Shown piece by piece: positions 1-64,000 of a stretch of DNA of 64,000 bases. The notes under the pieces were generated by a model. It was not told the origin of the DNA, did not search any database, and was given only the letters and a program-made list of their open reading frames with translations. The position numbers and the translations under genes are program-made. This stretch comes from Bacteriovoracaceae bacterium (GTDB lineage: Bacteria; Bdellovibrionota; Bacteriovoracia; Bacteriovoracales; Bacteriovoracaceae), in assembly GCA_020630335.1 (NCBI GenBank), contig JAHDBN010000011.1:1-64000 (forward strand), given 5' to 3'. Each line of letters begins with the position of its first letter. Within the stretch, counting starts at the first letter, position 1.

Positions 1-1
1 T

Positions 2-77
2 TGGTGGAGATGACAGGAGTTGAACCTGCGACCCTCTGAATGCAAATCAGATGCTCTCCCAACTGAGCTACACCCCC
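2..77 (-). tRNA. tRNA-Ala (anticodon TGC)
   Basis: The minus strand folds as a full cloverleaf. The acceptor GGGGGTG pairs with CATCTCC, and the anticodon arm is TCTGA-TTTGCAT-TCAGA, giving anticodon TGC. A GGTTCAACTCC T-arm follows and the discriminator A plus CCA are encoded. It is 76 nt long and complete; the CCA end lies one base from the window edge. Confidence 0.95.
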
Positions 78-163
78 AAAAATCTTTGCCTCAAACGAAG
101 TTGTAATTTAGTTTTATCTAAAAATTTTGTCAACAAAAATTCTTAACATTATTTAGTATCGTT

Positions 164-1114
164 CTACCAACTTGAACCGCTTCCGCCGCCGCCTTGATTT
201 TCACTATACCAACAAACTGGTCTAATACCTTCTGAATCACCGTTTGTAGTAGAACACGCTCCAATATTAGCATCGTCCATATCAACATCAACGTTAAAAT
301 CAATATCACAAATTGCTCCAGCAAAATATGTATCTAGTCTACATTGTGGCTTTGGGTGAGAATGATTAGTTTTTGAAACTTTTCCTTTAGAAGGAGTTTC
401 GAATTCAGGAAGGTCTTTCTTACCGCTAAGTGACTTTAAAAGTCTAGCTGTACTATATCCTGCCATTGCAGCTCTATAACATAAAGACTGCTCATTTTTG
501 CTCTTAAAAGTCAGATTACATTTCTCTTTAGCTGTTTTGTTAACAGGAGACTTAGACTTCATTTTATCAGTAGCATCTTTGTCTGCATGAAGCTCTTCTC
601 GTGCTTTCATAATCTCAAAATTATTTTTATTTTTAAATACTCTTCTTAAACATTTTAGAGTTGCCCAATAATCTGATTGCCCCTCATTACTTGCCCAAAG
701 AGTTTTTCCAAAAACCATTTTTTTCCTAGGAGCTCCACCAATGTGATGTCCCACTTCATGACAAAGAACCGCATATACTGCATCTATATTATTTGCTTCA
801 TGTCTTGCTAGACCACCTAGATATTCTACATGAAAAATACTTTCTCCATTTTCAGTTTTTCTAGATGCAAAAGCATTTGCTGTATCGTTACTCCAGCTGT
901 TTAAAATTCTTAATTTTGCATTAAATTGGCTTTTTACTATTGGTGCATATACAGCCATTACATCTTTGATGGCCTTATCTACATCTTCTTTCTTTACTCC
1001 ATCTTTTTTTGACTTTCCTACTTTTACATCAGAATCTGGTGCAAAAATACAAAGTCGATCAGCATAAGCTGAGTTTAAAGTTAGCATTGCTAACAAAATA
1101 ATTACATTTTTCAT
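164..1114 (-). CDS. Secreted M48-like zinc metalloprotease, copy 2 of a paralogous pair
   Basis: A 316-aa exported protein with a signal peptide ending near AYA (residues 1-18). Zinc-site residues are visible: HEVGH at 119-123 followed by HIGG, and a downstream EGQSD (E144, D147) matching the ExxxD third-ligand pattern of M48-type gluzincins. The C-terminal half has a conserved HPKPQCRLDTY segment shared with the neighbour at 1523-2578. The last residues are a Gly/Ser run (GGGGSGSSW). It is transcribed after the paralogue and a small lipoprotein, 37 bp downstream of the latter, probably as one unit. Substrate is unknown. The metalloprotease call rests on motifs only; the fold cannot be verified here. 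Confidence 0.8.
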   Translation of the reverse strand: MKNVIILLAMLTLNSAYADRLCIFAPDSDVKVGKSKKDGVKKEDVDKAIKDVMAVYAPIVKSQFNAKLRILNSWSNDTANAFASRKTENGESIFHVEYLGGLARHEANNIDAVYAVLCHEVGHHIGGAPRKKMVFGKTLWASNEGQSDYWATLKCLRRVFKNKNNFEIMKAREELHADKDATDKMKSKSPVNKTAKEKCNLTFKSKNEQSLCYRAAMAGYSTARLLKSLSGKKDLPEFETPSKGKVSKTNHSHPKPQCRLDTYFAGAICDIDFNVDVDMDDANIGACSTTNGDSEGIRPVCWYSENQGGGGSGSSW

Positions 1115-1151
1115 TTCTTCTCCTTAGAAAAATAATTGTCCATCCATAAAA

Positions 1152-1514
1152 TTATAAAATTTCATCAATTGAAGTATTACAACTTAAAAATCTGAAATCA
1201 TCATTTATATTTTTTTTATTAATTTTTTTAACTTCTAATTTATTCTTTCCTACTATCTTAATCTCTAATGACTTTTCACTATCAAAAACCAACCTATTAT
1301 CTAAAATAACTTTTCCAGAAAAGACCTCTATTTCTCCAGCGAAGGTAGTCATGCTAACTTTTGCTTCAAGAGATTTTTCTAAAATAAATGTATAACCAGC
1401 ATCAGCAAACTCTGAGCTTGAAACACACATTATTTTCCCGCCTCTTAAAACAAGGGAGTTGCTATTACAACTCCCTAAACTCATTAATAAAGTTATTAAT
1501 AAAATTATCTTCAT
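1152..1514 (-). CDS. Small predicted lipoprotein between two metalloprotease genes
   Basis: A 120-aa protein whose N-terminus (MKIILLITLLMSLGSCNSNS) has a hydrophobic stretch ending in a lipobox-like LGSC, so Cys16 would be lipidated. The mature part is rich in short beta-prone Lys/Glu segments and has two further cysteines. It starts 8 bp after the stop of the upstream protease and ends 37 bp before the start of the second, so all three are likely co-transcribed. I recognise no family. A partner or inhibitor role for the proteases is only a guess from position. Confidence 0.7.
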   Translation of the reverse strand: MKIILLITLLMSLGSCNSNSLVLRGGKIMCVSSSEFADAGYTFILEKSLEAKVSMTTFAGEIEVFSGKVILDNRLVFDSEKSLEIKIVGKNKLEVKKINKKNINDDFRFLSCNTSIDEIL

Positions 1515-1522
1515 CTTATTTT

Positions 1523-2578
1523 TTAATAATAAACTTCTTGCTTACCTTTCGATTTTTCAAATAATTCATCTTCAGATAAAACTTTCTTTGATTTTCTATT
1601 AGCTAAAACTTTGCTATTAGAAGGTTTGTACCAACATTTACTTCTCGATCCTTCAATATTTCCTCGGTTTGTTTTAAATCTATTACAAACACCTTTATTA
1701 GGATTTACCTGACTTACAGATTCATCATAAGACAATGTACAAAGAGCTCCTGCTAAATATGTATCAAGTCTACATTGAGGTTCTGGATGAGTAGAAACAG
1801 TTCTATCTACTTCCTTATCAGTTGGAGTTTCAAAAGTTGGAAGATCTTTTGATTTTCGAGCTTTAGCAAGCATTCTAGTTACAGATAAAGCTCCGTTAGC
1901 ACTTCTAGCACATAAAGCAATATCATCAGAGTCACTAAAAATATTTTCACATTTTTTCACAACTAATTTACTTACGAAATTTTTAGTTTTTCCAATCTTA
2001 GTTTTTGCTTTTTTAAATTTTTGAAACCTATTGCTTAAAATAGCAACATTATCATAATCTTCATAAATTCTTTTAGCGCATTTCATTGATGCCCAATAAT
2101 CTGATTGTCCTTCAACAGATGCCCAAGAATTCATGCCGAAAAAACCAACATTTTTTGGAGCTCCACCTATATGATGACCAATCTCATGACAAAGAACAGT
2201 TATCAAACCATCAACCGTCATTTCTTCATGTCTTGCCAAACCACCCCAAATTTCAACATGATAAGTATTTGAAAACCATGGCCTTGTAGCAAAAGCATTT
2301 ACTCTTTCGTCTTTCCAGTTATTAACAATCTTTAAAGTTTTCCCAAACTTCTTTTCAATTACTGGCCCATAAACCTCTAGGGCAATTTCAATAACTTTAT
2401 CAGTTGTTTTTTTAGACAAACCAGGGTTTAACGCTGATTTTGTTTTAAAATTTCTAATTGGGATTCTTAAATCATTTTCAGGTAAGTAACCTCTACATAA
2501 TTTGTGATCGTGTGATACCGTCCAAACTCCTGCAATCATGCACGTAATGAACAATCCCGTTTTCCATAAACCTCTCAT
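1523..2578 (-). CDS. Secreted M48-like zinc metalloprotease, copy 1 of a paralogous pair
   Basis: A 351-aa protein with an N-terminal hydrophobic export segment (about residues 8-21). It carries HEIGHHIGG (H131, E132, H135) and EGQSD (E157, D160), the same HExxH plus ExxxD arrangement as the gene at 164-1114. Blocks shared with that paralogue include GGLARHE, SDYWA and HPEPQCRLDTY. The tail is longer and ends in a charged Lys/Glu region. A strong Shine-Dalgarno AGGAGG stands 4-5 nt before the ATG, so this is probably the first gene of the three-gene unit. Substrate unknown. Confidence 0.8.
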   Translation of the reverse strand: MRGLWKTGLFITCMIAGVWTVSHDHKLCRGYLPENDLRIPIRNFKTKSALNPGLSKKTTDKVIEIALEVYGPVIEKKFGKTLKIVNNWKDERVNAFATRPWFSNTYHVEIWGGLARHEEMTVDGLITVLCHEIGHHIGGAPKNVGFFGMNSWASVEGQSDYWASMKCAKRIYEDYDNVAILSNRFQKFKKAKTKIGKTKNFVSKLVVKKCENIFSDSDDIALCARSANGALSVTRMLAKARKSKDLPTFETPTDKEVDRTVSTHPEPQCRLDTYLAGALCTLSYDESVSQVNPNKGVCNRFKTNRGNIEGSRSKCWYKPSNSKVLANRKSKKVLSEDELFEKSKGKQEVYY

Positions 2579-2770
2579 CTACCCTCCTAAATGGCATATC
2601 AGATCTAAATCTTTCCATAAATCCTAAGTAAAGCACTCAGGTTTGACGATGAATCTTTCCTTTTATGATCTTACAAATTAGGTGTAAGAGAAGTTAATAA
2701 ATATGAGTTCTAAGTTATTGAAATTTAGAATGATAAAAAGTTAAATTATTTAAACTTAAAGATCTTAAAT

Positions 2771-3295
2771 TTAATAAGTTTGGCCTGAATCAAGAAGTCC
2801 TGCTCTAAACGAAGTCCCCGAAGCTTCACCTACCCATAGTAAATGAAATTTTTTTGCAAGAGCCGGTTTAACAAAAGTAGACTTTTTTCTACCTTTTATT
2901 AAAGTAACAGATGATTCTGTTATTTCGACAGACATCTCTAATCCTTTAGAAATCTTTCCAACGATTGGTTTCCATTTTTTCAAAATAAGAGCATTTTCTT
3001 TTGAATAGAGATTATACTTTTTTAAACTTTTCACTAAAGATTCTTCTAGTTTTTCAAAGGGAATATCCCTTAAATATTTTATAGTAATTCTTTTAGGAAA
3101 AAGATTATTCACCACAGATAAGTCACTCGATTTCTGGGGTAAATAGAAGGCAGCCTCATATACATCTATTTTAAAAAATGTAGCTTCTCTAATAGCAGTC
3201 CCATTTAAAACTAAAGACTTTTTTTCAACATTTATCTTTTTAGGAAAAGAAAAACTTAGAGAAATACTTAAAATTGATAGAATGATAAATTTCAT
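2771..3295 (-). CDS. Exported chalcone isomerase-like domain protein
   Basis: The chosen start (MKFIILSILS) gives about 174 aa with a clean signal peptide; an upstream in-frame ATG would add 12 residues ahead of it. The body matches the bacterial chalcone-isomerase-like pattern: LNGTAIREATFFKIDVYEAA, then a YLP, a RITIKYLRDI segment and a C-terminal LWVGEASGT. In bacteria this domain is usually periplasmic with no shown isomerase activity, and function is unknown. It lies 70 bp downstream of the respiratory operon's last small gene and may be its end or a separate unit. Confidence 0.7.
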   Translation of the reverse strand: MKFIILSILSISLSFSFPKKINVEKKSLVLNGTAIREATFFKIDVYEAAFYLPQKSSDLSVVNNLFPKRITIKYLRDIPFEKLEESLVKSLKKYNLYSKENALILKKWKPIVGKISKGLEMSVEITESSVTLIKGRKKSTFVKPALAKKFHLLWVGEASGTSFRAGLLDSGQTY

Positions 3296-3365
3296 TAGAG
3301 TGGTGTTACAATTCTTCAACTCTTCTATCAATACGCAATGAGAACTTATGGAAATTTTTACAGAC

Positions 3366-3566
3366 TTACTTACCGTGTCGCTTATCGTCTTTAATATAAA
3401 TAAAGAGCTTTAAAACAACAAAGAAAACCATTAAAAAGCTAACTAAACCCCAAGTAGGTACAATCATTTGATCATTTTCAATCCCTTCATGCTGCTTTCC
3501 AGGGAAAACAGGGTGATAAGGCCCGATATCTTTTTTTGCTTCTAACTTATGTGTCTCTCCGCTCAT
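3366..3566 (-). CDS. Small single-helix membrane protein at the end of the cox operon
   Basis: A 66-aa protein when started at MSGETHK, 2 bp after the stop of the COX4 gene; a longer reading would run back through that gene. It has a soluble N-terminal 40 residues with GPYHPVFPGKQHEG, then one transmembrane helix (VSFLMVFFVVLKLFIYI) and a basic tail. The position suggests an accessory subunit or assembly factor of the oxidase, but I recognise no family. Confidence 0.6.
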   Translation of the reverse strand: MSGETHKLEAKKDIGPYHPVFPGKQHEGIENDQMIVPTWGLVSFLMVFFVVLKLFIYIKDDKRHGK

Positions 3567-3568
3567 AA

Positions 3569-3847
3569 TTACCTCGCTCCCGCTTCTAACATTAAAACTA
3601 CAGCATAGATAAATGCTGATATAGGAATTAATGCAATAAACTGTAACCATCTAGATTCAAATTCTAAGTGCATGTAATACCAACCAACTAATCCAGCCTT
3701 CACTACTGCTAGAAAAGATAAAGATCCTGCATGCCATAAATAGCTAAGCTTCATTTCGGGGACTGCAATTTCAATTGCAGTAAGAGCTGCCAAAGCTAAA
3801 AATATCCACATATATTTTTTTGTGTGAGAATGAGCACCTTCTGCCAT
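3569..3847 (-). CDS. Cytochrome c oxidase subunit IV (prokaryotic CyoD/COX4 type)
   Basis: A 92-aa protein with three hydrophobic helices. It starts MAEGAHSHTKKYMWIF, followed by ALAALTAIEI and a WYYMHLEFE segment typical of small bacterial oxidase subunit IV proteins. It stabilises the COX1 core in the inner membrane. It sits between sco and the last small gene, with 1-2 bp spacings, in the minus-strand respiratory operon. Confidence 0.85.
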   Translation of the reverse strand: MAEGAHSHTKKYMWIFLALAALTAIEIAVPEMKLSYLWHAGSLSFLAVVKAGLVGWYYMHLEFESRWLQFIALIPISAFIYAVVLMLEAGAR

Positions 3848-3848
3848 T

Positions 3849-4520
3849 TTAAATCTCCTTCACTTTATGAATGAGTTTATTAACAACTAAACCCAAATCA
3901 ATCATCATTTTATTAATTTCTTTTTTATTATTTGAATACATCGCTCTTATTCTTCCCTTAGAATCAACTAAAAAGAATTTCTGAGAATGAGCAATATCAT
4001 ATAAGTCATCACTTGTTTCTTTTTGTCCCATAGCGACTTTAAAACCATCTACAATAACTTTTCTTAGCTCAGAATCTGAACCTGTTAAAAACTTCCAGAC
4101 ATAAGGATTAGCATGTAATTCTCTGGCATGTTTAAATAACTTTTTAGGAGTGTCAGTCTCTGGATCAACACTAAATGAAACAATACCTACTTTAGTTCCA
4201 AGTCCTTTTACTCTTTTTTGAATAACTTGAGTTTCTTTCATAATTTCAGGACACACACTAGGACAACTTGTGAAATGGAAATTTGCAATATAAGGTTTTC
4301 CATTTAAATCATTAGATCCAAAACTTTCTCCATTCTCATCAACAAGTTTGTAATCAGGTAATGTATAAAGAATGGGTAAAGGAGGAGGGAGTTCTCTATT
4401 TAAAGTACGAACTATAGGAACAGCAAAAAGTATAATACTAGCAAAAAACCAAAACCAAGGCTTAATCAAAAGCCTTTCTATGAAATTATTTTGTCTCAAT
4501 CCTTCTAATTGTGTACTCAA
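3849..4520 (-). CDS. Sco1/SenC copper chaperone for the CuA site of cytochrome oxidase
   Basis: A 223-aa membrane-anchored thioredoxin-fold protein. One helix lies at about residues 20-40. The copper-binding motif CPSVC follows (C86, C90), and the third ligand is H178 in DIAHS. SVDPETDTP is also a Sco family block. Sco proteins deliver copper to, or reduce, the CuA cysteines of COX2, which is encoded four genes upstream. The start is 6 bp from the stop of the diheme cytochrome gene, consistent with one operon. Confidence 0.92.
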   Translation of the reverse strand: MSTQLEGLRQNNFIERLLIKPWFWFFASIILFAVPIVRTLNRELPPPLPILYTLPDYKLVDENGESFGSNDLNGKPYIANFHFTSCPSVCPEIMKETQVIQKRVKGLGTKVGIVSFSVDPETDTPKKLFKHARELHANPYVWKFLTGSDSELRKVIVDGFKVAMGQKETSDDLYDIAHSQKFFLVDSKGRIRAMYSNNKKEINKMMIDLGLVVNKLIHKVKEI

Positions 4521-4526
4521 ATTATC

Positions 4527-5414
4527 CTACTTATATATAACGGATTTTCTTGAAGGTTTCCCCTTCATATCCATTAAGTGTTTAACATAATATGAAACTG
4601 CCCAAATTTCATGATCAGCAATAGTTTCTTTCCAAGCAGGCATACCAGTTCCGGTTACACCAGCTGCTAATCTATAGGCAATCTCTTCAACTGTTTGTGC
4701 AGACCTGATATTATGCCAAGTAAAATCTGGTGGAAGAAACTTTTTCATTCTTTCTTTTGAATCATAAAAATAATACTCAGATATTTGAAGTTTAGGTTGA
4801 TACAAATCTTCATCAAACTCTGTTAAGGCTTCTCCGTTATACTTTTCATTAAGTTGAGATAATACCTCTTTTGAAACATAACCTTTATGACAAGTCTGGC
4901 AACTTGCACTCATATGATAAACTTCTCTACCTTTGTTAATAGCTGACTCTTTTCTCGCAATTGTAAATGGGTCAGCTTCAAGTTCTACTGGCTTACCAAG
5001 CTCACCTTCTCCTTCCCAGACTTGAGGAGCAAAAGTTTTTATGTATTGTGTAACTGCATAAGTTTGTTGATCAGAAATATCCCAAGGAAGCATTGCTGTT
5101 CCTTTTAAACCTTTTTGAATAATTCTTTTAAAATCTTCATCCGTAGGAAGAGCTCCATCAGCCACTAGGCCAAACTTATAAAGTCCTTGTTTGAAATTTC
5201 TAGGAGCTGGTATTGATCCCTTCGCTGCTGGACCATTCCCATCACCTTCAACTCCATGACAAGCCATGCAATACTCCAAATAAACTTGCCTTCCTAAATT
5301 TAAAGTGTGTGCTGGAACTCTTTGATTTCCAAGAAACACTTTTTCTTTTTTAAAACTATTTTCTCCTGAACAAGAAAACATAAATAGCAAAGAAAATAAT
5401 AGCGATACTTTCAT
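4527..5414 (-). CDS. Diheme cytochrome c lipoprotein
   Basis: With the start at the second of two adjacent ATGs the product is 295 aa. The N-terminus MKVSLLFSLLFMFSCSGEN has a lipobox (FMFSC), so the protein is probably anchored to a membrane by lipid. Two class I heme c sites are present, CMACH and CQTCH, with candidate Met ligands in GTAMLPW and GTGMPAW. It lies directly after the second COX3 gene, with an AAAGG ribosome site near the overlap. It probably carries electrons to the aa3 oxidase, whose COX2 lacks a fused heme domain. The alternative ATG one codon upstream cannot be excluded. Confidence 0.85.
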   Translation of the reverse strand: MKVSLLFSLLFMFSCSGENSFKKEKVFLGNQRVPAHTLNLGRQVYLEYCMACHGVEGDGNGPAAKGSIPAPRNFKQGLYKFGLVADGALPTDEDFKRIIQKGLKGTAMLPWDISDQQTYAVTQYIKTFAPQVWEGEGELGKPVELEADPFTIARKESAINKGREVYHMSASCQTCHKGYVSKEVLSQLNEKYNGEALTEFDEDLYQPKLQISEYYFYDSKERMKKFLPPDFTWHNIRSAQTVEEIAYRLAAGVTGTGMPAWKETIADHEIWAVSYYVKHLMDMKGKPSRKSVIYK

Positions 5415-5425
5415 CATTATAACCT

Positions 5426-5995
5426 TTAAAATAAAAACATTGTTAGGAACATTAAAATCCAAACAATATCTAAAAAGTGCCAAAAGTGAGACACATGTTT
5501 AATTCTTAATTGGAAACTTTCATCTCCAAAATTATTATAAAATTTTCTTAAAAAACATAAACCAATCAAACCCATTACTATATGAGCAGCGTGCACCCAA
5601 GTAAATCCATGCAAGATAGAAGAAAAGATGCCAGAACTAACTACTAAGCCAACTTCATTCATATGAGACCAAAGCATTTTCTGGGAAACTAAAAAAACTA
5701 ATCCTAAAAGAAAAGTTATCACTAGATTTTTATTTGCTTTCTTAATGTTTTTCAGATCATAAAATTTTGAAAAAGCATGAAGAAAGTAACTGCTTAATAA
5801 AATACTAATAGTACTTACCCATGGCCAAAGAAGAGAGACTGATTCAAAACCCATTGGGGGCCAATTAGTTTCTTTAAATCTTAATAAAGCATAGGATAAA
5901 AACAAAGATGCAAATAACATAACCCAAGACACCATTAAAATGGTGAAAGCGATCTCTTTTGGATGCTTCATGTCTTGAGTTGAGATTTTTTGCAT
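5426..5995 (-). CDS. ctaE: Cytochrome c oxidase subunit III, second copy
   Basis: A 189-aa membrane protein with five hydrophobic helices. It ends in the COX3 signature VSHFWHFLDIVWILMF and also has HGFTWVHAAHIVMG. Subunit III stabilises the COX1 core and proton uptake. It overlaps the COX1 stop by one base. A second COX3-type gene lies at 10561-11172 in the same operon. The two differ in their N-terminal halves, so they are diverged paralogues, not a recent duplication. Confidence 0.88.
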   Translation of the reverse strand: MQKISTQDMKHPKEIAFTILMVSWVMLFASLFLSYALLRFKETNWPPMGFESVSLLWPWVSTISILLSSYFLHAFSKFYDLKNIKKANKNLVITFLLGLVFLVSQKMLWSHMNEVGLVVSSGIFSSILHGFTWVHAAHIVMGLIGLCFLRKFYNNFGDESFQLRIKHVSHFWHFLDIVWILMFLTMFLF

Positions 5996-7716
5996 TATAC
6001 AAGTTCCTCAGTTTGATACTGAAAATCTCTGCCATCTTTTAAATTCGGATTTCCAAATTCATGAGGTCCACACTTAACAGTTGGGATTTCTTCAAAGTTA
6101 TAATGAATAGGAGGAGATGGAATAGTCCATTCTAAAGTTCCTACTTCCCATGGGTTTTGTGGAGCTTTTTTACCTTTATAAAGTGAATAAACAAAGTTCC
6201 AAACAAAAGGAAGTTGTCCTACACCCATAAGTAATGCTGAATATGTAATAAACTTATTAATTGGAATGAGTTTTTCCAAGAACTCATAAACAAAAGGATT
6301 ATAAAGTCTTCTATGCATTCCAGCAAAGCCCACTACCATCATCCCCATGAATACTCCATTCAATCCAATCATAGTAATCCAAAAATGAATCTTTGCTAAT
6401 TTTTCATCCATCATACGCCCAAACATCTTAGGAAACCAAAAGTATGTTCCTGCAAAACCACCAAGAAGAACGGATGCTGCCATAGTGTAATGGAAATGTC
6501 CTACAACGAAATATGTATCATGAAGATAAAGGTCAGTTGAAACAGTTCCTAGATATAGACCTGTTAATCCACCAAGACCAAAAACAAATACTACTCCAAG
6601 TGAAAAGAGCATAGGAGAATCAAATCTAATTGATCCCTTATAAAGAGTTCCTAACCAGTTCGCAAAAAGAATTGCCGAAGGAATTGAAATCGTCATTGTT
6701 AAGGTCATAAATGTTTGGGTCAACAAAGGACTCATTTGTGTCGTAAACATATGATGCCCATAAACTAATGTCGAAAGAATCGTAATAGTAGTCATTGATA
6801 AAGCAGTTGCTTTGGCACCAAAAGCAGGCTTTCTAGCAAAGAAAGAAAGAAAATCTGAAACCATTCCCCATGCTGGAAGTATTAAAATATAAACTTCTGG
6901 ATGTCCAAAAATCCAAAAAACGTGTTGGAATAAGATAGGATCCCCCGAACCTGAAGTTGCAGCTGCTCCAGCTAAAAAGAAAGTTGTTCCAAAAACTCTA
7001 TCAAAAGTTAAAAGCATAACACCTGCACCAAGTACTGGTAAGAAAATCGCATTAAGGATTGCTGTTAACCAAAGCCCCCAAATAGTTAGAGGCATATCAA
7101 AGTAGCCCATTCCTGGCGCTCTAAAACATATAACTGTTGTAATATAATTTACTGCACCCATTGTTGAACTTACTCCAAGAACAAAAATAGATAAGCACCA
7201 TAAAGTTTGTCCTGAGCCTGGACTTCCAACTAATGTAGAAAGGGTTGGATAAGACGTCCATCCACCTGCAGCACCACCCATTGGCGTGAACAAAGAAGCT
7301 AATAATAATACTCCCGAAATTACAGCAATATGAAATGAAAGCATATTAAAGAGTGGAAATGCCATATCTCTAGCACCAATCATTAATGGAATACAATAAT
7401 TACCAAAAGCACCAATTAAAATTGGAGTAATGGCAAAGAAAATCATAATTGTTCCATGCAAGGTAAAAAGCATTGAATATGTATCAGGAGGGACAACTCC
7501 ATCAGTATAAGGAAATAACAAAGGCCCCAACACTGGGAATGCTTCTCCTGGAAATGCAAGGGTCCATCTAATAAGAAGGGCCATCATTCCACCGATTCCT
7601 AAAAAGAATATTCCATACCAAAGAAATTGCTTACCAATAACTTTGTGATCATAAGAAAAAACATATTTACTTAAAAATGTAGTAGGTGCTGCGTGTTTAC
7701 CATGTGCATAAGTCAT
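5995..7716 (-). CDS. ctaD: Cytochrome c oxidase subunit I (aa3-type, A1 family)
   Basis: A 573-aa protein with about 12 helices. All metal ligands are visible: heme a H87 and H409, CuB H272, H321 and H322, and heme a3 H407. GHPEVY (H272-Y276) contains both the D-channel glutamate E274 that marks A1-type oxidases and the Tyr that cross-links to His. It reduces O2 to water and pumps protons. The gene overlaps the COX2 stop by one base and is followed directly by COX3. Confidence 0.97.
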   Translation of the reverse strand: MTYAHGKHAAPTTFLSKYVFSYDHKVIGKQFLWYGIFFLGIGGMMALLIRWTLAFPGEAFPVLGPLLFPYTDGVVPPDTYSMLFTLHGTIMIFFAITPILIGAFGNYCIPLMIGARDMAFPLFNMLSFHIAVISGVLLLASLFTPMGGAAGGWTSYPTLSTLVGSPGSGQTLWCLSIFVLGVSSTMGAVNYITTVICFRAPGMGYFDMPLTIWGLWLTAILNAIFLPVLGAGVMLLTFDRVFGTTFFLAGAAATSGSGDPILFQHVFWIFGHPEVYILILPAWGMVSDFLSFFARKPAFGAKATALSMTTITILSTLVYGHHMFTTQMSPLLTQTFMTLTMTISIPSAILFANWLGTLYKGSIRFDSPMLFSLGVVFVFGLGGLTGLYLGTVSTDLYLHDTYFVVGHFHYTMAASVLLGGFAGTYFWFPKMFGRMMDEKLAKIHFWITMIGLNGVFMGMMVVGFAGMHRRLYNPFVYEFLEKLIPINKFITYSALLMGVGQLPFVWNFVYSLYKGKKAPQNPWEVGTLEWTIPSPPIHYNFEEIPTVKCGPHEFGNPNLKDGRDFQYQTEELV

Positions 7717-8534
7717 TAGTTATTCTCCTTCATTACTACAGATTCATCATTCTCAGAATTTTTAGCTAAGTCTTCTTTTCCACTAGTTTCCCACTGCCAA
7801 CCCCAATAATTATCAATGTTTTCAGTATCATTGCCGATGATTGCTAATTGTTCAGCTTCTGCCTTCCAAGCAGCATAGTCTTCTGGACTGTGCACATGAA
7901 GCTTCGCTTGCATTTTATAATGATGAGTTCCACACATTTCTGCACAAGCAATATCATAAACACCAGTTTTAGTTGGTTCAAACCAAAGTCTTGAAATCCT
8001 ACCTGGCATAGCATCTACTTTTATCCTTGCATTAGGAAAAAATAATGAATGAATAACATCTTTAGAAGTAATTCTGAACTCTACCTTTTTACCAACTGGA
8101 ATATGAAGATCATGATTAGATAAGACATCATCTGCGGTATTAAACTCACCATCAGCTCCAGCATGTCTAAAGTTCCACATCCATTGCTGAGCAAGAACTT
8201 CTATTCTTGTAATATCTTCATCGGCTTTAGGGAAATTCCAAAATTCAGCAATCATGTCATTATTGGATCTATATGTAATAGTTAAATCAATAACCACAAA
8301 TACTAAAATACCAATTAATAATGTCGCTTTTAATTGTTTTTTTCTATTTCCATAAGTGTAATCAACTTTCTTATTTCTTTTCGCCGAATACTTATAAGAA
8401 AAACCAAACAATCCTAAGCACACAAAAATAAAGAAGATTGTGGCCATCACTGTCGTGTACATAAATAATGAATCAATTAAATGACCATTAGTTGAAATAA
8501 TTTCTGGAGGTGCGATTCTTTCCAAAAAACTCAT
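7716..8534 (-). CDS. ctaC: Cytochrome c oxidase subunit II with CuA site
   Basis: A 272-aa protein with two N-terminal membrane helices (about 25-48 and 70-90), the aromatic patch QQWMWNF, and the CuA ligands H162, C197, C201, H205 and M208. Between the patch and the domain sits an insert GADGEFNTADD, probably a surface loop. There is no C-terminal heme c domain, so electrons must come from separate cytochromes, such as those encoded in this operon. It lies 9 bp after the ctaA-ctaB fusion. Confidence 0.96.
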   Translation of the reverse strand: MSFLERIAPPEIISTNGHLIDSLFMYTTVMATIFFIFVCLGLFGFSYKYSAKRNKKVDYTYGNRKKQLKATLLIGILVFVVIDLTITYRSNNDMIAEFWNFPKADEDITRIEVLAQQWMWNFRHAGADGEFNTADDVLSNHDLHIPVGKKVEFRITSKDVIHSLFFPNARIKVDAMPGRISRLWFEPTKTGVYDIACAEMCGTHHYKMQAKLHVHSPEDYAAWKAEAEQLAIIGNDTENIDNYWGWQWETSGKEDLAKNSENDESVVMKENN

Positions 8535-8543
8535 AGTGTTTCC

Positions 8544-10358
8544 TTAATTTAATAATCCAATCATTAAACTCATTTGGACTGGTAAATATACTAATGTGCT
8601 TAAAAAATACTTTCTCGCCCAAGGTTTATAATCACTTGTTTTAAAACCTTGAAGTGCTAAATATGTTGAAAAAGCTCCTAACAATAACGTTCCAATTAAA
8701 TACCAAGGGCTTTTCGTTAAATAAAAGAAATATGGTAATGATGAAACAGCAATAAGGCTTAACGTGTAAAACATAATTCTCCATACAGTAGACTTTTCAC
8801 CTGCCGTATTTGGAAAAACTTTAAAACCAGCTCCCTCATAATCTTCTTTATATCTCATCGATATCGCCATGAAGTGTGGAATTTGCCATAGAAATAAAAG
8901 CAAAAACAAAATAACTCCAAGTAATTGGATTTCATTAGTAACGATAGTATGTCCCATTAAAGGTGGCATTGCTCCTGGAATAGCACCTACAAAAACTGCA
9001 TGAGAACTAACTTTTTTAAATGGAGTGTAAAATAAAACATAAAAAAGAGTAGCTATAATACCTAAAATAGTAGTGATCTCATTTGTAAATTTATAAAGTC
9101 CTAAAACTGCAACTACACACATTGAGAAACCAAAAAGGAAAGCAATATTAGGGTTAATTCTGTTGGCAGCTAATGGCCGATCAGCCGTTCTCGCCATTTT
9201 TTTATCAATATCTCTTTCTAAATAACAATTTAGAGTACAAGCCCCACCAACCAATAAAGTTGTAAATACTATCCCTAAAACAGCATTAACTGCACTGATA
9301 TTACCAGGTGATAAAAAAATCCCTATTCCTGCTGTAAAAATAACTAAACTTGAAAGTCTTGGTTTTGACATGGAAAACATATCAAAAATAAAATCATGTC
9401 TTTTATTTTCAAATTTAACGTTTTTATTTATCCAAGTGATTTCTAAAAATAACTTCCAAGTGAAAATAAAAACCAGAGCTGCTCCACCAAGGTGAAGAGT
9501 CGTTGCTGCAATTCCTAAATTTGTAGCTACAGATAAAAGTCCTAGTTTTATTTGAAAAAGAACCAATACGGGTAAACTCATTAGTTTAAATCTAATTGCA
9601 TTCCAAAATGGTATCTCTTTATTTTTCTTAAAAGTTTTAATAAATGTATAAGCACAATAAAAAATATAAAAAGCGAGAAGGTAAGCAACATACCTATGAC
9701 CCATGTGAAACATTGCTTGGAAAGATTCTGGAAAAAAAGATTTCTTACCACTTAAAAGATCAAAACAAGAAAATGCATTAGACCAGCTTGTTCCACAAAC
9801 ACTTCCTAATCCTAAATGCCTCATAGAAGCACCCAGGATCATTTGTCCATAAACTGCTAAAAGTAAAATCGCACTATGTTTTTTTATTCCTTGATTCCAA
9901 ATAGTTTTAGAAGAAAGCTCCTTCACTTTAATATTTGAAATCTGAATGAGGTGTATTAAATAGATCAACGATCCGAAAAAAATCATTGATAAACCAAGAT
10001 GCATGGTTGAAATAATAGTAGGAAGTTTATAAATAACCGTTAAACCTCCAAGTATTCCTTGAATGATTACTAAAAACAAAGATAAAAGACTGGATTTAAA
10101 AATTTTTGATTTTCTTGAATAAACAATTGCACTAAAAAATGAAATTAAAATTGTAAGAAATCCTACTAATGCACCTAATAAACGATGAGAATGTTCTATT
10201 AAGATCCCACCTTCCATTTTAGGCATAAGCTCGCCATAACAAAGAGGCCAATCCGGACAAGCAAGAGAAGAACCTGTATTATGAACAAATCCACCCAAAT
10301 TAATAAGAACAAATGTCACTGTAAGTGTTAAGTAGATTAAGTACTTTAATTTATTCAC
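8544..10358 (-). CDS. Fused heme A synthase (CtaA) and heme O synthase (CtaB)
   Basis: A 604-aa membrane protein joining two consecutive enzymes of heme A synthesis. Residues 1-310 are CtaA/COX15-like: an extracytoplasmic CPDWPLC, EHSHR with H56/H58, H120, FHMGHR (H218, H221) and H289. Residues about 325-604 are CtaB/COX10-like prenyltransferase: the metal-diphosphate motif NCYLERDID (N377, E381, D385), RTADRP, and MRYKEDYEGAGF. E381 replaces the more usual first Asp. CtaB farnesylates heme B to heme O and CtaA oxidises it to heme A, so the fusion could channel heme O. The order CtaA-CtaB is opposite to that of the reactions. Confidence 0.93.
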   Translation of the reverse strand: MNKLKYLIYLTLTVTFVLINLGGFVHNTGSSLACPDWPLCYGELMPKMEGGILIEHSHRLLGALVGFLTILISFFSAIVYSRKSKIFKSSLLSLFLVIIQGILGGLTVIYKLPTIISTMHLGLSMIFFGSLIYLIHLIQISNIKVKELSSKTIWNQGIKKHSAILLLAVYGQMILGASMRHLGLGSVCGTSWSNAFSCFDLLSGKKSFFPESFQAMFHMGHRYVAYLLAFYIFYCAYTFIKTFKKNKEIPFWNAIRFKLMSLPVLVLFQIKLGLLSVATNLGIAATTLHLGGAALVFIFTWKLFLEITWINKNVKFENKRHDFIFDMFSMSKPRLSSLVIFTAGIGIFLSPGNISAVNAVLGIVFTTLLVGGACTLNCYLERDIDKKMARTADRPLAANRINPNIAFLFGFSMCVVAVLGLYKFTNEITTILGIIATLFYVLFYTPFKKVSSHAVFVGAIPGAMPPLMGHTIVTNEIQLLGVILFLLLFLWQIPHFMAISMRYKEDYEGAGFKVFPNTAGEKSTVWRIMFYTLSLIAVSSLPYFFYLTKSPWYLIGTLLLGAFSTYLALQGFKTSDYKPWARKYFLSTLVYLPVQMSLMIGLLN

Positions 10359-10561
10359 TAGTCTTCCTTTGTACTTTTACCACCTTGCTTCGCGGCCATC
10401 CTAAATAGCACATAAAAAGGGATATAGATTAAAGCAATAAAGACTGAAAGAATTACAACCGTGTACTTCCCACCACCTTCAGTTGATCCAGCACAATAAG
10501 GACAAGCCAAAAGAGTTTGGCTAAAAGAGATCAACAAAAAAAATAATATTTTAAAATTCAT
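10358..10561 (-). CDS. Small CPYC membrane protein within the cox operon
   Basis: A 67-aa protein when started at MNFKILFF, whose ATG overlaps the preceding COX3 stop (TAATG). It has a signal or first membrane segment, then CPYCAGS just outside the membrane, a Gly-rich turn, a second helix (VVILSVFIALIYIPFYVLF) and a basic tail. It overlaps the ctaA-ctaB start. The CxxC next to oxidase assembly genes suggests thiol or copper handling during assembly; this is inference, and I do not recognise the family. Confidence 0.65.
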   Translation of the reverse strand: MNFKILFFLLISFSQTLLACPYCAGSTEGGGKYTVVILSVFIALIYIPFYVLFRMAAKQGGKSTKED

Positions 10562-11172
10562 TATAATAAATAAATAAAAGTAAAAACTAAAATCCAGACT
10601 AAATCGACAAAGTGCCAAAACAAGCCAAGGACTTCTAGATTTCTATAATCACCATTATCATATTTGCCTTCGTAGGCATTTTTATACTCACAAATTAAAT
10701 AAATGACTCCAGTCAAAACATGAAGTCCATGAAAACCGGTAACCATATAAAAAGTAGAAGCAAATAAGTTCTCCCCTTGCATGAACTCTGAAAGACTAAT
10801 TCCTATATGAACAAGGTGCATGTATTCATAAGCTTGTATGCATAAAAAGATAGCGCCACCGATGATAGTGACTAAAAGCCATTTAAGCATTTTGTCTCTT
10901 TGCTTTAATCTACAAGCATCGATAGATAGAACCATTGAAACGGAACTACAAATCAATAAAAATGTTGCTATACCTGAAAGCGCAACACCTAAGTGTTCAG
11001 CAGGTGTTGGCCAAGTCTTTGAAGATCTCAGAACAGCATAAGCGATTAGAAATCCAGAAAAACTCATCGCATCTGTAACCAAAAAGATCCACATTGCAAT
11101 TTTACCTGGACTAGCTTTCCCAAATTGCGGGTCTACATGATTTGGATTTAATAATTTATAACCAGAAGCCAT
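10561..11172 (-). CDS. ctaE: Cytochrome c oxidase subunit III, first copy
   Basis: A 203-aa protein with five hydrophobic helices. Family blocks include GKIAMWIFLVTDAMSF, TGFHGLHVLTGVIYL and the terminal LFWHFVDLVWILVFTFIYLL. It follows the octaheme cytochrome gene, overlapping its stop by one base, and precedes the CPYC mini-protein. It is more typical in its first helices than the second COX3 at 5426-5995. Which copy is in the core oxidase is not decidable from sequence. Confidence 0.9.
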   Translation of the reverse strand: MASGYKLLNPNHVDPQFGKASPGKIAMWIFLVTDAMSFSGFLIAYAVLRSSKTWPTPAEHLGVALSGIATFLLICSSVSMVLSIDACRLKQRDKMLKWLLVTIIGGAIFLCIQAYEYMHLVHIGISLSEFMQGENLFASTFYMVTGFHGLHVLTGVIYLICEYKNAYEGKYDNGDYRNLEVLGLFWHFVDLVWILVFTFIYLL

Positions 11173-14084
11173 TACTTTTTATCCTCTGTTTTATCTTCTT
11201 TTTTCGCTGTCTCAGTATTTGCTTTTTGAGCTTGAGCAGCACTTTCTATTTTTTTCATTTCAGTCTTCACATTACCCAACGAAAGAACGTACTTAACCAT
11301 AGCGTTCATTTGTCTTTCAGGATCATCACCAAGTAAACCAGCTAAACTTTCATCGTATTCTTTCGCTGCTTTTGTTCCACCTTCCCAGAAATCAGGCATT
11401 GGAGTATAAAGCTGAATAGCAAGTGGATTTTTTAACCATTTCTTTATCCAAGTTGGTCTTAATCTTGATGCTGCCTTATGAAGATTAGGTCCTTGAGCTT
11501 CTTCATTATTAAAACCAATTGAGTGACAACTTACACAAGCAAAACCATCCCACATCTTTCTTGCAGCTTCTTTCTCTCCTGCTTCCCAGACAACCTTAGG
11601 TTTATTTATATAATTGCTAACTCCAGAACTTGCATTGAAATAAGTAATTAATTTATCAACCTCTCCAGGCAAGTAATCAAACGATGGCATTCTTACTTGT
11701 AAGTAAGGCCTAATAGGAGAAATATTTTGTAAAAAGTTTTGGAACCAATCAGGATTCACCCTATGTCCCTGATCAACTAACCATGGAGGCCCGGCATTTA
11801 AATCATCAGAATAAGCAGCTCCAATATCACCACCCATCCCATCAATTTTATGACAGCCATAACAATTATATTTATTAGCAACCTTCATTCCTTCAAGAGC
11901 TAACTTTCCAGCAGCATCATGGTTCTTTTTTCCTGCCATTGGAATAAACTGAGCATTAAAACCAAGAAGCGCAGTCGTCATTGCGTCTATTTCTTCTTTG
12001 TTCAAATAAAAGTTAGGCATTCTATTTAAATCTTTAAAAGGTTTTGGAACACCAATGTCCCATCTTCTTGGATTCTCAAGGTGAGCGTACATCCACGCAT
12101 CTCTTCTATGAGGAATATGGTGTTGCTGACCAAATCCAAATTGATGAACAAATTTAGAACCAATTCCATTCCACTCTGGTCCTATAGGAGGTCTGTCTTC
12201 AGCGAATCCCTCAATTGTATGACATGAATAACAACCATATTTTCCAATACTTAATCGACCTAATTCAAGAGTTCTTTCTCTATCACTCATACTATTGAGT
12301 TTTGCTCTTGCGCTTTTTTCTGGATCAAATTGAGAGAAATAATCACCAACAAGGATTTCGTCTCGAACTGTCTTATTTAATGGCTCAAATTTTAAACCTT
12401 CAAACTTTGGATTTTTAAGTCCTAAAAGATAAGTAGCAATATCATTTGCCTCTGACTTAGATAATCTAAATGAAGGCATCACTGTATCTTTTTGGTAATG
12501 CGAAGGTTTAATCAACCAAGATACTAACCAATTAGCATCAACCTTAGAACCTGTACCTGTAAGATAAGGTCCTTTTAAAGAGTTCACTTTGTTATATGGT
12601 TCATCTATTCCTTCAATTTGGTGACAAGCAATACACCCTACTGTTTGAATTAACTCTTTTCCTTTTTCAGCGTTTCCTTGTTCATATTTAGCAAAAGCAT
12701 TTGAAGTTTTTGATTTTTCATGAATGTATTCAGCCATTGCATTAACTTCTGCAATATTCTTAATCATAAATTCTGGTTTAGAGTTATTAGACTGTCCAAA
12801 AAATGCTGGCATTCTAGAATTTGGATTAAATGTATGAGGCGACCAAATCCAGTTTTTCATAAATTCTAAGCTAACTTTAGAATTTATTTTTGTAAGACTA
12901 GGTCCTGGCTTTTTTAGATGTTCCCATCCATCAGCTTTATGACATCCATAGCAACCATAATTTTCAAGAAGTTTTCGACCTTTATTTAATTTTTGAGAAA
13001 GACCAATTCTTTCTTCTCCAGAGTGACACTTTACACAGCTAGCTTCGGTGTATTGCAATGGTAACATTGGCTCTGGAATTTTATGAGGTTCATGCCAGTG
13101 ATATTTTTTCTTCCACTCTTTTTCTTGTTCAGCATTTTGAGGCATATGAGCAGGTGCACTGAAATCAAAAACTCTATGTCCTTCTCCTCCATGACAACCT
13201 GTACATCCAAATTTTTTCATTGGATGCGCTGAGTTTCTACCAACAGCTAATTCATTAACTCTTGGGTGAGTTTTATAGGGATTTTCTTGATCTTCATACC
13301 CTTCTTTATCGATGAATTTATGACAAGTGATACATCTATCAACTTTTTTCGTCTGAACGAAATATCTATCATCTGTAATATTATCAAGAACAATTTGTTC
13401 AATCTTTAAAGTAGGATCTAAATAATCAATAAACGGTGAATTTCTTAAAAACCAAATCGGAGTTTTTTCAGTTTTTGACTTCGCAAATATTAATCTATCT
13501 TTTGCTCCTGTCAGCTTGCTTAACTCTTTTTCGAATTCTGATTTCTTAGAAGTTATTTTTTTTAATTTTTTGTTTAATTGGGATTGCTCTAATTGATAAG
13601 TTTTTAGATCATCTTTTCCTTCAGCAAAACGTTTTTTTGCTTCAATCATTAAAGCTTTATACTTATCTGCTCTTTTATCATGATGCATATGATAATGTTC
13701 ATATTGAAATTGATACTCACCAGATTTTGATCCATGAATACCATTAGTCATGTTTTGAGCATAAATTTTCTTATCTAGAAGACTTAATTCTTTTTCTATA
13801 GATTGAATTTCTTTTTTTCGTCCTTCTATTTCTTTTTCTGCTGAATCAATTTTAGCTTTAATAGCTGCTAAATCTTCTTGATTAATATTTTTATTTTCTT
13901 CCGCTATTCTTTCAGCTAATACTTTTTGTTCTATCTCTAAAGCTTTTACCTGAATCGCTTTCCATGGCCTGATGTAATCATCAAGGAACATCCAAAGAGT
14001 TGCTATTAAAAATAAAACTGCGACAAAAGCAAAAACCTTGTTCAAGGTTTTTGTATTGTAATGCATTCCTGGTTCACGTTTCAT
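11172..14084 (-). CDS. Membrane-anchored octaheme cytochrome c with coiled coil, bc-complex associated
   Basis: A 970-aa protein with one N-terminal helix (about 17-34) and a charged coiled coil (about 42-205). Eight CxxCH heme sites start at C251, C294, C350, C378, C484, C618, C741 and C850. The last five look like class I cytochrome modules, each with an MPxF ligand motif (M425, M536, M689, M799, M896). The first three are closely spaced and lack these, more like a small multiheme domain. The C-terminus is Lys/Glu-rich and unstructured. Between split cytochrome b and COX3 in the operon, it probably serves as the cytochrome c1 equivalent and wires the bc complex to the oxidase. The exact architecture is unfamiliar to me. 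Confidence 0.85.
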   Translation of the reverse strand: MKREPGMHYNTKTLNKVFAFVAVLFLIATLWMFLDDYIRPWKAIQVKALEIEQKVLAERIAEENKNINQEDLAAIKAKIDSAEKEIEGRKKEIQSIEKELSLLDKKIYAQNMTNGIHGSKSGEYQFQYEHYHMHHDKRADKYKALMIEAKKRFAEGKDDLKTYQLEQSQLNKKLKKITSKKSEFEKELSKLTGAKDRLIFAKSKTEKTPIWFLRNSPFIDYLDPTLKIEQIVLDNITDDRYFVQTKKVDRCITCHKFIDKEGYEDQENPYKTHPRVNELAVGRNSAHPMKKFGCTGCHGGEGHRVFDFSAPAHMPQNAEQEKEWKKKYHWHEPHKIPEPMLPLQYTEASCVKCHSGEERIGLSQKLNKGRKLLENYGCYGCHKADGWEHLKKPGPSLTKINSKVSLEFMKNWIWSPHTFNPNSRMPAFFGQSNNSKPEFMIKNIAEVNAMAEYIHEKSKTSNAFAKYEQGNAEKGKELIQTVGCIACHQIEGIDEPYNKVNSLKGPYLTGTGSKVDANWLVSWLIKPSHYQKDTVMPSFRLSKSEANDIATYLLGLKNPKFEGLKFEPLNKTVRDEILVGDYFSQFDPEKSARAKLNSMSDRERTLELGRLSIGKYGCYSCHTIEGFAEDRPPIGPEWNGIGSKFVHQFGFGQQHHIPHRRDAWMYAHLENPRRWDIGVPKPFKDLNRMPNFYLNKEEIDAMTTALLGFNAQFIPMAGKKNHDAAGKLALEGMKVANKYNCYGCHKIDGMGGDIGAAYSDDLNAGPPWLVDQGHRVNPDWFQNFLQNISPIRPYLQVRMPSFDYLPGEVDKLITYFNASSGVSNYINKPKVVWEAGEKEAARKMWDGFACVSCHSIGFNNEEAQGPNLHKAASRLRPTWIKKWLKNPLAIQLYTPMPDFWEGGTKAAKEYDESLAGLLGDDPERQMNAMVKYVLSLGNVKTEMKKIESAAQAQKANTETAKKEDKTEDKK

Positions 14085-14097
14085 TTCGCTTTAAACC

Positions 14098-15222
14098 TTA
14101 TATGTTAAATTCAAACTCTGGCATAAAAACAATATATTTTAGGTTAATTAACCATCTTAAATACATTTTTATTGGAAGAGTAAGAGTCATTAATACTAGA
14201 AAAATTAAGATGCTATAACGAGCCCAACCTAATCGTTGTAAATATCTTTTACCTAAGAAGCCACCATTAAAAATAGCTCCAAAAGTTCCTTTAAAATTAA
14301 AAAGCTTTTTAGTGAGAAATAGTGGGAATAGTACTAAATATGCAAGTGTCATTAGTATCCCGGCTATCTCTCTTACAAGAATATTACTTGGCAGCTTTAC
14401 ACCTAAAGTATTAATCCAAAGCATTTCTGAAATGTTTACATTGTTAGCAGCAATAACTTTGTGGGTATCCCAAACTTCAAAAGGCCCATAAAATGACCAG
14501 TTAGGTCCTCTGAATACCGTTCCTATGATGATTAAGAAGTTCCAAAGAACTAACCAGCAAAACAAGTAAACAATTATCGCAAATTTTCTTTCTCTAAAAG
14601 TATAGTATCCATTTCCTTTAGGATTAACATCAATATAAGGAATAGCAATCAGCCCAACAACAATTAAACCAGGAAGTAAAACTCCTGCAAGCCAAGGATC
14701 AAAATATACGAGCATTTCTTGTAAGCCTAAAAAGTACCAAGGTGCTTTTGCAGGGTTTGGTGCCCAAGTTGGATTTGCTGGTTCTTCAAGAGGAGCTTTA
14801 AAAAATACGGCCCAGCCAATTAAAAATACTGTTCCCAAGATGATTGCAAAAAGTTCCGTATAAACTAAATTAGGCCACGCCCAAACTTTTTCTCTATTTT
14901 CAGGTGTTGCTTCTATAGGTGGAAGCCCTTGAGCCATTCTTCTATCATTATTTACTCCTTTATAAAGAGCAAACCATGTTGTCCATGCAAGCAGCAATAC
15001 AAGAAAAATAATAGGAACGTTATCATTGGTCATATAAAAGTTTGCAGAAAAAACAGGATCCATAAAACAAAGAACAAACATTACGACTGTTCCTATCATT
15101 AATCCTATTCCAAACTTTTTCGTTGCTACTAAATCAACATATTTAATCATGAAGAAAAAAGCGATGCATACAAAGGTAAAAGAATATACTGGGTCTGTGT
15201 AAATGTTAAAAAATTCTTTCAT
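14098..15222 (-). CDS. Cytochrome b, C-terminal half, of a split bc complex
   Basis: A 374-aa membrane protein with about eight hydrophobic helices. The quinol-site signature is PAKAPWYFLGLQEM (159-164 KAPWYF), where the PEWY glutamate of standard cytochrome b is replaced by Pro. The helices after it correspond to the C-terminal cytochrome b domain. Three additional helices precede the motif (about 13-30, 37-58, 69-88), making it much longer than a PetD-type subunit IV. It starts 6 bp after the N-terminal half. Together the two form the quinol-oxidising membrane core. Confidence 0.88.
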   Translation of the reverse strand: MKEFFNIYTDPVYSFTFVCIAFFFMIKYVDLVATKKFGIGLMIGTVVMFVLCFMDPVFSANFYMTNDNVPIIFLVLLLAWTTWFALYKGVNNDRRMAQGLPPIEATPENREKVWAWPNLVYTELFAIILGTVFLIGWAVFFKAPLEEPANPTWAPNPAKAPWYFLGLQEMLVYFDPWLAGVLLPGLIVVGLIAIPYIDVNPKGNGYYTFRERKFAIIVYLFCWLVLWNFLIIIGTVFRGPNWSFYGPFEVWDTHKVIAANNVNISEMLWINTLGVKLPSNILVREIAGILMTLAYLVLFPLFLTKKLFNFKGTFGAIFNGGFLGKRYLQRLGWARYSILIFLVLMTLTLPIKMYLRWLINLKYIVFMPEFEFNI

Positions 15223-15228
15223 AATCTT

Positions 15229-16011
15229 CTACAGCGGTGCTGATATTCCTCCATCTTTTCTAACTCTCCAAAAATGAACAGCTATAAGTACAGAAACAAC
15301 AACTGGTATAAAAACACAGTGAAGAATGTAAAATCTTAAAAGCGCAGCTTCACCAACAAATCGTCCACCAAGAAGCTGGAACCTTACATCGTTTTTATCA
15401 CTTACCATTACAAAGTCACCAATTTTAGCAAGCATAGCACCAGGACCACCATGACCAGCAAAAGGTGTTGCCTTTGCCATATTCGATCCAACTGTAATTG
15501 CCCAAATAGCTAATTGATCCCACGGAAGTAAATAACCAGTAAATGAAAGTAATAAAGTTAATACAAGAAGAATAACTCCAACGCCCCAGTTAAATTCTCT
15601 AGGTGGTTTATAAGAGCCAGTCATGAAAACTCTAAACATATGAAGCCATACAGTAATAACCATCGCATGCGCTCCCCAACGATGAAGCTCTCTCATTATG
15701 CCCAAAGGAACATGCTCTCTTAAAGCGATAACATCGTTATAAGCATACTCAGCAGTTGGTCTATAATAAAACATTAAAAGAATTCCAGTTACAGCAAGAG
15801 CAAGGAAAACAAAAAAAGTTAATCCACCCATGCACCAAGTATAACCAAGTTGAACTCCTGATTTCTTTAATTTGATTGGATGTAAATGTAAAAATACATT
15901 TCCTGCAATTACTGCAGCTCTATTTCTCGCATTGTCTGGTGGTCCATGCCTGAAAATAGATTTCCAAACTTGGGTCTTTGCAACTTTTTGAGCAAAACTG
16001 TCTTTGGCCAT
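15229..16011 (-). CDS. petB: Cytochrome b, N-terminal half (b6-like), heme-binding
   Basis: A 260-aa protein with four main helices. Two pairs of heme b ligands are visible: H110/H124 and H231/H246. The spacing in the fourth helix (14 residues between the histidines) is that of b6-type proteins. [13 protein letters not shown] is a family signature. It lies 13 bp after the Rieske gene and 6 bp before the C-terminal half. It binds the low- and high-potential hemes of a quinol:cytochrome c oxidoreductase. Confidence 0.92.
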
Positions 16012-16024
16012 ATATTCTTCTCTC

Positions 16025-16522
16025 TTAAACTACAATAAAAGAATCCGGGTGAGTCCACTCACCTTTTTCATATCTAAAAACTTTTGTCTTATCTACAATA
16101 ATTTGTCCTGATGCATCCAAGTTCACTTTATATCTTTCCAAAGGTCTTGGTGCAGGGCCTTCAAAGTTAATACCGTTCGCGTAATAACCTGAACCATGAC
16201 AAGGACATTTAAATTTTCTCTCAGCTGGAAGCCAAGTTGGAACACATCCCAGGTGAGTACAAATATTTGAGAGAGCTACAAGCTTTCCTTCATTTTTATA
16301 AACCCAAACTCCGTATACATTCTTCCATCTTTCATCAACACCATCATCAAAATCATCAGGTCTTCCTGCGACGAAATCCATTGCTGGTTCAAAAACAACA
16401 TTGGGATATAGAAATCTAAAAATAAGTGATGCCATACCACCAGCGGCGGCAGCAAATGCTATCCATCCAACTGATAAAAAACTAAAAAATTCTCTTCGAT
16501 TTAATGTTGTTCTCTTGCTCAT
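16025..16522 (-). CDS. petA: Rieske iron-sulfur protein of the bc complex
   Basis: A 165-aa protein when started at [15 protein letters not shown]. The twin Arg followed by EFFSF is a Tat-type signal that doubles as a membrane anchor. The 2Fe-2S ligands are in CTHLGC and CPCHGSG. A longer reading from a GTG at 16552 is possible but adds ten residues unlike a signal peptide; an AAAGGTG lies 12 nt before the chosen ATG. It takes electrons from quinol to the c-type heme partner. It is the second gene of the respiratory operon. Confidence 0.9.
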
Positions 16523-16547
16523 GCTTTTTTGATGCACCTTTAGTGTT

Positions 16548-16573
16548 CTCACTTCATCTACGCTTAAAGTGAG
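16548..16573. promoter_or_regulatory. Inverted repeat ahead of the Rieske gene
   Basis: A perfect 7-bp inverted repeat, CTCACTT and AAGTGAG, separated by 12 nt, lies in the 109-bp gap between the HEAT-like gene and the Rieske gene. It could be an operator for an internal promoter or an RNA hairpin that tunes readthrough. There is no U-tract, so a simple terminator is unlikely. Confidence 0.35.
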
Positions 16574-16631
16574 TCATAATTAGTAAAAACCTCAAAACAT
16601 TGTAATTACTTGTATTGGAAATCTAACATAA

Positions 16632-17465
16632 TTACTTCAATCTTAGTAGAGCTTGTTTGGCCTTTGTTTTAACTTCTTGATTAGATTCCGAGCTAATTAC
16701 TCGCTCAAGAAAGCCAATCAATTCTGTTTGACTTTGAACAGCTTGAAGCACATTCAGTTTCAACGATTGATGTTGAGCGACATCAACACCTGAAAGATCC
16801 TTAAAAAACAGATTTTCAAGATATTTCTCGCTTACTTTTTCATTCATAGAAACTAAAGATGTAATTGAATTATATTTAGTGATGATATTATCTGAACTCA
16901 ACTGAGACTTAATATTTTCTTTTAATTCCAATAGCTTATGCTTAGCAGACATCAATAAAATAACTTGTTTTAATCCTTCATCATCTGAATCCAAGTATTC
17001 TTTCAATTTACTAATATTCACATTTTCAATTTTTTCTAATCTTGATAAGCCAACTACAGAGCTATATCTAATTTCTTTATCATCAGATGATAAACTAGAG
17101 TTTAGGAAGTTAAATGCAAGCGGATCTTTCAATGCTCCTAAAGCAAGAACAATAAAATTTCTTGTTCTTTGGTCATCTGAATCTTGATAAACAACACTCA
17201 ACTCATCAATTAGCCAAGGAATATCTTCCTTGGGAATTTCTTCAGATGCAATATATTTAGATAAATCATAAGCTGCAACCCAACGATTTCCAAAAGTCTT
17301 TGAGTGAAGATCTTCAACTAACTTTTGATAGCCAGCTCCTCCACCTAACATTTTTGTTATACCCCATATGATTAAAAAGCCACCTACAAGAATAGCTATG
17401 GGTACTAGGTATCCAGATGAAGGATTATTAATTTCATCTTTTAATGTAGTTTTCTTAGAGTTCAT
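16632..17465 (-). CDS. Membrane-anchored HEAT-repeat-like protein, first gene of the bc/cox operon
   Basis: A 277-aa protein with one helix (about 19-41, LVPIAILVGGFLIIWGI) and then helical pairs with HEAT-like character: FNFLNSSLSSDDKEIRYSSV, LKEYLDSDDEGLKQVILLMS and further copies to the C-terminus. Such alpha-solenoids are protein-binding scaffolds. Being first in the operon and anchored in the membrane, it may be a scaffold or assembly subunit of the bc complex; this is inference. It has no cofactor-binding motifs. Confidence 0.7.
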   Translation of the reverse strand: MNSKKTTLKDEINNPSSGYLVPIAILVGGFLIIWGITKMLGGGAGYQKLVEDLHSKTFGNRWVAAYDLSKYIASEEIPKEDIPWLIDELSVVYQDSDDQRTRNFIVLALGALKDPLAFNFLNSSLSSDDKEIRYSSVVGLSRLEKIENVNISKLKEYLDSDDEGLKQVILLMSAKHKLLELKENIKSQLSSDNIITKYNSITSLVSMNEKVSEKYLENLFFKDLSGVDVAQHQSLKLNVLQAVQSQTELIGFLERVISSESNQEVKTKAKQALLRLK

Positions 17466-17524
17466 AAATTGATGGCATTATGATAGATTGTGGCAACTCT
17501 GTCCAATACACAAAGAAGATACAC

Positions 17525-18076
17525 ATGGCCTTTTTATTAAGATTTCTTTTATTCATTTCTTTTATAAGTTTTGTTCTAATTTTTTGTAACGCTCATGGTT
17601 TTATAAACTTACAATACTCTCACATAGAAATAGCTATTCCGGCTGTAATGTTTCTTATTTTTTCTCAAGCTTTTATTATGTTTTACTTTATTGGAGTTGC
17701 TCGAATGGTTGAGAACGTTCAAGGCGTACTTAATTCAGAGAAACAAGATAATCTAAAAGAACTTTTTGATAATCCTCCAAAAGATTTAACTCCCTACTTA
17801 AAAAAAATGAATCGATTTATTTATCAAAGTAAGATGTCTAAAAGGCAAACGATTCCTTGGACTGCGCTTATTTTATTACTAGGAATTATTGGATTTTTAC
17901 TAGGTGGAGCACATCATACTGGAATGGTGGATAAGACTGTACATTCTGGTGTCATCTACGGTTTTCTAGGTGCATTTCTCATTGGATTTTTACGACAATG
18001 GTTTTATCTTGGTAAGACTCATCAATTATTAAGAGAAATTAAAGCACTTTTTATGATTCCTGATAACAGTATGTAA
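17525..18076 (+). CDS. Four-helix inner membrane protein of unknown function
   Basis: About 183 aa from MAFLLRFLLF. An upstream ATG at 17480 would add 15 polar residues before the first helix and seems less likely. Hydrophobic helices lie near the N-terminus (two) and in the second half (ALILLLLGIIGFLLGGAHH and SGVIYGFLGAFLIGFL). The central loop is polar. It is divergent from the respiratory operon, about 60 bp from its first start codon, so the two share a control region. The His pair in GGAHHTG could bind a metal, but I know no family. Confidence 0.6.
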   Translation: MAFLLRFLLFISFISFVLIFCNAHGFINLQYSHIEIAIPAVMFLIFSQAFIMFYFIGVARMVENVQGVLNSEKQDNLKELFDNPPKDLTPYLKKMNRFIYQSKMSKRQTIPWTALILLLGIIGFLLGGAHHTGMVDKTVHSGVIYGFLGAFLIGFLRQWFYLGKTHQLLREIKALFMIPDNSM

Positions 18077-18084
18077 ACTGATAT

Positions 18085-18504
18085 CTAATCAATACTAAGA
18101 TCTTCACCTGTGCAAGCAGAATTATAAACTTTTAATCCTAGCCCTTGTGATAAAAGCTGTGATGTTCTAACTGCTTTAATATAAGCTTTCACTTCATAAC
18201 TTGATAATCCTGTGTTGTAATAAAGATCTTTTTCAAACTCTTCTATGTTTTTAATACCATAAATCCCAAATTCAGGAACAACCTCAGATTTGACCATTTC
18301 GGCAACATGATTGCTAAATGAATTGATTAACAAATCAGCATCTATGTCACTTAATCTATGATCAAATATAAGTTCTTTTCTTAAATCTCTAAGATCACAA
18401 TTTGTAGTCGCACTTTTTAATTTCTTTTCAAAGTTACCAGAGATTTTTTTTACTTTAGAGAATGCAGGGGAAAAAGAGATTAGTAGTAGTAAAATTAGTT
18501 TCAT
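18085..18504 (-). CDS. Small exported protein of unknown function
   Basis: A 139-aa protein starting at MKLILLLLISFSPAFS. AGGAGC stands 7-8 nt before this ATG, whereas the longer reading has no ribosome site. The signal peptide ends near AFS. The mature part has two cysteines and no recognised domain. It converges with the membrane gene ending at 18076, 8 bp away. Confidence 0.65.
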   Translation of the reverse strand: MKLILLLLISFSPAFSKVKKISGNFEKKLKSATTNCDLRDLRKELIFDHRLSDIDADLLINSFSNHVAEMVKSEVVPEFGIYGIKNIEEFEKDLYYNTGLSSYEVKAYIKAVRTSQLLSQGLGLKVYNSACTGEDLSID

Positions 18505-18613
18505 CATATAGCTCCTATGTAGTAGTTGATTGTTTTGGTTGATCTTTTCTAAAAGAATCAATAGATATACGAAGCAAAAATAGAAAAGTTTCATACATTT
18601 AATAGAAATGGGT

Positions 18614-18619
18614 TAAAAT
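18614..18619 (+). promoter_or_regulatory. Possible -10 element for a leaderless transcript
   Basis: TAAAAT ends 6 nt before the ATG at 18626, which would place the transcription start at or next to the start codon. No purine-rich ribosome site lies in between. No good -35 is visible. Confidence 0.35.
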
Positions 18620-18625
18620 AAATAA

Positions 18626-19957
18626 ATGAGATTTTTTCTTCTTTTATTAATTTCATTCAATATCTCAGCTAATCAAGGAAATAGGTATTCAACTCTTCAA
18701 AATATTCTACTTATAGAAAAAATTGAAAAAAGCGGAAAAAGAGGTTTAGTTGATTGTATAAAGTCTTATAAAGAGAACTTAAGAAAAGATTCAGATAGAG
18801 ATAATTCTAAGCAACATCTAGAAAAAGCTTTAAAGTGCCTTACAGTAACACCATCAAATACTAAAGATTTAAAAGAACTCCTAGAAGATGATGACTCAAA
18901 AGTTAAAAGTTTAAAAAGAAAAGATCAAAAAGAGATTAGTAAGAAAACAAAAAAGAACTTAGAAAAAGAATTAGGCTTAAGTGAAGGCCAACTTTCTAAT
19001 TTGAATACAAAGGATTATTTAACCCTACATCTAAAGCATTTAGAAAAGAAAAAAACTCTTATTCTAACTGAATATTGTCTTCAAAAAAAAGCAACTTTAA
19101 CTGCTTCAAGTCCATCAAGCACAAAAAAGAAAAGCTATGAAGAAGAAATCTTAAGTGTTGACTCTGAATTATCAAAAGAGGAAGTTAATGAATGTAAAAA
19201 AGACTTAAGTAGTAAAGATGCATGTGATGATTCTAAAAACAATGCCTGTGTTTACCGCAAAAAGGTTCTTGGTTATTATAAAGCATCTAAAAAATCTAAA
19301 GAGTACCTAAAAAACCTTGAATCACTTAAAAAAGGTACAGGTTTCGCTTTCTCTAAAGAAAGCATTGATAAAAACAAACTAGACGATGCTCTCGATTTTG
19401 ATACTGAGGAGATTGATGATATTTTTGGTTCAGAGAAAGATGATGATAAAGTAGCTCAAGATTTTGAAAAACAATGCCAAACAAAAGATTGCTCCGATTT
19501 ATCTAAGGGAGATTTTGAATCTTTGAATGATTTAAAACTTCAACTAGAAATCAAAAATTTTGTAGAATTAGAAGAGATAAAAGATAGTAATAATAAAGAT
19601 GAGATCATTGATATTGCAACGAAATCAGGTAAATTCACAGAAAAAGAAATAGAGAACTTTTCAAAACAAAATAATATTCAAGATTTAAAAGACAAGCTGA
19701 AAAAACGTTACGAAGGGGAGAAGTCTGCGATTATAAAAGATTTAGATCGAAAGTATGCTGATCGTTTTCTCTCTGATACTCATGAAAATACGAGCTATCA
19801 TGGAAATATTGCAAGTTTTTTAAGAAATAGATCAAAAACATTAAAAAGTCTTATTAGCTACAATAAGAAAATTACTGAAATCTTAAAAGATGAGTCAAAA
19901 AATAGAAAACCTTCAAATCAGGATCCAAACTTTATCGATATTTTTTCTAATGACTAA
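18626..19957 (+). CDS. Exported, highly charged coiled-coil protein
   Basis: A 443-aa protein with a signal peptide (MRFFLLLLISFNISA) and a mature part dominated by Lys, Glu, Asp and Ser, with long helical and coiled-coil stretches. Cysteines come in scattered pairs (for example KKDLSSKDACDD and QCQTKDCSD), which could form disulfides in the periplasm. No domain is recognised. No Shine-Dalgarno precedes the ATG; instead TAAAAT ends 6 nt before it, suggesting a leaderless message. The 3' end overlaps the convergent ppx-like gene by 4 bp. Confidence 0.65.
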   Translation: MRFFLLLLISFNISANQGNRYSTLQNILLIEKIEKSGKRGLVDCIKSYKENLRKDSDRDNSKQHLEKALKCLTVTPSNTKDLKELLEDDDSKVKSLKRKDQKEISKKTKKNLEKELGLSEGQLSNLNTKDYLTLHLKHLEKKKTLILTEYCLQKKATLTASSPSSTKKKSYEEEILSVDSELSKEEVNECKKDLSSKDACDDSKNNACVYRKKVLGYYKASKKSKEYLKNLESLKKGTGFAFSKESIDKNKLDDALDFDTEEIDDIFGSEKDDDKVAQDFEKQCQTKDCSDLSKGDFESLNDLKLQLEIKNFVELEEIKDSNNKDEIIDIATKSGKFTEKEIENFSKQNNIQDLKDKLKKRYEGEKSAIIKDLDRKYADRFLSDTHENTSYHGNIASFLRNRSKTLKSLISYNKKITEILKDESKNRKPSNQDPNFIDIFSND

Positions 19958-20841
19958 GATTGTATTGAACCAAATACTAATCCTTGGGTAGAAACCTGAA
20001 TTTCTTTAGCATTTAACTTTTCCATTATTAATAAAACTAATTCTAAGCCTGATTTAATAACCAATGATCTTTTGCCTAAAAATGGATAGATTTTTAATAT
20101 TTCTTCTGAGTTTTTATCGATTATTTGTTCTTCAATCTCTTTAAGAGACTCACTCTTTAATAATGTGCCGTCTATCAATGATGCCTCAAATCTATTTAAC
20201 TTCAACACCATCATGGCCAAAGAAGTCATTGTCCCTGCGACGCCAATAAGTTTATGAGTATTATAGATTGATAGATCATAACTAAAAAAATTACTATTTA
20301 GCATTTCAGTAATATTTTCTTCTTTTTTCCAATTATTCATTCTAACACTTCCAATTGGTAAGCTGATAGAATTTTTTACTTCAAACGGATCTGACTGAAC
20401 ACTTATAAATTCAGTAGAAGCTCCCCCTATATCTATTGCTATGAAATCATTTTCTTTTTGCCCCCAAAGAATTCCTTTAGCGCTAAGTAATGCTTCTTTC
20501 TTTGATGAGATAATCTCTACATCTACTCCAAGGTCATTTTTTATTGATTGGTAAAACTCTTCTCCATTTATTGCGACTCTAGAAGCTTCCGTAGCAGTGG
20601 CCCTAATTTCTTTTGGGTCTATTGATTCTTTTGCACAAAATTTTACACACTCAGCGATTGCTTTTCTTGTATCCTTCATTGATTTTTCATGAAAGTATTT
20701 CGTTTTATCTAAATCATAACCTAAGCTAGTTACAAACTGCTTTCGCATTAATACTTCTTGCTCTTTGATCATTAAAAACTGAACAGTATTGGAACCTATG
20801 TCAATTGCAGCTCTAGACTTCAACGTTTTCCCATCCTTCAT
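19954..20841 (-). CDS. Ppx/GppA-family phosphatase (exopolyphosphatase or pppGpp hydrolase)
   Basis: About 295 aa from MKDGKTLKSRAA. The actin-like ATPase fold blocks are clear: AAIDIGSNTVQFLMI at the N-terminus, RATATEASRVA, then IAIDIGGASTEFI and PIGSVRM, and GVAGTMTSLAMM. The family hydrolyses polyphosphate or converts pppGpp to ppGpp; the sequence does not decide which. At this length only the two-lobed core is present, without the C-terminal HD domain of long Ppx. It overlaps the AsmA-like gene by about 29 bp and is the last gene of the glmU-to-ppx run. Confidence 0.85.
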   Translation of the reverse strand: MKDGKTLKSRAAIDIGSNTVQFLMIKEQEVLMRKQFVTSLGYDLDKTKYFHEKSMKDTRKAIAECVKFCAKESIDPKEIRATATEASRVAINGEEFYQSIKNDLGVDVEIISSKKEALLSAKGILWGQKENDFIAIDIGGASTEFISVQSDPFEVKNSISLPIGSVRMNNWKKEENITEMLNSNFFSYDLSIYNTHKLIGVAGTMTSLAMMVLKLNRFEASLIDGTLLKSESLKEIEEQIIDKNSEEILKIYPFLGKRSLVIKSGLELVLLIMEKLNAKEIQVSTQGLVFGSIQS

Positions 20842-22156
20842 TTTCAAGTAGTTCAATCGCTTCTGTTTCTTTATTATATTCAATTCGAAGTGATTCATAT
20901 CGATTAGGAGCAGCATTTTTCAAGAAAGAACCATTTTTAAAATAGTAGACTCTTTTTGATCTAGAATCGAGGACTTTAATCAATTCTCCCGAAATTATAT
21001 AATTTAGAATTTTGTTTTCTATTTGATCTTCGTATATTTTTTGTTTTTTAAATTCTCCTTTTGGGAGTATTTCAGTTTTTGAAATATCATCAGGATTAAA
21101 TGTTTCAGAGACACTTAAAACCTCAAGATTTTCTTTTCTTAAATGCCAACTAACTCCCTCTCTTGTATCTCTTATATTTATTAAAAGACAATCATTACTA
21201 ACTTTTATTAATGGTAATGATTTTTTATTCTTTATTTGATATCTAACTCTTCCAGCTAAATCCACATACTTCTCTTTGCAATCACTTGTTGTTTTTTTCA
21301 ATAAGCCCACAGGAAATATTTCGGGGTTAGCCTTTAAATTAATTTTGCTCATTTGGATTTCACCTTGGTTAAAACCAAAGAAAAAATCTCCCTTAAAATT
21401 TCTACTTTCTACTTTTCCTAAAAAAAGATTTTTTGAATTTTCTGATTTTTTCACAGTAACTTTTTGATTATTCAAAAAACTATTGAATCCACTAAAATCA
21501 GAGAAACTTAAGATCCCATCTAAGGAAGGTTTATTTTTAACTAAATCTTTTAACTTCACTTCCCCGTTAAACTTGATTTTCCCATTTGATATATGCTTTG
21601 GGCTAAAAATAACTTCACCTGCAGTAAACCCTTCTTGGTTTAAGTTTCTGAAATAAATTCTATCAAAATTATAATCATTACCTGTTTCTTTAATGAAAAT
21701 TTTAAGATTTTTCACTTCTAGTGAAATTTCGTTATTTCTTAAAATCTTGTGAACTTTCAAGTTTAAAAATGCATCTTTTGTTTCAAAGATACGTAGTAAA
21801 TCTCTTAATCTATCAAATTCAATAACACCATTATCTATATTAATCTTAGCTCTTCTCCCACCAATTATTCCTGTAAGTGGTAATCTTAAATCAATGAATG
21901 GTATTGAAATTGTATAATTTTCTTTTGTTTTAAGATGAAAATCCTTGATTTGATACCTTAGCTTATTGGTAAGAAAATAATTAGATTGACCCATTACAAA
22001 TTTTGATTCTGGAAAATTTTTAGAAATGTAATGCCTTACTTTTGTATCAAATCGTTTTTTATCAATTGTTGTATAAATAACTAAGTATGCAAGTGCAATT
22101 AGAAATACAAAAAATAAAGAAAGTGGAATAGGCCTTAAAGAAAACCCACCTCTCAT
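20813..22156 (-). CDS. Membrane-anchored AsmA-like protein of unknown role
   Basis: A 447-aa protein with one N-terminal helix (about 11-30) and a long beta-rich periplasmic part. Repeated short strands (FIDLRLPLTGI, ISLEVKNLKIFI, GKIKFNGEVKLKDL) resemble the AsmA/DUF748 class of inner-membrane proteins linked to outer-membrane lipid transport. I cannot assign it firmly. Its ATG overlaps the gatB stop (ATGA), so it is translationally coupled to the amidotransferase genes. Confidence 0.5.
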   Translation of the reverse strand: MRGGFSLRPIPLSLFFVFLIALAYLVIYTTIDKKRFDTKVRHYISKNFPESKFVMGQSNYFLTNKLRYQIKDFHLKTKENYTISIPFIDLRLPLTGIIGGRRAKINIDNGVIEFDRLRDLLRIFETKDAFLNLKVHKILRNNEISLEVKNLKIFIKETGNDYNFDRIYFRNLNQEGFTAGEVIFSPKHISNGKIKFNGEVKLKDLVKNKPSLDGILSFSDFSGFNSFLNNQKVTVKKSENSKNLFLGKVESRNFKGDFFFGFNQGEIQMSKINLKANPEIFPVGLLKKTTSDCKEKYVDLAGRVRYQIKNKKSLPLIKVSNDCLLINIRDTREGVSWHLRKENLEVLSVSETFNPDDISKTEILPKGEFKKQKIYEDQIENKILNYIISGELIKVLDSRSKRVYYFKNGSFLKNAAPNRYESLRIEYNKETEAIELLENEGWENVEV

Positions 22157-23589
22157 AAAGACAACAACTTCTTTACTAGTTCAGTGGTAAGCTTAGGATT
22201 TGCTTTCCCCCCAGTACTTTTCATTACTTGACCAACAAAAAAACCCATCATTCGATCTCTTCCACTTTTCAGTTCTTCAGCTTCTTTTGGATTTTCATTT
22301 ATTAATTTTTCTACCAATGCTTCAAGTTCATCTGTATTACTATTTTGCTTTAAGCCTTCTTCTTTAACTATATCACTTGCCAACTTACCAGTATCATAAA
22401 CTTTTACAAAAATTTCTTTTGCAATCTTCCCTGAAATTTCACCTGACTCCACAAGAGCAACAAGATCTACAAGATGTGAAGGTGTTAGTTTAATCTTATT
22501 AATATTTGCTTTTGCTTCGTTCACATATTTCAAAAGCTCACTCATTATCCAGTTTGAAATCTTTTTGTAATTCTTACCAGCTAGATTACAACTTTTCTCA
22601 AAATAATTAGCTAAGTCTTTATCTGAACAAAGAACCTCCGCATCATAAAGTGGTATACTAAATTCACTTACAAAACGCTTCATTTTAACATCTGGAAGTT
22701 CAGGTAAGTTTTCTTTAATTTTATGAATTTGATTATCTGAAACTAAGAGCGGCATCAAGTCAGGTTCAGGAAAATATCTATAATCATCAGCATCTGTTTT
22801 GGTTCTCAAAACTTTGTTGCTATTCGTTTCTACATCAAAAAGAAGAGTCTGCTGCAATACTTTCTTTCCAGAGTTTAAAATCTCTGCTTGTCGTTTCATT
22901 TCATGTTCAATAGCTTTCTCTACGCTTCTGTAGCTATTTAAGTTTTTTACTTCAGTTCTTGTTCCTAAAACAGTACTACCAGCTTCTTTTAAAGATAGAT
23001 TAACATCACACCTCATATTTCCATCTTGAAGATTACCTTTAGAAACTCCTAAATATACTAAAATCGCATGAACTTTTTTTAAGAAATTAGTGACTTCTTT
23101 TGCATTACTAAAATCAGGCTTTGTTACTATCTCAACTAAGGGAGTTCCCGCTCTATTCAAGTTAATAAGAGAATAATCCCCATGATGAGTCGATTTACCT
23201 GTATCTTCTTCTAATTGAATTCTTTCTAGTCGAATTTTCTTTGTTGAACTAGCATCTGCTTTTAAAATTTCTACAACTCCATCTTCACATATTGGAGTTT
23301 TAAATTGTGTTATTTGATAACCTTTCGGAAGATCTGGATAAAAATAATTTTTTCTATCATAAAAAGAAGTTTTATTAATATTGCAATTCGTAGCAAGTCC
23401 TAGCATCACTGCATAATTAATTGCTTGCTTATTTACAACAGGTAAAGTTCCCGGTTGAGCACTACATACTTCACAGACATAATGATTCTCAAAACCATTT
23501 ACTTTTAATTCACAATTGCACCATGCTTTAGTATTAGTATCTAGCTGAACATGTATTTCAATTCCAATTACTGGTTCCAGATCCATCAT
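22153..23589 (-). CDS. gatB: Asp-tRNA(Asn)/Glu-tRNA(Gln) amidotransferase subunit B
   Basis: A 478-aa protein starting PVIGIEIHVQLDT, the family hallmark, with zinc-type cysteines (CNC and CEVC) early on, DGNMRCDVNLS, and a C-terminal YqeY-like tail around FFVGQVMKSTGGKANP. It binds the mischarged tRNA, activates Glu or Asp with ATP and receives ammonia from GatA. It overlaps gatA by 4 bp. Confidence 0.97.
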   Translation of the reverse strand: MMDLEPVIGIEIHVQLDTNTKAWCNCELKVNGFENHYVCEVCSAQPGTLPVVNKQAINYAVMLGLATNCNINKTSFYDRKNYFYPDLPKGYQITQFKTPICEDGVVEILKADASSTKKIRLERIQLEEDTGKSTHHGDYSLINLNRAGTPLVEIVTKPDFSNAKEVTNFLKKVHAILVYLGVSKGNLQDGNMRCDVNLSLKEAGSTVLGTRTEVKNLNSYRSVEKAIEHEMKRQAEILNSGKKVLQQTLLFDVETNSNKVLRTKTDADDYRYFPEPDLMPLLVSDNQIHKIKENLPELPDVKMKRFVSEFSIPLYDAEVLCSDKDLANYFEKSCNLAGKNYKKISNWIMSELLKYVNEAKANINKIKLTPSHLVDLVALVESGEISGKIAKEIFVKVYDTGKLASDIVKEEGLKQNSNTDELEALVEKLINENPKEAEELKSGRDRMMGFFVGQVMKSTGGKANPKLTTELVKKLLSL

Positions 23590-25019
23590 TTTAAAACCTC
23601 AAATATTTTATGAGAATCCAGCAATAATTCTTCATCTTTAAAACTATTTGCTATTAGCTGAAAACCTGTAGGCATTTGATTCATACTAGATTTACCATAA
23701 GGCAATGCAATAGAAGGAAGCCCTGCAAGGTTAACTGGAATTGTATATAAATCATTCATATACATCTCTAGAGGTGTAGATATTTTATTCTTTTCAAATG
23801 CAGTCGTAGCACATACCGGTGAGTAGATATAATCACACTCTTTAAAAGCATTTTGAAAATCATTGTAAATTAATCTTCTTACCTTGCAGGCAGTTTTGTA
23901 ATACTCATCAGCATAGCCAGAAGAAAGACAAAATGTTCCAAGCAATACTCTTCTTTTTACTTCATCCCCAAAACCTATAGATCTAGATGCCTTATAAGTT
24001 TCTTCAAGATCTGCACTTTCCCTAACTGATAATCCATAATGGATACCATCAAATCGGGCCAAGTTTGAAGATGCTTCACTTGTAGCAATTACATAATAAA
24101 CAGCTATTGAATATTTTAAGTGAGGTAAAGTTATTTCTTTAAACTTCACTCCTTTGCTTTTTAAATCTTTTATCGATGCTTGCAAGTTCTCTTTCACATC
24201 TTCTCTACAAGCATCAATCATTGAAGGATCATAACCAACAGTCATATTTAGAGAGTTTTCTTTATTCTCTAAAATTTTCTTAGCTGAATTCATATTTCCT
24301 ATAGGTGCCTGAGTAGAATCTAATTCATCATTAGTGCTCAAATGATCCATAATCATCGCAATATCAAGTGGTGTTTTAGCAAAAGGTGCAGCCTGATCTA
24401 GACTAGACCCGTAAGCAATTTGTCCAAAACGAGAAACTCGGCCATAAGTCGGCTTGAATCCCACTAATCCACAAAAATTTGCAGGCAATCTAACAGAGCC
24501 ACCCGTATCAGTTCCAATACTAAAAAGGGAAGCCCCCTCTAAAACAGAAACAGCTGAGCCACCAGAAGATCCTCCTGGCAGAAAATCTTTATTTAAAGGA
24601 TGTTGAACAGGACCAAAAATTGTATTTTCATTACTTGAACCCATCCCAAATTCATCACACCCAACCTTTCCAACTAAAACTGCGCCTGATTTTTTTAAGT
24701 TTAAAGAGGTAGCTCCATCATAAGGTGGAATATAATTATAAAGAATTTTAGAACCTGCAGTTGTTCTAATATTTTTCGTGATGAATAGATCTTTTAAATT
24801 ATAAGGAATTCCATGAAGAAAACTTTTCGCACCAGTTTTGGAAATTTCTTCATCTTTTATTTTTGATTCCTCTAAAGCTGCATCTTCAAGCACAGAAACA
24901 AAAGAATTATTTTTATTTTCCTTCGCAACTTTTAAATGCTCACTTGTTAACTCAAAAGATGAAATCTTTTTTTCCTTGAGAGCTAAATGTGCTTTGTAAA
25001 TTGTATCTAATTCATTCAT
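23586..25019 (-). CDS. gatA: Asp-tRNA(Asn)/Glu-tRNA(Gln) amidotransferase subunit A
   Basis: A 477-aa amidase-signature protein. The Ser-cisSer-Lys residues lie in PYNLKDLF (Lys), PGGSSGGSAVSV and GTDTGGSVRLPA (Ser). It hydrolyses glutamine to supply ammonia for amidation. It starts directly after the gatC stop and overlaps gatB by 4 bp, giving the order gatC-gatA-gatB. Confidence 0.97.
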   Translation of the reverse strand: MNELDTIYKAHLALKEKKISSFELTSEHLKVAKENKNNSFVSVLEDAALEESKIKDEEISKTGAKSFLHGIPYNLKDLFITKNIRTTAGSKILYNYIPPYDGATSLNLKKSGAVLVGKVGCDEFGMGSSNENTIFGPVQHPLNKDFLPGGSSGGSAVSVLEGASLFSIGTDTGGSVRLPANFCGLVGFKPTYGRVSRFGQIAYGSSLDQAAPFAKTPLDIAMIMDHLSTNDELDSTQAPIGNMNSAKKILENKENSLNMTVGYDPSMIDACREDVKENLQASIKDLKSKGVKFKEITLPHLKYSIAVYYVIATSEASSNLARFDGIHYGLSVRESADLEETYKASRSIGFGDEVKRRVLLGTFCLSSGYADEYYKTACKVRRLIYNDFQNAFKECDYIYSPVCATTAFEKNKISTPLEMYMNDLYTIPVNLAGLPSIALPYGKSSMNQMPTGFQLIANSFKDEELLLDSHKIFEVLK

Positions 25020-25352
25020 CTAAGAATTCTCTATTACCGCTTGAAGTTTAAATTCATTGTTTTTTGAATCTGGTGCATTTCTGATAACATCTTTTACTTC
25101 CAAAGATTTATGAACAACATCATCTCTTTCTTTTCTTGTCTTCGAAATATTTTCTTCATAAAAATGAATATTTTCAACCAAAGGATTAGTGAAAGCTTCA
25201 ACATCTTTAACATCAATCTCTTTTAGTTGATCTATATATTTCACAATAGATTTAAAATTATTTTCGTACTCTAAAATTTCAGTTTCATTAATATTTAACC
25301 GAGCAAGAGCGGCAATATGATTTACTAATTCTTTATTTATTTCAAAACTCAT
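25020..25352 (-). CDS. gatC: Asp-tRNA(Asn)/Glu-tRNA(Gln) amidotransferase subunit C
   Basis: A 110-aa protein with the GatC pattern: VNHIAALARLNINETE near the N-terminus and a C-terminal region around VHKSLEVKDVIRNAPDS. GatC wraps around and stabilises GatA-GatB. It starts inside the pcrA stop with a 4-bp ATGA overlap. It is slightly longer than the usual 95-100 aa. Confidence 0.93.
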   Translation of the reverse strand: MSFEINKELVNHIAALARLNINETEILEYENNFKSIVKYIDQLKEIDVKDVEAFTNPLVENIHFYEENISKTRKERDDVVHKSLEVKDVIRNAPDSKNNEFKLQAVIENS

Positions 25353-27607
25353 AAAATTTCTATTGGTGCGTACTTTGTTAAAAACTTCTTCGTTGCACCT
25401 TGCTTAAAACGGATAGTTACTTTTTCATCATTACCTGAACCTTCAGTTCTAATAATAACTCCAAGGCCATATAAGCCGTGATTCACTTCTTGACCTTCTT
25501 CATAATCAGAGTCTCTAGTTTCAGATGCTGCATTGTAATATGTCTTCTCATCAGCGTCAAAATCATCTGTATCTTGAGAAAACTCATCACTATAATCAAT
25601 ATATGAACCTGTTCTTTTTTGAGTAAAACTTGAATTTTTCTTAATATTCTTCCAAATTAAATACTCTTCAGGAATTTCATAGATAAACCGACTTGGTTCC
25701 TGAAACTGCACTTTCCCCCAAAGCATTCGGCCTTTAGCACAGGTTATATGCAGCTTACGCATTGCTCTGGTCATCGCAACATAAAACAATCTTCTTTCTT
25801 CTTCTAGGCCATGATCACCTTCCTCGAGACTCATGACTGAAGGGAAGATATTTTCTTCTGCTCCAACGATAAAAACATACTCAAACTCCAATCCTTTTGA
25901 GCTGTGAATTGTCATCAAAGAAACCATTTCTTGATAAGCATCATCTTCTAAATTTTGATCAAGAGTAATTGATTCAAGAAAATGCTCTACACTTACCTCT
26001 TGATCTTGAGATTTTGAAACCATTTCATACTGGCTAATAGCACTTATAAGCTCTTTTAAATTATCAATCCTCGCTTGATTCTCATAACTTTTATGTGATT
26101 TCAAATGATCTAAATAACCTGACTCTTCAATAATTTTCTGGCAAATATAACTTGGCTTATCACCATTCGCTTCTAGTATTCTTGCCTCCTCCATCAAATC
26201 GACAAAATCCACCATTCCTCTTTTTACTTTTTGAGACAAACGAAGGTGAGAATAAACTTCAAAATCTTCAGATATTTTTTTTACTAACTCATATAAAGAA
26301 ATACCATCATTAATGGCTTCATTTTCTAATTTTCTTAAAGTAACTGCCCCAAAACCTCTTGTTGGTGAATTAATAACTCTGCTAAACGATAGTGAATCCT
26401 TGTTATTTGCTAAGAGCTTTAAATAACTAATGATGTCTTTAATTTCTTTTCTATCATAGAATTTAATTCCACCAACTATTTTATAGGCTATATTTTTTTT
26501 TCTTAAAGCATCCTCCAGCATTCTTGATTGAGAGTTTGTTCTATAGAAAACACTTATTTCATTTAAACTCGCATTTTCGCTAAGCTTTAAAATTTCTTGA
26601 GCTACATATTCAGATTCTTTTCTATCATCAAGACATTCGATGATTTCAATATCATCTCCTGTTGAGTTTTCGGTCCAAAGTTTTTTCCCTTTTCTTTCTT
26701 TATTAAAACTAATTACATGTGAAGCAGCCTCGATGATATTCTTAGATGATCTATAATTTTGTTCTAGTTTAACTAATTTATAATCAGGATAGAACTTTTC
26801 AAAATCTAAGATATTATGAATATCAGCTCCTCTCCAAGAATAAATAGATTGATCTTCATCACCTACAACACAAATGTTTTTATGTAATTCAGAAAGCAAT
26901 CTTAAAAGATAAAACTGAGCTCTATTTGTATCTTGGTACTCATCAATTAAAACGTACTTAAATCTTTTTTGATATCTCTCTAAGACTTTAGGATGCTTAC
27001 AAAAAAGTTCTAGAACTCCAACAATCATTCCTCCAAAATCAACAGCATTAGAAACATGAAGTTCTTTTTCATATTCTTCATAGATTTCATAATAAAGATC
27101 TTGCTTATCTATATCGAATTCATCTCCAAAGAAATCAAAAGCTTCTGCCCCTTTAAAGTGACCAACATTTTTTAATTCACCAATATAATATTTTATTTCA
27201 TTAGGGTTTACTTCTTTTAATGAGATTCCTCTTCTTCCAAGAATTGCTTTAATAACAGATTTAGATTCAGAGTCATCGTAAATGCTAAAATTTCTAGACA
27301 GTCCTATATAGCTTGCTTCATTTCTTAGAACTCGAGCGCAAAAAGAATGAAAAGTTGTAATGAAAAAAGTTCCAAGAGGATAACCTGCCTGCCTTTCAAT
27401 TCTCTCTCTCATTTCTTTTGCTGCTTTATTTGAAAAAGTCATCGCAAGGATATTTGAAGTTGAAATATTTTCTTGATCAATAAGGTATTGGATTCGATTT
27501 ACAATTGTTCTAGTTTTTCCTGAGCCGGCACCAGCTAAAATCATCATAGGCCCATTAAAATCAACAACCGCTGATTTTTGTGCCTCATTTAAATTGCTCA
27601 AATCCAT
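25349..27607 (-). CDS. UvrD/PcrA-type superfamily 1 DNA helicase
   Basis: A 752-aa protein with all SF1A helicase motifs: LNEAQKSAV, Walker A AGAGSGKTRT, DEYQDTN, GDEDQSIYSWRGA, QNYRSS, and TIHSSKGLEFEYVF with VAMTRAM. The C-terminus, from EGQEVNHGLYGLGVII, is the Tudor-like tail of PcrA that binds RNA polymerase, which favours PcrA over Rep. It moves 3' to 5' on DNA in repair and replication. It is 68 bp downstream of the zinc-ribbon gene. Confidence 0.93.
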   Translation of the reverse strand: MDLSNLNEAQKSAVVDFNGPMMILAGAGSGKTRTIVNRIQYLIDQENISTSNILAMTFSNKAAKEMRERIERQAGYPLGTFFITTFHSFCARVLRNEASYIGLSRNFSIYDDSESKSVIKAILGRRGISLKEVNPNEIKYYIGELKNVGHFKGAEAFDFFGDEFDIDKQDLYYEIYEEYEKELHVSNAVDFGGMIVGVLELFCKHPKVLERYQKRFKYVLIDEYQDTNRAQFYLLRLLSELHKNICVVGDEDQSIYSWRGADIHNILDFEKFYPDYKLVKLEQNYRSSKNIIEAASHVISFNKERKGKKLWTENSTGDDIEIIECLDDRKESEYVAQEILKLSENASLNEISVFYRTNSQSRMLEDALRKKNIAYKIVGGIKFYDRKEIKDIISYLKLLANNKDSLSFSRVINSPTRGFGAVTLRKLENEAINDGISLYELVKKISEDFEVYSHLRLSQKVKRGMVDFVDLMEEARILEANGDKPSYICQKIIEESGYLDHLKSHKSYENQARIDNLKELISAISQYEMVSKSQDQEVSVEHFLESITLDQNLEDDAYQEMVSLMTIHSSKGLEFEYVFIVGAEENIFPSVMSLEEGDHGLEEERRLFYVAMTRAMRKLHITCAKGRMLWGKVQFQEPSRFIYEIPEEYLIWKNIKKNSSFTQKRTGSYIDYSDEFSQDTDDFDADEKTYYNAASETRDSDYEEGQEVNHGLYGLGVIIRTEGSGNDEKVTIRFKQGATKKFLTKYAPIEIL

Positions 27608-27675
27608 TTAGTGATTCTATAGTTATTGATGATTATAGGCTAGTTTAAGTTTTTATTACGCAATGTGTTTTACCT

Positions 27676-27966
27676 CTAATCCTTCAAGGATACACTGCAA
27701 CTTGGACAATTTGTAAAACTATCAGTCATCATAAAATCAGATTTATTACAAGCAGGACAATTATAACTAAAATTCTTAGTATAAATATACAAAAGAATTA
27801 TTGATACTATAAGAAAGAGCTCATGAACAGTAGTTCTTCTTAGTTCAAAATAAGTTAAGCAGTGCAAAAAAAACAAAAAACTTAATAAGCAAAGAACAAT
27901 TCCTTTAAATCTATGTCTTAATCTTTTTGAATGTTCTATTTTAATTTCTTCTAGATTTAAATCCAT
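27676..27966 (-). CDS. Small membrane protein with C-terminal zinc ribbon
   Basis: A 96-aa protein with two hydrophobic stretches (VLCLLSFLFFLHCLTYF and FLIVSIILLYIYT) and a C-terminal CPACNKSD-x8-CPSC pattern, a likely four-cysteine zinc ribbon on the cytoplasmic side. It follows glmS by 3 bp. No family recognised. Confidence 0.7.
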   Translation of the reverse strand: MDLNLEEIKIEHSKRLRHRFKGIVLCLLSFLFFLHCLTYFELRRTTVHELFLIVSIILLYIYTKNFSYNCPACNKSDFMMTDSFTNCPSCSVSLKD

Positions 27967-27969
27967 AGC

Positions 27970-29763
27970 TTACTCTACAGTAACAGACTTCGCTAAATTT
28001 CTAGGCTTATCAATATCAGTACCCTTCTCTCTAGCAATATAATAAGAAAGAAGCTGCATAACAACGTTTACATAAATAGGAGAAAAATATTCAAATCCTT
28101 CAAAATTTAACGGAATAAACCAATCCGCAAGTTCTTCTAAATTATCATGCTCTTCAGGTCCAACAATTAAGATCTTTCCTTTTCTCGCTTTGATTTCTTC
28201 TATATTTGATAATGTTTTCTCATACAACTCAGGCCCAACAAGACAAATACTCACCATCTCTTCATCAATTAATGCTATTGGCCCATGCTTAAGTTCACCT
28301 GCCGCATAACCTTCTGCGTGCACATAAGCAATCTCTTTAAGTTTGAGTGCGCCTTCAAGAGCAATAGGAAAATACTTATTTCTTCCAGTAAAAATAAAAC
28401 CTTTATAAGAATGAATACTATTTGCTATTTTTTTTATTAATTCTGGAGCATCGAGAATACCTTGAACTCTATTTTTGAGAACTTCTAATTCTTTTTCAAA
28501 TTCTTTTGCTGGATTTTTCCCTTGAAATAATCTCATCAGAAAATGCCCAACAATAACTTGCATCGTAAATGCTTTTGTACTTGCAACTCCAATTTCTTGG
28601 CCGGCATGAATCATCATATTTTCATCACATAATCGATTCAAGGTTGAATCTTTTACATTTAAAATTGAGCCTAATTTTAATCCAAGTTCTTTGCATAACT
28701 CAGTACAAGCAATCGTATCTGCAGTTTCACCTGACTGAGAAATAAAAAGCCCCATGTCTTTATTCGTTAAATATGGTTTTCTATATCTAAACTCACTAGC
28801 TAGCTCTACATTCACTTTTTTCTTAAGTTCTGTTTCAAACATATTCCTCATGCAAAGTCCTGCATGCCAAGCTGTCCCACAACCGATGATATTAATTGTT
28901 TCAATGTCTTCTAGTTTTATATTTTTTAACTCTTGATATTCTGTTTCATAAATCTTTGCGATATTATTTATAAGTTTTGGCTGCTCATAAATCTCTTTGA
29001 GCATAAAATGATCAAAACCTTCTTTCGTTTCAACTTTCAAATCTTTTCTACTTTTATCTGATTGATAGTTCTCGCTTGGATTTCCTTCAATATCAAAAAA
29101 TTCAACTCTTTTATTTTCCTTGGATAAAAAGCAAAGAATTTCTTCTCCTGGGAAAAATATATTTTCAACAAAACCAATCAAAGCGTAAGGATCTGAAGAA
29201 GCAAAAAGTTGATCACCTGAATCATTCTTACCACAAACTAAAGGAGCAGATCTTTTAATAGCGTAAATATTATCTTCATCTCTAGGAAGAATTACGAAAG
29301 AAGAGTTACCTGTAACTTGAGAAAATGTTTTTAGTACTGCAGATTTTATATTTTTTTCAGCTTTAAAGTTTTTAGTAAGAAGAACTAAAAACACCTCTGA
29401 GTCAGTTTGAGAATGAAAAACTTCACCTTGCTCTTTAAGTTCTTTTTTTAACTCAAAAGCATTTTCAATGATTCCATTATGAACAACAGAAAATAAGTCA
29501 TTACCATGGGGATGAGCATTAATATCATTAACTTCTCCATGTGTTGCCCATCTGGTATGGCCTACTACTGCATTGGCCTTAATCTCACTTACTAAAGATT
29601 CTAAATTAGTAAGCTTCCCTTCTTTTTTTACAACCTTTAAATCTGAATTTTCCTTATAAGAAATTCCTGCTGAATCATAACCTCTATATTCTAGACGACT
29701 AAGACCTTCTAGAACTTTAGAGACACCATTTTCATTACCAATGTATCCAACTATTCCACACAT
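27970..29763 (-). CDS. glmS: Glutamine-fructose-6-phosphate aminotransferase
   Basis: A 597-aa protein with catalytic Cys2 in MCGIVGYIG, HTRWATHG, and two SIS domains in the C-terminal half (IIGCGTAWHAG, SQSGETADT, FTGRNKYFPIALEGALKLKEI). It makes glucosamine-6-phosphate for peptidoglycan and LPS. It is 3 bp downstream of glmU, a pairing that ties the first and last soluble steps to UDP-GlcNAc. No glmS-ribozyme-like leader is possible at this spacing. Confidence 0.98.
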   Translation of the reverse strand: MCGIVGYIGNENGVSKVLEGLSRLEYRGYDSAGISYKENSDLKVVKKEGKLTNLESLVSEIKANAVVGHTRWATHGEVNDINAHPHGNDLFSVVHNGIIENAFELKKELKEQGEVFHSQTDSEVFLVLLTKNFKAEKNIKSAVLKTFSQVTGNSSFVILPRDEDNIYAIKRSAPLVCGKNDSGDQLFASSDPYALIGFVENIFFPGEEILCFLSKENKRVEFFDIEGNPSENYQSDKSRKDLKVETKEGFDHFMLKEIYEQPKLINNIAKIYETEYQELKNIKLEDIETINIIGCGTAWHAGLCMRNMFETELKKKVNVELASEFRYRKPYLTNKDMGLFISQSGETADTIACTELCKELGLKLGSILNVKDSTLNRLCDENMMIHAGQEIGVASTKAFTMQVIVGHFLMRLFQGKNPAKEFEKELEVLKNRVQGILDAPELIKKIANSIHSYKGFIFTGRNKYFPIALEGALKLKEIAYVHAEGYAAGELKHGPIALIDEEMVSICLVGPELYEKTLSNIEEIKARKGKILIVGPEEHDNLEELADWFIPLNFEGFEYFSPIYVNVVMQLLSYYIAREKGTDIDKPRNLAKSVTVE

Positions 29764-29766
29764 ATT

Positions 29767-31152
29767 TTACTTCTTTTTTAAAAACTGTTTTGCTTTATCT
29801 TCTTTAGTTACTTGCTTAGACCTTGCAATCGCAAAATCTCCTTCTTTCATATTTTTAGTAATTGTTGAGCCTGCCGCTACAAAACAATTATCTCCCAATT
29901 CAATAGGAGCAATCATCTGACAATCTGAACCAATAAAGCAGTTATCTCCAATTATTGTTTTGTGCTTATTAATGCCATCATAATTACATGTAATAAACCC
30001 ACAGCCTATATTAGCATCTTTCCCTATTTCAGCATCTCCTACATAACTTAAATGAGAAACTTTTGAACCTTCTTTTAAAACAGATTTTTTAACTTCAACA
30101 AAGTTTCCAACTTTTGTTTTTGCATGTAAGTCGGCTCCAGGACGCAGTCTAGCAAATGGTCCTATAGAGGCATTTCCGCCTACTTTTGCATCTTCAAGAT
30201 AAGAATAAGCTTTAATAGAAGTACCCGTTGCAATCTCTACATCTTTTAAAATTGCACCCATTTCTATTTCAACATTTTCTTTAATATCTACTCTGCCTTG
30301 AATTTTTACGTTTGGTCCAATTACTGAACCTGATCCAATGTGAACAGTATCATCAATATAAACAGTATCAGGTGCCTCAAAAAAGACACCTTTGTTTTGT
30401 AACTCTAAAACTTTTCTTTTTTGCAAAATTTTTCTAGCTTCTTCTAATTGTGACGCATCATTTACTCCAAGAAAAATTGATTCATCTTTATAAGTAATTG
30501 CTTCTACTTTCTCATTTTCTTTGAATAAATCTGTAAGGTAGAATTCTCCAGCTGCGTTTTGATTATCAAGATTTTTAAGATGTTTTTTTAAATACTCAGT
30601 TTTAAAAAGATACACACCAGAATTTACTTCTTTAATATCTCTTTGTTGTCCTTCACAATCTTTTTCTTCAATAATTGTTAAACCTTTATCGAATTTTTTA
30701 ATTCTTCCATAGCCCTTAGGATTTTTAGCTATAAAACTTAAAACTAAAGCATCGCTTTCATCTATTTTAGAAAAAAGTGTTTCAAAAACTTCTTTTGTTA
30801 GCAAAGGAGTATCTGCACAAGTCACTAAGATATAATCCATCTCTAAGGATTGAGGAAAATCATTTATAAAGCATTGCAGGGCATGGCCTGTTCCATTTTG
30901 TTCATCTTGAGTAGTAAAGATAATTTTTTTATCTGAGTATTTTGATCCGACATATTCTTTAATTTCTGCTTTTTTATGCCCTAAAACAAGTCCGGTTTTA
31001 AAATTACATTTATCTAACAAAGATAGCGGCTTCAAGACAAAATCCAAAAGAGTTTCACCTAATATTGGTGCTAAAGCTTTAGGAACAGGGAGCTTTAACC
31101 TCGTTCCTTTTCCTGCTGCTAGAATTGCTATTGCACATTGCTTTTTAGTCAT
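29767..31152 (-). CDS. glmU: Bifunctional UDP-GlcNAc pyrophosphorylase / glucosamine-1-phosphate acetyltransferase
   Basis: A 461-aa protein. The N-terminal nucleotidyltransferase has LAAGKGTRL and the C-terminal half is a left-handed beta-helix of hexapeptide repeats (for example IGSGSVIGPNVKI and GFITCNYDG). It acetylates GlcN-1-P and adds UMP to give UDP-GlcNAc. It is the first gene of the run extending to the ppx-like gene, with a 150-bp intergenic region upstream shared divergently with lon. Confidence 0.97.
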   Translation of the reverse strand: MTKKQCAIAILAAGKGTRLKLPVPKALAPILGETLLDFVLKPLSLLDKCNFKTGLVLGHKKAEIKEYVGSKYSDKKIIFTTQDEQNGTGHALQCFINDFPQSLEMDYILVTCADTPLLTKEVFETLFSKIDESDALVLSFIAKNPKGYGRIKKFDKGLTIIEEKDCEGQQRDIKEVNSGVYLFKTEYLKKHLKNLDNQNAAGEFYLTDLFKENEKVEAITYKDESIFLGVNDASQLEEARKILQKRKVLELQNKGVFFEAPDTVYIDDTVHIGSGSVIGPNVKIQGRVDIKENVEIEMGAILKDVEIATGTSIKAYSYLEDAKVGGNASIGPFARLRPGADLHAKTKVGNFVEVKKSVLKEGSKVSHLSYVGDAEIGKDANIGCGFITCNYDGINKHKTIIGDNCFIGSDCQMIAPIELGDNCFVAAGSTITKNMKEGDFAIARSKQVTKEDKAKQFLKKK

Positions 31153-31303
31153 TTAAACCTCTAAATCGCTTTTTATCCTATAATTCTACTAAAAATCTCA
31201 AGATTTAGTAAGGTAAAAAACCTTCAAGCTTCTTTTGTTAAAACCGATTAGTAAGAATATGAGTAATGTGAATGACATTTTAACAGTTAAAGCGAGTTCT
31301 TAA

Positions 31304-33658
31304 ATGATAGGTGTAAATAGCAAAAGAACAGTTAATGAATTACCTCTTTTACCAATGAGAGATATTGTAGTTTATCCATTTATGATTCTTCCCTTATTTG
31401 TAGGAAGAGAATCATCCATAAAGGCAGTTGAAGAATCAATTAATAATTTTGATCGTTTGATTCTTTTATCTTGTCAGAAAGATCTTCATTCTGAAGCTCC
31501 TACTCCAACAGATATTTTTGATGTTGGAACTGTGGCCATGATAATGAGAATGAGAAATTTGCCAGATGGAAGAATTAAAATTCTTATACAAGGAATAAGA
31601 AAAGCAAAAATTACAAGCTTTAAATCAACAAGGCCTTTTCATTTTGTTGAAATTCAAGAAATAAAGGATGCTCAAGCACCGAAAGATAATTTAGAGGCTA
31701 TTGATATTTTATCTGGAGTGAAGGCGAAACTAGAAAAACTTGTTCAAGCCTCTAATCAAATAAGCCCTGATATTTTAATGATTTTAGAAGATATAGAAGA
31801 GCCAAATCGACTTGCAGATTTAATCGCTTCAAATTTAAATCTAAACATTAAAGATTCTCAAATAATTTTAGAAACAACAGATCCAATTGCTCGCTTGCGA
31901 TATATTGATGAAATTCTAAAAAATGAAGTTGATATACTTAACAGTATTGAAAACCATGATAAAGGGCAAACAAAATTTAAGTCCAATCCTTTCATAAGTG
32001 ATGAATTTAATGAAACTGAAGACATGGACGAATTTGAAGAGATCGAACAAAAAATTGCTAACGCTAAGTTACCTTCCAATGTTGAAAAGGAAGCTGTTAA
32101 AAATTTAAATCGATTAAAAAAAATGCATCAAGAATCATCTGAGTCTAATATTATTAGAACCTATCTTGATTGGGTTCTAGATGTTCCATGGAGTAAAAAA
32201 TCTGAAGAGAATTTAGATTTAGTCAAAGCAAAAGAAATATTAGATCAAGATCATTTTGATTTAGAAGATGTAAAAGAAAGAGTTTTAGAGCACTTAGCTG
32301 TTAGATCTTTAAAAGAAGATGCAAATAAATCTCCTATTCTATGTCTTTCTGGTCCTCCTGGAGTTGGTAAAACCTCTCTTGGAAAATCTATCGCAAGGTC
32401 TATGGGAAGAGAATTCGTTAGAATTAGTCTTGGCGGCGTTAAAGATGAATCAGAAATTAGAGGACATAGAAGAACTTATGTAGGAGCGATGCCAGGAAAA
32501 TTAATCCAAGCGATGAAACAAGCAGGTACGATGAACCCTCTCGTTTTATTAGATGAGATTGATAAAGTTGGAGCAGATCAAAAAGGTGATCCTGCCTCTG
32601 CATTACTAGAAGTTTTAGATCCTGAACAAAACAATTCTTTTAAGGATCATTATTTAAATATGCCTTATGATCTTTCAAATGTTCTTTTTCTTGCTACTGC
32701 TAATTACCTAGAAAATATTCCTGGTCCATTAAGAGACAGAATGGAAATCATTAATTTGTCTGGTTATTCACAAGAAGAAAAACTAGAAATTTCAAAAAAA
32801 TATTTAATTCCTAAACAAATTGAGAATAATGGGATTAATGGAAACGATGTAGAGTTTACAGACTTTGCTATTCTGAAAATCATTAAAGGGTATACTCGAG
32901 AAGCAGGGCTTAGAAATCTGGAAAGAAAAATTGGCTCTGTTTGCAGAAAAATTGCCAAGAAAAAAGCTCTTGGAGAATTAACTGAAAAAATGATTTTGAA
33001 TCCAAGTCTTATTGAAAAGTTACTTGGAGTTTCGTCTTACTCTCAAGATGAACTTAAGAAAATTGATGAGGTTGGAATTTCTACCGGATTAGCTTGGACT
33101 TCAGTTGGTGGTGAAATATTAGAGATAGAAACTAGCATGATGCCAGGACAAGGATTTACCTTAACAGGAAAACTTGGAGAGGTAATGAAAGAGTCTGCTC
33201 AAACAGCTTTTGGATTCATTAGAAGTAATGCTGGATTATTTGGAATTGATAATCAAGTTTTTAAAGACTATGAGTTTCATATTCATCTTCCCGCAGGAGC
33301 AATTCCAAAAGATGGCCCAAGTGCAGGTATTACTCTCGCTACGGCTCTGATTTCTTTGCTGACAAATTCTTATGTTTCCAAAGATATTGCTATGACTGGA
33401 GAAATTACTCTTAGTGGAAAAGTTTTACCTGTTGGCGGTATCAAAGAGAAATGTCTCGCTGCAATGAGGCATGGAATAGAAACAATTATTATTCCATGGA
33501 AAAATCAAAAAGATCTTGAAGAAATTCCAAAGCATTATAGAGAAAAAATTCATTTTGTTCCCGTTAAAAATATTTTTGAAGTTCTAAGTGTTGCGATTAT
33601 TGATTGGGAGAAAAAAGAATCTGATAGTAAGTCTAAGAACTATAGAAAAAGTGCATAA
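31304..33658 (+). CDS. lon: ATP-dependent protease Lon
   Basis: A 784-aa protein with an N-terminal LON domain (LPLLPMRDIVVYPFMILPL), AAA domain with Walker A GPPGVGKTS and LLDEIDKVG, and the C-terminal serine-lysine protease with KDGPSAG (catalytic Ser) and GGIKEK (catalytic Lys). It degrades misfolded and regulatory proteins. Only a weak ribosome site precedes the ATG. I saw no clear sigma-32-type heat-shock promoter in the 150-bp upstream gap, which it shares divergently with glmU. Confidence 0.98.
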   Translation: MIGVNSKRTVNELPLLPMRDIVVYPFMILPLFVGRESSIKAVEESINNFDRLILLSCQKDLHSEAPTPTDIFDVGTVAMIMRMRNLPDGRIKILIQGIRKAKITSFKSTRPFHFVEIQEIKDAQAPKDNLEAIDILSGVKAKLEKLVQASNQISPDILMILEDIEEPNRLADLIASNLNLNIKDSQIILETTDPIARLRYIDEILKNEVDILNSIENHDKGQTKFKSNPFISDEFNETEDMDEFEEIEQKIANAKLPSNVEKEAVKNLNRLKKMHQESSESNIIRTYLDWVLDVPWSKKSEENLDLVKAKEILDQDHFDLEDVKERVLEHLAVRSLKEDANKSPILCLSGPPGVGKTSLGKSIARSMGREFVRISLGGVKDESEIRGHRRTYVGAMPGKLIQAMKQAGTMNPLVLLDEIDKVGADQKGDPASALLEVLDPEQNNSFKDHYLNMPYDLSNVLFLATANYLENIPGPLRDRMEIINLSGYSQEEKLEISKKYLIPKQIENNGINGNDVEFTDFAILKIIKGYTREAGLRNLERKIGSVCRKIAKKKALGELTEKMILNPSLIEKLLGVSSYSQDELKKIDEVGISTGLAWTSVGGEILEIETSMMPGQGFTLTGKLGEVMKESAQTAFGFIRSNAGLFGIDNQVFKDYEFHIHLPAGAIPKDGPSAGITLATALISLLTNSYVSKDIAMTGEITLSGKVLPVGGIKEKCLAAMRHGIETIIIPWKNQKDLEEIPKHYREKIHFVPVKNIFEVLSVAIIDWEKKESDSKSKNYRKSA

Positions 33659-33737
33659 GTTTTAAGAATACCAGAGCATTTAACTCGCAAATCAAGGTAG
33701 TTCTTTTCCTTTTAATTTTTTTCATTTTCCCAAGACA

Positions 33738-33743
33738 TATAAT
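33738..33743 (+). promoter_or_regulatory. -10 element of a probable leaderless transcript
   Basis: A perfect TATAAT ends 7 nt before the ATG at 33751. That is the spacing expected if transcription begins at the start codon. No Shine-Dalgarno sequence lies between. A good -35 is not evident. Confidence 0.5.
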
Positions 33744-33750
33744 CTAATTA

Positions 33751-34128
33751 ATGAATTATCAAAATTTAAATATTCTAGTAGTGGATGATTCTGAGTTTTT
33801 TAGAAATCAAATACGAGGATTATTACAAGCAGAAGGCATTACAAGTAAAGACGATGCTCATGATGCAAAGGAAGCCCTTCTTAAAATTCAATCAAGTGAT
33901 TTCAATCTTCTTTTAGTTGATATGGTCATGCCTAATATGAATGGGATTCAACTAATCAAAGAGATTAGAAAAACATCTAAAGTTAAAATTATAGCAATGT
34001 CTACTTTAGAACTAGATCATATTCAGGTTGACGCTATTAATGCTGGAGCAGATGATTTTATAAAAAAACCTTTAGATCCTAAAGAGCTCATAGCTTCAAT
34101 TAAATTTTTAACAGGAGATAATGAATGA
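33751..34128 (+). CDS. Stand-alone response regulator receiver domain (CheY-like)
   Basis: A 125-aa protein that is a single receiver domain. The acidic pair is VDDSE near residue 12, the phospho-acceptor Asp is in LLVDMVMP, a switch Ser/Thr lies in AMSTLE, and Lys is in IKKPLDP. There is no output domain. Its stop overlaps the start of a membrane-anchored protein (ATGA), which may be the partner. The kinase is not in the window. Confidence 0.9.
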   Translation: MNYQNLNILVVDDSEFFRNQIRGLLQAEGITSKDDAHDAKEALLKIQSSDFNLLLVDMVMPNMNGIQLIKEIRKTSKVKIIAMSTLELDHIQVDAINAGADDFIKKPLDPKELIASIKFLTGDNE

Positions 34129-34520
34129 AAATATACTCAAAAAGATTAAAGTTCTTGATCACTTTTGCATTTTCATTTTTAATTCTTTCTATTCCGATTA
34201 ATCAAGAACGACTATTTGATACAATTCACAATCTCTTACCTCAGATGATTAGCTCCACAAGAGAATATGCCTCTCAGGCCGCTGATAAAATTAAAAAAGT
34301 GCAAGAAAACCGAGAACAAGAAATGGTTCAAGATCAATTTGTTAAGATTCCTAAAGAAGAATATAAATCCATAAAGAAACTTAAAGAAAAGTTAAAACAA
34401 AAAATTAATGAAGTAGCTAAGAAGGAACGTCCTTTAAAGCTTCCAGTAACAAAAAAAGAAACTGTAAGTAAGAAAGCTCCTTCTTCAGAAGTCTTTGATA
34501 GTTACGACTTCCGTGAGTAA
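34125..34520 (+). CDS. Membrane-anchored charged protein coupled to the receiver gene
   Basis: A 131-aa protein with one N-terminal hydrophobic segment (FLITFAFSFLILSIPI) and a Lys/Glu-rich coiled-coil tail (KIKKVQENREQEM and a run of KLKEKLKQK). It overlaps the receiver gene by 4 bp and ends 5 bp from the convergent small secreted gene. Function unknown; translational coupling suggests it acts with the receiver. Confidence 0.6.
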   Translation: MKIYSKRLKFLITFAFSFLILSIPINQERLFDTIHNLLPQMISSTREYASQAADKIKKVQENREQEMVQDQFVKIPKEEYKSIKKLKEKLKQKINEVAKKERPLKLPVTKKETVSKKAPSSEVFDSYDFRE

Positions 34521-34524
34521 CTAT

Positions 34525-34728
34525 TTATGCATCAGCTGCTGAATCAGCAGGAGCCTCTGCAACAGGAGCAATATCCTTCTGCTTATCAATTTGTTCTCTT
34601 TTAGTTTCACTTCCTGATAAATCAAAGCGATTATTATCATAAATGCAATGATCTGAATTTTCTCCCATTTCACCTGCAAATAAAGTACATCCTAGAACAA
34701 TTGTTAAAATTGTTAATAATTTAGTCAT
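34525..34728 (-). CDS. Small secreted peptide of unknown function
   Basis: A 67-aa product with a signal peptide ending near FAG, a middle with one Cys and several charged residues, and an Ala/Pro/Asp-rich tail (APVAEAPADSAADA). A good ribosome site AGGAG stands 7 nt before the ATG. No family recognised. Confidence 0.6.
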   Translation of the reverse strand: MTKLLTILTIVLGCTLFAGEMGENSDHCIYDNNRFDLSGSETKREQIDKQKDIAPVAEAPADSAADA

Positions 34729-34752
34729 ATCTTTCTCCTAAAAAGAGTTTTA

Positions 34753-34769
34753 CTTATAGACACTATAAG
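34753..34769 (-). promoter_or_regulatory. Perfect hairpin in the leader of the small secreted gene
   Basis: CTTATAG and CTATAAG form a perfect 7-bp hairpin with a 3-nt loop, 25-40 nt upstream of the ATG at 34728. It could be an operator or an mRNA leader structure. No terminator U-tract is visible. Confidence 0.3.
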
Positions 34770-34889
34770 CAAGTGACATGCCAAATATTTAGTCGGAATA
34801 TTAATGTGATATTAAGTATTTAGAGATGTATTTTTCACTAGATAGATAATTAAATTGATAAGTGCTTAAAACTTAGACAATTTATTATG

Positions 34890-35135
34890 TCTTTGTAACC
34901 ACTCAGGTCAGATTAATATTGGCTTAAACCCTCTATTCCTATGGACGAATAGGAAAGTAAAAAACTTCGTACAAAGAGTATGAACATAAATGCAAGAACC
35001 ATTAACCTTAATTGGGATTTCATCTGCGTGCAGAACCTCCTCACGGTCATTCGACACTTCTTTTTACGCAAAAACAACCAAGGGTTCTTTGTTAATGGGC
35101 TTTTCGCTGCTTTTAACAGCTCTTTAAATTAAGAC
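34890..35135 (+). other. Unexplained, possibly structured intergenic segment with a 50-codon ORF
   Basis: This stretch lies in a 473-bp gap with no annotated gene and looks richer in GC than its flanks. It contains a perfect hairpin TTCCTAT-GGACGA-ATAGGAA (about 34936-34956), and complementary pairs such as AAGAACC with GGTTCTT and CCATTAAC with GTTAATGG. These could form alternative folds. It also holds an ORF from ATG 34980 to TAA 35132 coding 50 aa (MNINARTINLNWDF at the start), but with no ribosome site. It matches none of RNase P, SRP, tmRNA or 6S. It may be a small RNA, a short gene or neither; the 5' and 3' edges are approximate. Confidence 0.35.
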
Positions 35136-35201
35136 TTTTGCCAATTTCTTTTTGGCTAGATAATATAATAAATTAATCAGTATTATCAAAAGGATTTTAT
35201 T

Positions 35202-35678
35202 TTGAAGTTTTTAATTTTATTACTATTAACAAATATAGCTTATTCATCTGAGTCGTTTTCTGATAGAGAATGGATTGGGTATAGACTCGTTTTCCATTCC
35301 ACTCCTGATCAGGTTGCTTTCAAAAGTAATACTAATATCGATTATAAATACTATGGGGATTATAAAGTTGCCCAACAAATTTATACTACTGCTCGATACT
35401 ATGGATATTATCCAAGTAAAGAAGGATTTTTGTTTCGCTTACCTAAGGTTCGTCCATCGCATGAAGAGTTAAATGAATTTATGAAAAAAAACTTCTGTGA
35501 TAGAACTATCAAATTCACCGATACTTTTGTTGATATCAGTAATGAAACATTTAGAACTCCTGAAAAAATATATTTGGAAAAAAATTCATTTAGCATTAGA
35601 GTGTTAATGCGTGATAAAAGAACAGGTCAGCGAAACTGGCTTCAGTACTTATTTGCTGATCGTTGTGATTCGCTGTAG
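35202..35678 (+). CDS. Secreted Tyr-rich protein of unknown function
   Basis: A 158-aa protein with a signal peptide (MKFLILLLLTNIAYS) that starts at a TTG preceded at 8 nt by AAAAGGAT. The mature part is rich in Tyr (YKYYGDYK, RYYGYYPSK), with two cysteines (FCDRT and DRCDS) that may pair. No recognised domain. Confidence 0.6.
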   Translation: MKFLILLLLTNIAYSSESFSDREWIGYRLVFHSTPDQVAFKSNTNIDYKYYGDYKVAQQIYTTARYYGYYPSKEGFLFRLPKVRPSHEELNEFMKKNFCDRTIKFTDTFVDISNETFRTPEKIYLEKNSFSIRVLMRDKRTGQRNWLQYLFADRCDSL

Positions 35679-35754
35679 AGAATATCTTCCTTTGTTAGAG
35701 TAGAGGATTAACAGCTACTATTAGAATTTAGTCAATAATAATTAAAAGTTAAAT

Positions 35755-35889
35755 TTATAGCTTCTTCATTAATATTTTTTTTTGCAAAATTGCTCTACTA
35801 GTAGCTGAAATCTTCTCGAAATCCATTTTTTTAGGTCTGTAACTCTGAATCCGGGAGATGATTTTTGATATAAATCTAGGTAATCTCAT
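35755..35889 (-). CDS. Possible small basic protein in a 330-bp gap
   Basis: A 44-aa ORF (MRLPRFISKII...MKKL) with a plausible ribosome site AAGGA 9 nt before the ATG. The product is strongly basic and helical in appearance. The rest of the 35679-36008 gap shows no gene or clear element. Being short, it may be chance; the ribosome site is the main support. Confidence 0.35.
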   Translation of the reverse strand: MRLPRFISKIISRIQSYRPKKMDFEKISATSRAILQKKILMKKL

Positions 35890-36008
35890 AAGTGGTCGTC
35901 CTTGGTTGTAGATTATTTGTTTTTGCTTAAATGATTTTTACAAACCAAATACGTACGGCTAATTATTTTTATTTAAATATCAACTTATTTGTTAAAGATT
36001 CCAATTTA

Positions 36009-36230
36009 TTAGAAGCTAACTGCCTCACTACCGCTTTTAGATTCTCCACTTGGTGAATCGACTCTATCACTAACTCTGCTTGCCGCTGAAACTTCAGAAC
36101 TAGAACATGAAGTTAATGAAACATCTTCTCCACTAAATTCACCAGTTGTCCCTGATTCAGGGCCACTGGAATTCCCAGAGATTCCATGTAAAGCACACAT
36201 TCCTAATACTAATGCTGACTTAATCATCAT
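36009..36230 (-). CDS. Small secreted Ser/Gly/Glu-rich protein at the end of the Tad operon
   Basis: A 73-aa protein with a short N-terminal hydrophobic segment (IKSALVLGMCALHGI) and a Ser-, Gly- and Glu-rich mature part. It starts 6 bp after the stop of the YD-repeat gene, so it is probably co-transcribed. No family recognised. Confidence 0.55.
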   Translation of the reverse strand: MMIKSALVLGMCALHGISGNSSGPESGTTGEFSGEDVSLTSCSSSEVSAASRVSDRVDSPSGESKSGSEAVSF

Positions 36231-36236
36231 TTATCC

Positions 36237-37907
36237 TTATAAGTTTAAGTTTACCCCAGCTGGCTTAACTATACTGAGTAGGTTCTGGAAAGCTCCTGTT
36301 ACTTGACTTGCTATCCCTCTTCCACCTTTTGAATCGACGTTCTTTACTTGCCCAAAAGAATCATATTGGACATTAATTTTTCCAACACCATCCATACCAA
36401 TAACAACAGGTTTACCTTGTGAGTTATAAGCAAAAGAGATGATCTGTTTTTTTGCACCTTTCTTTTGACTAACCATTTTAGAAATTTTTCCTTTCAAACC
36501 ATAAATCAAAGCAACGGTATTCCCTTTTGAATCATTAGCTTTAGAAAGTTCACCCTTAGCATTATAAACATAATTGATGCTTCCTGAATTGTTTGTAATT
36601 TTAGAAACTCTTTTCGTTTTTTTATCGTATTCTAACTTAGAGAAACTTCCATCATTAGATTTCTTAGAAATCATTCTGCCATTATCGTATTTAAACTCAG
36701 AAACTTTTGAACCTTGAATAATTTTAACAGGTAACTCACAACATTCGTTGTTAAAAGTCTCTCTTAGTACCCCACCAACAAGTTTTGAACCTTTTTTATC
36801 TGCCCCTGTAATAAACTTTGTTCTATATAACCACTGAGAACCATCTGCTCTCAATTTATGCTCATATTCATATTTATTCGTATAATCAGATCCAGAAAGT
36901 CCTTTCTTTGTTACCTCTGTCCAATAATGAAGAGAACCTTTATCTAAAGTCCCATATTTATAAGAATTCACATCTCCATTTCTTTTCGTCACACTCTTAG
37001 TAAAAAACGTTTTAGGCTCATAAGCTATTTTTAAAGTAGATCTTTTAGAATCTTTGATTTTCATATCTTTAATACTTACTAAGTTATGATAAGAGTCATA
37101 ACCATATGAATATCTATTATTATTAATATCTTTAGATGAAATTAAATCCTTACCATTATATTTAAATTCTGCTTTTGAAGCTCCTTTTGCAGCAATAGAT
37201 GTAATAAATCCATCACTATTCCATGTTAAAGAAAACTGATTTCCTGAATTATCATAAATTTTCTCAACTTTTTTTGTGCTTTTATTTCTTTTAAATCTTA
37301 ACTTGTAACCATTTTTTTCAATAGATGCTATCAAGTCTCCATCTTTATCAAAAAACTGAACAAATCCAGATTCAAAAGATCTTTTATAACCTTTTGGAAC
37401 AACTGCTAATTTCTGATAACCATAGTTAAAAGAAGTTAATAACCTATTAGGCTGAAATTTTGCCTTCAACCCAAGCTCTTTAGCCATTTTATGTCTAAGA
37501 GAACTATCCTTGCTTAATTTTTTCACTAACTCTGCTTCGGAAGATTTAGTGAGTTTTGTTTTCTTTTTAAATGATTCTATGATTTTCTTTGATAATTTAC
37601 TTACATCAGATTTTGATAATTCTTTTTTCCCAACAAACCTACTTTTTCCTCCTGTTCCATTTTCATAAATATAAACAGTACCATCCAAAGAAGCTTCTAA
37701 TCTTGTTTCAAAGGGTGAACCCCAACCGTAACCAAACCAGCCTTGTGAGGTTGATTTTGAATTATAAGTTCTTGTCATCTCTAAAGTCTTGCCCTTACTC
37801 GTTGTTACGATATCAGTATAAGAAATGAAATAATTTCCATTTTTAAGATTAACCCCAGAAAAAAGAAATAATGGGAAAAGAACGACTAATAAACTCAAAT
37901 TTTTCAT
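36237..37907 (-). CDS. YD/RHS-repeat exported protein linked to the Tad operon
   Basis: A 556-aa protein with a signal peptide (about residues 1-18). Its N-terminal part is DUF6531-like (MTRTYNSKS, GWFGYGWGSP). Multiple YD-type repeats follow (NSDGFITSIAAKGASKAEF, YDNGRMISKKSNDGSFSK, YNAKGELSKANDSKGN). It lacks a long RHS core and a variable toxin tail, so it looks more like a surface or adhesin protein than a polymorphic toxin. A paired cysteine motif NECCELP lies mid-way. It begins 20 bp after the TadB-like gene and may be a substrate or pilus-associated surface protein; that role is inferred. Confidence 0.75.
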   Translation of the reverse strand: MKNLSLLVVLFPLFLFSGVNLKNGNYFISYTDIVTTSKGKTLEMTRTYNSKSTSQGWFGYGWGSPFETRLEASLDGTVYIYENGTGGKSRFVGKKELSKSDVSKLSKKIIESFKKKTKLTKSSEAELVKKLSKDSSLRHKMAKELGLKAKFQPNRLLTSFNYGYQKLAVVPKGYKRSFESGFVQFFDKDGDLIASIEKNGYKLRFKRNKSTKKVEKIYDNSGNQFSLTWNSDGFITSIAAKGASKAEFKYNGKDLISSKDINNNRYSYGYDSYHNLVSIKDMKIKDSKRSTLKIAYEPKTFFTKSVTKRNGDVNSYKYGTLDKGSLHYWTEVTKKGLSGSDYTNKYEYEHKLRADGSQWLYRTKFITGADKKGSKLVGGVLRETFNNECCELPVKIIQGSKVSEFKYDNGRMISKKSNDGSFSKLEYDKKTKRVSKITNNSGSINYVYNAKGELSKANDSKGNTVALIYGLKGKISKMVSQKKGAKKQIISFAYNSQGKPVVIGMDGVGKINVQYDSFGQVKNVDSKGGRGIASQVTGAFQNLLSIVKPAGVNLNL

Positions 37908-37927
37908 ATATTTTCTCTCTAAATAAC

Positions 37928-38821
37928 TTACGCTTTTATTTTAACAATTTTGCTCATAAAAAAACCACCAAGCAAAACTAACCCTATAACTACAATGAAT
38001 ATTCCTATTCCTATAGGAGTAGAGAACAAGAGCTTAACTGCTTCAGGATTACTCGCTCCTAGCATGATTAAAAGCAAAAATGGCATAAGACAAAGTACTC
38101 TTCCCTGCATTAAGGCTTGCGCTACATATGAAGCAATTTTTTGCTGCAATCTAACTCTTTCTCGAATAATATCTGAAATTGTATCGAAGGTTTCCGATAA
38201 ATTCCCTCCAGTTTCTCTTAAAATATTTATACTCGTTGTGAACATTTGAACGTCTTCAAGTTCTAATCTTTGATTCATATTTTCCAAAGACTCATCAAGA
38301 GAAATCCCTAATCTATTTTGCTGAAGCACTAGATTAAACTCTTGAGCGATAGGATTTGGAAGTTCTTCTACTACCATTCCAAAAGATTGAGGTAGAGATA
38401 AACCAGCTCTTAATCCACTGGCCATAAGGTTTAATCCATCTACCATTTGTGATTGAAACTTATTTCTTCTTCTTTGAACTAAAGTATTCATCAAAGGTTT
38501 AGGAAGTTGCCAAGCAATAAATAAAAAGATTATTCCAAAAATTATCCCCATTAAAACACTCCCCATAAGAGTAAAGAGTGTGAAAAATAAGAGCGCTCCT
38601 CCAAAAGAAAAGCCTAACAATCCCCAGGTAAGTTTTTCAGGATCAATTTTATAGAATAAAAACTCACACTTCTCTAAAATATAATCTCTTGTTCCAAAAG
38701 TTTTATCTTCTATAAATTGAAATATTTTCTCAGAATTTTTAAGACAAAAGTAAAATACAAGTATACCTATTAAAAGGATTACTCCTTTTTTACCAAGTAC
38801 ATTTAAAAAAAGAATTTCCAT
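37928..38821 (-). CDS. Tad pilus inner-membrane platform protein (TadB/TadC, T2SSF domain)
   Basis: A 297-aa protein with an N-terminal helix pair, the T2SSF domain (MVDGLNLMASGLRAGLSL, LRETGGNLSETFDTI) and two C-terminal helices (CLMPFLLLIMLGAS, GIFIVVIGLVLLGGF). It forms the inner-membrane base driven by the CpaF-type ATPase. The GLRAG motif and layout fit TadB. Only one such gene is present, whereas typical Tad loci have two (TadB and TadC). Confidence 0.85.
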   Translation of the reverse strand: MEILFLNVLGKKGVILLIGILVFYFCLKNSEKIFQFIEDKTFGTRDYILEKCEFLFYKIDPEKLTWGLLGFSFGGALLFFTLFTLMGSVLMGIIFGIIFLFIAWQLPKPLMNTLVQRRRNKFQSQMVDGLNLMASGLRAGLSLPQSFGMVVEELPNPIAQEFNLVLQQNRLGISLDESLENMNQRLELEDVQMFTTSINILRETGGNLSETFDTISDIIRERVRLQQKIASYVAQALMQGRVLCLMPFLLLIMLGASNPEAVKLLFSTPIGIGIFIVVIGLVLLGGFFMSKIVKIKA

Positions 38822-38829
38822 ATTCTTTC

Positions 38830-40944
38830 CTATTCTTTATTTTGAAAAATCCCCCTTGGGATTTTATAACCTTTCCTTTCAAGATCTTCGACAAATTTAG
38901 GAATAAACCCAGTTGCCTGAAACTTCCCTACTACTTTCCCTTTTTTGTCTAAACCCTCTTGGTTGTAGACAAAAATATCTTGAAGAGTAATTATATCACC
39001 ACCTTGAAGTCCAGCTACCTCGGTAATATTCATAACCTTTCTTGAGCCATCTTCTAATCTAGATTGTTGAACAACAACTTGTACTGCTGAAGCAATCATT
39101 TCCTTTATCGCTCTCGGACTCAAACCAGATTCAGCATACTGAACTAAGGTTTCAAGTCGTCCCATACAATCTCTGGGTGAGTTAGAGTGAACTGAAGTCA
39201 TTGAACCTTCGTGACCTGTATTCATGGCCTGAAGCATATCTAATGTTTCTCCACCTCTACACTCTCCTACTATTATTCTATCAGGTTTCATTCTTAATGT
39301 TTGCTTGACGAGCATTCTGATAGAAATTGCCCCATCACCCTCTAAATTGGCAGGTCTTGTTTCTAAGCGCACCACATGCTCTTGTGGAAGATCTAACTCG
39401 GCAGAATCTTCGCATGTAATAATTCTTTCATTCGCTGGAATGTAGCTACATAGTACATTTATCAGAGTTGTTTTACCTGAACCCGTACCACCACTTACAA
39501 CAACATTTTTGCCAGATTCTACAATTATTCTTAAGAAATCAGCCATTTCTTCAGTCATTGAACCAAATTTAATTAAATCTTTATAAGTAAGTCTGTTTTC
39601 TGGAAATTTTCTAATCGTAATAGTGCATCCATCTATCGCACAAGGAGGAATGATTGCATGAACTCTTGATCCATCCATTAATCTCGCATCAACATAAGGA
39701 GTCTTCTCATCAATTCTTCTTCCAATTGGATAAACGATTTTTTCAATAACTCTTAATACTTGTTTGTCACTAGTAAAAGTAACATCTGATAATTTATTTT
39801 TACCAGATTGTTCATAATAAATTTTATCAGGGCCAACAACCATAATTTCAGAAATACTTGGATCAGATAATAAATCCTCAAGAGGCCCCAAGCCTAGAGC
39901 TTCATCAATTATCTCTTTTACGATTTGAGACATTTGTTCACGACCTTTAACTATCCCTGCAGTTTCTTCTTTGTTTAAAAGCTCTACTATTTTCTTTTTA
40001 GTCTTATCTCTTAAAATTAGTCTAGTATTTTCATCTTCATCTAATGATTTATTCTGAAGATCCATTTCTTCAACCAAGCCACGTAATATTTTTTGCTTTA
40101 ATATATTCCACCTATGAACTTCACCGGCATTTACCGCTTTTGAATCACCTTTAACTTGAGTTTTGGACGCAAGACTAGGTCTATTCATTTTCTCTAATAT
40201 TCTTAATATATTCTTTGTTTTAATTTTTCTAACAATATTTAAAACGCCAGCAGAGTAAGCTGCTGTTTTACTTAACGTTAATGCTGGTGTTTTTTTAGTT
40301 AAGCTTAAAGAACAAGTGGCTTCATCTTTAGGTATTGCAGAAAATAAAGTTCTACCTAATTGTTTCGTTGCAACTTCTAAATTAACTGGATGTGATTTCT
40401 GAGCCTGGTTAAAAACAATTTGAATAACATCCTTAGGTATCATTAACGTACTCAAGTCTGATAATAATTTTTTCGTTTTATTTATAGCTAGAATATCAGG
40501 AGTAACTACAACAAGAATCAGGGTTGCACTTTCTAGAGCACGAGAACTTAAAGGATTGATCTCAGCACCAGCATCAATAACTGTCATTGGGAATATTTTT
40601 TTAGCTGACTTTAAAAGCTTTCCCACTCCATCAACATCTATATTAGAAGCTTCTACAGGATCTGCGTTCATCGAAATATGAGAAACTCCAGCCTTGTGAT
40701 GTGCAGCTAAGCTCGTCATGATCCTAGAATCTATAACACCATTTAACTTTGAAATATCAAGTAAACTTTTTTTTGAATTAAGATTTGTTATGATCGATTG
40801 ATCTCCACAAGCTTTCTGATCAAAATCAAGCAATAACGTTTTTTGCTTATTTTCTAAAGAAAAACCAAAGGCAAGGTTCGCAGCTAAAAGTGATTTGCCT
40901 AGGCCATCCTTGCTTCCAAAAACTGTAATCACATGGCCAGACAT
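38830..40944 (-). CDS. Fused CpaE/TadZ-like MinD ATPase and CpaF/TadA secretion ATPase
   Basis: A 704-aa protein. Residues 1-250 form a ParA/MinD-like domain: deviant Walker A KDGLGKS (12-18), DFDQK and TVIDAGAEI. Residues about 280-704 are a CpaF/TadA ATPase: GPLEDLL, GGTGSGKTT (485-493), CEDSAELDLPQ, and a Walker B region in RIIVGECRG. CpaE localises the Tad machine and CpaF powers pilin assembly; usually they are separate proteins. It lies 1 bp downstream of the CpaC-type secretin gene and 8 bp before the TadB-like gene. Confidence 0.92.
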   Translation of the reverse strand: MSGHVITVFGSKDGLGKSLLAANLAFGFSLENKQKTLLLDFDQKACGDQSIITNLNSKKSLLDISKLNGVIDSRIMTSLAAHHKAGVSHISMNADPVEASNIDVDGVGKLLKSAKKIFPMTVIDAGAEINPLSSRALESATLILVVVTPDILAINKTKKLLSDLSTLMIPKDVIQIVFNQAQKSHPVNLEVATKQLGRTLFSAIPKDEATCSLSLTKKTPALTLSKTAAYSAGVLNIVRKIKTKNILRILEKMNRPSLASKTQVKGDSKAVNAGEVHRWNILKQKILRGLVEEMDLQNKSLDEDENTRLILRDKTKKKIVELLNKEETAGIVKGREQMSQIVKEIIDEALGLGPLEDLLSDPSISEIMVVGPDKIYYEQSGKNKLSDVTFTSDKQVLRVIEKIVYPIGRRIDEKTPYVDARLMDGSRVHAIIPPCAIDGCTITIRKFPENRLTYKDLIKFGSMTEEMADFLRIIVESGKNVVVSGGTGSGKTTLINVLCSYIPANERIITCEDSAELDLPQEHVVRLETRPANLEGDGAISIRMLVKQTLRMKPDRIIVGECRGGETLDMLQAMNTGHEGSMTSVHSNSPRDCMGRLETLVQYAESGLSPRAIKEMIASAVQVVVQQSRLEDGSRKVMNITEVAGLQGGDIITLQDIFVYNQEGLDKKGKVVGKFQATGFIPKFVEDLERKGYKIPRGIFQNKE

Positions 40945-40945
40945 C

Positions 40946-42448
40946 CTATCGACGCCTCCTAAATTTTCTTCTAATTTCTTTAGTACCTTCTGATGCTGAT
41001 TGAATTAACTCTGGAGTTATAAAAACAACGTATTGATTTTTTGCAATTGATCTAGATTTAGACCTAAGTAAATTAAAAAATACTTTGTTTGAATTATCAT
41101 CACCTACTGGTGCAGGATCATTTTTATCAAAACCTGTAACGTCATTACTTTGAACAATCCCACCAAGGGCTGCAGACTGACCAGACTTTATATAAAGCTG
41201 CGTCTTAACACTATTGGAAGCAACTATTGGTGCCCCTGAAGAAGATGTTCCTGAAGGAACACTTACATTTAAATCTATCTTGATTTGTATATTTTCATCT
41301 TGTAAGACAGTTGGTGTTACGCCTAAAGTAAAATTCACATCTGCCTCAGCTCCTCTTGCGTTATCACCAGAACCTAGCAAAAAAGGAATTTTTGTACTTT
41401 TAGCTACACTACCCGTAACATTTTCTTGGGTAATAACCATTCCACTTTGAATAACTCTCCCATATCCAGCATTTTTAAGAGATTGAATTTTAGGAAAAAG
41501 ATTTGAAATAATCGCACTAAAAGTTCCACTAGACCTAGCACCTAGTGATCCATTTTCAGTCTTTCCTATATTTATACTTCCACCATCATTATTAAGAAGT
41601 GGCGACCATTTAAAACCAAATATTTTAGAATAATCTTTAGTAAGTTCTACGAACTGACTTGATATTTTAACTTGTTTTGGAAGAGGTTCTTTCTTTTTTT
41701 TCTTTTTTTGATTAACTGATAAATAATAATATATCTCACCTTTATCTTTATTAACCAACAACCTGTCTGAACTACTGGAAAGACTTTCTATCTTTTCAGG
41801 TAAAAGTGCTTTTGTAATTCTTTTCGCTAGCTCTTCTTCTCCTTGGCTATTTACAACTCCCTCAACCCAATAAGCATGATTCACTACTCTAACGGAAGCA
41901 TTTTTCAAATTAAATCGAGCAAGCTCTTCTGTCATTTTTCTTGCAATAATTCTTTGTGTCTGTGGATGCATTTCTACCATTCTTAAAACATCTGGATAGT
42001 TTATTAATACCGTTGCAACTTTTCCGATATCACTAGGAACAACAATATGGCCACCTACAAAAACTTTTCCACCTTTAACACCTATTTCAAGTCCTTCAAT
42101 TTCTCCTAATAAATCCTTAAGCTCAGTTAAAGTTTTTGATTGATCGTTTTCTGTTACTGAAATAATGTATCGAATTTTCTCATTTCCACTCTTATCTCTA
42201 ATAGTCATAGAAGTTGTTTTTCCTTCCTTTAACCCTACAAGATTTAATTTTTGAGCATCAGGAAAGACGTCTACTTTAATAACTTCTTTGTCACCAAGAG
42301 TAATGTTTGTGCTAAATGGAAAATCAATTTTGATAGTTTGATCTATACCTTTCACTAAGGTAATTTCTTTTCTTTTAACCTCAGATTGAGAAAAAGAAAA
42401 AAGAGAAAAAATTAATATAAAAAAAAGAAATTTATTTTTTGTTTTCAT
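40946..42448 (-). CDS. Tad pilus secretin (CpaC/RcpA)
   Basis: A 500-aa outer-membrane secretin. It has a signal peptide, an N-terminal domain with FPFSTNITLGDKEVIKVDVF, a BON-like region and a C-terminal secretin domain (SQFVELTKDYSKIFGF, GSVAKSTKIPF, GVTPTVLQDENIQIKIDL, and a QSAALGGIV block). A short run of six lysines (KKKKKK) separates halves. It overlaps the CpaB-type gene by 17 bp. It forms the outer-membrane pore for the pilus. Confidence 0.92.
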   Translation of the reverse strand: MKTKNKFLFFILIFSLFSFSQSEVKRKEITLVKGIDQTIKIDFPFSTNITLGDKEVIKVDVFPDAQKLNLVGLKEGKTTSMTIRDKSGNEKIRYIISVTENDQSKTLTELKDLLGEIEGLEIGVKGGKVFVGGHIVVPSDIGKVATVLINYPDVLRMVEMHPQTQRIIARKMTEELARFNLKNASVRVVNHAYWVEGVVNSQGEEELAKRITKALLPEKIESLSSSSDRLLVNKDKGEIYYYLSVNQKKKKKKEPLPKQVKISSQFVELTKDYSKIFGFKWSPLLNNDGGSINIGKTENGSLGARSSGTFSAIISNLFPKIQSLKNAGYGRVIQSGMVITQENVTGSVAKSTKIPFLLGSGDNARGAEADVNFTLGVTPTVLQDENIQIKIDLNVSVPSGTSSSGAPIVASNSVKTQLYIKSGQSAALGGIVQSNDVTGFDKNDPAPVGDDNSNKVFFNLLRSKSRSIAKNQYVVFITPELIQSASEGTKEIRRKFRRRR

Positions 42449-43238
42449 TCTTCTTCTGATAATACCTTCTTGCTTCCAGAGCGTCTTCTCCTAAAACATC
42501 AAAGAGCTCTGTTGCTGGTATTCTCCCTAAAGAAGTATCATTTGTATTTCTTAAACTCGTATAAATTCGCTGTCCAGAGTTGACTATAAAGATCAACTTT
42601 TGCACTTGATCAGGATCAAGCTCTAAAGTGATATTTCTATAGTTAGAATCCATTCTAAGATTAACTGTTTTATACTTTTCATCAGTCTTTTTTAAAGCAA
42701 GTGGTAATTGATTTGTTACATTCAACCCTGTTGAAAGAACCCTTACCCCCTGAAGAATTGTTTTTACTTTTTGTTTTTCAATTTGTCCCGGAGCATAAGC
42801 AACTACTGCTAAAACATCTACTCTATTACCAGGCTTAATAAGTCTACCTACTGATTGAGAATCATTTACTGAAATTGCATAAGCTCTTTTTCCTGGAGCT
42901 ATCTCAGGAGCTAACCCTGTTCTTACTCCAGGTTGAGTAATCCTTGGCTTAGTGATCTGCTCACCTTTTAAGATGCTCACTGCTGCAATAGTGTTTGTTA
43001 CTTCTTCAATGCTTGAAATATATCCATTCATTGCAAATTTCTTTGGAACAGTAATGATTTGAAGCATAGAATCGTCAATTACGGCTAACTCTTTAATATC
43101 TTCTCGTGCCACAACAACCGGCTGCATATTTCCATAAGTTTTTTTATACTGAGCTTCTCTCGCATCAATATAAGACCACGCCATAAACATTGCTATTCCT
43201 GCTATAATTAAAGAAAGCGTAAAAGACCTAGAATTCAT
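42432..43238 (-). CDS. Tad pilus assembly protein CpaB/RcpC
   Basis: A 268-aa protein with an N-terminal helix, a SAF domain (VVVAREDIKELAVIDDSML, KGEQITKPRI), then GKRAYAISVND and RPGNRVDVL-like RcpC segments (LIKPGNRVDVLAVV). A strong ribosome site GGAGG stands 6 nt before the ATG. It starts about 90 bp after the TadE-type gene; this gap holds no gene. It is thought to stabilise the secretin and bind peptidoglycan. Confidence 0.9.
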   Translation of the reverse strand: MNSRSFTLSLIIAGIAMFMAWSYIDAREAQYKKTYGNMQPVVVAREDIKELAVIDDSMLQIITVPKKFAMNGYISSIEEVTNTIAAVSILKGEQITKPRITQPGVRTGLAPEIAPGKRAYAISVNDSQSVGRLIKPGNRVDVLAVVAYAPGQIEKQKVKTILQGVRVLSTGLNVTNQLPLALKKTDEKYKTVNLRMDSNYRNITLELDPDQVQKLIFIVNSGQRIYTSLRNTNDTSLGRIPATELFDVLGEDALEARRYYQKKNENKK

Positions 43239-43329
43239 AGGAATCCTCCAGTTTTAATAATAACTTAAATTCTTATTTCTAAGGAAAAGAGGAAAATGGG
43301 ATCAATACCTAACTGAAACGCTTCACTAT

Positions 43330-43824
43330 TTATTGTATTAAACATCCAGATGCACCAGAAGCTAAAAGAGGATCTTTAGAAAATGAACTGTTCCCACTTT
43401 TTTTGAGTGTTACTCCACACAATCCAAAAACTGTCCCCACTCTAATATATTCTGTAGAATCTCCAGAATATTCTTTGCACTCTCCTTCTGAGTTTGCACT
43501 ACCTGTTGCTGGTAAATTTAATTTATAACAAGGTTGAACTGGGAATTGATCATTTTTTAATTCTTTTGCCCAACCTATATAAGTCATGCCTATACTATCG
43601 AATTGCTGATGTCCCTCGCTTACTAAAGGTACCATTGAATTATTTTTAATCTTTGAGAAAAAATAAGCTCTCGAAATTTTTTGTTGGTTTATTGCACCAT
43701 TAATTGAATTACCTATTTTTAGTAGCAACACTAAAAGAGTAATCATTATAGGAAGAAAGAAAATAAACTCAAAAAGAGCTTGTCCATCTTCGTTTAATAT
43801 TTTTTTCTTAACATCCATTATCAT
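43330..43824 (-). CDS. TadE-like pseudopilin, last of four prepilin-type genes
   Basis: A 164-aa protein with a short basic leader, the class III processing pattern G-QALFEF (Glu at +5, Phe at +6 after the Gly) and a hydrophobic helix to about residue 40. The C-terminal domain has four cysteines. It fits TadE/TadG-type minor pilins. It overlaps the previous pseudopilin by 17 bp. Confidence 0.75.
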   Translation of the reverse strand: MIMDVKKKILNEDGQALFEFIFFLPIMITLLVLLLKIGNSINGAINQQKISRAYFFSKIKNNSMVPLVSEGHQQFDSIGMTYIGWAKELKNDQFPVQPCYKLNLPATGSANSEGECKEYSGDSTEYIRVGTVFGLCGVTLKKSGNSSFSKDPLLASGASGCLIQ

Positions 43825-44335
43825 AAAGCGTTACATCTTCGTTTATATCTTCACCTTCACATTTAGAAAACCCCATTGCTTTTCTAATCTGACATTCGCA
43901 ATCTGCTCTAGTAGGTTCTTTCCCTAAAAATGACTCTGACAATAACTTGTTTTTTTTACTATCAGTTGCAATTTTAAATGGTGGTGAAAACAAAAAATAA
44001 GCCCCAAAAAACTCTGTAATATCAGTTTTATTTGCACTTGCATTAATACTTGGATGAGCATTAAATTTTATATCACCATCTATCCCTAAAGATTTTAAAG
44101 GAATAGTTTCAAATGCTTCCTCGCCTTTTCTTATTCCTACCAAAAATCCTTGATCTATATCTTGAGAACTAGCATGATCACCTGTAAGGTATGCTCTTGA
44201 TGCAACAAAAGTAGCATAGTGAGCGATATAACCTGTTGCTAAATTCATAGAATAATATAAAAACAAAACAACAAAACCAAAGGCCATGATAAACGTTAAC
44301 AAAAATTCAATTGAAATCTGCCCATGATTTTTCAT
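43808..44335 (-). CDS. TadE-like pseudopilin, third of four prepilin-type genes
   Basis: A 175-aa protein starting MKNHGQISIEFLLTF: G followed by Q, I, S, I, E, F matches the class III prepilin-like cleavage pattern. A long hydrophobic helix follows, then a globular domain ending in a Cys-rich stretch (DCECQIRKAMGFSKCEG and a terminal NGC). Its ATG overlaps the preceding stop (TAATG). Confidence 0.75.
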   Translation of the reverse strand: MKNHGQISIEFLLTFIMAFGFVVLFLYYSMNLATGYIAHYATFVASRAYLTGDHASSQDIDQGFLVGIRKGEEAFETIPLKSLGIDGDIKFNAHPSINASANKTDITEFFGAYFLFSPPFKIATDSKKNKLLSESFLGKEPTRADCECQIRKAMGFSKCEGEDINEDVTLYDNGC

Positions 44336-44640
44336 TAGTTAGGATACCTTGTATTTGGTCCAAAGAACCTTGTTTGTCCTACTGATTTTACATATGATCT
44401 ATGAAAACTTCTGTCATTATAGTTTACAGAGTTTGGTGTATTTTTATCGGCTCCAGTTGGGTCTCCGTAAGCATTACGATAAGAAAATTGAAAACTTTGG
44501 TTCATCAATAAAAGTATATCGCCATCACGACCAAATGATTCATTATATTTTTGATAAAAAACACTAACTAAGCTTGCGACAAAAACAAACATGAGTAAGT
44601 ATTCAATGACTGCCTGACCCTTATTATTTTTTCGTATCAT
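44335..44640 (-). CDS. Prepilin-like protein, second of four prepilin-type genes
   Basis: About 101 aa when started at MIRKNNKGQAVIEYLL, the ATG placed 9 nt after an AGGG. The motif KGQAVIEY has the Gly cleavage site with Glu +5 and Tyr +6 typical of Flp pilins. The C-terminal part is polar and aromatic. Starts further upstream are less likely. It overlaps the Flp-like gene by 17 bp. Confidence 0.7.
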   Translation of the reverse strand: MIRKNNKGQAVIEYLLMFVFVASLVSVFYQKYNESFGRDGDILLLMNQSFQFSYRNAYGDPTGADKNTPNSVNYNDRSFHRSYVKSVGQTRFFGPNTRYPN

Positions 44641-44830
44641 TTTCATAGGCCCTAAAAAAACAAGCTTCTTCACAAACACCTGTAGAAAGATTTATGGATA
44701 ATACATGAGCAAGCCTTCCAAACTTTTCAGAAGTAGATTCAGAAAGAGTTCCGACTACGTTAGTAGTCAATAATACTCCAAAAACCATTAACAAAAGATA
44801 CTCTAAAAGAGCTTGTCCTAAATTATTCAT
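44624..44830 (-). CDS. Flp-type major pilin candidate, first of four prepilin-type genes
   Basis: A 68-aa protein whose N-terminus is nearly all leader and helix: MNNLGQALLEYLLL. G-QALLEY matches the Flp class III processing site. The short length fits a Flp major pilin, but two cysteines (VCEEACF) near the C-terminus are unusual for that family. It is the first gene of the operon; the promoter probably lies in 44831-44955, divergent from the 6S RNA gene, and I see no clear -35/-10. Confidence 0.7.
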   Translation of the reverse strand: MNNLGQALLEYLLLMVFGVLLTTNVVGTLSESTSEKFGRLAHVLSINLSTGVCEEACFFRAYENDTKK

Positions 44831-44955
44831 CTCTATTATTTTATCTAAATCATTTAAAATAGCTTCTAGGAGGAGGTTCTTTCCTTTTTAAGGATATACA
44901 AGTCTTAGCATATTTTTCTACATCATTTTTTTTATAGAAATTTCCTGAATAAGAG

Positions 44956-44961
44956 TATAAT
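44956..44961 (+). promoter_or_regulatory. -10 element of the 6S RNA gene
   Basis: A perfect TATAAT stands 7-8 nt before the inferred 5' end of the 6S RNA at 44969. A -35 match is weak. Confidence 0.55.
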
Positions 44962-44968
44962 AATCATA

Positions 44969-45158
44969 AGTGCTCGGTGAACAATATTGTTTCGCCCTAC
45001 AAAGTTTGTTTCGGGAGCTATCCCTGGTTATGGTGAGCAAGCCCGACTATTTTTATCTGTTATGAATATTAATAGATAATCGGGAAGCCTAAAATAACTA
45101 CTTATCGCGCCCACCTAGTATTTAGGGGCGCGAAACATATACTTCGCCGAGCCTTTTT
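44969..45158 (+). ncRNA. ssrS: 6S RNA
   Basis: About 185-190 nt. The closing stem pairs GCTCGGTGAA (44972-44981) with TTCGCCGAGC (45143-45152). The central part GGTGAGCAAGCCCGA and TCGGGAAGCCTAAAAT parallels the enterobacterial 6S segment with GGUGAGC...CUCGG and CCGAG-AAGCCUUAAAA, and encloses an apical stem-loop. A GC-rich hairpin CGCGCCC...GGGGCGCG follows. It ends in a T-run. 6S RNA mimics an open promoter to bind the housekeeping RNA polymerase holoenzyme. The TATAAT at 44956 supports the 5' end. Exact ends are inferred. Confidence 0.85.
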
Positions 45159-45214
45159 TCATTTCTTTTTATTTATTATTTGCATAAATATCCTTCATTT
45201 AAGATTATACATAT

Positions 45215-45736
45215 ATGGAAAACTTCGAATTAAATGAACTCTCTTCAAAGTGGTTAGAATCTCTTGTTATTGATGAAATCAATATGGAAGAAACAGGTGT
45301 TGTAAACTTCAACGATCACATTGATCCAACATTGAATTTAGAGGATTCATCCATTGATTTAGTTGAAAGTCTCAGATCTATTTTTGAATTTCATATTCAA
45401 AAATTTAACCAACTAAGAGGGGATACTTCTAAGCATATAAAAATTTTTAAAATATCAGATACTATAAATGACTTTTTAATTTTTAGAAATTCGTTAAAGC
45501 TTGTTGTTTCAAGACCAAGTAAAGACTTAATAAGTATTGGCTTTATGAATAATTCAGGAAATTTCTTTCAAACAAGAAACTCTGAAGGACTTCAAACTCC
45601 TGATGTTTTTCATGAACTAAAAGCTCATCTTGGAGCATTTAATAAAATTATTTGGAAATACAAAGGTGAAGAAGTAGATCATCAAGCTCTTGTGAAGTTT
45701 TATCTAAGTGAATTCATTAAACAATCTGCAAGCTAG
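45215..45736 (+). CDS. Cytosolic protein of unknown function downstream of 6S RNA
   Basis: A 173-aa acidic, soluble protein with no signal peptide or membrane helix. No recognised domain; the central part (KIFKISDTINDFLIFRNSLK) looks helical. It starts 56 bp after the 6S T-run. No ribosome site is visible and a TTATAC lies 4 nt before the ATG, so initiation is unclear. It ends before the bidirectional terminator. Confidence 0.6.
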   Translation: MENFELNELSSKWLESLVIDEINMEETGVVNFNDHIDPTLNLEDSSIDLVESLRSIFEFHIQKFNQLRGDTSKHIKIFKISDTINDFLIFRNSLKLVVSRPSKDLISIGFMNNSGNFFQTRNSEGLQTPDVFHELKAHLGAFNKIIWKYKGEEVDHQALVKFYLSEFIKQSAS

Positions 45737-45762
45737 AATTAGCTTTTATCACATTTTCATAT

Positions 45763-45795
45763 AAAAAAAGGAGCTCATGAGCTCCTTAATTTTTT
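45763..45795. terminator. Bidirectional rho-independent terminator
   Basis: A perfect palindrome GGAGCTCATGAGCTCC is flanked by an A-run on one side and a T-run on the other (AAAAAAA and TTAATTTTTT). It can terminate both the plus-strand gene ending at 45736 and the minus-strand gene ending at 45819. Confidence 0.85.
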
Positions 45796-45818
45796 GAATA
45801 ATATGTATTCGTTATTAA

Positions 45819-46964
45819 TTAAATATTTAAATTTAATGCTTTAATAGTTTCCATTGTAAGTCCACCACCTACAACTAAACCTCTAGATCTCTGAAAACTC
45901 TCAATCGCTCTATAAGTTCCAGGCCCAAGTCTTCCATCAGCTCCACCTGTGCTATGTCCTGCTCTTGTAAGTGCTTGTTGCACTTTAGAAATTGTTTGAG
46001 GTGTTGCATTTGTCTTACAAAGAATTTCAGACCAAAGAGTTTTTGAATCTTGAACCATTACTTTCTTAGTAATCGTGTCATACTTTGCAGCAATTGGAGT
46101 AGAAACAGTTCTTGGTGGTTCAACCATTTTTCTAATCTTTACTGTTTTGTATTGAGCTGGCACAGGAACAGTTTTAACTTGTGCTGGTCTATCTACAATT
46201 CTCTTTCTAACTGTTTTAAATTGACCAGGAATAACCTTCGTTTCAGTTCTCGCCGGCGCAACTTCTACTTTCTCATAAACTGTTTTGTACTGAGCAGGTT
46301 TTTCAACAAGACAAAGAGCTTCGTTACTTACTCCTCCTCCTCCTGAATTATCTCCCTTTTTCCACTCAGTAGTTGCTGGAGAAACCATAATTCTTTTTGC
46401 TACATTTTTATATTGAGCAGGAATTTTAACTAATTGCTCACTCGCTCCAACTACTTCAATTTTTTCTTCAACCCATTTATAAGTTGCTGGAATAGTAACG
46501 TGTCTTTCAGTTGCTTCTTGAACCAATACTCGTCTTTCTTCATATCCATATTTTGCAGGGATAGTTCTCATTGTAGAACTTTCAGGACTAACTACAATTC
46601 TTTCTTTTTGATAGCTATATTTTGCAGGAACAATAATTTTAGTAAAACACTGTCCAGGCCTAGCATTTGCTGGAGCATCATTTCCTCCAAAATTTGAAAT
46701 TGGTGCCGGAGCATTAGAAGCTTGAGCTACTTCTGTAACACTTGCAATTCCTCTTATAGATCTTCTTGCTTTATTAAGCCCTCTAGATCCTCTTCTCTTG
46801 TAAGTTGATACCTTGTTTCTAGTCTTTGATGTAACTCTCTTTACCTTAGCAGGAATTTCATCATCGAAATCTGTTGAATAATTTGCATAAGAAGTTTCAG
46901 CAAATAAATTCGAAGTAAAAGTTAAAGCAAAAGCTAAAACTACAAATTTAATCATTTTAGTCAT
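45819..46964 (-). CDS. Exported repeat protein with C-terminal peptidoglycan-binding domain
   Basis: About 381 aa from MTKMIKFVVLAFALTF; an AGGAG stands 8 nt before this ATG. After the signal peptide and a basic linker come eight ~20-residue repeats of the type PAxYxxVxxRVxVxPA (for example PAKYSYQKERIVVSPES, PAQYKTVYEKVEVAPAR). The C-terminus is a PG_binding_1-type domain (VQQALTRAGHSTGG, DGRLGPGTYRAIESFQ). The repeats may span the periplasm or act as an elastic spacer. A likely -10 TATACT lies at 47005-47010 on the minus strand. Confidence 0.85.
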   Translation of the reverse strand: MTKMIKFVVLAFALTFTSNLFAETSYANYSTDFDDEIPAKVKRVTSKTRNKVSTYKRRGSRGLNKARRSIRGIASVTEVAQASNAPAPISNFGGNDAPANARPGQCFTKIIVPAKYSYQKERIVVSPESSTMRTIPAKYGYEERRVLVQEATERHVTIPATYKWVEEKIEVVGASEQLVKIPAQYKNVAKRIMVSPATTEWKKGDNSGGGGVSNEALCLVEKPAQYKTVYEKVEVAPARTETKVIPGQFKTVRKRIVDRPAQVKTVPVPAQYKTVKIRKMVEPPRTVSTPIAAKYDTITKKVMVQDSKTLWSEILCKTNATPQTISKVQQALTRAGHSTGGADGRLGPGTYRAIESFQRSRGLVVGGGLTMETIKALNLNI

Positions 46965-47107
46965 GGTTAGTTCTCCTTTAAAAAGAATAATACTCAATGA
47001 TCATAGTATAACTCTCTAAATATTAGAAATTAAGGTTATTTTCCTACCCTATAATAACTGAGCTTTCAGCTATGCCATTTATGACAATTATTTTTGTTTC
47101 CCTGGGG

Positions 47108-48289
47108 CTAAATTTCTAAATCTGCCCAAATTGGCAAATGATCACTCGCTAGCTTCGTTTTATAAAACTCTTTGCTTACCCAAGCATAACATTTTTGATT
47201 TTCATTATTTTGATAGCTAACAAGAACCTTAGAAAATCTTTTATATTTCCTTGGAGTTCTTCCACAACCAAGGTCTTCTCTTTGCTCTAAAGGAAGATAA
47301 ACCCCTGAGTTTAAAATCTTAATATTATTACTCACTAAAATATAATCAAGCTGTGCTTGAAAATTATTAGTTTCAAACTTTTGTCCAATATATGTATTTG
47401 TGTGATCTTTAAGCCAAGGTGAAAATTTTTCATATAATTCTTTTAACTTTTTAGCACCAAGATTCGTAGATTGATAATCAACGTTCCAATCTCCCATTGC
47501 AATAAATCTTGATTTTTCATCCAAGGGTTTAATGGCCAGTTTGTGTTTAAATTCAGATTTACCTGTTAAGTACCAAGTTAAAAACTCTAACTGATCGTAA
47601 TTTCTTTTAAAGTTAGGTGTTAACTTGTTTCCAAATCCAAATGCTGGAACAGTATGTAACAAAATAATATGAACATCTTTTCCTAAGACATCCAGAGTTA
47701 TATCGGTAAAGTTTTTATCAAAAAGTTCCATGTCTAAGGGCAAAGAATTCCCAAGGGAATCTTTAAACTTTGATAAATTAATTTCAGGATTAAAATCTCT
47801 CCACTTAATATCTGAGAACACTTTCACACTTTTAATAGGATATTTAAAAATCCCACCAGTTGAATATTGACCTGGGATTAATCCAAAGTTAATCAGATCA
47901 GCTAATTGATTTCTTTCATCTTTATTTGGATCTAAAACATAAGCACCATTTTTTCTCTTCGCATTCTTACCTGTATTAGCTTCATTGAATGAGTAAAAAC
48001 TTTTATGAGGATCAAAACCAAACAACTTTGAGAGATTTGTTAAATTTTCTCCTTCAGTTGTAAAGGAACTATTAGGATTACCTATTTTATCAAATTGTAA
48101 TTCATTTATTGAAAAAATATCAGGTTTTAAAGACTTAACAATTTCGCTCGAAAATTTAATTTGAAGATTTTTTAATCCCGCTTTAACCTTCACACTATCT
48201 AATTCTTTTATATTATAATGAACAACTTTCAATCTAACAGCCTTTGAGCTACAGCTTGTTAAAATTGCAAATACTATAAGAAATTTCAT
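47108..48289 (-). CDS. Lipoprotein of the endonuclease/exonuclease/phosphatase (EEP) family
   Basis: A 393-aa protein with lipobox LTSC after a short hydrophobic N-terminus, so probably surface or periplasmic and lipid-anchored. EEP catalytic blocks are visible: NELQF (Glu), MGDWNVDY (Asp-Asn) and SDHLPIW (Asp-His). Such exported EEP proteins act on nucleic acids, phospholipids or inositol phosphates; which one is not visible. It may help an exported nuclease function. The gene is alone. Confidence 0.82.
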   Translation of the reverse strand: MKFLIVFAILTSCSSKAVRLKVVHYNIKELDSVKVKAGLKNLQIKFSSEIVKSLKPDIFSINELQFDKIGNPNSSFTTEGENLTNLSKLFGFDPHKSFYSFNEANTGKNAKRKNGAYVLDPNKDERNQLADLINFGLIPGQYSTGGIFKYPIKSVKVFSDIKWRDFNPEINLSKFKDSLGNSLPLDMELFDKNFTDITLDVLGKDVHIILLHTVPAFGFGNKLTPNFKRNYDQLEFLTWYLTGKSEFKHKLAIKPLDEKSRFIAMGDWNVDYQSTNLGAKKLKELYEKFSPWLKDHTNTYIGQKFETNNFQAQLDYILVSNNIKILNSGVYLPLEQREDLGCGRTPRKYKRFSKVLVSYQNNENQKCYAWVSKEFYKTKLASDHLPIWADLEI

Positions 48290-48437
48290 GAAGTTTCCTT
48301 TCCTGTTATTTTAGGTATTCATACTACGAGTAAATGCAAGCTACAAGGCATAGCGCTTTGCACCATAAGACTGTTTTGATTTCACATTACAAAGAGATTT
48401 ACATATAAGATAAATCAACAACTTAGGAGAATATTTT

Positions 48438-48962
48438 ATGAGAACAATCCTTTTATCATTTTTACTTTTATTAACAATCTCTTGTGAACACTTAACAACA
48501 GTATCAATTTGCGCTGATCAGAAAAAACAAAACTTAAATATCAAATCTGGCTTTCATACTTTATTTTCTTCTTCTAATGGGAATATTGAACCTGATTCTA
48601 AGACGCCTATTCAAATTCTTAAATATTGGAAAGGGCAATACCTTGTTCGCTTCAATTCATTATCTGATGAAGATGCCAAGCCAAGTATTACAAAAATGAC
48701 TGTTTGTGCTATAGCAGGGAAAACATTTGCTGAAATGAAGGCCAATGAAAAAGGTGAATATCGTTTATTTCGAGTATCTAATAAAGATAATGAATTAGTG
48801 TTAACAACTATGGAATTTAATTCTACTGAATTAAGAAAATACAATATTCCATTTAAAAGTGCCGTTTTTGGAAATCTTGTTGTTGATAATAGAAATGTCG
48901 ATTCATTATTAATTATTAAAGAGATTGCTAGTGAATCAGATTATGCTTTTCATATAAAATAA
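48438..48962 (+). CDS. Predicted lipoprotein of unknown function
   Basis: A 174-aa protein, LLLLTISCEHL giving a lipobox with Cys16. The rest is beta-prone with a few cysteines and no recognised domain. AGGAGA lies 8 nt before the ATG. It is followed by a gap of 55 bp and the DUF6624-like gene. Confidence 0.65.
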   Translation: MRTILLSFLLLLTISCEHLTTVSICADQKKQNLNIKSGFHTLFSSSNGNIEPDSKTPIQILKYWKGQYLVRFNSLSDEDAKPSITKMTVCAIAGKTFAEMKANEKGEYRLFRVSNKDNELVLTTMEFNSTELRKYNIPFKSAVFGNLVVDNRNVDSLLIIKEIASESDYAFHIK

Positions 48963-49017
48963 ATTATCAGATCTATTTTCCCTTGAATCAATTCCTATCT
49001 TTAGAGAAGATACCTCT

Positions 49018-49614
49018 GTGAGTGAAAAAATTAAAAATAAGCTTCTAGAAATGATTTCTCTTGATCAGGATGTTAGATCTAAGCTTGTAAATACTGGAGA
49101 GCTTTTTAATGGCTATCATCCTGAAATGGAAAAAGTTCATAATCAAAATGCTTTAAAACTAGATGAAATTATTGATCAAGAAGGGTGGCCTTCAGTTGAA
49201 ATGGTAGGAGAAAAAGCATCTGAAGCAGCTTGGTTAATCGTTCAACATGCAATCTCAAAACCTTACTTTCAGAAAAAATGTCTTAAGATTTTAAAACAAA
49301 AGATAAAAGAAAGTTCTGAAGAGTTAAAATGGATTGCTTTTTTAGAAGATAGAATAAATGTATTTCAAGGAAAGCAACAAATCTATGGAACTCAATTTGA
49401 TTGGGATCAACAAGGATTATTAAGTCCATATCCAATTAAAGATGAAGAAAATGTTGATCTACGAAGAGCAAAAATAGGGCTTGTTCCCTTGAAAGACAGA
49501 ATTAGGAAAATAAGAGCTAACGCACAGTTAGAAAATAATACAGCTCCAAAAGATCACAAAAAAAGACAAGAGCAGTTTGTTGCGTGGGCGAAAAAAGTTG
49601 GATGGAGAGAATAA
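49018..49614 (+). CDS. DUF6624-like protein
   Basis: A 198-aa protein with family blocks: IIDQEGWPSVEMVGEKASEA, WLIVQHAISKPYFQKKCL, and FLEDRINVFQGKQQIYGTQF. No signal peptide. Function of the family is unknown to me. The GTG at 49018 is the first plausible start in an open frame beginning near 48958; GAGAAG 10 nt before it may serve as ribosome site. It ends just before the tRNA-Val on the other strand. Confidence 0.75.
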   Translation: MSEKIKNKLLEMISLDQDVRSKLVNTGELFNGYHPEMEKVHNQNALKLDEIIDQEGWPSVEMVGEKASEAAWLIVQHAISKPYFQKKCLKILKQKIKESSEELKWIAFLEDRINVFQGKQQIYGTQFDWDQQGLLSPYPIKDEENVDLRRAKIGLVPLKDRIRKIRANAQLENNTAPKDHKKRQEQFVAWAKKVGWRE

Positions 49615-49616
49615 AG

Positions 49617-49693
<77 letters not shown>

Positions 49694-49741
49694 CTTAAAA
49701 ATTTAAAAAATTTAGATTATTTTAATACTTATTGCAAAAAA

Positions 49742-49817
49742 TGGAGCGGGCGAAGAGGTTCGAACTCTCGACCCCCAGCTTGGAAGGCTGGTGCTCTACC
49801 AACTGAGCTACACCCGC
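49742..49817 (-). tRNA. tRNA-Gly (anticodon TCC)
   Basis: Cloverleaf with acceptor GCGGGTG, anticodon arm CCAGC-CTTCCAA-GCTGG (TCC), TTCGAAC T-loop and encoded CCA. 76 nt. Confidence 0.95.
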
Positions 49818-49834
49818 ATATATTTATTGTTTTA

Positions 49835-49920
49835 TGGTGGCGCGAGATGGATTCGAACCATCGAAGGTAAAAACCGGCAGATTTACAGTCTGCTCCCTTT
49901 AGCCACTCGGGAACCACGCC
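49835..49920 (-). tRNA. tRNA-Tyr (anticodon GTA)
   Basis: 86-nt class II tRNA with long variable arm. Acceptor GGCGTGG pairs with TCGCGCC, anticodon arm GCAGA-CTGTAAA-TCTGC (GTA), TTCGAAT T-loop and encoded CCA. Confidence 0.95.
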
Positions 49921-49945
49921 ACAAGTATTAATGTCAAAGAGCTAA

Positions 49946-50021
49946 TGGAGCTGCTCACAGGAGTCGAACCTGCGACCGTCGGTTTACAAAACCGATGCTC
50001 TACCAACTGAGCTAGAGCAGC
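49946..50021 (-). tRNA. tRNA-Thr (anticodon TGT)
   Basis: Cloverleaf with acceptor GCTGCTC/GAGCAGC, anticodon arm TCGGT-TTTGTAA-ACCGA (TGT), TTCGACT T-loop and encoded CCA. 76 nt. First of the Thr-Tyr-Gly-Val cluster. Confidence 0.95.
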
Positions 50022-50108
50022 CCATTTAACTAAACTTATTAAAGTTTGGTAAGGAAATTTATAAACTTTAGCGTGTAATTTAGCAAGTATAAGCTGGGCT
50101 AAATTTTT

Positions 50109-50648
50109 TTAATTTATGTAGCTCTTAAGACAGGTATTTTGGATTGTATAGTTTTTTGTATTTGCACTAAAAGGAGATACTTTAAAGCAACCAGTAGCTG
50201 GATCAAGTTCTATTTTATACTTCTCACTTTCAATGAATTCCCTCTTGTGTTTTGCTGAAAATCTAAGCTTTAAAGTCTTAATTTTTTCAAGTGGAATTTT
50301 TTCACCTGCAATTTTTTCTTTAAGACATATATTTACTTTCTTCTTACATCTTCCAAAAGAATCTCTAAAAAAAGGAAAATTAATCTTTCCTGTTTCTTGT
50401 GTATGAATTCTGCAAGCCGCAGATGAAACTTTAATTGATTTAAATTTATTTTTAGCGCAGTATTTTTGATTCTTTTCAACATATTCAACGTAAGTAATCT
50501 TTAGTTTATCTTGAAAACTTGCACTCTTTTTAGAATATACTATGTAATCAATGTCTGAATACTCTACTTCTCCACCATTAAAGGCCCAAGCAACCTGATC
50601 AGCATAAGCACAATTAAAAATAATTAATAAAACTGCTAAAATTTTCAT
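50109..50648 (-). CDS. Small exported cysteine-containing protein of unknown function
   Basis: A 179-aa protein with a signal peptide (MKILAVLLIIFNCAYA). Seven cysteines in the mature part suggest disulfides. It is beta-rich and Lys-rich. No family recognised. It starts about 37 bp downstream of the methyltransferase gene's stop, in the same direction. Confidence 0.65.
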   Translation of the reverse strand: MKILAVLLIIFNCAYADQVAWAFNGGEVEYSDIDYIVYSKKSASFQDKLKITYVEYVEKNQKYCAKNKFKSIKVSSAACRIHTQETGKINFPFFRDSFGRCKKKVNICLKEKIAGEKIPLEKIKTLKLRFSAKHKREFIESEKYKIELDPATGCFKVSPFSANTKNYTIQNTCLKSYIN

Positions 50649-50685
50649 GGTTCACCTCTTTTTAAAGAATGATACCCCAGAAACT

Positions 50686-51432
50686 TTAATTACTTTCAGA
50701 GTATGTAAACTTTTCAAGAGCAATAGCTGCAGCTGTCGAAACATTTAACGATTTTATTTCTCCATAAGATTTAAGAGCTATGTGTTGATCAAGAGATCTT
50801 TCGACTGCGTGAGAAAGTCCTAGTTCTTCAGATCCCATCACCACGCACCATGAGTTTTTAATCTCTATTTCTTTATTTTCTACCTCTTCACTTAAGCCAA
50901 TGGTCACAACTCCTTTTGAAGAGATTGTTTTTAATGTTTTAGCAAGATTGGGAGTTCTTATGATTGGAATATATTCAAATGCTCCAGAAGAAATTTTGAA
51001 AAAACTAGGAGTGTAGTTAAACGATGCTTTCTGACCAATAATTAAACCATCTAAGTTATAAAACGCTGAAGTTCTTAGTATCGCCGCAGCGTTGTGAATA
51101 TCAGTAACTCTATCAAGAGCTAAGAATTTAAAAGATTTTTCTTTTTCTAAAAGCTTATAAAGATATCCATTACCATACTCTTCAATGGAGTTGGTCTTTA
51201 AAAATATCTCTCCTTGAAGTTTGGAGTTTTTTAATCCTTTTTCATTTGAAAAGCCAATAAACTTTTTAATGAGTTCATCTTTTTTCAAAGATATGAAATC
51301 TATTCTTTTTTGATACTTAGATTGAAATTTTTGAAAACCTTCTTGGGTTGCAAAAAGTTCTATTTGATTTCTCTTAGAATTATTTAGAGCATGATAAATG
51401 CTGTGATATCCAAGGATCAAATCAAAGTTCAT
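50686..51432 (-). CDS. SpoU/TrmH-family RNA 2'-O-ribose methyltransferase
   Basis: A 248-aa SPOUT protein. The trefoil-knot motifs are VTDIHNAAAILRTSAFYNL (motif 1), WCVVMGSEELGLS (motif 2) and IKSLNVSTAAAIALEKF (motif 3). An N-terminal substrate-binding domain precedes. It probably methylates rRNA (RlmB-like) or tRNA; the target is not visible. It overlaps the proS stop by 4 bp. Confidence 0.87.
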   Translation of the reverse strand: MNFDLILGYHSIYHALNNSKRNQIELFATQEGFQKFQSKYQKRIDFISLKKDELIKKFIGFSNEKGLKNSKLQGEIFLKTNSIEEYGNGYLYKLLEKEKSFKFLALDRVTDIHNAAAILRTSAFYNLDGLIIGQKASFNYTPSFFKISSGAFEYIPIIRTPNLAKTLKTISSKGVVTIGLSEEVENKEIEIKNSWCVVMGSEELGLSHAVERSLDQHIALKSYGEIKSLNVSTAAAIALEKFTYSESN

Positions 51433-53156
51433 GAAAGCTCTTTTATAGTATTTAAGATATTTTGTACTAACTCATCTCTTTTAATTTTTTTAACTTCTCC
51501 GTTTTTTCTCAATTTGATTTCAAGCATGCCATCTTCTTTATAATCTCTTTCTCCAAGTGTTAACCGAACTGGTACTCCAAGTAAGTCTGCATCCTTGAAC
51601 ATAGCTCCTGGCCCCTGGCCTCTATCATCAAAAAGAACTTCTACTCCAGAAGTTTTAAGCTCTTCATATATTTCGCTTCCTAAAGATTTCGTTTCATCAC
51701 TTTTTCCAATCACCGCGAAGTAAACCTGAAATGGCGCTATTGCCATTGGCCAAATCATTCCTTGCTCGTCATGATTCTGCTCTATTGCTGCAGCCATTGT
51801 TCTGGTCACTCCTATTCCATAACAACCCATTAGAGGATTAACTTTTTTTCCATTTTGATCTAAAACCTGAGCTTTCATCGATTTAGTATACTTTTCACCT
51901 AACTGAAAAATATGGCCAACCTCAATTCCTTTCTTTATTTTGATTTTACTCTTTTTATCTAGAGTTAAATCATTCACCTTTGCCAATCTTAAATCAACTT
52001 GTGTTTTTTTATTTGTGCAGTCTCTAGATGGAACAAATCCCTTAAAGTGATAATCTAGTTTATTCGCTCCTACTATATAACTTGCATCCATATTGATCGA
52101 TTTATCATACAAGACCTTAATTTTCTCACTACAGTTCATTGGACCGATAAAACCTTTTGTTAAGCCTAAGTCTTTAATTATTTCATCTTTTGTCATCGAA
52201 AGATAAGTACTACCTAGATAGTTTTTAAGTTTAACCTCGTTTAACTCATCATCACCTAATAATAAAATAAGATAATGCTCTTCTTTATTGTCTACTATAG
52301 AAGTATAAACAAGTGACTTCAGACTCTGATATTCTTTTACTTCCAATTTTTCACAAACATCTGCGATCTTTCTCATTTTAGGAGTTTCTACTTCTTCAAG
52401 ATCAGACATTTCTAAAAAGTCTAAACCTTCTCGGATTGTTTCTGCTCTCTCTATATTCGCTGAATAACTACCGTCTTCTGTATAAACAATATCATCTTCA
52501 CCAGTTTCTGCTATTACTTGGAATTCATGAGTTTTAGAATTACTACTTCCCATATTACCCGCATCAGCTTCAACTATCGCAAAATCAAGTCCCATTCTTT
52601 TAAAAATATTTGAGTAAGCTTGATACATTTCATCATATCCCTTATCAAGACATTCTTTATCAAGATGAAAGGTATAAGCATCTTTCATCACAAATTCTCT
52701 TCCTCTCATCAACCCAAACCTTGGCCTGATTTCATCTCTGAATTTTGTATTTATTTGATACAAGCTTACTGGAAGTTGTTTATAAGATTTTACAATTTTT
52801 CTAAAAATATCTGTTACCGATTCCTCGTTTGTTGGACTTAAACAAAGATCTTTTCCTGCTCGATCAGAAAATTGAATCATCAAATTTTCCATCAAATCCC
52901 AACGTCCTGATTCTTTCCAAAGATCCCCAGGTGTCACCATGCTCATTGTGATTTCTTGGGAGTAAATATTATCTAATTCTTCTCTTATTATTTTCTTTAT
53001 TTTATGAATAACTCTTTGAGCAAAAGGAAGATATTGATAAATCCCTGCTCCTGACTTATGAAGCATTCCAGCTTTCATTAAAAGTTGGTGTGAAGGAATC
53101 TCTGCTTCTTTAGGTATTTCTTTATAGGTTTGCCAACAGGCCTTAGATAATCTCAT
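51429..53156 (-). CDS. proS: Prolyl-tRNA synthetase (bacterial, with editing domain)
   Basis: A 575-aa class II synthetase. Motif 2 lies at KFRDEIRPRFGLMRGREF, GCYGIGVTRTM is motif 3, and an insertion of about 180 residues between motifs 2 and 3 is the INS editing domain typical of bacterial ProRS. The C-terminal anticodon-binding domain covers about the last 110 residues. It charges tRNA-Pro. First of a short run with the RNA methyltransferase. Confidence 0.97.
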   Translation of the reverse strand: MRLSKACWQTYKEIPKEAEIPSHQLLMKAGMLHKSGAGIYQYLPFAQRVIHKIKKIIREELDNIYSQEITMSMVTPGDLWKESGRWDLMENLMIQFSDRAGKDLCLSPTNEESVTDIFRKIVKSYKQLPVSLYQINTKFRDEIRPRFGLMRGREFVMKDAYTFHLDKECLDKGYDEMYQAYSNIFKRMGLDFAIVEADAGNMGSSNSKTHEFQVIAETGEDDIVYTEDGSYSANIERAETIREGLDFLEMSDLEEVETPKMRKIADVCEKLEVKEYQSLKSLVYTSIVDNKEEHYLILLLGDDELNEVKLKNYLGSTYLSMTKDEIIKDLGLTKGFIGPMNCSEKIKVLYDKSINMDASYIVGANKLDYHFKGFVPSRDCTNKKTQVDLRLAKVNDLTLDKKSKIKIKKGIEVGHIFQLGEKYTKSMKAQVLDQNGKKVNPLMGCYGIGVTRTMAAAIEQNHDEQGMIWPMAIAPFQVYFAVIGKSDETKSLGSEIYEELKTSGVEVLFDDRGQGPGAMFKDADLLGVPVRLTLGERDYKEDGMLEIKLRKNGEVKKIKRDELVQNILNTIKELS

Positions 53157-53196
53157 TATTCATAAGTAATATCTAATCGACTCTCAGTCAATTTTA

Positions 53197-54780
53197 TTAG
53201 ATTGTTTTACGAAAATGATAAAACAGAGTTCTATCTGAGGCACTCTTGCCATAATCTTTCATTTTTCGATCAGGGCTATCATTAAACTCATCCATTTCAA
53301 TTGTTTCATATACCTTACCATCTTCATCTACAAACTTTCCAAAACAAAGAATATAAAAGTGTCTGCCATCTGGCCCAAAACTACGATTATGATACCTAGC
53401 CTCATCAGCATTTAATTCAAAAGTGCTCCCATTTATATTTTCTACTTTAACTGAAAATTTTTCTTTAATTTTTTCATATCCTGAGACATGAAATCCCACA
53501 TTTACCATTTTACACTCTAAATCTACTATCGTGATTTCTTTATCCTCAAACTCTAAAGTTGTATCTTTTATATCGAAAACCATGCTATTTATCGCAATTT
53601 TTAAAGATGTATCCGACTCTCTTTCGAAAGGCTCAGTTTTTGATAAATCTTTTAACTTGGATTTATCAATATCTTGAGTTTCATTTAAATCAAAAAAACT
53701 ATAATTAATCTTAACATCCACAATTTCTTCAATTCCATTGCCGAGAAGAAAACCCACTTTTATCAATTTTTCAAAATCTTCCCTACCTGAAATAGAGTCA
53801 AGTCCCAAAGGTTTAAACCTTAATAAATGCCTAGTTTGAACAATCTCAAATGATAATTCTTCTTCTTCTAATTCATCACTGATAACTCTTGATGAAACAT
53901 AACTTAAGCCAAGAATAGGGGAATAATCATTCGCATTTTCATTTGGATTATCACTTGATTCAAGAAAGCTAGTTTTTCCTTCTCCAAAAGCACCTAAAGA
54001 AAGTTCTAAAACTTCTCTTGAATCGTCTTTCTGGAATGGTATTACTCTATATGGAATGTTTGCACTGATAATTGTGATTGAATTATCTCTTGAGTTAAGG
54101 GTTTTTATTTCGAGATCAAGGGATCCATCTAAAGTCCTTGCATTCCCAATTAATAATATGCTTTTTTCATCTTCAACTAAAACTTCAACTCCTGCTGAAA
54201 AACTTTTAACTTCTGCCATCACAATTTTTTCATCTATTTCAAGCCCCGGAATAACTAAAACATCTTCCATTGAATTTTCATAAGCAAGAGTTATCATTTC
54301 TCCATGAACATATGAACGAACCTTCTCATTTCCAGTAGTACCACCTACTCCTGTGCTTCCATTATTGCTCACTGTTACTAATAATTTTATTTTAAATTCG
54401 AAAGAAACATTGTTTTCTTCTAGGTTTAGAATTATTTCATCAACATAAGAAGAGGAGCTTGTAACAGAGTTTAGGTAAAAATCATTAATCTTATATTTCA
54501 AAACAAAGTTATCTTTTAAGACACTTGCATTTACATGTGAATGCTCTAAAGGTTGAAAAGAAGAACTTTTAGCAGTGAACGGAAATCCTTCTAAGCTAAG
54601 AAGGTCTATGCTTATTTCACCATCTGTTTTTAGTATATGAAGACTTTTATCTACTTCTATGTTCTTCCTTACACCATTTTCTTCTTGCCTACTATCTCCA
54701 CTAACACTTGCGACATCTCTTCTTTCAGGCGCACAAGATAAAGTTAGTAGTAATAAAATTAAAATTTTAAATGTTTTCAT
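53197..54780 (-). CDS. Large lipoprotein, paralogue of the upstream one
   Basis: About 527 aa from MKTFKILILLLLTLSCAPE, with lipobox LTLSC. This start is chosen because it gives a lipobox signal peptide; longer readings overlap the previous gene. The first ~130 mature residues (SIDLLSLEGFPFTAKS, HSHVNASVLKDNF, KYKINDFYLNS, VSNNGSTG) resemble the protein at 54791-55897, so the N-terminal domains are related. The rest is beta-rich and unrecognised. Probably surface or periplasmic. Ten bp separate it from its paralogue. Confidence 0.7.
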   Translation of the reverse strand: MKTFKILILLLLTLSCAPERRDVASVSGDSRQEENGVRKNIEVDKSLHILKTDGEISIDLLSLEGFPFTAKSSSFQPLEHSHVNASVLKDNFVLKYKINDFYLNSVTSSSSYVDEIILNLEENNVSFEFKIKLLVTVSNNGSTGVGGTTGNEKVRSYVHGEMITLAYENSMEDVLVIPGLEIDEKIVMAEVKSFSAGVEVLVEDEKSILLIGNARTLDGSLDLEIKTLNSRDNSITIISANIPYRVIPFQKDDSREVLELSLGAFGEGKTSFLESSDNPNENANDYSPILGLSYVSSRVISDELEEEELSFEIVQTRHLLRFKPLGLDSISGREDFEKLIKVGFLLGNGIEEIVDVKINYSFFDLNETQDIDKSKLKDLSKTEPFERESDTSLKIAINSMVFDIKDTTLEFEDKEITIVDLECKMVNVGFHVSGYEKIKEKFSVKVENINGSTFELNADEARYHNRSFGPDGRHFYILCFGKFVDEDGKVYETIEMDEFNDSPDRKMKDYGKSASDRTLFYHFRKTI

Positions 54781-54790
54781 TATATTTATC

Positions 54791-55897
54791 CTATTGTTCA
54801 TTTGGAAATCCATCCTGTGGTCCACCACCTCCAGAACCACCTCCAGAAGTTTCTATAGGTAGAACTCTACCGAAGACTCTTCCATTTAATGATTTTTTAG
54901 GAGCATCTTTACATTTAACTAAAAAATCATAATCCCAAAGTCCATTTTGGATTGGCTCTAAAGTCAATAATGTACCCGAAAGTACAGCGACAACATTACT
55001 CTTTGATTTTTCATTTATTTCTATCTCGCAATTTGGATCAATGACATCTATTAAGTCCATGAGATCTTTATCGAAAGGCTCTAAGTTTGTACTGTTTAGC
55101 CCAATACTTAGGGCTGAAACAGTAAACCTTTGCGTTTCACTTGAAGCTTTTGCAGTTCCAAAAATTTTAGCGCTAACTAATTCATTACTTCCTTCGCAAA
55201 AAATTGAAATATTAACAAACCATTCACCTATTGCCTTTACTGTAAAGCTAACAATTGTATTTTCGAAAGAAAGACTTTCAATGTTGCTTCGTGCTTTCGC
55301 AGTTGGATGAACCTTAACATTACAACTTGGATCATTTTTTGTTATCAAGTCAAGCAAATCTTTTTGATAACTTTTTTCCAATGGATTTTCTCCAAAATTA
55401 AAATCTTCAAAAGCAAGATCTCCGCCTCCTGTATCATTACTCCCTGATCCGCCAGAATTATCTCCTGTTGAATTATCTTCTATAATAAAAATGCTAAGAT
55501 TAATTTTTAGTATTTTTTTCTCACTTCCTTGATGGAAGGAAACAATAACGACATCTGAAAAAGCATCACTTATTTTCTGATCTACCATTTCATTAAGATA
55601 ACTTTCTTTTAGATTATAAATTATTTTGTTTTCATTTAAGAGGATTATTGAATTTTCATGTAAGTGATCAATATTTAAATTTTTAGCATTAGTGCTAAAT
55701 CCAGGTAAAGAATTTAAATCAATTTCTTTGCGTGCATCAACAGGCATATTAAAACTTAGAATTACTTGACTAGAAAACACTTCAGGTAAGATTTCCTCTG
55801 TTTTATCTTCTACTACAGTGGAATCATCATTCTTTTCTGGCAACTTAAAGCAAGAAGATAATACCAACAATAAACATATCAAATTAAATACTTTCAT
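54791..55897 (-). CDS. Lipoprotein with two similar C-terminal repeats
   Basis: A 368-aa protein with lipobox VLSSC. It has an N-terminal domain similar to that of the downstream lipoprotein (EIDLNSLPGFSTNAKN, HLHENSIILLNENK), a Gly/Asp/Ser linker (STGDNSGGSGSNDTGGG), and two related ~90-residue repeats: DLLDLITKNDPSCNVKVHP and DLMDLIDVIDPNCEIEINE lie about 100 residues apart. It ends in a Gly-rich tail. Function unknown. Confidence 0.7.
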   Translation of the reverse strand: MKVFNLICLLLVLSSCFKLPEKNDDSTVVEDKTEEILPEVFSSQVILSFNMPVDARKEIDLNSLPGFSTNAKNLNIDHLHENSIILLNENKIIYNLKESYLNEMVDQKISDAFSDVVIVSFHQGSEKKILKINLSIFIIEDNSTGDNSGGSGSNDTGGGDLAFEDFNFGENPLEKSYQKDLLDLITKNDPSCNVKVHPTAKARSNIESLSFENTIVSFTVKAIGEWFVNISIFCEGSNELVSAKIFGTAKASSETQRFTVSALSIGLNSTNLEPFDKDLMDLIDVIDPNCEIEINEKSKSNVVAVLSGTLLTLEPIQNGLWDYDFLVKCKDAPKKSLNGRVFGRVLPIETSGGGSGGGGPQDGFPNEQ

Positions 55898-56064
55898 AAT
55901 TTACTTCCTAAAATTAACTTAAGTAAATTATAGTTCTGTAGCTCTTAGGCAAAACATTACCTAAAGCAAGAATTAATATAGGTACCTGAAATCATTAAGC
56001 TTTTAACTAAAAAGTCTATCTATTAAAAATAAAAAGATGCCCATAAAAGTGGACGATATGAAGT

Positions 56065-56982
56065 TTAAACCGGAACTAATACATCAGCAGGAAGCTGAAA
56101 TGATTTTTCTGCTGCTTTTGAAATCTCTCTTGCTGAACACACTTCATAACAATTGGGATTAGCTAGTATCTTTCGACACAGAAGATTATGAACTAAATGA
56201 CCTGACTTATAAGTAGTAATTTTCCCAGCAATCTCATGACCTAGTAAGGCAAGATCACCAATAGTATCTAAGATTTTGTGTCTAATGAACTCATCTTTAA
56301 ATCTTAACCCTTGATCATTTAAAACTTTAAAGTCATCTAATGCTATTGCATTATCTAAACTCGCTCCCTTCGCCAGACCTTTTCTTTTCAAAAGAGCAAC
56401 ATCTTTCATAAATCCAAATGTTCTCGCTCTTGAAATTTCTTTAACATAGGCCTCACAATTAAATTCAAATTCCTTAGCCTGAACTTTAATTGCTGGGTGA
56501 GCAAAAACAATCGTTGATTTAATTTTTAAAACTTTTGCTGGCTCTATTTTGGCCCATTTCCCTTCATGCTCAACAACCACAGGCTCTTTGATGATTAAAA
56601 ATTTCTTAGACTTATTAAGATTTCTTATTCCAATTTCTTTTAATAAAAATATGAAGGAAACACTAGAACCATCCATAATAGGAACTTCAGGTCCATCAAT
56701 TTCAATTCTTATATTATCAACACCAAGTCCATATAAAGCAGAAATCAAATGCTCGACTGTATGAACAACATCTCTTCCCTCACCAAGCATTGTATTATTT
56801 TCTGTAGCACCAACATTTAATGCATTTGCTTTAATTTCAGGTTTATGTGGAAGGTCAACTCTTACAAAAGTGATCCCCTTATCCACATCTTCAGGTATGA
56901 GCTTCAATTTCACTTTCTTTCCAGAGTGAATTCCTATGCCTGTTACTTCAGCACTTGATGCAATAGTTCTTTGATTTATCAT
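56065..56982 (-). CDS. lpxC: UDP-3-O-acyl-N-acetylglucosamine deacetylase (lipid A synthesis)
   Basis: A 305-aa zinc enzyme. HTVEHLISALYGLGVDN (zinc His H78), IDGPEVPIMDGSS, and HKILDTIGDLALLGHEIAG with GHLVHNLL are family blocks. It performs the committed step of lipid A synthesis, which shows the organism makes LPS. AAGAGA is the ribosome site before the ATG. It is the only gene of its cluster here, 167 bp from the upstream lipoproteins' start. Confidence 0.97.
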   Translation of the reverse strand: MINQRTIASSAEVTGIGIHSGKKVKLKLIPEDVDKGITFVRVDLPHKPEIKANALNVGATENNTMLGEGRDVVHTVEHLISALYGLGVDNIRIEIDGPEVPIMDGSSVSFIFLLKEIGIRNLNKSKKFLIIKEPVVVEHEGKWAKIEPAKVLKIKSTIVFAHPAIKVQAKEFEFNCEAYVKEISRARTFGFMKDVALLKRKGLAKGASLDNAIALDDFKVLNDQGLRFKDEFIRHKILDTIGDLALLGHEIAGKITTYKSGHLVHNLLCRKILANPNCYEVCSAREISKAAEKSFQLPADVLVPV

Positions 56983-57149
56983 CTATTTTTCTCTTAAGTC
57001 TTCTCAGTATACACCTATTAAACAAATTAACCGATATAATGAAGAATTTACACATTTAAACCTGATTTTTTTACTCGTCAAGACATGCTTAAAATATAAT
57101 CAGAATTTGTAATTATTACCAAAAATCCCCATGGGTAAAGCTTTTTTTA

Positions 57150-57155
57150 TAAAAT
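57150..57155 (+). promoter_or_regulatory. Possible -10 element for a leaderless transcript
   Basis: TAAAAT ends 6 nt before the GTG at 57162, with no ribosome site between. A -35 is not evident. Confidence 0.35.
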
Positions 57156-57161
57156 ATCTAG

Positions 57162-58526
57162 GTGAAAATACTCTTTATTTCATTATTTCTCTCAATAATT
57201 ACTCAAGCTTCCGTTTGGGTAGATACTAAGTCATGGTCCATTGAGGAAGAAAATAAATACCAAGCCTGGGTAAAATCTAGCTTAAAAAAAGACATTTTCT
57301 CTAATCCTCAAAGTAAATACTACGATATAAAAACTGACTGCGCTGACGCTATATACGCTCTGAGGGCCATCTATGCATTTGAAAACTCTCTGCCTTTTCA
57401 ATTTAAAGATCCTACTAAATTTTTAGGAAATGACTTAATAACAAACAGGTCTTCTTCTTTTGATAAAACTATAGATCCAGTTAAAAGGCTTAAAAAATTT
57501 TTACATTTTTGGTTTCCACACCTCGGAACAACTACTCTAAGACTTCATGATAGCTTACCTGTTCTTCCATCTTCTTTAAAAGCTGGAAATTTCTTTGTTG
57601 CTCCAACAACTCAAACAGATTCTAATGGTGAACCTTACAAACACGCCCATCTTATAAAGAATTTATCTAACAAAGGTTACTACCACCTTCTCTCATCTAC
57701 TGTTCCTGCAGCGGTTAGATCTCTAAAATTAATAAAAGGTTTTCCAAAGTCTAAAAATATTCTTGAAAATGGTTGGGGTTTCAAAAGATTTTTATGGAAA
57801 GAAGATTACAAACACAATATATCTCAAAAAAACTTAACCTCTGTAAACTCTTCTCAATACGAAAATTATATCAAAGAATACACCAATGAAGTTTTTAAAA
57901 ACTTCATCATCACAAAAGAGCCTTTTGAAGAGCTAATAGATAGAAAATTTGAAAATATTTGTGAGCTTCTAGAGCAACGTATTCAAGAAATAAATAGAAT
58001 TGCAAAACTACTAGAAAGTAATCCTCGAAAATATTTAGATAAAAACTCTTGTATCAAAAAAGATGCTTATGGAGTTTTTTCTACCCCTTCAAGAGATAAA
58101 GATATTTATAAAGAAATTACTGACATGTACTCTGTCTGGGATGCAACATCTCAAGAAACCAAAGACACTCTCAGTCTTGGCTATCTAAGCCTAATAGACA
58201 AACTAAAAACTTATGACCAATCAATTGATTTAGAACTTAAAATACCAGAAGAAGATATTCACAATGAAAGCTTAATACTTTTAAAAGGTTCTAAAAATAT
58301 TCCTTCATTGTGTGCGAAAAAGATCAATGATAGATTTTTTCATGTAAGTGATTTTATAAACAGATATACCACTAAAATTTCTCAAAGAAACCAAAACAAT
58401 CAAAAAGTTTGGTCAAGAAATTTATCAGCAAACCCAAATGATTCTTTTGATGCAAGATGGGGACTAACTAGAAAAAGAAGTACTTGCCCCAATTATGATG
58501 AATATCAAGAGATTATTACTTTTTAA
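57162..58526 (+). CDS. Exported papain-like/NlpC-P60-like protein of unknown function
   Basis: A 454-aa protein, signal peptide to about ITQA. TDCADAIYALRAIYAFENSL has the Cys-Ala helix found at the active site of NlpC/P60 and papain-like folds, and HAHLIKNL is the candidate His region. The remainder is helical and Lys-rich. It starts with GTG and no ribosome site; TAAAAT ends 6 nt before it, again hinting at a leaderless message. The 3' end overlaps a convergent gene by 11 bp. Substrate unknown; amidase or peptidase by motif only. Confidence 0.6.
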   Translation: MKILFISLFLSIITQASVWVDTKSWSIEEENKYQAWVKSSLKKDIFSNPQSKYYDIKTDCADAIYALRAIYAFENSLPFQFKDPTKFLGNDLITNRSSSFDKTIDPVKRLKKFLHFWFPHLGTTTLRLHDSLPVLPSSLKAGNFFVAPTTQTDSNGEPYKHAHLIKNLSNKGYYHLLSSTVPAAVRSLKLIKGFPKSKNILENGWGFKRFLWKEDYKHNISQKNLTSVNSSQYENYIKEYTNEVFKNFIITKEPFEELIDRKFENICELLEQRIQEINRIAKLLESNPRKYLDKNSCIKKDAYGVFSTPSRDKDIYKEITDMYSVWDATSQETKDTLSLGYLSLIDKLKTYDQSIDLELKIPEEDIHNESLILLKGSKNIPSLCAKKINDRFFHVSDFINRYTTKISQRNQNNQKVWSRNLSANPNDSFDARWGLTRKRSTCPNYDEYQEIITF

Positions 58527-59118
58527 AAGTTTCTACTTTTTTAGAAATTTTTGCTTCTAACTGAGTAATTTTTGTATTCAATTGCCCCATTAATTTCTCA
58601 AACTTCAACTTGTTTTCTTTTTTAACTTTTTTAACATTCGTTCTACAAAACTTCTTCCAATATTTTTTAATTTTAGGGCTTTCAGAAAATATTTTCTGAA
58701 GCTTAACTTGCTTTTGAAGCATTTCATTTTCTAAAACTTGAATTTCTATTGAACGTTTTTGAAAGTCTTCCTTAGAGTTTGCTTCACTTAGTTTTTTCAA
58801 TTTTTCAAATAATTGTATTCCTTCTACGGACTCAATTTTTCCATAAATCTTTGCCATTTGAGAAAGATATTTTTTAGGGAATTTACAAACCCTGACTCCT
58901 GTATGATTAGATTTGAACTTCAAATAACAAGCTTTTTTAGATCGCTTTATCTCAACTTCAGTAACTATTTGATCATTAAAATTTAAAATTGATTGTAATT
59001 TCTTTGTGTCATCTTTTAAGCAAGTATAAGGTGTGCAAGTTTTTAATTGACTTGAAATATTCTCAGGACAAGTTTTTGAGAAGAGATTAATAGAAAGAAA
59101 AAGTATTAAATATCTCAT
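58516..59118 (-). CDS. Exported coiled-coil protein downstream of ruvB
   Basis: A 200-aa protein, signal peptide at the N-terminus (MRYLILFLSINLFS). Cys residues in the first third (CPENIS, CTPYTCLK) may pair. The C-terminal half is helical (MGQLNTKITQLEAKISKKVE). Overlaps ruvB by 4 bp (ATGA). Unknown. Confidence 0.6.
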   Translation of the reverse strand: MRYLILFLSINLFSKTCPENISSQLKTCTPYTCLKDDTKKLQSILNFNDQIVTEVEIKRSKKACYLKFKSNHTGVRVCKFPKKYLSQMAKIYGKIESVEGIQLFEKLKKLSEANSKEDFQKRSIEIQVLENEMLQKQVKLQKIFSESPKIKKYWKKFCRTNVKKVKKENKLKFEKLMGQLNTKITQLEAKISKKVETFKK

Positions 59119-60119
59119 TTTAAAATATGTTCTAATCCTTTTTCAGAAATAACTCTTCCTCTTGGCGTTCTCAAAAGAAAACCTTCTTTTAAAAGATACG
59201 GTTCATAAACTTCTTCTAATGTCGTTTTATCTTCACCAAGTGTTGCACATAGAGCCTCTATGCCTACAGGCCCTCCATTGTAATAATCTTGCATAACACT
59301 AAGTATTTTTCTATCCATTGAATCAAGTCCTTGATGATCAATATTTAAAAGATCTAGAGCTTTGGTAACTTCTTCTTTTCCTATAGTATCAGCACCATAG
59401 ACAACAAAATAATCTCTAACTCTTCTTAAGATTCTATTTGCGATCCTTGGAGTTCCTCTAGATCTTTTTGCCATTTCGATTATAGCATCAGGATTTATAC
59501 TCAAATCAAGCTTTGCTGCATTAAGAGCAATTATTTCCGCTAACTCTTCATTTGAATAAAAATCAAAATGAAAGGTCGCCATAAAACGATCTCTCAATGG
59601 ATTTGAAAGAAGCCCAGCTCTTGTAGTTGCCCCAACAAGTGTGAATGGAACAAGATCAATTTGCATGGTTCTAGCAGATGGCCCTTGCCCGATAAGAATA
59701 TCTAATCGAAAATCTTCTATTGCCGAATATAATATCTCTTCAATTGAAATATGAACTCTATGAATCTCATCAATAAAAAGAACGTCCCTAGGTTTTAAAT
59801 TTGTAAGAATTGCTGCAAGATCACCTTTCTTCTCTATAGCTGGACCAGAGATCATATGAAGCTTACTTCCTAATCTCTCAGCTATAAGCATGGCTAAAGA
59901 GGTTTTACCTAAACCTGGAGGCCCTGAAAATAAAGCATGATCCATTGCTGCTTCTCTTTTAATTGAAGATTGAACCATGATTTCAATATTATTGATAACT
60001 TGTTCTTGCCCAATGTATTCACTGAAATCTCTGGGCCTCAGCCTTTTATCTTCTCTCCCATCTATGCCCGCACTCTGCCCAGGGTTTAAGAATCTTTCTT
60101 CATTACTTACAACTTCCAT
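59115..60119 (-). CDS. ruvB: Holliday junction branch migration ATPase RuvB
   Basis: A 334-aa AAA+ protein: RLRPRDFSEYIGQ, Walker A GPPGLGKTS, DEIHR, GATTRAGLLSNPLRDRF, and a C-terminal winged helix with TPRGRVI. It drives branch migration with RuvA. Confidence 0.97.
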   Translation of the reverse strand: MEVVSNEERFLNPGQSAGIDGREDKRLRPRDFSEYIGQEQVINNIEIMVQSSIKREAAMDHALFSGPPGLGKTSLAMLIAERLGSKLHMISGPAIEKKGDLAAILTNLKPRDVLFIDEIHRVHISIEEILYSAIEDFRLDILIGQGPSARTMQIDLVPFTLVGATTRAGLLSNPLRDRFMATFHFDFYSNEELAEIIALNAAKLDLSINPDAIIEMAKRSRGTPRIANRILRRVRDYFVVYGADTIGKEEVTKALDLLNIDHQGLDSMDRKILSVMQDYYNGGPVGIEALCATLGEDKTTLEEVYEPYLLKEGFLLRTPRGRVISEKGLEHILK

Positions 60120-60126
60120 AGACTTC

Positions 60127-60702
60127 CTAATTATTTAATTGAACTAATACAGATTTAATTAAATCTTCTGCTTGTGAATATGTATTAGTTTTTAATTTTT
60201 CTTTTATTATTGGTCTTATTTCATTTTCTTGAAATCCAAGCTCTTTAAATGCGCTAATTGCTTCCATGAAAAATGAAGAATTACTTTCTGATTCCGAAGG
60301 CCCAGAAAACTCTGTATTTAAATCAATTTTATCTTTAAGATCCAAAATCATTTGTTTCGCTGCTTTTGGCCCAATTCCAGGAGCAGTTTTAATTGTCTTA
60401 ATATCTTCTAAAAGGATTGCCTGTTTTAAAGCTTCCGTTCCAACTGTATTAATTAAAGAAAAAGCCGACTTTGGCCCAACTCCATTTACTTTTAGTAGAT
60501 TTTCAAAAAATAATTTCTCATTCAAGTTCTCAAAACCATAAAGTTCTACTGATTTTTCTTTGAATATTTGAGATGTAAATATTTTTACATCTTTTCCACA
60601 TGTTCTATTATAAAAAATTTCATAGCCAATCCCGTTGCCAGCTTTAACTAGTAATTTTTGTTCTTCTTTGAAAAGAACTTCTCCTTCTAAATATCCAATC
60701 AT
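60127..60702 (-). CDS. ruvA: Holliday junction binding protein RuvA
   Basis: A 191-aa protein: an N-terminal OB fold (MIGYLEGEVLFKEEQKLLV), two helix-hairpin-helix motifs (VNGVGPKSAFSLI and APGIGPKAAKQMI) and a C-terminal domain that binds RuvB. Binds four-way junctions. Confidence 0.96.
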   Translation of the reverse strand: MIGYLEGEVLFKEEQKLLVKAGNGIGYEIFYNRTCGKDVKIFTSQIFKEKSVELYGFENLNEKLFFENLLKVNGVGPKSAFSLINTVGTEALKQAILLEDIKTIKTAPGIGPKAAKQMILDLKDKIDLNTEFSGPSESESNSSFFMEAISAFKELGFQENEIRPIIKEKLKTNTYSQAEDLIKSVLVQLNN

Positions 60703-60706
60703 AATT

Positions 60707-61258
60707 CTATCCTATGAGATGAGACAAGCTCGCAGCAAGTCCAGATCCCTTTTGTTTCTTTCTAGACACATCTTTATTGTGGTTAAATCCATGACATATT
60801 GCAATTAACAGTGCATCAGACTCATCATCAGTCGTAAAATTTTCAACTCCTAGAAAAGTTTTTAAAAACTTCTGCCCAGCTTCCTTTCCTGCATGTCCAT
60901 GCCCAATAGTGTTTGATTTTACAAAGTTTGGAGAATACTCAAATATTTTTCCTTCATATCCACATTCTGTAGCAGCACTGAGCATAATTCCTCTCGTTTG
61001 AGCTAGTTTAATCAATGCCGTCGGACTTTTTACATAAATAAGTGATTCTACTGATATAATATCAGGCTGCCATGAATCAATAATATCTTTGGTTTTTTGG
61101 TAAATTTCAGAAACTCTTCCAAGAAATTCTTTTTTTATATTAAATTTTACAGTTTCAGAACGAAGATAATCAAAGTTTATGCCATCAAAAGCAACTAAGC
61201 CAAACCCTGCCTTCCTAGAACCAGGATCGATCCCTAAAATTTTTAGCTTTTTATTCAC
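60707..61258 (-). CDS. ruvC: Holliday junction resolvase RuvC
   Basis: A 183-aa protein with the acidic residues in LGIDPGS, SVESL and DDESDALLIA. It cleaves the junction. Overlaps gcvH by 8 bp. The C-terminal tail (LAASLSHLIG) is slightly longer than the core. Confidence 0.95.
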   Translation of the reverse strand: MNKKLKILGIDPGSRKAGFGLVAFDGINFDYLRSETVKFNIKKEFLGRVSEIYQKTKDIIDSWQPDIISVESLIYVKSPTALIKLAQTRGIMLSAATECGYEGKIFEYSPNFVKSNTIGHGHAGKEAGQKFLKTFLGVENFTTDDESDALLIAICHGFNHNKDVSRKKQKGSGLAASLSHLIG

Positions 61259-61631
61259 AAAGACTTTTGTAATCTGCTGCTCCTAATAAAGAGTCTGCAT
61301 CTTTAGAATCACTCATTTCAATTTTTATCAACCATGATTCATAAGCAGCTTCATTAATCTTTTCTGGAGCATCTGAAATAGATTCATTTATTTCAATAAT
61401 TTTTCCAGCAACAGGTGAGTAAAGATCACTTACAGATTTTATAGATTCTACCACTCCAAAAGGATCATCTTTTTTAAGCTCACTTCCAATTTCAGGAAGT
61501 TCTACAAAAACAATATCTCCAAGAGAAGATTGAGCAAAATCAGTAATCCCAACAGTTAAAGTATTTCCTTCAACCAATCCCCACTCATGCTCTTTAGTAT
61601 ATTTTAAATTTTCAGGTATCTTTGTTGCCAT
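61251..61631 (-). CDS. gcvH: Glycine cleavage system H protein
   Basis: A 126-aa lipoyl protein. The lipoylated Lys is K65 in VESIKSVSD. It shuttles the aminomethyl group between GcvP and GcvT. GcvP is not in the window. Overlaps the gcvT stop by one base. Confidence 0.95.
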   Translation of the reverse strand: MATKIPENLKYTKEHEWGLVEGNTLTVGITDFAQSSLGDIVFVELPEIGSELKKDDPFGVVESIKSVSDLYSPVAGKIIEINESISDAPEKINEAAYESWLIKIEMSDSKDADSLLGAADYKSLCE

Positions 61632-62680
61632 TACTTATGTCCCCCAATAATAAAAGGTTTCGTATGATAATTAGCTTCGTATGTTTTACCCCTAATTTCA
61701 ATATCATATTGCTTAACACCTTCTGTCTTTTCCCTCAAAACTCTGCCTATTGCTATGCCTTTACCCAAATTTGGCGACATCGTTCCAGAAGTAACCTCTC
61801 CAACCACCTCGCCTTGGCTAAGAATTTTATAACCTTCTCTAGGAATACCTTTGTCTAAGCTAAGTTTTATAAGCTTATGAAGTGATTTATAACTTTCTAA
61901 AGCTTTTTGTCCCACATACTTACTCTCTGATTTAATCGTCCATTTCAAAGCACAATCAAGTGGACTGAGCTCTTCATTAAGTTCGTGCCCATACAAAGGA
62001 TAACAAACCTCTACCCTGAGAGTATCTCTTGCTCCTAGACCACAAGGTAGGACATTTGCCTTCATGAGTTTCTGCCATAAATTGACAATAAACTCATGAT
62101 TCCCAAAAACTTCAAACCCATCCTCACCAGTGTATCCAGTTCTGGCTATAATAAAATCATTGTTCTCTAAAACTTCATAATAATTCATTTTTGAAAAATC
62201 ATCTAAGACATCTTTTAAAATTTCTTCAGATTTTGGTCCCTGAATAGCAAGCAAAGAAAAATCTTCTGATCTATCTACAATAGTACAGTCAAAATTTTCT
62301 TCTTCATGAATAGAGTAAATCCAATCCCAATCTTTTTTTATATTACTTGCATTAACACAAATCATAACTCTTGATTCGCTTAATTTATAAGCAATAAGAT
62401 CATCAATTATTTTTCCATCTTTATTAAGCAAAGGAGAATATACAGCTTTTCCATTGGGAACATTAAAGTTATTGGGAATCAAGAAATCAACAAATTTTAC
62501 AGCATCCTTACCTTCTACAAAGAACTCTCCCATGTGACTTACATCAAAAACACCACAAGAGTTTCTGGTAGCTAAGATTTCTTCTTTTAAAGATGAATAC
62601 GATATAGGCATTTCCCATCCTGCAAAATCTACAATTTTTGCTCCAAGTTTTATATGTTCATCATAAAGTTTAGTTTTCAT
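61631..62680 (-). CDS. gcvT: Glycine cleavage system T protein (aminomethyltransferase)
   Basis: A 349-aa protein with VFDVSHMGEF, GLGARDTLRVEVCYPLYGHE and the C-terminal barrel (IAIGRVLREKTEG). It transfers the methylene to tetrahydrofolate. It overlaps folD by 11 bp, coupling one-carbon unit supply and use. Confidence 0.95.
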   Translation of the reverse strand: MKTKLYDEHIKLGAKIVDFAGWEMPISYSSLKEEILATRNSCGVFDVSHMGEFFVEGKDAVKFVDFLIPNNFNVPNGKAVYSPLLNKDGKIIDDLIAYKLSESRVMICVNASNIKKDWDWIYSIHEEENFDCTIVDRSEDFSLLAIQGPKSEEILKDVLDDFSKMNYYEVLENNDFIIARTGYTGEDGFEVFGNHEFIVNLWQKLMKANVLPCGLGARDTLRVEVCYPLYGHELNEELSPLDCALKWTIKSESKYVGQKALESYKSLHKLIKLSLDKGIPREGYKILSQGEVVGEVTSGTMSPNLGKGIAIGRVLREKTEGVKQYDIEIRGKTYEANYHTKPFIIGGHK

Positions 62681-63530
62681 AAATCTGACTTTTTGCTGTA
62701 ATTAATAAATTCTCAACTAAAGAAAATACAGTCATTGGCCCTACCCCCCCAGGAACTGGAGTTATAGTTGCAACTTTTTCTTTAACATCATCAAAATCAA
62801 CATCCCCTGAAATTTTACCGTGCTCATCTAAACTGATCCCAACATCAATTACTGTCATCTCTTTATGAATAAACTCAGAGTTTATTAGCTTATGCTTGCC
62901 TATTGCTGAAATTAAAATGTCTGCACTCTTGCAAATAGTTTTTAAATTCTTGGTCTTAGAGTGACAAAGAGTTACTGTCGCATCTTCGTTAGTCATTAAA
63001 TGAAACAAAGGTTTTCCAACGATATGACTTCTTCCTAAAATAACAACTCTTTTTCCAGAAATTTCAATTTTATAAAACTTTAAAAGATTCATGATTCCTC
63101 TTGGAGTACAAGAGATTAAAGAGTCACTTTCTACTTGATTCTTATAAATTTTAGAAACATTAAAAGATCCAAAACCATCAACGTCTTTTACTGGCTTAAT
63201 CATTTCATAAATTTTTAATTTTTTTAATTGATGCGGTATAGGTAATTGAATAATACAACCGTGTACTTCATTATCATTATTAATTCCCATTATCTTATTT
63301 GAAAAATCTTCAGCACTAATATTTGTATCTAAGTGAACAATTTCACATTTAGCTCCAACTTTTTCACAAAGAGCTTTTTTATTTCGCACATAAGACAAGC
63401 TCGCTGGATTATCCCCAACCAAAACAACTTTTAAAAAAGGTATTGCTTTCACCGAGATTTCAGCACATTCTTTTATTAAGCGATCTAAGTTTTGATCTAT
63501 ATAGTCTTTTGCTTTTATTAAAGTCGTCAT
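62670..63530 (-). CDS. folD: Methylenetetrahydrofolate dehydrogenase/cyclohydrolase
   Basis: A 286-aa protein: YVRNKKALC with Y47 and K51, VHGCIIQLPIPHQL, CTPRGIMNLL, VVILGRSHIVGKPL and a terminal PGGVGPMTVFSL. Interconverts methylene- and formyl-tetrahydrofolate. First gene of the folD-gcvT-gcvH-ruvC-ruvA-ruvB run. Confidence 0.97.
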   Translation of the reverse strand: MTTLIKAKDYIDQNLDRLIKECAEISVKAIPFLKVVLVGDNPASLSYVRNKKALCEKVGAKCEIVHLDTNISAEDFSNKIMGINNDNEVHGCIIQLPIPHQLKKLKIYEMIKPVKDVDGFGSFNVSKIYKNQVESDSLISCTPRGIMNLLKFYKIEISGKRVVILGRSHIVGKPLFHLMTNEDATVTLCHSKTKNLKTICKSADILISAIGKHKLINSEFIHKEMTVIDVGISLDEHGKISGDVDFDDVKEKVATITPVPGGVGPMTVFSLVENLLITAKSQIYEN

Positions 63531-63611
63531 CTGTGCTTAATTTAAAGCCAGCTCTAGCATTAGTAAAACTAGAAACTTGCCAAAATTATTAAAATTAGAG
63601 AGTTTACTCAC

Positions 63612-63791
63612 ATGAATGGATTTTATTTCTATTTTGGCCTAGCTCTTCAGTTGTTTGGATTCACCGCAGTAGGCCTATGTTTCTACTCAGGTATTCAATC
63701 TGGTGATTATGGGCGAATAGAATTGGCTCAATTCATCTTAGGAATTTTTTGTTTTTACGTTGGTACTTTCCTAAAGAATAAAGCCGCTTAA
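63612..63791 (+). CDS. Small two-helix membrane protein
   Basis: A 59-aa ORF: MNGFYFYFGLALQLFGFTA, helix 1, then a polar turn (SGDYGRIE) and helix 2 (FILGIFCFYVGTFL), ending in KNKAA. GAGAG stands 9-14 nt before the ATG. The clean two-helix layout and typical membrane-topology residues support a real gene; I recall similar two-helix mini-proteins in deltaproteobacteria but cannot name a family. It is divergent from folD. Confidence 0.7.
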   Translation: MNGFYFYFGLALQLFGFTAVGLCFYSGIQSGDYGRIELAQFILGIFCFYVGTFLKNKAA

Positions 63792-63866
63792 ATAAGCCTT
63801 CCCGGCATATTCTTCCCCGATAAATCTCAAGCTTCACAGCACGCTAAGATCTTCCGAGAAGAATTT

Positions 63867-64000
63867 ATGGGCCAAAGCTTAAAAACTAATATTCAATCAA
63901 GATCTCCAATAATCTTCTTTCTTGCTGCCCTTCTTTTACATTCGATTATTATGTTTCTTTATATTAATCCGCAGTTTAAAAAATTTGTGAATTCTCAAGA
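63867..64000 (+). CDS. Start of a membrane-anchored protein, cut by the window end
   Basis: An open frame from ATG 63867 to the window edge, coding 44 residues: a basic start, MGQSLKTNIQSRSP, then one hydrophobic helix (IIFFLAALLLHSIIMFLYI). GAGAAGA is the ribosome site, close to a small CTTC-CGA-GAAG hairpin. A short N-terminal anchor of this type occurs in TonB-like proteins, but too little is visible to assign it. Confidence 0.6.
   Translation, partial: MGQSLKTNIQSRSPIIFFLAALLLHSIIMFLYINPQFKKFVNSQ

Follow-up and report, generated by a model that had tools for sequence, protein, structure and literature searches.

Among the questions raised by a 64,000-nucleotide stretch of DNA from a Bacteriovoracaceae bacterium (the whole of this 64-kb stretch is called the window below) is why the motor ATPase of a pilus operon should share a reading frame with an ATPase of the MinD family, and how a motor built in this way would work. 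The first-pass annotation of the window read one gene as a MinD-like ATPase joined to a CpaF motor within a Tad-type operon, and that reading stands, as do its coordinates and the positions it gave for the two Walker A motifs (residues 12-18 and about 485-492). The features of the gene and of its neighbors are collected in Table 1.

Table 1. Coordinates in the window of the fused gene, its parts and the surrounding operon
Feature	Position	Strand	Basis
Fused CpaE-type MinD-like ATPase and CpaF/TadA motor, 704 aa	38830..40944	-	ORF, Pfam, AlphaFold2 model, fold matches; bd0111 counterpart by gene order
MinD-like (CpaE-type) ATPase domain without receiver, residues 1-251	40192..40944	-	Pfam CbiA/AAA_31; pLDDT ~92; fold match 3ea0
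Deviant Walker A KDGLGKS, residues 12-18	40891..40911	-	D13 in place of the usual first Gly
Flexible linker, residues ~252-272	40129..40191	-	pLDDT <50 at 259-271
CpaF N-terminal helices (three-helix bundle region), residues 270-325	39970..40137	-	Model helices 270-293 and 305-325; 9e24 profile match 275-704
Remaining CpaF motor (NTD and ATPase domain), residues 326-704	38833..39969	-	Pfam, profile and fold matches
Motor Walker A GGTGSGKTT, residues 485-493	39466-39492	-	Sequence motif
Secretin (RcpA/CpaC; bd0112 counterpart)	40946..42448	-	Pfam Secretin; conserved order
CpaB/RcpC (bd0113 counterpart)	42432..43238	-	TIGR03177, 148 bits against a cut-off of 71; conserved order
TadB/CpaG-type platform protein (bd0110 counterpart)	37928..38821	-	Pfam T2SSF; conserved order
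Secreted RHS/YD-repeat protein (bd0109 counterpart)	36237..37907	-	Pfam DUF6531 and RHS_repeat; conserved order in Bdellovibrionota loci
Pilin-like or TadE-like protein (DGQALFEF..., hydrophobic start)	43330..43824	-	Pfam TadE E 0.34, under cut-off
Pilin-like protein (HGQISIEFLL...)	43808..44335	-	Sequence; no Pfam match
Pilin-like protein (KGQAVIEYLLMF...)	44335..44679	-	Sequence; no credible Pfam match
Candidate Flp pilin, 68 aa (LGQALLEYLLLM...)	44624..44830	-	Sequence; Flp motif GXXXXEY as given in PMC5430801

All 704 residues are encoded by a single unbroken frame on the minus strand, a strand that the first-pass annotation had not given, and the two halves are recognized both by sequence and by fold. 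Pfam places CbiA/MinD at residues 6-217 (E 2.8e-8) and T2SSE (PF00437) at 350-627 (E 1.3e-59), while a profile built from 63 fused proteins matches the ParA-family ATPase 3ea0 over positions 7-243 (E 5.9e-37) and the solved CpaF structure 9e24 over positions 275-704 (E 3e-174). The motor motifs do not vary across that 63-row alignment. The second half is thus a CpaF by T2SSE sequence and by CpaF fold, with a score of 322 bits against NCBIfam TIGR03819, a model of a narrower set ('hypoth_equivalog') whose curated cut-off is 373.15. The first half is an ATPase domain of the CpaE type but falls short of a complete CpaE/TadZ: a receiver (REC) domain was looked for and is absent, the MinD-like domain beginning at residue 4 with nothing N-terminal to it. 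By comparison, one of the separate CpaE proteins carries its REC domain at residues 5-125 (locus L054).

The predicted structure has the same two-part form. In the AlphaFold2 model (mean pLDDT 88.1) a confident MinD-like module reaches to about residue 251 and is followed by a low-confidence linker (259-271), the CpaF helices and the confident motor module; the relative placement of the two domains is not predicted, since the pTM is 0.55. Foldseek aligns the N-terminal half with 3ea0_A (TMt 0.91, rmsd 1.8) and the motor half with the CpaF structure 8rjf_A (TMt 0.82, 46% identity over 416 aligned columns), and matches to the motor half also include the archaellum FlaI structures 4ii7 and 4ihq. 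Two helices, 229-243 and 246-251, lie just N-terminal to the linker, where an amphipathic signal is present at a modest level (peak moment 0.54, against a whole-protein 95th percentile of 0.49). Measured between profile matches, the linker has a median length of 43.5 aa in 138 fused copies.

The fused gene belongs to a tightly packed set on one strand, in the order pilin-like genes, CpaB, secretin, fusion, TadB and RHS/YD-repeat protein, with one base between the end of the secretin frame and the start of the fusion. Together the CpaB, secretin, motor and platform genes make up a Tad/Flp operon set. The four short pilin-like genes share, by eye, a GQ..xxE motif and a hydrophobic stretch, and none has a Pfam match above cut-off. 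Platform genes within the operon are of the TadB type only; a 477-aa single-T2SSF protein elsewhere in the genome (L224, contig 31, ~63.1-69.4 kb), beside a DUF192 gene and three FHA-domain genes, is a possible TadC. The order CpaB-secretin-fusion-TadB-RHS recurs in seven of nine Bdellovibrionota loci examined (L001-L004, L006, L009 and L010), the two exceptions being L007, where no RHS gene was detected, and L008, where the contig ends within the fused gene. An RHS gene was found at 5/10 fused loci with at least 14 kb of sequence and at 0/42 tandem or unfused loci. After the RHS gene of the window lies a frame of 73 aa, rich in Ser and Gly and opening like a signal peptide (36009-36230, minus strand). 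It occupies the position of bd0108, which in B. bacteriovorus is the disordered 'hit' protein responsible for the lifestyle switch; the likeness between them is purely one of position. The genome also holds a second CpaF-like ATPase, unfused, of 375 aa and 40% identity (L223:5126-6253, contig 13), whose scanned neighbors are an adjoining enolase gene and a 403-aa frame with no Pfam match.

The same arrangement is known from B. bacteriovorus, where the hit/TAD locus runs bd0109 (RHS), bd0110 (TadB), bd0111 (TadA), bd0112 (RcpA) and bd0113 (RcpC) (PMC5430801, PMC3818213). We liken bd0111 to the fused gene by this gene order; the descriptions in those two papers that bear on the point have it under the names TadA or 'flp pilus ATPase', with no mention of a MinD-like domain. 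Mass spectrometry detected its product in B. bacteriovorus cells of the attack phase (PMC5430801). Across the accounts consulted, the gene has gone by the names TadA, TadB and 'flp pilus ATPase'. In searches of the open-access literature of PubMed Central, no description of a MinD-CpaF fusion was found. Three classes were recognized in a survey from 2025 that covered 292 CpaF proteins; in these the three-helix bundle is preceded by nothing (class I), by a disordered region, or by an FHA domain and a disordered region (class III) (PMC12019362). With a MinD-like domain of 251 residues before the bundle, the fused protein falls outside all three, and its architecture is absent from the survey's class descriptions (PMC12019362).

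The likeness to known CpaF/TadA motors (8rjf, 8rkd, 9e24) extends over the whole motor half and stops at the N-terminus, which is disordered in Caulobacter, an FHA domain in class III or missing in class I, and here is a MinD-like ATPase of 250 aa. KilF of Myxococcus offers the nearest parallel, in that a CpaF motor of a predator's Tad system again has an extra N-terminal domain (PMC8460266), though in KilF that domain is FHA. The archaellum FlaI is a relative of the motor, but FlaI and the second ATPase, FlaH, are two separate proteins, unlike the fusion. In Epd/Tad relatives, too, a second ATPase gene lies alongside the motor gene (PMC6668835). CpaE/TadZ has an ATPase domain homologous to the fused one; what distinguishes the fused domain is the missing receiver, the tie to the motor and a retained P-loop lysine, which is gone from roughly half of the separate CpaE proteins. 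The fusion is thus genuine and common, a version of a familiar machine that seems not to have been described before.

How widespread it is runs against the first-pass annotation, which had presented the fusion as exceptional and had itself named common occurrence as grounds for refuting the finding. A search for the same domain pair found single-frame matches covering both domains in 309/368 Bdellovibrionota genomes (146/150, 80/80, 77/80 and 6/58 by batch), a spanning match being defined as one frame running from residue 7 or earlier to residue 700 or later. One of the 146 spanning rows, G128, has an in-frame stop, and the non-spanning rows of the 150-row batch (four) and of one 80-row batch (three) are partial copies. 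The remainder of the 58-genome batch consists of 5 genomes with a shortened MinD-like domain (family f15), 25 with copies interrupted or cut by a contig end, and 22 without any piece of the gene. Overall, a match with an E value of 1e-30 or lower is present in 365 of the 368 genomes. In Omnitrophota, 71/145 genomes have a CpaF match and 53/145 have the one-frame fusion. The fusion is the usual form of the motor throughout Bdellovibrionota and is frequent in Omnitrophota.

Beyond these two phyla, fusions were seen in Acidobacteria (L020), Eremiobacterota (L033, L064), Elusimicrobia (L042) and WOR-3 (L045), and most of these copies lack the P-loop lysine, which the one from Elusimicrobia retains. 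Long N-terminal extensions with no match to the MinD-like profile occur in other CpaF proteins (L039, 932 aa; L065, 745 aa; L066, 1105 aa).

Did the join occur once? In trees of either domain, each fused group, that of Bdellovibrionota and that of Omnitrophota, forms one side of a branch. The trees were computed on subsets of 99, 78 and 86 rows, from 212 CpaF frames found overall. Left free, the CpaF tree separates the fused proteins of one phylum from those of the other and places proteobacterial and myxococcal CpaF without the fusion closer to the Bdellovibrionota group, as would be expected if the two phyla had made the fusion independently. That said, trees in which the fused rows of both phyla are held together score above the free search in both domains, by a likelihood of 12.9 for the MinD part (AU p 0.785) and, when L013 is included, of 10.8 for the CpaF part (AU p 0.731). 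Since the joint constraint raised the likelihood and is not rejected by the AU test, a single fusion and later transfer is possible. Linkers are similar in both groups, which also argues against independent events, and a single fusion with transfer fits the published grouping of Omnitrophota TadB and TadC with Bdellovibrionales (PMC10066038). From these comparisons a single origin, with passage of the fusion between lineages of Bdellovibrionota and Omnitrophota, is the most likely history; separate origins in the two phyla, while a serious contender, are on the whole doubtful.

Six other fused loci (Acidobacteria, Elusimicrobia, WOR-3, two Eremiobacterota and one further) look partly independent, and those of Acidobacteria, Elusimicrobia, WOR-3 and Eremiobacterota may be separate events. 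A fusion needs little, because cpaE and cpaF are already adjacent in 33 of the best 80 loci from public collections; a further 22 of these loci are fused and 25 are neither, in a set ranked by similarity, so that the proportions are not frequencies. Tandem genes lying in the same frame were considered as a special route and rejected: cpaE and cpaF are in the same frame, one stop apart, in 13/33 tandem loci, close to the third that chance would give.

Whatever its origin, the joined domain has been kept under close constraint in Bdellovibrionota. Residue counts were made on copies with a complete domain start, start-cut copies being omitted except in the family f15 described below, and on the 108 full Bdellovibrionota copies other than that of the window the P-loop lysine is present in 108/108, the signature lysine in 107/108 (the last has arginine) and the aspartates D42, D48 and D124 in 108/108. 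The fused form looks more ATPase-like than separate CpaE, since the P-loop lysine is found in just 16/33 of the adjacent separate CpaE proteins. Such strong constraint on nucleotide use weighs against reading the MinD-like half as a relic with a structural or regulatory role, one that stabilizes the motor or blocks its assembly off-site but whose ATP cycle has ceased to position anything. Two observations speak for a relic nonetheless. In the four f15 loci read (L124, L125, L128 and L133) the domain is shorter by about 70 residues or more, lacks the signature lysine and the switch-I region, and has a plain or nearly plain GxxxxGKT P-loop; in L124 structure prediction nevertheless gives it as a folded alpha/beta unit (whole-protein mean pLDDT 79.9). 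The full MinD cycle is therefore not always needed, and f15 offers a natural test of the need for it.

The second observation concerns position 13, the first glycine of KGGxGK, which is Asp in the window and in 5/108 of the other full copies. The carriers are two of the three congeners read (L088 and L089; L087 has Gly) and three copies of family f28 (L122, L123 and L134), so that the substitution is present in the genus of the window and, separately, in f28. We take this residue to be the position of Soj G12, on the dimer-contact loop, and the Soj G12V substitution reportedly blocks dimerization; by this analogy the window's own MinD-like domain may pair poorly. Even with these exceptions, a relic is an unlikely account of the domain in the phylum at large.

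It is also conceivable that the gene serves mainly as a translational unit, with an internal start or proteolysis freeing a CpaF from it. An in-frame ATG lies within the linker in 91/135 fused genes, including that of the window, where a start at residue 252 would yield a 453-aa protein of ordinary CpaF size. Such an ATG is missing in the other 44/135, however, and ribosome-binding sites are not enriched: a match of at least 4 precedes 18/139 linker ATGs and 445/2744 other internal ATGs. A translation start that releases the motor is thus unsupported, and two products from one gene seem very improbable. As for an assembly error, which the first-pass annotation had raised and for which the draft state of the contig is the sole argument, the recurrence of the same joined frame in those 309 genomes, across the phylum and in the complete chromosome of Bdellovibrio sp. 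qaytius (CP025734.1, L010), rules it out.

From the fusion, its domain order, operon, distribution and conserved motifs, all of which are read from sequence, we infer how motor and recruiter would behave. The protein is probably the motor of a Tad (type IVc) system with a built-in, CpaE-like membrane recruiter at a fixed 1:1 ratio, in an architecture typical of the phylum. The CpaE-type domain would take the place of the disordered or FHA N-terminus of other CpaF proteins. The motor half would assemble as the usual hexamer, and the MinD-like half would bind ATP and pair with a neighboring MinD-like domain. The helices at 229-251, just before the linker, might help to keep the motor ring at the inner membrane, below the platform. 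Recruitment and motor would then be a single part, and by simple arithmetic a hexamer would carry six MinD-like domains, probably as three pairs.

Neither a separate CpaE nor a ring of receiver domains would be needed in such a system. Among the five AAA_31 matches in the window's 98%-complete genome, no separate CpaE was detected; the other four are a 272-aa frame (C19), called Soj-like solely from its size and a 227.7-bit score, a ParA-like protein, a MinD-like protein without receiver and an Mrp/ApbC protein. Several extra ParA-like frames of 355-412 aa are found in 12 further genomes and could count against the built-in recruiter.

The stoichiometry can be set against that of Caulobacter, where CpaF is a C2-symmetric hexamer (PMC11300603, PMC12019362). 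In situ tomography from 2026 fitted six CpaE dimers, twelve CpaE in all, around the CpaF hexamer (PMC13170226). The dimers are probably linked through their receivers and bound to the membrane by a C-terminal amphipathic helix, and the CpaE-CpaF contacts in that study come from AlphaFold3 (PMC13170226). The first-pass annotation had argued that fusion forces one localizer on each protomer. Such a constraint is less extreme than it sounds: because the Caulobacter fit has six dimers per hexamer (PMC13170226), fusion would lower the ratio of CpaE to CpaF, not raise it. The word localizer itself is inherited from CpaE/TadZ, and stands here for a putative role of a domain that has no CpaE receiver half.

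A bolder reading, which we hold tentatively as a real possibility, would make these proteins a fourth architectural class of CpaF with a CpaE-type recruiter inside the motor. The class would have been fixed early in Bdellovibrionota and shared, through transfer of the Tad module, with Omnitrophota that are putative predators or parasites, and six tethered domains in three pairs would replace the receiver-linked ring of twelve CpaE in the Caulobacter model. If this is true, positioning of the pilus machine would be impossible without its motor.

For the study of Tad motors more generally, the fusion is a natural construct that fixes the partner of CpaF, the 1:1 ratio and, roughly, the distance between the two (about 20 flexible residues); it therefore tests the Caulobacter model and is a good target for cryo-EM. 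By implication, an entire phylum may manage without the CpaE receiver domain. An annotation that reports just 'TadA/CpaF' would score TadZ as missing in such genomes. Finally, since the TAD locus has been linked in B. bacteriovorus with the invasion of prey, where this motor is positioned matters for predation.
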